Shown here: piece by piece, positions 1-21,384 of the stretch
Position numbering within the stretch: the stretch's first letter is position 1
Layout of the letters: each line of letters begins with the position of its first letter
Virus record (IMG/VR): IMGVR_UViG_3300027777_001268
Coordinates: 1-21,384 of that record
DNA from: a virus
Length of the DNA: 21,384 bases
Direction: 5' to 3' (one strand)
Translations under genes and position numbers: made by a program
The notes under the pieces: generated by a model
Seen by the model: only the letters and a program-made list of their open reading frames with translations
The model's database searches: none
What the model was told of the DNA's origin: nothing

Positions 1-132
1 ATAAACATAGACCTTCTTGAAGTCTTGAGCGAGACGGAGAGCTTGAGATAGAAACAAGCCATGATCAATAAACATACATACAGCCTCGCTAATAGGCTTC
101 AGGTCTTCTTTGCGTGGGATTGGTTGTGCCAT
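1..132 (-). CDS. Hypothetical phage protein, N-terminal fragment (3' end outside window)
   Basis: The minus strand is open from an ATG at 132 to the window edge, giving 44 codons that begin MAQPIPRKEDLKPISEAV and end ...DFKKVYVY. The start is supported by an AAAGGA Shine-Dalgarno-like sequence about nine bases upstream, which overlaps the end of the preceding small gene; the gap to that stop is three bases. The visible part looks like an amphipathic helix followed by a beta strand, as at the start of a Rossmann-type or ATP-grasp-like domain, but too little is present to assign a family. It continues the same transcription direction and spacing as the rest of the operon. The existence of the gene is fairly secure; its function is unknown. 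Confidence 0.7.
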   Translation of the reverse strand, partial: MAQPIPRKEDLKPISEAVCMFIDHGLFLSQALRLAQDFKKVYVY

Positions 133-135
133 AAA

Positions 136-273
136 TTATTTTCCTTTAGCTTTCGCCTTTCGCTTCACGCTATAAGCGATTGCTACGGCCTGTTTGATTG
201 GTTTTCCTGCCTTTACCTCGGCAGATACGTTTCGGTTAAAGCAGTTTTGGGATGAGCAGGATCGCAGGGGCAT
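136..273 (-). CDS. Small basic phage protein, 45 residues
   Basis: A short reading frame with an ATG at 273 and a TAA at 136-138 encodes 45 residues beginning MPLRSCSSQNCFNRNVSAEV. The middle carries the KAGKPIKQAVAIAYS segment and the tail is strongly basic (KRKAKAKGK). From memory, very short proteins with an AGKPxKQAxAIA core recur in many phage genomes, where their function is unknown. It is followed after three bases by the next gene, whose ribosome binding site lies in its last codons. There is no Shine-Dalgarno sequence before this start; a candidate promoter sits directly upstream, so the message may be almost leaderless. A role in nucleic-acid binding is possible from charge alone and is only inference. 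Confidence 0.75.
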   Translation of the reverse strand: MPLRSCSSQNCFNRNVSAEVKAGKPIKQAVAIAYSVKRKAKAKGK

Positions 274-283
274 AAGTAAGTAA

Positions 284-312
284 TGTATAGGTTAGTTCGT
301 TATTTGTTTCAA
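284..312 (-). promoter_or_regulatory. Candidate sigma70-type promoter
   Basis: In the 49-base gap 274-322, read on the minus strand, TTGAAA (307-312) is followed after exactly 17 bases by TATACA (284-289). This matches the -35 consensus at five of six positions and the -10 at four of six. A transcript starting about seven bases further on would begin only a few bases before the ATG at 273. This is one of only two gaps above 30 bases in the window. The match is moderate and A/T-rich DNA produces such matches by chance. Confidence 0.3.
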
Positions 313-322
313 TGGTTATTGA

Positions 323-2500
323 TTACACTAGATTTGCAAAGATGTCTGTGTCTTTGCTGACCTGCGGTTGTCCGCCTTGTTGAATAGACTTACGCATTTC
401 AGGCGTGATTTTTACTTTCCAAATTGGGGTGAAATGCTCTGGCTTTGGTTCCTCGTAATAAGCGTTGTCTTCGGGTTGCCGATTATCCAATTCTCCCTCT
501 TCTACTTTTCCTCCCCACTTTTTGACATACTTGCCAATCTCATTAGGAAGCATTTTATCGTAGAAACCCTTCATGCCTTCGCCACCTACTTTTAGGTCAA
601 ATCCTCGCAATATAGTTGATCCAGAGAATGAATCTTTTTCTCCCTCCCCTTTTGCGATTTTATCAGCAATTTCTTTTCCTACATTATTGGCAAGATCAGT
701 GTCTTTTAGGTTGTTTCCCAATGATGACCATTCTCCGTTTCTGCCTTTTGGGATAAACTGAACCTTGTATGTTCCATCATCCATTTTGACATATTTAAGT
801 GCATCAACCTGCTTACTCAAATCGTATCGTCCAGCCTGCGTATCTCCGCTAGTCCAGCCAATCCAATCATGTCCTTTATCAACGGCATCACGCAAGGCTC
901 GCTTGAAAAGTTGTGTATGCCAATCTTTGCGGAATGGAGCGTCTGGCACTGCATTAGGCTGGTTGAGTAATTTTCCTTCTTCTGACAATGCCTTAAACTC
1001 TGGATTTGTTTCTTCAAGTTTTAGCAACTCGTCAACATTACTAACCCCATTTTCTTTAGAGATTTCGTGTATCCGTTGCCTGATTTCCTTCAATCGTTCA
1101 GGATTTTGATACCCCTTCTCCCGTCCCGCTTGATGCCTGTCAGACTGAATCTCCTCAATGAACAATCCATTGTTTCCCTCGCTATCAGGACGCTCATTAA
1201 GCCTCATGTGGGCTACATAATTGGGGATGTTGGGGAAGTGAGAGGAGGTGTAATCGTTCTTGGGCGTTATTTTTGTTTCTTTGAGTTTATTATATGCCTG
1301 CTCTGCTTCTTCTTTTGTAGAGAAAGACTGCATGTGCTGTTCAGCACCTTCATTGAAAATAAGCCACCTTCCATTGCGTTCTTGAATCCTGCCATTCCAT
1401 TCAGTTGCCTCTTTAGGCATCGTCAGCACAACCTCCCTGTAGTTCTCGCCGTTGGGGAGGGTGTATTGGGCGTATTTGGGTTGAATTATTCCGTTTTTGT
1501 GTTCTTGATTTCTTTTTTCGTAAGCAGATTTCAATTCGTCTACTAATGGACGCATTTGTGGAGACATATATTTCAATTGTCCTTCAGATAACTCACCCCT
1601 TGCGGCCATCAAAGCGTAATCGTTAGAATCTCCAAAACCTTCTTTTTTTGCTTGTTCAATTACTGCCTGATTTGCTTTTTCAAGTAGTGGTTGAGACCCG
1701 CCTGAAGTTTTTTCTTCAAACTTCACCGATCCCTCGTTGCGTAAGTAGTCCAGAACCTCTTGCTTGGTGACGCTCTTCTTGCCCTCTAGGAATCCCTCAA
1801 AATTGCTCCATTTGATTTCGTCAGGCTTTACGCCACTACCCTTTGCAGGGTCAATGATGGCGCGAATCTGATCCACAGACGCATTATTTGGCATTTTCTC
1901 ATGCAAAACCTTTTGAAGCTGCGAGTAAAATCCTTGTTCTGATGTTGGGTATTGAGCTAGTGGAGTTGCTGGCTTTTCTTCTAGCCCTTCATCAATAGCA
2001 TTTATGGATTCTTTCATCCGTGAAGACGGACTTCCTAGTCCTACTGATCCAGACTCCCCCTTATTGGGAAGATATTTGCCAGCACCAGACTCTAATGCCC
2101 CCTTGTATCCCATTAATGCACCAGCTCCTTGACCAACTGTTGCGGATGCAGCGGTAGCTATATCTTGTGTGGTCGATTGCGGATCGTTTAATGCTTTTTG
2201 CGTTTCTTTTCCAGACTCATATGCACCTTTTGCTAGTGATGGAACAAACGCTGCCTGTGTTAGTCTTGCAGGGATCTGTCCAGCAAATGGAACTGCTGTT
2301 GTAGCAAGGCCCATTGGTGATGCCATATAATCAAGCGTTGGTGCGATTGCTCCGTTGTATATGCCAGCCGCAATTTGTGCTGGTTTAGATTGCATTTGAT
2401 GTGCGCGAGGGACTGGTTCACGAGGCCCAAGAAAATTAAAAGCATCTGAAGCTACGTTAGGCTCCGTTTGCTGATTAGATGATTCTGGTGCTCCTCCCAT
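323..2500 (-). CDS. Large polyvalent-type phage protein, probable virion-delivered protein
   Basis: This 725-residue protein begins MGGAPESSNQ, the Met-Gly-Gly start shared with four other proteins here. Residues about 40-135 are Ala/Gly/Pro-rich and weakly hydrophobic, like membrane-interacting parts of ejection proteins. From about residue 185 it changes to a charged globular part: a helical domain near 190-255 (FYSQLQKVLHEKMPNN, then WSNFEGFLEGK and EVLDYL), a region near 420-465 containing FIEEIQSDRHQAGR, the VPDAPFRKDWHTQLFKRA segment near 518, a GWTSGDTQAGRYDL segment near 548, and FDLKVGGEGMKGFYDKMLP near 634. I recognise this order from uncharacterised large polyvalent proteins of phages; their activity is not known to me. 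The start has no nearby Shine-Dalgarno: AGGAAAG lies about 19 bases away. The protein may enter the host with the DNA, but this is inference. Confidence 0.8.
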   Translation of the reverse strand: MGGAPESSNQQTEPNVASDAFNFLGPREPVPRAHQMQSKPAQIAAGIYNGAIAPTLDYMASPMGLATTAVPFAGQIPARLTQAAFVPSLAKGAYESGKETQKALNDPQSTTQDIATAASATVGQGAGALMGYKGALESGAGKYLPNKGESGSVGLGSPSSRMKESINAIDEGLEEKPATPLAQYPTSEQGFYSQLQKVLHEKMPNNASVDQIRAIIDPAKGSGVKPDEIKWSNFEGFLEGKKSVTKQEVLDYLRNEGSVKFEEKTSGGSQPLLEKANQAVIEQAKKEGFGDSNDYALMAARGELSEGQLKYMSPQMRPLVDELKSAYEKRNQEHKNGIIQPKYAQYTLPNGENYREVVLTMPKEATEWNGRIQERNGRWLIFNEGAEQHMQSFSTKEEAEQAYNKLKETKITPKNDYTSSHFPNIPNYVAHMRLNERPDSEGNNGLFIEEIQSDRHQAGREKGYQNPERLKEIRQRIHEISKENGVSNVDELLKLEETNPEFKALSEEGKLLNQPNAVPDAPFRKDWHTQLFKRALRDAVDKGHDWIGWTSGDTQAGRYDLSKQVDALKYVKMDDGTYKVQFIPKGRNGEWSSLGNNLKDTDLANNVGKEIADKIAKGEGEKDSFSGSTILRGFDLKVGGEGMKGFYDKMLPNEIGKYVKKWGGKVEEGELDNRQPEDNAYYEEPKPEHFTPIWKVKITPEMRKSIQQGGQPQVSKDTDIFANLV

Positions 2501-2524
2501 GATTAAAAATGTATATCTTTCCTA

Positions 2525-2878
2525 TTATTGTTTTGCAATCTTACTTAATTGCTCGTTTGCAACTTTAGAAAACTCTGACCAATCTATTCCGGCATCTTTT
2601 GAGCAGTCGTACATCTTGCTATGCAAAACACCACGATTTGCATGGAATTGCTCTTCTTGACTTGTTGGAGTCTTTAGCTGTCTTGCATCTTTGGCAATTC
2701 TATACGCTTCCCTGCGGTCAACGATGCGTCCGGCAGTAGTTCCGAATCCATAAGCAGGCGATTCGCGGTCTGTAGCCTCTTGTGGCGCGTTAGGATTAGC
2801 AATAAGGTGTGTTTCGCCGCGAGATACCTCACCAGTGCGCGGATTGGTATAAGTAGCTATCCTAATGCGTTCTGGCAT
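2525..2878 (-). CDS. Small phage protein with GF.T..GR.VDR.EA..IA motif
   Basis: This protein has 117 residues and begins MPERIRIATYTNPRTGEVSR. The centre reads YGFGTTAGRIVDRREAYRIA, followed by a gap and GVLHSKMYD. The pattern of an aromatic-rich start, then GF-x-T-x-x-GR-x-VDR-x-EA-x-x-IA and a final L-x-S segment, is familiar from a widespread uncharacterised family of phage small proteins. No catalytic residues can be named. It follows the 747-residue gene after four bases and precedes the polyvalent-type protein by 24 bases, so the two may act together, as part of one module. The ATG at 2878 is used because the ATG overlapping the upstream stop is in another frame that closes quickly. 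Confidence 0.75.
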   Translation of the reverse strand: MPERIRIATYTNPRTGEVSRGETHLIANPNAPQEATDRESPAYGFGTTAGRIVDRREAYRIAKDARQLKTPTSQEEQFHANRGVLHSKMYDCSKDAGIDWSEFSKVANEQLSKIAKQ

Positions 2879-2882
2879 GGCA

Positions 2883-5126
2883 TTACGGGGCTGTCGTCTG
2901 CTGTTGTTGACCTTGCCCTTGATTCATTGCCATATTTGCAAAGAAACCAGCCCTTTGTGCAAGCGGGATTCCTACTGCATCAGCGTATTTCTTGAATGCG
3001 GATGATTTTTCGACTTGTGCCGCTGTTTGCGTAAATAATTCTGGGTTTGCTTGGCTTGCAGAAACTAGCTTTCTGAACTCTGGGGAAGTTAAGAATCTGT
3101 CTGCATCAGCAAACATATCACGTTTATTTGCTTGGAATGCCCTAGTTCCTGCTCCGGCGACTGCTGAAGCGATCTCATATCCTAGACCATGCTGACCAAA
3201 GGCAGAGCTTACCAAAGATCCAGCAAATCCTCCCATCATGGCAGTTTTTGCGGCATCCCATACTTTTGTTGCCATAGATTCAGGTACATCCTTAAACGCA
3301 GAGGACGAAATCAGCCCTGTGCGAACTTCTTTCTTTAGAGCATTGTCGATGTTTTTGGAAACCTTGTAGAGATTTTCCAGATGATCGGCAGCTCCTTCTG
3401 GAAGGTTATCAACCAGCGTCTGATATGCTTTCTTGTTGGTGTTTTTAAGACCTTCATACCATTTGGAGTAGGTATTGAAATTGAGAGATCCATTTTGCGT
3501 TGCTTGCCCAAAAGCATGAGAAACACCAGAAATTGCTACCTTTTGACGCAAATCTTCAGGTAACGCATTAATCAGATTAATAAACTTGTCCTCGTCGCCC
3601 TTTGACAAAGCTGTGATTCCGCCTTGAAGTGTTCCAGAAAGGCTCTTTGTCACCTCTTTGTTAAAAAGGTTCTCAATGTTTCCTTCTAGCTCCTTTTGTG
3701 TGCGAGATGTTTCCCTTGCTTGTTGAGCAAGGTCTTTATGACCTAGTTTCTCAAGGTTGGCGTAATCGTCTTCACTCAAAAGACTATAATACTTTTTTGC
3801 AAGACCTTCATCTTCGCGTCCGAAATATCCTTGAACATTAGTTGCCCTTCCAATTTCCTTCCTCCAGTCGTTAAGAATAGCCCTGCTAGGCATAGTTCCA
3901 TTTTTCTGGATTTTGATAGCCTTCATTAAATCCCTTTCAAATGGCGTTAGTTGGTCAACTCTTCCTTGCCTTTCTTTTAGTCGTTGTTCTAGGAAGGTTA
4001 GGGTCTGATCTGGATAGACTTGCGTAGATGGCGGGATTTTCTTGTCTAGTTCTGTATGCAGCTTTTCAGATTGGCCCTTCAGATCCTCGGCAGTCTTCAG
4101 CATCTTGTCTTTTACATCAGAGCTTAACTGCGAAAGGTCTGTAGTCCCTCCTAGATCCTCAATCAGTTGTTTTGATCTAGCACCTACATCTTGCAATGCC
4201 GATTCTTGCTCCCGTGCAATCTGGGAGCTAGGCATTGCTTTAACAGTCTGAACCATTGCTTGATATGGCTTGTTTTGAGTTAGGAACTCAGTTGGAAGAT
4301 TCTCTAATCCAAGTGCTTTTGCAGCTTCTTGGATTTGCGGTGCAGGAGCAGCGGCTTGTGCAAGAGCTTTTGATGCTGGTTGATTGCCGCGAACTGCTTT
4401 AATAGTTGCAGGAACGATTCCTTCTAATGCTTTTGCTCCACCCCTAAATAAAGTGGGGATTAAAGCCTTTCCACTAGTTGCTGCAACCAATCCAGCAGTC
4501 GGCACAGCAATCTGTGCAGGAACATTCCCTCCAGCTTGTTTAACGGCCTCTGCTCCACCTTGCAAAGCAGCCCCTGCTGCGGTCTGTTCTATCGGATTCT
4601 TGCCAAGAGCAGCCATAACGCCTTTTGCTATGGGACTATTAGCAAGATATGCGGCCTCTCCAGCCATTCCTGCGCTAGTAGCCGCTCCTGCGGCTTCAGA
4701 TCCACCTTTTGAAAACTGATATGCAATCTGTTCGGCATGAGATCTTGGTTCTGGTACTCCAGCCTTGTCTAGAAGATGCGTAATAGCATCACTAGGAGTC
4801 GTGTAGTGAGTTTTAAGAACGCTATTAAGCGAATTTACCATCATGTCTCCATAAGCAGGGATTCCTGCCGCAATCTTTGCGCCTTGAAGTGGCATTCCTG
4901 CTGGCAATCCAGCAATAGCACCTAGTACGGCTGTAATTGCTGTAGGGGCTGCTCCACGAACTATTGCACCAGCCATTCCTTCTGGCGTTGTTACTGGCTC
5001 TTTAGTAAGTGAACTGGTTTTATCTGAACTCTTAAGGGTTTTTTCAGCGGAATCGGCAAGATTATTCATGAAATCCAAATCTGAAGAACCAGAGGTAGAT
5101 TGTGAATTTGTGTTAGATGTACTCAT
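2883..5126 (-). CDS. Putative internal virion (ejection) protein
   Basis: This 747-residue protein begins with a Ser/Thr/Asn-rich stretch (MSTSNTNSQSTSG). Three long Ala/Gly-rich hydrophobic tracts follow, near residues 50-93, 130-240 and 645-685, with the small-residue spacing of glycine-zipper or membrane-associating helices. Between them, roughly residues 280-500, it is highly charged and probably coiled-coil. The last residues are a Gln tract (MNQGQGQQQQTTAP). No enzyme motif is visible; in particular I see no lytic transglycosylase or peptidase signature. Length, composition and position downstream of the tail-tube genes resemble ejection proteins of podoviruses, such as those of T7 or P22, but there is no sequence match I can assert. 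It starts four bases after the stop of the 666-residue gene. Confidence 0.8.
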   Translation of the reverse strand: MSTSNTNSQSTSGSSDLDFMNNLADSAEKTLKSSDKTSSLTKEPVTTPEGMAGAIVRGAAPTAITAVLGAIAGLPAGMPLQGAKIAAGIPAYGDMMVNSLNSVLKTHYTTPSDAITHLLDKAGVPEPRSHAEQIAYQFSKGGSEAAGAATSAGMAGEAAYLANSPIAKGVMAALGKNPIEQTAAGAALQGGAEAVKQAGGNVPAQIAVPTAGLVAATSGKALIPTLFRGGAKALEGIVPATIKAVRGNQPASKALAQAAAPAPQIQEAAKALGLENLPTEFLTQNKPYQAMVQTVKAMPSSQIAREQESALQDVGARSKQLIEDLGGTTDLSQLSSDVKDKMLKTAEDLKGQSEKLHTELDKKIPPSTQVYPDQTLTFLEQRLKERQGRVDQLTPFERDLMKAIKIQKNGTMPSRAILNDWRKEIGRATNVQGYFGREDEGLAKKYYSLLSEDDYANLEKLGHKDLAQQARETSRTQKELEGNIENLFNKEVTKSLSGTLQGGITALSKGDEDKFINLINALPEDLRQKVAISGVSHAFGQATQNGSLNFNTYSKWYEGLKNTNKKAYQTLVDNLPEGAADHLENLYKVSKNIDNALKKEVRTGLISSSAFKDVPESMATKVWDAAKTAMMGGFAGSLVSSAFGQHGLGYEIASAVAGAGTRAFQANKRDMFADADRFLTSPEFRKLVSASQANPELFTQTAAQVEKSSAFKKYADAVGIPLAQRAGFFANMAMNQGQGQQQQTTAP

Positions 5127-5130
5127 AATA

Positions 5131-7131
5131 TTATTGATTCATTTCTGTTAAATTCACATCACCGCCAGTCCATCCTTCAAGATGATGAATATCCCTCATT
5201 GACTTTGCTCCAAGAATAGAGCTGTCTGTATCCGCCTCATCTAGAAGCCTGTCATGCAATATTTTTGCCTCTGTTTTTAGTGATTCTATCTGTTTTCTCA
5301 AAAGTGATGCGGAATCAGGATCTACTGTCTTTTCTTTTTCTAAAAGATCCTTAACGAGGTTTGCGTTGTATTTAATCTTATCAACAGCATCAGATTTAAC
5401 TATTAGTTGAGTTTCTGGAGTATGTCCTCCAAGGAAATAATTTAGAGTAATCTTTTGATGAGGCATTCCTCCTGCTTCTAGGGCAGCTTTATATGAACTT
5501 ACTTGTTTGTTTGCCTGATCAGCAGAAATGTTAACATTTTCAGTAAGCTCTCGTAGCATTTGATCGCGGAAATCTTGAGCAATAACTTTTCCTGTAAATG
5601 GTTTTCCTGTGAGAATTTCCATTTTCTGAGCAACGCTAGTTGCTTGCAAAATAAGATTTGCCTGTCCTTCTGTAACCCTTCCTCCAGACATTGCGCGAGC
5701 ATAAGAATCAAGCATGGCAATATCACTTGCCCCTTGTGCTTGTGGACGCAGTTTTGCTGCCTCGTATGCGGATATAAAAGGAGAAAGCATCGAGCGAGGA
5801 CTGCCTTTATCAAGATAATTCATAATAGGTTTATCTGTCCTAAATGCACGCTGATTACGAATTAGCATATTGCCATATTTGACTTCCATTTCGTCAGAAT
5901 GCTTTTGCTGTTTATCTGCTTCTATTTGTTTATTTCTAACCATCTCAAGTTGCTGTGCTGTAGTTGGCCAAATAACCTTATAGTTGTTTGGATTATTATC
6001 ATCCTGCCTAATTTCAGGCTCAATAATTCCTTTTGATCTGGCATAATTTTTTATGTCAATAGCATCTTGCTCTGGCATCATTTTATCTACACCAATAATG
6101 CGATCAAACTCTGGTATTGCTTCAGGTTCTTGAGTCTTTTCAGCAACTTGAGAAGAAGCAGGAACAACGGGTTTTGCAACAATTCCTCCGACAGGAGCAA
6201 CTCCTTGCATTGCTTGAGTTTGTTGAGATTGTGCAACTTGTGCCGGAGGAATTGACGAAAGAAGAGCCTGAACTTGTTGCTGGACAGGCGTTGTTTGCTG
6301 ACCAAACTGCTGTGCCGCTGAAACAACCTGCCTTGGGTCAATCGCCTGAAGATCGTAAGGGAAATTAGGGTTTGCTGTAGCTGGGTTTACAGGAACATTG
6401 GGATTTGAACCTGATGTAGTCAGATATTGCGTGTCTGTACTAATATTAAGAGGATTGTATTGAATCGTTGCTTTTTCAATATCTGGAACTGATATTTGTC
6501 CCAATGGTTTTCCTGAAAAATCTGAAGCTGGGAGTGGTGGTGTATCTCCAACACCTTTTAGATTATTGTAATATTCATCTTTAGGAATTAAGTCATTAGG
6601 ATCGGAAGAGATTGGTTCTTGTTGAGATCCTGATTTCTGCAGTTTTTGTTTATCTGGAGCAATTCCTCCTCGGATAGATGGTGCTGTTGGATGTTTATTT
6701 GCTCCTACATCAACAATCCTTTCTCGTAGAGCCTCCATATCTTGGTTGTGACGGATGACTTCTTGAAGCCTTGCTTCAGATTCTGATGATTTAATTCCTG
6801 CAAGTTTTGTTTGCTGATTGTATTGATTTTGAAGCAACAAATCCTCGCGAGCTTGAGACTTAGCTAATGCATCAGCGGCCTCTTTCTTTGCCTGCTTACT
6901 GAGATATGCCGCCGTAATTCCTTGACCAATTGCACCAGCTCCTTGAATTGCTCCAATAGCTACATTCTCAGGGTGAGCTGACTCAACCTTCCATCCGGCA
7001 AGTGGCTGAACATTCAATGGGCTATTTCCACCACCAGAAAACGACAAGGCCTTTAACGAGGTAAGAGGATATTCTCTTGAAAGGTCAGGAGTTGTAGCCT
7101 GAAATTGATAACCTTGCGTTTCTAGTGCCAT
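5131..7131 (-). CDS. Putative internal virion protein with SAHPE motif
   Basis: This 666-residue protein begins MALETQGYQFQATTPDLSRE. Residues 47-64 carry GWKVESAHPENVAIGAIQG, followed by a glycine-zipper-like helix (GAGAIGQGITAAYLS) and a charged coiled-coil to about residue 130. Residues 270-320 are Gln-rich (AAQQFGQQTTPVQQQVQALL). The C-terminal half is helical and charged, with KYNANLVKDLLEKEKTVDPD near the end. The SAHPE motif and the following glycine-rich helix are shared with the 127-residue protein at 8160-8543, so part of this protein arose from, or binds the same partner as, that protein. No enzymatic motif is visible. Architecture and place suggest a virion-internal protein; the exact role is unknown. 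The start is preceded by CCTAAAAATT, with no Shine-Dalgarno sequence. Confidence 0.8.
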   Translation of the reverse strand: MALETQGYQFQATTPDLSREYPLTSLKALSFSGGGNSPLNVQPLAGWKVESAHPENVAIGAIQGAGAIGQGITAAYLSKQAKKEAADALAKSQAREDLLLQNQYNQQTKLAGIKSSESEARLQEVIRHNQDMEALRERIVDVGANKHPTAPSIRGGIAPDKQKLQKSGSQQEPISSDPNDLIPKDEYYNNLKGVGDTPPLPASDFSGKPLGQISVPDIEKATIQYNPLNISTDTQYLTTSGSNPNVPVNPATANPNFPYDLQAIDPRQVVSAAQQFGQQTTPVQQQVQALLSSIPPAQVAQSQQTQAMQGVAPVGGIVAKPVVPASSQVAEKTQEPEAIPEFDRIIGVDKMMPEQDAIDIKNYARSKGIIEPEIRQDDNNPNNYKVIWPTTAQQLEMVRNKQIEADKQQKHSDEMEVKYGNMLIRNQRAFRTDKPIMNYLDKGSPRSMLSPFISAYEAAKLRPQAQGASDIAMLDSYARAMSGGRVTEGQANLILQATSVAQKMEILTGKPFTGKVIAQDFRDQMLRELTENVNISADQANKQVSSYKAALEAGGMPHQKITLNYFLGGHTPETQLIVKSDAVDKIKYNANLVKDLLEKEKTVDPDSASLLRKQIESLKTEAKILHDRLLDEADTDSSILGAKSMRDIHHLEGWTGGDVNLTEMNQ

Positions 7132-7136
7132 AATTT

Positions 7137-7628
7137 TTAGGAGCCGCCGAATTTAATGCCGTCTGTCTGTGGAACCGTAAATTGAGTTGCGTTATTGGTC
7201 TGGTTCATATTTGCGGCCTTAGCTGCTTGTCCTCCAGTGCCTGTGTTTGCTGTCTGAGCCGCTGCATTTGTAGGGGCAATTGATGTTCCACCGCCGCCAC
7301 CTACTGATCCAAGTGCCGCTTGCTTTGCTCCAGCTATGCTAAATCCAGATCCTCCGGCTTGCGATGCCGCCTGCGCTATTGGAGCTTGTTCAGCCTGTTG
7401 AGCTTGTCCAGTGCTTGCGAGCTGTGATTGAGCCTGTTGAGATCCGACTTTTGCTACGTCCTGTGCGCCAGTAAGCCTTGTTTGGTATTCGGCCTGTTGT
7501 TGCTTTTGCAAAGCAGCGGTAGCCGCCGCATCAGCAGCAGCCTTAGCAGCCGACTGCTGTTGAGCAATCATTGCGCTGTTATCTGGTGCTTGTGCTGGGG
7601 CTGGCTGCCCTCCTCCATGCCCTCCCAT
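7137..7628 (-). CDS. Ala/Gln-rich MGG protein, tandem paralogue of next gene upstream
   Basis: I place the start at the ATG at 7628, not at the more upstream ATG at 7694. The shorter form begins MGGHGGGQPAPAQ, aligns with the neighbouring paralogue from its first residue, removes a 65-base overlap, starts one base after the upstream stop, and has GGTGGA about eight bases before it. The resulting 163 residues are Ala/Gln-rich: an N-terminal DNSAMIAQQQ segment, a probable long helix to about residue 90, a GSGFSIAGAKQAALG segment, a Gly run, and an Asn/Thr-rich tail ending DGIKFGGS. No known domain is recognised. The composition fits a flexible or fibrous virion component; function is unknown. 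Confidence 0.75.
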   Translation of the reverse strand: MGGHGGGQPAPAQAPDNSAMIAQQQSAAKAAADAAATAALQKQQQAEYQTRLTGAQDVAKVGSQQAQSQLASTGQAQQAEQAPIAQAASQAGGSGFSIAGAKQAALGSVGGGGGTSIAPTNAAAQTANTGTGGQAAKAANMNQTNNATQFTVPQTDGIKFGGS

Positions 7629-7629
7629 A

Positions 7630-8148
7630 TTAATATCCACCAAATGTGGTTGTGGAAGATTTGCCGATTTGGTTTTGACCAGTAACTCCAGCATTAGCTA
7701 ATGGTGTCTGAGCTGCTGCTGTAGTAGCCGCAGGATTCATTGTTTTTGGAGCGTATGAAAGATTAGCTGCCGTAGGTGAAAGGTATCCAGCTCCTGCTCC
7801 TAAGTTTGACATCTGGTTCTTTTGAGCCGCCGCAAGATCAAATCCGCCACCTGCCGCTGATGCACCTTGCCCTTGAGCCGCAGCGTTCTGAGCCTGCAAC
7901 GCCGCCGCATCTTGTGCCTGCTGATATTGGTTTTGCAATCCAAGCTGCTGTTGGGCCTGCTGTGCGCCCTGCTGACCTGCTGTAGTGGCAGATTGAACGG
8001 ACGCATTGTATACGGCTTCCTGTTGGGCTTTAAGGGCAGCCGCTTGTGCTGCTGCTTGTTGCGCTTGTTGCTGGGACAAGAACGCAATCATTGCGCTATT
8101 GTCTTGTACTGGTGCTGGTTGCCCTCCTCCTCCTCCTGATCCACCCAT
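7630..8148 (-). CDS. Ala/Gln-rich MGG protein with poly-Gly N-terminus
   Basis: This 172-residue protein begins MGGSGGGGGQPAPVQDNSAM and ends TTTFGGY. Between these ends lies a long Ala/Gln helix (AQQAAAQAAALKAQQEAVYN), then AAGGGFDLAAAQKNQMSNLG and a Pro/Ala/Thr-rich tail. It is a clear tandem paralogue of the gene that follows: both share the MGG...GGGQPAP start, the DNSAMIA motif, the G-F-x-[LI]-A-x-A-K centre and the FGG-x end. The gene starts 11 bases after the stop of the 127-residue gene with no upstream Shine-Dalgarno sequence. No domain is recognised; it is presumably a structural or accessory virion protein. Confidence 0.75.
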   Translation of the reverse strand: MGGSGGGGGQPAPVQDNSAMIAFLSQQQAQQAAAQAAALKAQQEAVYNASVQSATTAGQQGAQQAQQQLGLQNQYQQAQDAAALQAQNAAAQGQGASAAGGGFDLAAAQKNQMSNLGAGAGYLSPTAANLSYAPKTMNPAATTAAAQTPLANAGVTGQNQIGKSSTTTFGGY

Positions 8149-8159
8149 AGTAGTATTGG

Positions 8160-8543
8160 TTATTGGTTGTAGTTGAATGAAAATTTCTCTGGGGCGTTCA
8201 TATCCATGTAGTTTTGCATAGATGGACGGCGCATATATTGAACTGCATCTGTAAATCCTTGTGGTGATGGTGTGCTAGATGCCACTGGGCCAACATTTCC
8301 AGTTGCCTGTGATGCTGTTGTTGCGTCACCAGCACCTTTTGCAGCTGCTCCTGCACCAGCACCAATAGCCGATGTAGCTAATGAACCAATTCCTTTAATT
8401 ATTCCTTGTGTCACGGCTTCTGGATGTGCGCTTTGAACATCCCATTTCTTATCTACTGATGCTACAGGAATGCCATTGCCATCACCTTTGTTAAAATCAA
8501 GGTGTGTTGCAGTAATTTGATCGTTTGGATTGGCTCCTCCCAT
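8160..8543 (-). CDS. Small MGG protein with SAHPE motif
   Basis: This 127-residue protein begins MGGANPNDQITATHLDFNKG. Residues 33-51 read KWDVQSAHPEAVTQGIIKG and lead into a glycine-zipper-like hydrophobic helix (SAIGAGAGAAAKGAG, about residues 58-72). The tail is polar and aromatic, ending FSFNYNQ. The SAHPE segment plus glycine-rich helix is shared with the 666-residue protein three genes downstream, and the MGG start with four other proteins here. The gene follows the second-largest kind of gap in the operon (43 bases), in which an imperfect hairpin ends one base before the start codon region. No family is recognised; membrane association or a role inside the virion is inference. Confidence 0.75.
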   Translation of the reverse strand: MGGANPNDQITATHLDFNKGDGNGIPVASVDKKWDVQSAHPEAVTQGIIKGIGSLATSAIGAGAGAAAKGAGDATTASQATGNVGPVASSTPSPQGFTDAVQYMRRPSMQNYMDMNAPEKFSFNYNQ

Positions 8544-8544
8544 A

Positions 8545-8571
8545 ACTTGGAAAACTAATAGGTTTCTAAGT
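8545..8571 (-). other. Imperfect inverted repeat before an MGG gene
   Basis: In the gap between the cysteine-cluster gene and the 127-residue gene, ACTTAGAAAC and GTTTTCCAAGT can pair around a six-base loop (CTATTA). This gives about nine base pairs with one mismatch and one bulge. The 3' arm ends one base before the ATG at 8543, and no U-run follows. It is therefore not a normal intrinsic terminator; it could be a leader hairpin or chance. Confidence 0.25.
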
Positions 8572-8586
8572 ATAGATCAATATTAA

Positions 8587-8868
8587 TTATACTTTTAAGC
8601 CAGCGTTTGCTCTAGCCTCTTTACAGAGATCAGATCCAGATTCAAACTTTTGGCAAGCTGATGGCCTGTCGTTGTATATGTTGCACGAAACATTGCACCC
8701 TATTTCCCCACTTAATGCAACGCACCTATTATTTATAGTTTTCATTAATGGGTAATCTTCACGAACAAGCTCCTTTGGTATATTCTTAGCGTCTGACCTA
8801 TCTTTTTTAAGTAAAGGCCATGACCACCTGTGAGAGCAACAAGCACCACAAGATTGGCAATCGTACAT
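8587..8868 (-). CDS. CxxCxxCC (YkgJ-type) cysteine-cluster protein
   Basis: This 93-residue protein begins MYDCQSCGACCSHRW, the CxxCxxCC signature of the YkgJ/UPF0153 family, thought to bind zinc or iron. Cysteines are at residues 4, 7, 10, 11, 49, 58, 62, 72 and 82. The later part follows the family plan: a C-x-x-L segment, then CNIYNDRPSACQKF, which corresponds to the usual C-x-I-Y-x-x-RP-x-x-C. It is short but appears complete. The start overlaps the stop of the PP-loop gene (TAATG), so the two are probably translationally coupled and act together. The family is well known but its biochemical role is poorly defined; modification or repair of metal-dependent proteins has been proposed. Family assignment is strong, function weak. 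Confidence 0.88.
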   Translation of the reverse strand: MYDCQSCGACCSHRWSWPLLKKDRSDAKNIPKELVREDYPLMKTINNRCVALSGEIGCNVSCNIYNDRPSACQKFESGSDLCKEARANAGLKV

Positions 8869-9713
8869 TATTTGTTCCAGATTGGCCTAAATCCAAGATC
8901 TTCAAAAACAACGTCCTCATAAGGAGCCAAATGCGACATATTGCTAATGGTTGCCTTTAGCTTTGGGCAGTATGCTGGTTTGCCAGCTTGGTGTCTGTCA
9001 ATACAGTTAAGACAAGTAGGGATATAGTCTGCATTTTTGCTTTTGTCGGCCTTGTGACCCCATTTGCCCTCAATGCATTCATACCTGTCCATATCTGGGC
9101 ATACTCCGTTATCTACAAGCCATGAAAAAATTTGATCGTCGTCCCAATCACGCATCAAATACAAACTAATTGGAGATCCTTCTGCATATCTGATGTCTTG
9201 AGACATGGGAACGTGACCCTTAATAAGATCGGTATCGCACTGCTTAGTTCCGATGAATACACCCTGCCAAGGCCAATTAAAACTGCCTGTAGGACGGCCT
9301 AGAAAATCTATTCCGCAAAGGTACTTTTCATCACCAATAGGACGCTCTGTTCCAAGAGATAAAACAACGCTTCTTTCTCCCCATTGCTGATATTTCAATA
9401 GATCAAAGCGCATCTCGCCTGTATTCACATCAGGCCCATCAGCTAATGCTACCTTTGACGGCGGGTACTCATACATTTCAAGATCCCAATCTTTTATTAG
9501 CTTGTCGCTATACGAATAACGCTCACGAAACAAAGGTTCCCTAAATTGAATTACTGGGAGGTGAATATCACATTCAAATTTAAGAAAATGAAGCAATGCA
9601 GTAGAGTCTTTTCCTCCACTCCACAAGATAGCCGATTTAGGCCACCTATTTATCCATTGTTTTGCTTTTTCTTTTGTTTGAGTGATTAATGTTTGTGTGT
9701 ATGTGTTTGTCAT
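8868..9713 (-). CDS. PP-loop protein of the PAPS reductase family
   Basis: This 281-residue protein has the ATP pyrophosphatase P-loop at residues 31-40 (WSGGKDSTAL), the hallmark of the adenine nucleotide alpha-hydrolase superfamily that includes PAPS reductases and DndC-like proteins. The C-terminal ECGLH motif of a true assimilatory PAPS reductase is absent. Instead there are cysteines at about 234, 237 and 249 (PTCLNCIDRHQAGKPAYC), which could bind a metal or an iron-sulfur cluster. It therefore probably adenylates or pyrophosphorylyses some substrate, perhaps for sulfur transfer to nucleic acid, but the substrate cannot be read from sequence. The start overlaps the upstream stop as TAATG, and its stop overlaps the start of the cysteine-cluster gene. 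It is a non-structural gene embedded in a virion-gene operon. Confidence 0.88.
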   Translation of the reverse strand: MTNTYTQTLITQTKEKAKQWINRWPKSAILWSGGKDSTALLHFLKFECDIHLPVIQFREPLFRERYSYSDKLIKDWDLEMYEYPPSKVALADGPDVNTGEMRFDLLKYQQWGERSVVLSLGTERPIGDEKYLCGIDFLGRPTGSFNWPWQGVFIGTKQCDTDLIKGHVPMSQDIRYAEGSPISLYLMRDWDDDQIFSWLVDNGVCPDMDRYECIEGKWGHKADKSKNADYIPTCLNCIDRHQAGKPAYCPKLKATISNMSHLAPYEDVVFEDLGFRPIWNK

Positions 9714-10243
9714 TAAATTATTACTGCCGCCCCTAAAGCTGCTCCAGCAACCGCACCGCCAGTTTGCATCATTTGTCCTTTAGAGGCATTATCTGATGCT
9801 GCATTATTAACTGCTCCTGTGTACATGGCCTGTTGATAATTCTGCCAGTTTTGGTTGTGTGCGTTTACTGCTTGCGATTGAGATCCCATCATTTGGTTAA
9901 TCCAATCCTGAGTTGACTGAGCTTGTCCCTGTGCGCCTTGAACGGCTGCATTAATTCCTGCAACTCCTTGTTTTGCCTGCTGTGCGCTGGCTCCCTGAAG
10001 CTGTTCTGCTCCAGAAGACGGGTTAATTCCTACTACTGGGGCTTGACCGATGATTCCTTGTGCTTGCCTTGCTCCAGCCTCACGAAGAGCCTGTCCCTGC
10101 GCCGTTGCTTGATCAAAAAAACCACTACGTCCAACTGTGCTGTCTTGCAGGCCGGAACCAAGGTAATTCTCAAGACCCTTAGTTTTAGTCCAGTTATTAA
10201 GCTGGTTCTGCCAGTAGCTAGGTGCGGAATCTTCGTTAGCCAT
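9713..10243 (-). CDS. Gln/Ala-rich protein with YWQN motif and C-terminal glycine zipper
   Basis: This 176-residue protein begins MANEDSAPSYWQNQLNNWTK. The first 25 residues repeat the pattern found at the very end of the upstream 124-residue protein: P-x-YWQN, an aromatic residue, K, and GL. The middle is Gln/Ala-rich and probably helical (AQGQALREAGARQAQGII, later GAQGQAQSTQDWINQMM). The last residues, TGGAVAGAALGAAVII, form a short hydrophobic glycine-zipper segment that could insert in a membrane. It starts one base after the upstream stop (TAGTATG). I recognise no named family. The composition and position suggest a small internal or tail-associated virion protein. Confidence 0.75.
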   Translation of the reverse strand: MANEDSAPSYWQNQLNNWTKTKGLENYLGSGLQDSTVGRSGFFDQATAQGQALREAGARQAQGIIGQAPVVGINPSSGAEQLQGASAQQAKQGVAGINAAVQGAQGQAQSTQDWINQMMGSQSQAVNAHNQNWQNYQQAMYTGAVNNAASDNASKGQMMQTGGAVAGAALGAAVII

Positions 10244-10244
10244 A

Positions 10245-10619
10245 CTATTGAGTAAGTCCAGTCTGCTTTCCGTATTGGCTCATTGTGTTTTGCCAATAGT
10301 TTGGAGAAACGTCTTGAGCTGCCATCTTTTGAAGTCCCTCCCTAGCCTGTGCTGCGTAAGGATTCTGAGCTTGCTCTAGCTTTTGGCTATTTGCAGCATT
10401 AATTGCCGCAACCTTGTTTGCCTGAACTAATTGACCAGTAGGGCCATAGACATCAGGAGTATATGCAGTCTGAGGAATTGCAGAAGTGAGTTTAAGCATT
10501 TCCGCTTGGTTAGCTAATGCATTCTGACCTAATTGTGATTGATTAGACATCTGTGCAATAGCCAGATCATCATTTGGCTTGGGAATATACTGAGAAGGTT
10601 GTGGATTTGAGCCGCCCAT
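10245..10619 (-). CDS. Small MGG protein with C-terminal YWQN motif
   Basis: This 124-residue protein begins MGGSNPQPSQYIPKPNDDLA, placing a Pro-rich spacer between the MGG start and a D-D-x-A-I-A segment comparable to DNSAMIA in the two Ala/Gln-rich paralogues. The middle is polar and helical (QSQLGQNALANQAEMLKL). The last 20 residues read SPNYWQNTMSQYGKQTGLTQ and closely match the start of the next protein. The gene sits between the 128-residue gene and the YWQN-start gene with gaps of two bases and one base. No Shine-Dalgarno sequence is seen. Function is unknown; it may be a split or duplicated part of one ancestral protein together with its neighbour. Confidence 0.75.
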   Translation of the reverse strand: MGGSNPQPSQYIPKPNDDLAIAQMSNQSQLGQNALANQAEMLKLTSAIPQTAYTPDVYGPTGQLVQANKVAAINAANSQKLEQAQNPYAAQAREGLQKMAAQDVSPNYWQNTMSQYGKQTGLTQ

Positions 10620-10621
10620 AA

Positions 10622-11008
10622 TTAAGCTGGAGAGTATATCTCTCTTTTCAATCTGACAAGTCCTAACTTATTCATTGTATCCTCTGGGAAGTTCATTCGG
10701 TGAGTGTCTGTTTCAATTGGAACACCAATATAGCTAACTTTTCCAGAAAGCTGTGTGTGTGTTCTCCAGTCGTTCATAACTTGAATAACGTCCCTTGGCC
10801 TAGTTAATGCCGGATGAAAAGCTGGATAAATAGTAGGAACAAACACATGATCGCTGTATCCGAAGCAAATATCATCCCGATAGTGGGCATAAACGCTAAT
10901 GTTGGGATGTGGCGTAATCTCATGATCAAAAGACTTAGCAAATGTCTGTAGCTGTTGAAATTCTTGTGTGTTTGGTGCTATGTATTTGTAATTAATGGAT
11001 GATCTCAT
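10622..11008 (-). CDS. Hypothetical protein, 128 residues, possibly acyltransferase-like
   Basis: The protein begins MRSSINYKYIAPNTQEFQQL and is of normal globular composition, unlike its low-complexity neighbours. It alternates strands and helices: ISVYAHYRDDICFGYSDHVF, then VPTIYPAFHPALTRPRDVIQ, a helix ending near GKVSYIGVPI, and a final NKLGLVRLKREIY. The last segment resembles the closing KLGF-x-R...Y strand of GNAT acetyltransferases, and the size fits, but the acetyl-CoA binding signature (R/Q-x-x-G-x-G/A) is not visible. I therefore give only a weak suggestion of a degenerate GNAT-like fold. The start lies three bases downstream of the previous stop, without a Shine-Dalgarno sequence. 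Confidence 0.7.
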   Translation of the reverse strand: MRSSINYKYIAPNTQEFQQLQTFAKSFDHEITPHPNISVYAHYRDDICFGYSDHVFVPTIYPAFHPALTRPRDVIQVMNDWRTHTQLSGKVSYIGVPIETDTHRMNFPEDTMNKLGLVRLKREIYSPA

Positions 11009-11011
11009 GGA

Positions 11012-11257
11012 TTAAACACCTACAGCAATCTGAACACCATTAGCAAGTGTTGGTTGTAGGTTCTGAGCCTCTTGAGAAACAACTTGCTGGCGAATTACTG
11101 AGTTTCCGCACAATACGCAAGGAAGGCAATCTCCAGATGTTTGATAAGAAATCGGAATGCTAGAATACAACGGAATTACGCCATCATTTCCATACGGGCT
11201 GATGTACAGGTTTGGAAATACGCTAATCGGCTGGCTGGCTGTAATAATAGATGGCAT
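11012..11257 (-). CDS. Small CxxCxxC protein after the tail nozzle-like gene
   Basis: This 81-residue protein begins MPSIITASQPISVFPNLYIS. Residues 44-50 form a CLPCVLC cluster (CxxCxxC), which could bind a metal or form disulfides. The C-terminal part holds SQEAQN, a hexapeptide also found near the end of the preceding 707-residue protein, and ends hydrophobically (NGVQIAVGV). The start lies one base after the upstream stop (TAAGATG), suggesting translational coupling. I do not recognise a family. It may be an accessory to the tail protein made just before it. Confidence 0.7.
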   Translation of the reverse strand: MPSIITASQPISVFPNLYISPYGNDGVIPLYSSIPISYQTSGDCLPCVLCGNSVIRQQVVSQEAQNLQPTLANGVQIAVGV

Positions 11258-11258
11258 C

Positions 11259-13382
11259 TTAGCAATTGTGTGTAGCTCTGTAGTTGTTTACAGAGTTTTG
11301 GGCCTCTTGAGATGCTAGATTTCCAGCCTGAGTCTGTGCGTCAAGCAATGATGTGTAGCTGACGTATGAAGCAGTAGCCGTTACCGATACAGCCGGAGAA
11401 CACCCTCGATATGTCACGGTTCTTGTCTGTGTGCTAGACCATGAATTCAGTGCATTGGCTGCTACTTCTACGGGCGCAAGGTTTATGTCAATTAACTCGC
11501 TAGATCCGTTTTCTCCAACGACACAATATTGAGTTTCGTTGTAGCTTGGCTTTCCAACAGAAAGATCAGGCCAAGGATCTAAGAACATCCGTATTGAATC
11601 AATCGCCATTGCTCCGCACCACTCAGTTAGGAAGCTGAATGCCTTGTCCACATCGTAAGTGTAATTCGATTCGCAAGATTTACCTCCTGATCTAGAGACA
11701 TTTTCTGTAACTAGCCTTCTTGCTTGAGTCTGAAGTATTCCAAGTTGGTCTATTTGCTTGGAATAGTTGCTTGTATTGTACTGATACCCCTCAGTTGCGG
11801 CTAGGAGCCTCGTATTGAGGATTTCTGAATAAGACCCCCTAGTTCCCCTATAGGAAACCTTAACGTCAACAGTTCCGGCGATTTGCGAGCAATCAAGCTC
11901 TCCGTAAACCATCTGTTTCATGTCCATTGCGTCACCTAGAAGGCCCGTTTCCATTTGGCAGTAAATCCGATTCACTCTTTCCTCAGTCCTGCCGCCTTGG
12001 TTGATTTGCAGGTAGGTATCATATCTTTCTGGCATGAATGCTTCCCAGATATGGTTGAAAGATCCATCGGACGTGCTTGCGTAATCAACCGAGAAAGCAA
12101 ATACGCGAGTCTGACTATCAATTACGTTACTTGACCATACAATTGGGCGTATTCCTGTCCACACACCATTCCATGCAGGCGACTTTGATTGGTTCCATTC
12201 CGATGCTGAAGCGTAATCCAAAACCATTGTCACGCTATTCGTAGGCTCTAAGTATGGTATTGAATAAAGCAAATAATTCTCAAATGAAACGGCGCAAATA
12301 CCGCTGACATCAGATGCCATAAGCCGCTTCGCCTTTGCCATCTCAATGTCTTTGAAAAGAACCTGACTAGATAAGTATGAAGCGGCTGCAACGTCAACGC
12401 TTACTAATCCGCCCTGAGAGTACCACCACATCATGCCAGCTTGGAACGCTATGCTGTCTCCTGCAACGCATCCAATGGTAGGGTAAAGAGTAGCTTGGAA
12501 ATTAGGAGTATTAGGCCATTGTGCGCGATCAAGCACGCCACTTGAAAGTGAATACGTTGACTGATTGGTGAACACATACAGCTTTGTATCGTTGTTTTGA
12601 CCCACATAATCACGCATTCCTGTAACTGGCCTTGCAACACTGAAGTCTCCGCGACCAGCACCTTCATTTCGTTCAGCCCATCCCAAAGGATTAGCTAAGT
12701 CAGATGCCGCAATGATGTTCCCAGTTGCTACCCATAGTCTGTTGCCAGAGAATGCCATCCAATAGCCGATTGGCATATCACTAGATACTTGACCAGTCCT
12801 ATCTGAACCGTCCCAGTATCCAGCCGGATTGATCCCATCTTGGATAATAACAATTCGATGAGATGGAACAACTGTGCTATTTGTATTGTTGTCAATAGTT
12901 GCTGTTTGAGTACCAATAACGAAGTTTACCTTCTTAATGTTTGGATCAAGCCGGATATTTGAAAGCAAGTAAGAGTCCCAGTTGTCAGGTTGAGTCAAAG
13001 GGAATGGAGAATAGTAAACCTTCCCATCAACGCAGAACAATGCGTATGGAATATCCGATGCCACAACAGGGTTTCCGTTTACATCATATACAGCGGCCTC
13101 GTTGCTAATAGTAACGCCAGACAGATTAGTAACTGTGCTGGCATTTTGATACTGCTTATTTGCGTTAAAGATAATTCCTCCCTGAAAGTTTCCTTTTGGT
13201 AGCGAAAGGCGCATCTTGAACCCATTGCGTGTCTGTACTAATCCGCCACGGCAGTTTACATTAACGCCCCACTTGAATTGATCCTCTGGAAGAGTCCAAG
13301 GATTACGAACTGAATTTACACCATGAATCCACGCTGCCGTAGACTTAGTTTGCCTGCCGGAAGTGATATTTGGGCTTTTCAT
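11259..13382 (-). CDS. Putative tail nozzle (tail tubular B-like) protein
   Basis: This 707-residue protein begins MKSPNITSGRQTKSTAAWIH. Its early segment NCRGGLVQTRNGFKMRL matches the G-G-L-x-x-R-x-G-F pattern near the start of podovirus tail tubular/nozzle proteins. The body is rich in aromatic beta-type segments (GYWMAFSGNRLWVATGN, TKLYVFTNQSTYSLSSG, MMWWYSQGGLVSVD), as expected for a propeller-like nozzle. The C-terminus carries VTYRGCSPAVSVTATASYVS followed by a short helix ending NNYRATHNC; this looks like a separate adhesive-type domain similar to DUF5977, and that is a weak match. The gene overlaps the stop of the 1375-residue gene as TAATG. The pair therefore resembles the adaptor-nozzle gene pair of T7-like viruses (gp11-gp12). 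Assignment rests on pattern and position only. Confidence 0.72.
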   Translation of the reverse strand: MKSPNITSGRQTKSTAAWIHGVNSVRNPWTLPEDQFKWGVNVNCRGGLVQTRNGFKMRLSLPKGNFQGGIIFNANKQYQNASTVTNLSGVTISNEAAVYDVNGNPVVASDIPYALFCVDGKVYYSPFPLTQPDNWDSYLLSNIRLDPNIKKVNFVIGTQTATIDNNTNSTVVPSHRIVIIQDGINPAGYWDGSDRTGQVSSDMPIGYWMAFSGNRLWVATGNIIAASDLANPLGWAERNEGAGRGDFSVARPVTGMRDYVGQNNDTKLYVFTNQSTYSLSSGVLDRAQWPNTPNFQATLYPTIGCVAGDSIAFQAGMMWWYSQGGLVSVDVAAASYLSSQVLFKDIEMAKAKRLMASDVSGICAVSFENYLLYSIPYLEPTNSVTMVLDYASASEWNQSKSPAWNGVWTGIRPIVWSSNVIDSQTRVFAFSVDYASTSDGSFNHIWEAFMPERYDTYLQINQGGRTEERVNRIYCQMETGLLGDAMDMKQMVYGELDCSQIAGTVDVKVSYRGTRGSYSEILNTRLLAATEGYQYNTSNYSKQIDQLGILQTQARRLVTENVSRSGGKSCESNYTYDVDKAFSFLTEWCGAMAIDSIRMFLDPWPDLSVGKPSYNETQYCVVGENGSSELIDINLAPVEVAANALNSWSSTQTRTVTYRGCSPAVSVTATASYVSYTSLLDAQTQAGNLASQEAQNSVNNYRATHNC

Positions 13383-16300
13383 TATCCAACAATATCGCCG
13401 TAGATAGAATCGATTACAGGATCTGTCATGTCGCCATAAGTCAATCCATTGACTTGTATTGGCTCCATTGCGTGACCAGTCATGCTTTCGTGTTGGTTAC
13501 GAAGATATGCAAGTGCCTTTGCCCAATATTTGTTGCTTTGCTCCTCGAAATCCTTGTCCTCTAGGTCTACAGCGTGAACTGCTGCCATGATTGCGCGAGT
13601 GTTCTCTACTGGGATGTAATCGTAAACGCTAGTGATCGTAGGGTGAGCCATCCTGTAAATGATCCTCACCCATGCACATGGCTTTCCAATCCTTATGCGG
13701 CGATACTTAGGGTTTGTCTCAGAAGGGTGATACTGACCAACTAATGCCATGTCGTTGCTACGTCCGTAATCATAAGCGTATAGGCTGACGTAACCTACAG
13801 TTATGGGCTTCTCAATGTGCAGAATGCTCTTAACAAGCGTAGGTGGAAGGATTGAATCAACAAAGAAGCTACTTTGTACGGTATCACCAGTAGAGTAAAT
13901 TGAAACAAGGCCAGTAGAGGTTCCAGCAACGGCATTGTTGTAGGAGTTGTAGACATTAAAAGTGTTCTGATTAGCTGGCTGGACATATCCGCCATTGAAT
14001 CCAACGTAATAGTAGAACGAGAAGCTGTAAGTAGAATTTACGGCAGTAAGATTTGCCGCGCTACTCATTGTCACGTTGTATGCGTCTACAATCGCTGTAA
14101 TCGTCGTATTAACTGGTATTCCTTGTCCAGATATGGTCATTCCAACGCTTAAAGCTGCTGTGCTATTAAGGCTTAGATTGGATGAATACTGAGTTGTCGT
14201 ACCAATTACATTTGTAGTTGATTGAGCCGACGAAAGCAGTCCGTTAGGCAAGCTGTCACCAGTATTTGCACGCACTGTGATTTGCTGACCCGTCTCAAAA
14301 GTTGAATTTGTGCATATAAGCGAAGTTGAAGGCGATGCCGTAAACTGCCTAACGATATTCATGAATAGCTGACCAGTAGACAGCGTGGGGATTCCGCCAG
14401 ATGCAAAGATTACTGGGTTATTGCTAGGATCAAGTAACGTAACATTATTTCCAGTAACTTGTACTGAATATGTTGTGGATGCTGAAATAGGAGCAGGCAA
14501 TCCATCCGTTCCATTGGTTGCGCTTGTTGTAAATGTTACTCCAGCACCTTGCGATAGGTACTGAATCGAACTAGGAGTTAGAAGGCTTCCGCCACCAGAA
14601 GTAGCTTGGTATGCCTTTGCATAGGCCGCAAACCTAATCCCATAGTAAGACTGACCAGATCCAAGTGTAACCACGTTGATTGCACTATCTTGGATGTAAG
14701 CAGAAGCACCAAAACCAGTAGTATCTCCAGATGCATTAGTAAATACGACATTTGGGAGAGTTGAATATCCAGTCCCTCCATCAGTTACATTTACCGATGC
14801 GACTACTCCAGTAATTGCAAATGCTATAACTGCCTGAGTGCCGCCGGATGGTGGAGCATCAACAGCAACAGATAATGTTCCTCCCGAAGTATATCCAGTT
14901 CCTTGTGATTGAATCTGAACAGAAGTCACAACTCCGCCAGTAATAAATGCACTAGCAGTTGCACCACTGCCGCCGCCGCCAGAGATTGTGATTTTAGGAG
15001 GCGTAACATATCCAGCTCCACCATTTGTTATGGTATATGAAGTCACTTGATAATCTAAATTCGCAGTTGGAGGAGTTGTATATGTTCCACTTCCACCAAC
15101 AAAGGAAACTATTGGTGCAACTGTGTATCCACTGCCTCCACTTGTTATCTTAATTGCAGAAGATGGGCTTCCTGTAGTTATTGGGAAAGTGATTCCAGAA
15201 CCCCAAGATGGCAATGCGCTATAGAGTTTTGCCAGTGTATTTGATCCGGCTATTTTTTCAATATATGCGGACGTAGCAGATGGGCTTATTGTCGGGAAAA
15301 GATAATCTGATGAAAGGTAAACCAAAGATCCATTTGCAACTCCGTTGAAATTACCAGTCCAAAGGTTATTGAAACCAACAGAGAATGTCCTACTGAGTTG
15401 AAGATAGAATGTTCCAGATCCAGTGTCAGTAATTGTTACTGGATTGAATGAAGAATCTTTAATTGTGAATGTGCCATTAGCATTTAATGGAGCCTCAGCC
15501 CTGTATGCAGTTCCAGATTTAAGGGGGGATGGAAGAGTCCCAGTGCTTGCAAACTCAACAAACACTCCAGTAGATGGAGTAATATTTACAGATGGATTAG
15601 ATGTGTATCCAGTTCCCTCAGTAACGACCTTAATACTTGTAACCTGACCATTGGCAACGGTTGCAATAGCTGTAGCACCGCTTCCTCCAGATCCGCTTAC
15701 TGTAACCTGAGGCGGCGTTGTATATCCAGATCCGCCCGAAACAATGTTAAAATAAGATACAAAGGACTTTGTGATAGTAGCATTTGCTATTGCTGTTGCT
15801 GGCACAGTTGTTGGTACTGTTGTTGGGCCAGATGGTGCGCCTATCGTAATTGATGGCTGTGTAATGTATCCAAGTCCTCCATCTGTAATTACAATTGATC
15901 CAACAACATAAGTTATTGGAACAGTTGGAACGGCTGGCAATATCATTATGGCATACCCTTGGGCAGTCCTTGTCTCTTGACTTGTTCCAGCAGGAGGAGT
16001 TGGCGGTGGGCTGAATGTAACCTGAGGTGGTGTAGTATACCCGACTCCGGCAGATGTTACGGTTACACTTGTAACAGCACCAACAGAAACTCCAGTAGCA
16101 GCAGCTCCAGAACCAGCAGGAGCTATCAGATTGAATCCACTTGCTGTAATGTTGCTTGTATCACCGATGTTCACGGTTGCGTTTATTAGCTTAACAATTG
16201 AATTGTTTCCAGATCCTGACGTAATAAGGATAATTGGATTAGTTCCTGCAAATGCGTCAGTAGCGTTTGTATGTATTGATACAGAAGTCGAGCTAATCAC

Positions 16301-17509
16301 ATATACAAAGTAATTCTGACCTTGAATAAGTGGTTGTGGTAGCGTTCCTCCAGCAGTGTACGCTTGAACCTGATCCCCAGTCTGAAAATAGTGAGGAACT
16401 GGGAAGTTAAGAATTGTTACTGGTGCAATTGCGTTGCGAATATCGACATTGAATTTTCCGCTATTGCCGGACAGAAGAACTGGATTACTGTTTGCTTGAG
16501 CATCTGAAATAGATCCATAGATTTGAAGGTCTGTAGCGTCCAAGCTCTGTGCAAAATACGTTGTGTTTGCTGCTAGTGGCGATGGAAGTGCCGATGCAAA
16601 TCCTGCTCCAGATCCAACAGAAAACGTCACTTCATTTGGAGATCCAATTGTGATAGTTGGAGTTGACTGAAGTTGGACGCAAGTAAGTAGATTGATCGGC
16701 CTCTTGTCGGTTAGTGTAACTGTACCGAGGGTTGGGTTGACTATGCTCTGTAACGAAATAGGATTATTACCAGATTCTGCGTCTAGCTCTGTCTGGTAAA
16801 GCTGAATGGTATTGGCATCATCTGATCCAATGTAATACGTCTGTCCTGCAATCAAGATGCTGTTTGTGACTCCAGATCCAAGGCTTAGAACGGCAGATTG
16901 ACCAGAAACAAACTGGTGAGCTATTGCGGAAATAAACTTCGTTATTGGTGAAACTTTTGCCGATTGCGTCTGTAGAGTAACACCATCTGGTTCGATAGTT
17001 CCGTATGGAAAATCAGATTTTGCGTGAACCCCTACAAGAACGCCATCAACGCCAGTTCCATTAGGCAATTGCGTGCGTAGCTCCCTATTGTTGCCGTCTG
17101 TTCCAATAACGCGAAGCTGAACGCCTGCATCTGCTTCATGTTCAGCAACTGCAATTAGCTGAGATGGTTGGCGGATGTCCATGATCGTGCTAACAAAACC
17201 GCGATCATCCCATGCCCAATTAACTCCGCTATAGACTCCACCTTTGTTGACGTTGTACTGGAACAGGCGACTCCTAAAATAAGTAGGAGAGCCATCGACG
17301 TTGACTGCTAGAGGCACTTCAATGCCGCGAGGGAGAGTTACAGTCTGGTTATCCCAACCAGTGCAGACATCTACCTCGTTATTGATATGGAAGTAGTGTC
17401 CAGACTCCATAAGAGTCTGAATCGCCTCCGTTAGCTTTCTGAAAATCTTGGGTTGATCAGTAGTTCCAAGAATTTCAGAGGCTTCGTCAATTATCTCGCT
17501 GACGAACAT
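13382..17509 (-). CDS. Putative head-tail adaptor enlarged by repeat domains
   Basis: This protein has 1375 residues. Residues 1-40 are two helices (MFVSEIIDEASEILG..., KLTEAIQTLMESG) followed by a beta region to about 190. Residues 1210-1375 return to compact globular sequence with a long final helix (ENTRAIMAAVHAVDLEDKDF onward). Helices at both ends with a beta part between them are typical of podovirus head-tail adaptors (T7 gp11-like, usually about 200 residues). The intervening 1000 residues are repeats: eight G-x-GY[TS] units and about six LP-x-P-x-...-T-x-Y units. This could alternatively be a tail spike or decoration protein with an adaptor-like base. The next gene, coupled by TAATG, looks like the nozzle. 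The start is preceded by AACTAA, with no Shine-Dalgarno sequence. Confidence 0.7.
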   Translation of the reverse strand: MFVSEIIDEASEILGTTDQPKIFRKLTEAIQTLMESGHYFHINNEVDVCTGWDNQTVTLPRGIEVPLAVNVDGSPTYFRSRLFQYNVNKGGVYSGVNWAWDDRGFVSTIMDIRQPSQLIAVAEHEADAGVQLRVIGTDGNNRELRTQLPNGTGVDGVLVGVHAKSDFPYGTIEPDGVTLQTQSAKVSPITKFISAIAHQFVSGQSAVLSLGSGVTNSILIAGQTYYIGSDDANTIQLYQTELDAESGNNPISLQSIVNPTLGTVTLTDKRPINLLTCVQLQSTPTITIGSPNEVTFSVGSGAGFASALPSPLAANTTYFAQSLDATDLQIYGSISDAQANSNPVLLSGNSGKFNVDIRNAIAPVTILNFPVPHYFQTGDQVQAYTAGGTLPQPLIQGQNYFVYVISSTSVSIHTNATDAFAGTNPIILITSGSGNNSIVKLINATVNIGDTSNITASGFNLIAPAGSGAAATGVSVGAVTSVTVTSAGVGYTTPPQVTFSPPPTPPAGTSQETRTAQGYAIMILPAVPTVPITYVVGSIVITDGGLGYITQPSITIGAPSGPTTVPTTVPATAIANATITKSFVSYFNIVSGGSGYTTPPQVTVSGSGGSGATAIATVANGQVTSIKVVTEGTGYTSNPSVNITPSTGVFVEFASTGTLPSPLKSGTAYRAEAPLNANGTFTIKDSSFNPVTITDTGSGTFYLQLSRTFSVGFNNLWTGNFNGVANGSLVYLSSDYLFPTISPSATSAYIEKIAGSNTLAKLYSALPSWGSGITFPITTGSPSSAIKITSGGSGYTVAPIVSFVGGSGTYTTPPTANLDYQVTSYTITNGGAGYVTPPKITISGGGGSGATASAFITGGVVTSVQIQSQGTGYTSGGTLSVAVDAPPSGGTQAVIAFAITGVVASVNVTDGGTGYSTLPNVVFTNASGDTTGFGASAYIQDSAINVVTLGSGQSYYGIRFAAYAKAYQATSGGGSLLTPSSIQYLSQGAGVTFTTSATNGTDGLPAPISASTTYSVQVTGNNVTLLDPSNNPVIFASGGIPTLSTGQLFMNIVRQFTASPSTSLICTNSTFETGQQITVRANTGDSLPNGLLSSAQSTTNVIGTTTQYSSNLSLNSTAALSVGMTISGQGIPVNTTITAIVDAYNVTMSSAANLTAVNSTYSFSFYYYVGFNGGYVQPANQNTFNVYNSYNNAVAGTSTGLVSIYSTGDTVQSSFFVDSILPPTLVKSILHIEKPITVGYVSLYAYDYGRSNDMALVGQYHPSETNPKYRRIRIGKPCAWVRIIYRMAHPTITSVYDYIPVENTRAIMAAVHAVDLEDKDFEEQSNKYWAKALAYLRNQHESMTGHAMEPIQVNGLTYGDMTDPVIDSIYGDIVG
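14018..14221 (-). repeat. Nested module inside the last LP repeat
   Basis: Residues about 1097-1164 interrupt the sixth LP repeat between its LPNGLLSSA start and its YYYVGFNGG continuation. The inserted segment contains LSVGMTISGQGIPVNTTITA, a pattern that I know from repeated modules of phage tail proteins (L-S-V-G-M-x-[IV]-x-G-x-GIP-x-x-T). The boundaries are estimated by eye. Confidence 0.5.
14732..15154 (-). repeat. G-x-GY repeats, second cluster (four copies)
   Basis: Residues about 786-926 hold four units centred on GGSGYTVAP, GGAGYVTPPK, QGTGYTSGG and GGTGYSTLPN. Each has the pattern [IV]-x-[ITV]-x-x-G-G-x-GY-x-x-x-P-x-[IV]-x-[FIV], often followed by GGSGA-T-A and a short linking strand. 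The encoded repeats are divergent at the DNA level, so this is an old array, not a recent tandem duplication. Confidence 0.75.
15590..16063 (-). repeat. G-x-GY repeats, first cluster (four copies)
   Basis: Residues about 483-640 hold four units centred on AGVGYTTPPQ, GGLGYITQPS, GGSGYTTPPQ and EGTGYTSNPS. A GSGGSGATA linker is present after the third. They belong to the same family as the second cluster, separated from it by an LP-type repeat and about 85 unrelated residues. Confidence 0.75.
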
Positions 17510-17519
17510 TTAGTTTTGG

Positions 17520-17879
17520 TTATTTTTGGCTACCCTCTTGGGCAAGACCCTTTAGGAACTCGTCGTCGCTGCCTGCGCCACCACCTGCTCCACCTTCTGG
17601 GGCTTGTGGAGGCATTTCGGCTGGGGGTGCGCCTGCGCCAGATGCTTGTTGTTCAACGCCCTGCTTGAGTTGGTCAAGACCACTTGCAAGCTGAGACACA
17701 AGAGCGTGCATAGCGTCAAATGCGGCCTTTGGCATCGTTACCATTACCGATCCGTCTCCGCCGCCTTGTGGGGGCATCTCAGGGCCGGAAGGAGCCATGT
17801 CTGAGGATGGTGCTGGGCCTGCTCCAGAAGAAGCGGGGTCAGGTTGTTCGCTGGGGGGCATTGTGCGGTCGTTAGCCAT
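17520..17879 (-). CDS. Small Pro/Gly-rich protein with central helix
   Basis: This 119-residue protein begins MANDRTMPPSEQPDPASSGA. Residues 1-45 and 80-105 are Pro/Gly/Ala-rich and probably disordered; residues about 46-80 form one likely amphipathic helix (PKAAFDAMHALVSQLASGLD). The end is short and charged (DDEFLKGLAQEGSQK). There are no cysteines and no enzyme motif. The gene lies four bases after the 130-residue gene and ten bases before the adaptor-like gene. Helix-in-disorder architecture would suit a chaperone, scaffold or tail-assembly accessory, but this is guesswork; I do not recognise the family. Confidence 0.7.
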   Translation of the reverse strand: MANDRTMPPSEQPDPASSGAGPAPSSDMAPSGPEMPPQGGGDGSVMVTMPKAAFDAMHALVSQLASGLDQLKQGVEQQASGAGAPPAEMPPQAPEGGAGGGAGSDDEFLKGLAQEGSQK

Positions 17880-17883
17880 AGTA

Positions 17884-18276
17884 TTAGTCTTTGTCGGTTG
17901 TGGATTGTGATGCAGCTTCTAGCCCTTTTTCGATGGCATCGTCATCGTCAGGTTTGTTTGATTCATTGGATGACTCATTAGCTTCTCCTGCCTTAATACC
18001 ATTGATTTGCAACTCAACGCAATGTTTGGTTTCAGACTTACCATTAATTTCTTGCGTAATAGTCTTCTCCATTACTTTCTTAAAGTGAATCACGGCAGTT
18101 CCTTCCTTTGGGAGACTCTTTAGTGCTTCAGCATTCTGGAAGTATAGTGAAGGGTAGTGAACACGCTCTCCTTGATCTTGTTCAGCGGTATCCATTGCTG
18201 TGGATTCATAAGGTTCTAACTTCTCGCTGAGATCAGTGAACCCTTCTGGGATATTTGCTTTGGTTGTGTATGGCAT
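17884..18276 (-). CDS. Hypothetical acidic-tailed protein, 130 residues
   Basis: This protein begins MPYTTKANIPEGFTDLSEKL. The middle is a small beta-rich domain (LYFQNAEALKSLPKEGTAVI, then HFKKVMEKT and KHCVELQINGI). The last 35 residues are acidic and Ser/Asn-rich (ESNKPDDDDAIEKGLEAASQ). I recall similar small proteins from other phages with no assigned role. The gene lies 15 bases after the second fibre gene and is preceded by ACAAAATT with no Shine-Dalgarno sequence. The acidic tail could mimic nucleic acid or bind a basic partner; this is inference only. Confidence 0.72.
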   Translation of the reverse strand: MPYTTKANIPEGFTDLSEKLEPYESTAMDTAEQDQGERVHYPSLYFQNAEALKSLPKEGTAVIHFKKVMEKTITQEINGKSETKHCVELQINGIKAGEANESSNESNKPDDDDAIEKGLEAASQSTTDKD

Positions 18277-18291
18277 AATTTTGTATGGTTT

Positions 18292-19356
18292 CTATCGCAC
18301 TCTTCGCGCCGTAATAGTTCCATAGGCAGAAAGCGTACTAGGTGTAAATGTTGCGTTTGATACAAGGTAAATAGTTGTGGTTGATGCAAGTGAAATTCTT
18401 TGCTGTCTGAATGTATTGCCAATGTCATTTGACGCAGTTGGAACAACGGCTGCAAATACATTAGTAGTAAATGTATCTTGCGCCCCTAAAGTTGCAGATG
18501 TAGTGCTAATTCCTTGTTTTAAAATTGTAATGCTAGTAGTTGCTCCTGCACGATAATCAACCTGACCACGAACATCCCAATCTCCGGCTGTCAACGAAAT
18601 AGAAGTTACATTTGCAGTTGTTCCAGATGTAAGTGAAATGGCAGATCCGACAGAAACAGTTGAATTTACAAACTCACCTACATAACCAGCGGCTGCATTA
18701 TCATTAGTAGTTGTTCCTAAAACATTCGTTGATGTTGTAGATGTTCCAGAAAGTGATGCAGTAATTGTTCCAGCAGAGAAATTTCCAGATCCGTCACGCA
18801 ATACAATTGTAGATGCTGTATTTGTGCTAACTGGGTTTCCAGCCAATTTGCTATTGGCAATAGCCGCTGATGCAGATATATCAATGTCAATAATAGACCC
18901 ATTAGCGATCATTGATGTAGTAATAGAGCCAGACGGCAATGAAAGCGTTCCAGTTGCAGTAAGATTATTAATGGTAGGGCTATTAATAATAGGAGCTGTC
19001 AGCGTCTTATTGGTAAGTGTCTGAATCCCATCAATTGTAACAAACGCATTGGGAACCGCTGTATTCAATGCCCTAGTTATGTAGCAAAGAAGACCTTCGT
19101 TTGTATTGCGAGATACACCTAAAATAGTTGACGGCGATGTAGTAGGATCGCAAGGGATATTCCAGATCACACGACCATTCTGGACGGTTTTTGTAATTGC
19201 GCCATACAGCGCATTAGTAAGGTTGTCAATCTGGCTAGGAACGCTCTCATGTGAAACGCTAGGGTATGGAGTATCAGCTCGGCAGATGCTATTACGCCCT
19301 CCGGCATAGGATGGAGTTAGGAATGGAAATGGATTTGGAGGGAGTGGATCAGCCAT
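18292..19356 (-). CDS. Putative tail fibre / receptor-binding protein
   Basis: This 354-residue protein begins MADPLPPNPFPFLTPSYAGG. Residues 40-100 form a globular base (KTVQNGRVIWNIPCD). Next comes a fibre-type segment, TIDGIQTLTNKTLTAPIINS, whose QTLTNKTLT-x-P motif is typical of tail fibres, followed by Ser/Thr/Ala/Ile-rich repeats (SGSITTSMIANGSI, SASAAIANSKLAGN) that suggest a beta-helical shaft. The C-terminal 100 residues (AGDWDVRGQVDYRAGA ... QRISLASTTTIYLVSNATF ... GTITARRVR) look like a compact beta-sandwich tip of the kind found in phage fibre heads. It starts 15 bases after the RCC1 fibre gene, so two different fibre-type proteins are made in succession. Target receptor unknown. 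Confidence 0.82.
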   Translation of the reverse strand: MADPLPPNPFPFLTPSYAGGRNSICRADTPYPSVSHESVPSQIDNLTNALYGAITKTVQNGRVIWNIPCDPTTSPSTILGVSRNTNEGLLCYITRALNTAVPNAFVTIDGIQTLTNKTLTAPIINSPTINNLTATGTLSLPSGSITTSMIANGSIIDIDISASAAIANSKLAGNPVSTNTASTIVLRDGSGNFSAGTITASLSGTSTTSTNVLGTTTNDNAAAGYVGEFVNSTVSVGSAISLTSGTTANVTSISLTAGDWDVRGQVDYRAGATTSITILKQGISTTSATLGAQDTFTTNVFAAVVPTASNDIGNTFRQQRISLASTTTIYLVSNATFTPSTLSAYGTITARRVR

Positions 19357-19371
19357 TTTAATAAATGTTAA

Positions 19372-21384
19372 TTAATTTAGGAAAGCTCGTTGAGGAAGGG
19401 ATACATTTGTTCCGTATGATGTGGATGTTTGCCAATAATTATTATATCCCCAAGTCCACAACTCCCCAATAGTTGATTTGGCATAAACAACAGGATTTGG
19501 TTGAAGACCCATGACTCTAAAATCGCTAAATAGCGTTGCTATTGGTTGACGGCATGGTTGTAGCACATTTCTATTTGTAGAAATAGACCCACCATCGCCA
19601 TAAATTCTACCTTGGTATCCGCAAACATAAATTAAACCAGTTGTAGTAAGGGCAATTAGATTTGCTCCTCCAGAATTTGAGTCTCCAAAATATTGTATTT
19701 TTGAAAATGTTAAACCAGAAACTCCAGAGAGGGTTTGTGGAGTTGATGCATTTGAATTAGAGCCAGTACCTAATGCCCCTTCAGTTCCTCGCCCCCAAGA
19801 CCTAATTGTTCCATCAGTAAGAAGTGCAGCGACTGATGTTCCAGCGTTTGCGTACTGGTTGCTCATAGTCAAAGATGAAACATTTGCAAGGCCAGAAATT
19901 GATGTAAATGATGATTTGTCAATTACGTCTCCAACACCAAGTTGTCCAGATGCATTTCTTCCAGTAGCCCACACAGCACCATTCCATACAATATATGTAG
20001 ATGACTGAGCGTATGTTGTGTTTACTGCGCCAGATGCGTAGACAGCAGATGCCTTAAGAGATGTTACTTGGTTGTAAGTATTTCTGTCAGTTGTGTCACC
20101 AAGTCCAAGCTGTCCTACAGCATTTGCTCCAGTAGAGTAAATGTTATTATTATTATCCAGAACAAATGAATACCCATATCCTCCACCAAATGCAAAGCAG
20201 CGAGTAAGTATTTTGCCAGAGATTGCTCCTCCAGAAATCAGCGTTGGCGTTGGCCTGTTTGTTGTGGTTCCATCTCCAAGTTGACCCGATGAGTTGCTGC
20301 CCCATGCATACAAAGCTCCTGAAGAGGTTATAGCTAATGCATGGTATGCGTCAGGATCTGCTCCAGATTGTGAAACACAAAAGTCGGCAACATTAGTAAT
20401 CCCAGTGATTTTTGTAAATGTATACCTATCTACTGTATCTCCAACACCAAGAACACCAGCCCCGTTAGCACCACACGAATAAATATTGCCAAGGCTTGTA
20501 AGAACAAACATTGAACCATAGGTTATCATGACTTTTGTAACAGTCTCGTTTGATGCTTTTGGAACTTGAGCCACAAAGAATCCAATTCCAGTTGAATTTA
20601 AGTTGTCAATGCCCTGACCGAGCCTATAGCGATTATTTAACCCAATAGTTCTGACAAGATTATTGCTGTCAACCAGAATTCCGGCAGCATTAAATGCAGT
20701 ATAGCCAACATCTCCATAAGATGCGTCAGCAAAGAAAGACACACGAACATTAGATTGTTGTAATGTCTGCGAGATTGCAGTCACCCTTCCAGTGGTATCT
20801 ACTGTGACAACTGGAACTTGTGTTGAAGATCCGTATGTTCCAGCAGAAAGACCAGTGATGGTTTCTAGTTTTGCTCCAGTAACTTGGGAGTTTCCAATCA
20901 TCGCCGTAAGAACGCCTCCGGCAGTGACAGCGTTTGCTATTGTTGCAGTAGCAGCAAGGGTTGCCGTAGCAGAGTTTCCAGAGCAGGCTAGTGCAGTAGT
21001 GGCTGTGGTTGCCGTTACTGAGTTTCCAGTGCAAGCAGACGATGTTGCGGCGTTGCCTGCAATATTCGTTGACCATGATGGAGATGCCGCTCCATTAGAA
21101 ACTAAGACTTGTCCACTTGTTCCATTTGATACAAAACCAGAAATATTTGGCGAGGTTTGGTATAAAACATTACCTGCCGTCCCTCCGGCAATGCCACCAG
21201 CAGTTAATGCCGCTGGAGCATTGACCCAAGTCAGCACGTTTGCAACTAATCCTAAAACCTGACCATTAGCTCCTGCTGGAAGAAATTGGGTTGTGTTTGG
21301 CGCACTTTGGTAAGGAATGCTATTCAATGCTCCACCCAAAAGATTGGTTGCAAATCCTACAGAGTTAATATCCAACACCCTAAT
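19372..21384 (-). CDS. Tail-fibre-like protein with C-terminal RCC1-type propeller (5' partial)
   Basis: The frame is open to the right edge of the window; the first possible in-window start is a GTG at 21378, but the codons before it are also open, so the true start probably lies outside. At least 668 residues are visible. Residues 20-95 hold two copies of a fibre-type repeat (YQ-x-x-PN...GQVL) 50 residues apart. Residues 100-205 are Ala/Thr/Gly-rich (GNSATATLAATATIANAVTA) and end in the common fibre motif VDTTGRVTAIS. Residues about 290-665 contain seven RCC1-type repeats (W/C-G-x-N-x-x-G-x-LG-x-G). A propeller at the C-terminus is a plausible receptor-binding head; the ligand is unknown. 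Confidence 0.85.
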   Translation of the reverse strand: MRVLDINSVGFATNLLGGALNSIPYQSAPNTTQFLPAGANGQVLGLVANVLTWVNAPAALTAGGIAGGTAGNVLYQTSPNISGFVSNGTSGQVLVSNGAASPSWSTNIAGNAATSSACTGNSVTATTATTALACSGNSATATLAATATIANAVTAGGVLTAMIGNSQVTGAKLETITGLSAGTYGSSTQVPVVTVDTTGRVTAISQTLQQSNVRVSFFADASYGDVGYTAFNAAGILVDSNNLVRTIGLNNRYRLGQGIDNLNSTGIGFFVAQVPKASNETVTKVMITYGSMFVLTSLGNIYSCGANGAGVLGVGDTVDRYTFTKITGITNVADFCVSQSGADPDAYHALAITSSGALYAWGSNSSGQLGDGTTTNRPTPTLISGGAISGKILTRCFAFGGGYGYSFVLDNNNNIYSTGANAVGQLGLGDTTDRNTYNQVTSLKASAVYASGAVNTTYAQSSTYIVWNGAVWATGRNASGQLGVGDVIDKSSFTSISGLANVSSLTMSNQYANAGTSVAALLTDGTIRSWGRGTEGALGTGSNSNASTPQTLSGVSGLTFSKIQYFGDSNSGGANLIALTTTGLIYVCGYQGRIYGDGGSISTNRNVLQPCRQPIATLFSDFRVMGLQPNPVVYAKSTIGELWTWGYNNYWQTSTSYGTNVSLPQRAFLN
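19375..20661 (-). repeat. RCC1-type repeats, seven clear copies plus one degenerate
   Basis: Clear copies start near residues 301 (CGANGAGVLGVGD), 359 (WGSNSSGQLGDGT), 416 (TGANAVGQLGLGD), 471 (ATGRNASGQLGVGD), 528 (WGRGTEGALGTGS), 586 (CGYQGRIYGDGG) and 643 (WGYNNYWQTS). A weak extra copy lies near residue 245 (IGLNNRYRLGQG). Spacing is 55-58 residues. RCC1 itself is a seven-bladed propeller, so the count fits a closed ring. Confidence 0.85.
21097..21324 (-). repeat. Two-copy fibre repeat with 50-residue spacing
   Basis: Residues 21-42 (IPYQSAPNTTQFLPAGANGQ, then VL) and 71-92 (VLYQTSPNISGFVSNGTSGQ, then VL) align without gaps. The DNA copies differ at many positions, so the duplication is not recent. 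Further copies may lie beyond the window edge. Confidence 0.7.

Follow-up and report, generated by a model that had tools for sequence, protein, structure and literature searches.

Adaptors are usually viewed as small, conserved pieces of plumbing. Known adaptors have in common a four-helix up-down bundle without any sequence homology between them, and some carry in addition a beta fibre dock (PMC6702177); in SU10 the dock touches the long fibres (PMC9509320), and the DEV adaptor has a 101-residue domain between helices H2 and H3 that faces outward (PMC10925440).

The window analyzed here, a viral metagenome record taken as a whole (21,384 bases), encodes a protein of 1375 aa which we propose to be the adaptor of a short-tailed phage, with an array of beta-domains placed between helices 2 and 3 and forming an exchangeable surface at the neck. 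We put the probability of this explanation, taken as a whole, at roughly 0.8.

Layout of the gene and its relatives

Relatives were gathered from IMG/VR by scans that took as queries the whole protein, the protein encoded downstream, and the two ends, giving several hundred matching stretches. The same layout was found in all 110 distinct complete genes: an N-terminal domain at or near the start, a C-terminal domain at the end, and between these conserved ends an insert of 643-1569 aa (median 890). The limits of the conserved ends in the 1375-aa protein, at about residues 1-180 and 1205-1375, come from two alignments: identity to the first 180 residues is 37-86% among the relatives in alignment A1, and identity to the last 175 residues is 29-80% among those in alignment A2. 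The resulting division of the gene is given in Table 1. The ORF and the next gene share one base (TAATG), an overlap which probably reflects translational coupling of the adaptor and nozzle-like genes. In one contig (L043/L195; L043:5134-7997) the adaptor gene is split into ORFs of 323 and 617 aa, either by a sequencing error or because the copy is broken.

No relatives were found by tblastn in 50,697 GenBank phage records, nor in GTDB genomes, and the lineage is thus known here from metagenomic contigs only, many of the longest of these being ~60 kb. Scans of the IMG/VR viral contigs returned no compact, insert-free relative either; with no compact version in the family, the term "expansion" stands for what we infer about its origin.

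Table 1. Features of the candidate adaptor gene and its downstream neighbor, in positions of the 21,384-base window.
Feature	Position	Strand	Basis and remarks
Putative expanded head-tail adaptor gene	13382..17509	minus	1375 aa; ORF, 110 complete relatives with the N-insert-C layout, adaptor fold of the modeled relative L010
Predicted adaptor helices 1-2, residues 1-36	17402..17509	minus	Conserved; colinear with L010 model helices 7-14 and 19-36
Conserved N-side beta region, residues 37-180	16970..17401	minus	Alignment A1 and model strands; pLDDT <50 at 74-81
Variable beta-domain array, residues about 181-1204	13898..16969	minus	Insert of 643-1569 aa in 110 relatives; motif counts
First GxGY block, residues about 475-650	15560..16087	minus	Motif counts
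Second GxGY block, residues about 785-930	14720..15157	minus	Missing from L010 (pairwise alignment)
Relocated small domain, residues about 1093-1166, GMTISGQGIP motif	14012..14233	minus	Pairwise alignment; like domain at about 565-633 in L010
Conserved C-side beta region, residues 1205-1303	13601..13897	minus	Alignment A2; L010 model strands 1034-1106
Predicted adaptor helices 3-4, residues 1304-1344	13478..13600	minus	L010 helices 1123-1137 and 1141-1163 mapped by alignment
C-terminal tail, residues 1345-1375	13382..13477	minus	Partly conserved (A2); position where adaptors carry an embracing helix or loop
Nozzle-like gene, 707 aa	11259..13382	minus	Directly downstream of the adaptor gene; weak beta-propeller model

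Fold of the joined ends

The protein that was folded is an unaltered relative (L010, 1191 aa) and not the 1375-aa protein itself, to which it is 84-86% identical at the N-terminal end (86% when residues 1-180 are compared) and about 82% identical in the final 170 residues. AlphaFold2, supplied with an alignment of 56 sequences, gave a model with a mean pLDDT of 85.4 and a pTM of 0.54. Its helices at residues 7-14 and 19-36, and then at 1123-1137 and 1141-1163, make up a four-helix layout; between helices 2 and 3 (residues 37-1122) the model holds only beta structure and short helices of 4-6 residues, with the last strands running to 1106, and the partly conserved C-terminal tail of 28 residues is unordered in the monomer model (pLDDT 35-49). 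A sequence-only reading of the window had described N-terminal helices, a region of beta repeats and a long C-terminal helix, which is the order of elements seen in this model.

That reading had also taken the two ends for the halves of a single adaptor, and the structural comparison (VIA-align) agrees, with solved adaptors leading the alignment. The best match is SU10 gp11 (7z47_A, deposited as "Adaptor protein"), with Z 11.4 and an rmsd of 4.1 Å over 174 residues spread from model residue 1 to 1173. The four highest Z-scores belong to three SU10 entries (11.4, 10.7 and 10.6) and to a 216-residue, adaptor-sized chain from the portal-tail complex of cyanophage A4 (10.9), and a tail chain of Shigella phage B2 comes next at 9.8; the B2 chain has 232 residues, which fits the adaptor of this phage as modeled for residues 2-233 (PMC11654681). 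The SU10, A4 and B2 alignments all extend from L010 residue 1 or 2 to residue 1173 with 171-178 aligned residues. Since some 175 residues are aligned across a span of 1173, the two ends correspond to one adaptor and the remainder to an insertion. The four main helices supply only 64 residues, fewer than the 174 (of 227) that are aligned, so the match takes in some of the beta core too. As modeled, then, both ends together build a single adaptor, its four-helix bundle interrupted by the insert after helix 2 and before helix 3.

For helical bundles, Z-scores of 10-11 are modest values, and VIA-align does no more than reorder the list that Foldseek supplies, where chain 9k09_d stood at rank 44 with an E-value of 0.95. 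The beta array dominates a whole-model Foldseek search with L010 and makes it uninformative, so that the two ends were joined only in the second look with VIA-align. T7 gp11 and P22 gp4 have no row in the VIA-align output for L010, from which tool an unlisted family is not excluded.

At the sequence level no adaptor family was matched. The ends had no convincing hit in the PDB, in PHROGs or among GenBank phages (best PHROG E-value 0.029 for the ends alone); the Pfam models Tube (PF17212) and P22_Tail-4 (PF11650) did not match the adaptor candidate, PF17212 being silent on its control as well; and a profile of the fused ends scored a probability of <1% against T7 gp11 and SU10 gp11, no better than against the portal, scaffold and capsid controls from SU10. 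The full-length protein, by contrast, is matched in five stretches by phrog_460 (head closure Hc2), with a whole-protein E-value of 1.5e-26, as though it were a head-closure (neck) protein of the T4 gp14 kind. The best of these stretches, however, consists of GxGY repeats (573-647), those repeats have matches in baseplate, fibre and further virion families too, and the conserved ends, as just noted, lack a convincing PHROG match of their own. Because the match comes from the repeats, we rejected it as a sign of kinship with the neck protein and consider a gp14-like protein highly improbable.

Gene order around the proposed adaptor gene

The gene downstream, which the sequence-only reading had called nozzle-like, has proved to be a constant companion: it directly follows the adaptor gene in 110 of 110 distinct complete relatives. 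Its protein gave a poor model (pLDDT 52), a weak beta-propeller. Foldseek's top hit for this model is chain Y in the C6 tail structure of podophage Pa223 (E 9.5e-6), an entry that also contains a head-to-tail adapter; phrog_511 is matched in 12 of 19 relatives. As the model is weak, we count it as supporting evidence only.

The wider order can be followed in one relative, G001: a protein of 805 aa, one of 407 aa, a scaffold-like protein, one of 401 aa, a fibre-like protein, an endolysin (the 154-aa ORF), another fibre-like protein, the adaptor and the nozzle-like protein, beyond which lie small virion-like proteins and then a protein of 3700 aa. By position and size, the 805-aa protein probably occupies the portal position and the 401-aa protein is probably the capsid protein; no portal or capsid model reached its curated threshold. 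The order of structural genes resembles that of T7 and SU10.

A separate true adaptor gene elsewhere in the genome would have counted against the sequence-only reading; none that convinced turned up in the relatives examined, with family models that are insensitive. A divergent adaptor encoded elsewhere could escape such models, given the silent control, in which case the 1375-aa protein might be a tail fibre, a tailspike or a baseplate-like protein with its helical ends serving as a mere anchor; the resemblance of the array to cyanophage baseplate wedge, fibre and virion proteins would suit a protein of this type. Against it stand the solved adaptors matched by both ends as one unit, the invariable position of the gene directly before the nozzle-like gene, and the presence of distinct fibre-like genes, 18292-19356 and 19372-21378, in the stretch 18292-21378 of the 21,384-base record. 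Nor does the structural block of G001 offer another convincing gene of adaptor size: apart from the endolysin, its ORFs of 118-159 aa were set aside on their composition and for having no matches, the uncharacterized ones of 141, 149 and 159 aa being judged as adaptors by composition only. A fibre or baseplate-like protein is quite unlikely in our judgment, and the identity of the 1375-aa protein as an adaptor is very probable.

Further observations concern the surrounding genes. A 668-aa protein in the tail-fibre place (19372-21378, minus strand) combines propeller repeats of the RCC1 type (Pfam E 9e-56 and 8e-32) with an N-terminal part that is fibre-like. Among the virion genes, at 8587-9713 (minus strand), a small CxxCxxCC protein, putatively metal-chelating (PF03692), lies beside a 281-aa protein with an SGGKDST motif, recognized by eye and with no Pfam hit, of the sort typical of PAPS-reductase/ATP-pyrophosphatase enzymes; a homolog of the 281-aa protein is found at a like place in G007. 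Downstream of the nozzle block, relatives encode a protein of 3425-3874 aa (L277:5501-15775 in G005, G001:30122-41224, G007:17164-28788), and the one scanned, from G005, has parts resembling ParB and, more weakly, an ADP-ribosyltransferase (ART-PolyVal), as in a polyvalent protein. Where relatives have this giant protein, the window has separate ORFs of 747, 117 and 725 aa, the 747-aa protein (2883-5126, minus strand) being similar (22-33%) to proteins that carry the annotation putative transglycosylase or DNA transfer protein, for instance in Pseudomonas phage PfAn1. A series of short Ala/Gln-rich ORFs at 7137-10619 (minus strand), several of which start with MGG, is also found in G001 and G005 and possibly encodes internal virion proteins.

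The array and its counterparts in known adaptors

In the middle of the 1375-aa protein the GxGY motif occurs 8 times (0.57 expected) and LPxPL...Y 4 times (0.0 expected), the expected numbers coming from 500 composition-preserving shuffles; the relatives have from 0 to 12 GxGY motifs, the count rising with length (r 0.65). Tandem Repeats Finder detected no long array of near-identical tandem DNA repeats in the adaptor gene, only two runs of 30-32 bases, and what repeats are thus domains of more than one kind that have diverged. Within the insert, GxGY repeats occur together with FCCH-like barrels and a domain that shifts its place between relatives. The small barrels in the L010 model match a region of ubiquitin E1 (VIA-align, Z up to 6.8), which we take to be the FCCH domain. 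Residues 565-633 of L010 match two phage chains in the same comparison: 8eci_1 of Arthrobacter phage Bridgette, at Z 9.9 with 29% identity, and, at Z 8.5, the phage Mystique tail tube (9n71_A). The 1375-aa protein lacks this domain there, and a like motif sits instead in the relocated domain of Table 1.

Comparison with close relatives shows where the array varies. Identity to the closest relative (L001) is 92-100% except at residues 451-600, where it is 78-81%, and identity to L002 drops to 54-56% at residues 801-900, with more than 120 gap positions; as a pattern in aligned sequences, this fits the gain, loss and exchange of modules inside a fixed frame. Matches in PHROG, BFVD and VIA-align relate the modules to proteins of the tail, the baseplate and the virion in many phages. 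Virion and baseplate proteins of phrog_701, 708 and 2885 are built from the same kind of repeat modules but have a different anchor from the adaptor family, and are not adaptors. We found no literature on GxGY repeats in phage adaptors, and no phage report of FCCH-like barrels among the FCCH papers listed.

From the computed adaptor fold of the joined ends, and the computed fixed place, variability and modular make-up of the insert, we infer twelve copies, outward projection and a role in docking or binding, as follows. The two ends would fold together into the usual four-helix bundle, and by analogy a ring of twelve would sit under the portal and seat the nozzle. Between helices 2 and 3, where T7 carries the fibre dock and DEV the outward domain, an array of beta-domains of roughly 640-1570 residues would have arisen, and we propose that the conserved N-side beta region forms half of a dock-like domain at which the array exits. 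Twelve arrays would leave the ring by way of the dock and radiate from the neck, if the geometry of known adaptors holds, giving the neck a dense, exchangeable surface for docking fibres, for loosely binding cell-surface polymers, or for both. With the insertion lying between helices 2 and 3, as in DEV, the analogy leads one to expect that the array projects outward, and we regard this as probable.

The array could also fold back as a structural collar, bracing capsid and neck and binding neither host nor fibres. This would be in keeping with the lack of a recognized separate neck-collar gene in the lineage, and with the likeness of one module to the Bridgette domain (8eci_1); a bracing part should hold its length, however, whereas the insert ranges from 643 to 1569 aa and the order of its modules shifts between relatives. 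We consider a bracing collar unlikely, and for an array projecting from an adaptor we lean toward binding over bracing as its role. More tentatively, the adaptor ring of this podophage lineage may have turned into an adhesion organ with twelve arms that recombine, placed at the neck and apart from the tail fibres, whose modules are gained, lost and moved to tune attachment.

The proposed adaptor would be among the largest of virion proteins, with most of its length taken up by an array that varies but is always inserted at the same point, the one at which T7, SU10 and DEV place a dock or a lectin-like domain. It is a clear candidate for a binding organ carried at the neck. It would also put a name to an otherwise unannotated protein family, with no hit in GenBank phages, Pfam or PHROGs (for PHROGs, the ends only), and give an anchor gene to a podophage lineage that is seen here in metagenomes only.

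T7 gp11 (PMC6702177), to which we liken the present adaptor, combines a helix bundle, a beta dock and a C-terminal embracing segment and is followed by the nozzle gene, but it has 196 aa and its dock is one small jelly roll. SU10 gp11 (PMC9509320) shares its fold with the joined ends, its dock branches outward to contact fibres, and its nozzle gene lies downstream in the same block, as in the lineage studied here; it has 250 aa against 1375, and no sequence similarity. DEV gp83 (Schitoviridae; PMC10925440) has its outward insertion in the same place, but that insertion is one domain of 101 aa, described as lectin-binding, compared with about 640-1570 aa and several module types here. On the proposed reading, this is an adaptor with an outward insertion about ten times the size of the largest published one that we found.
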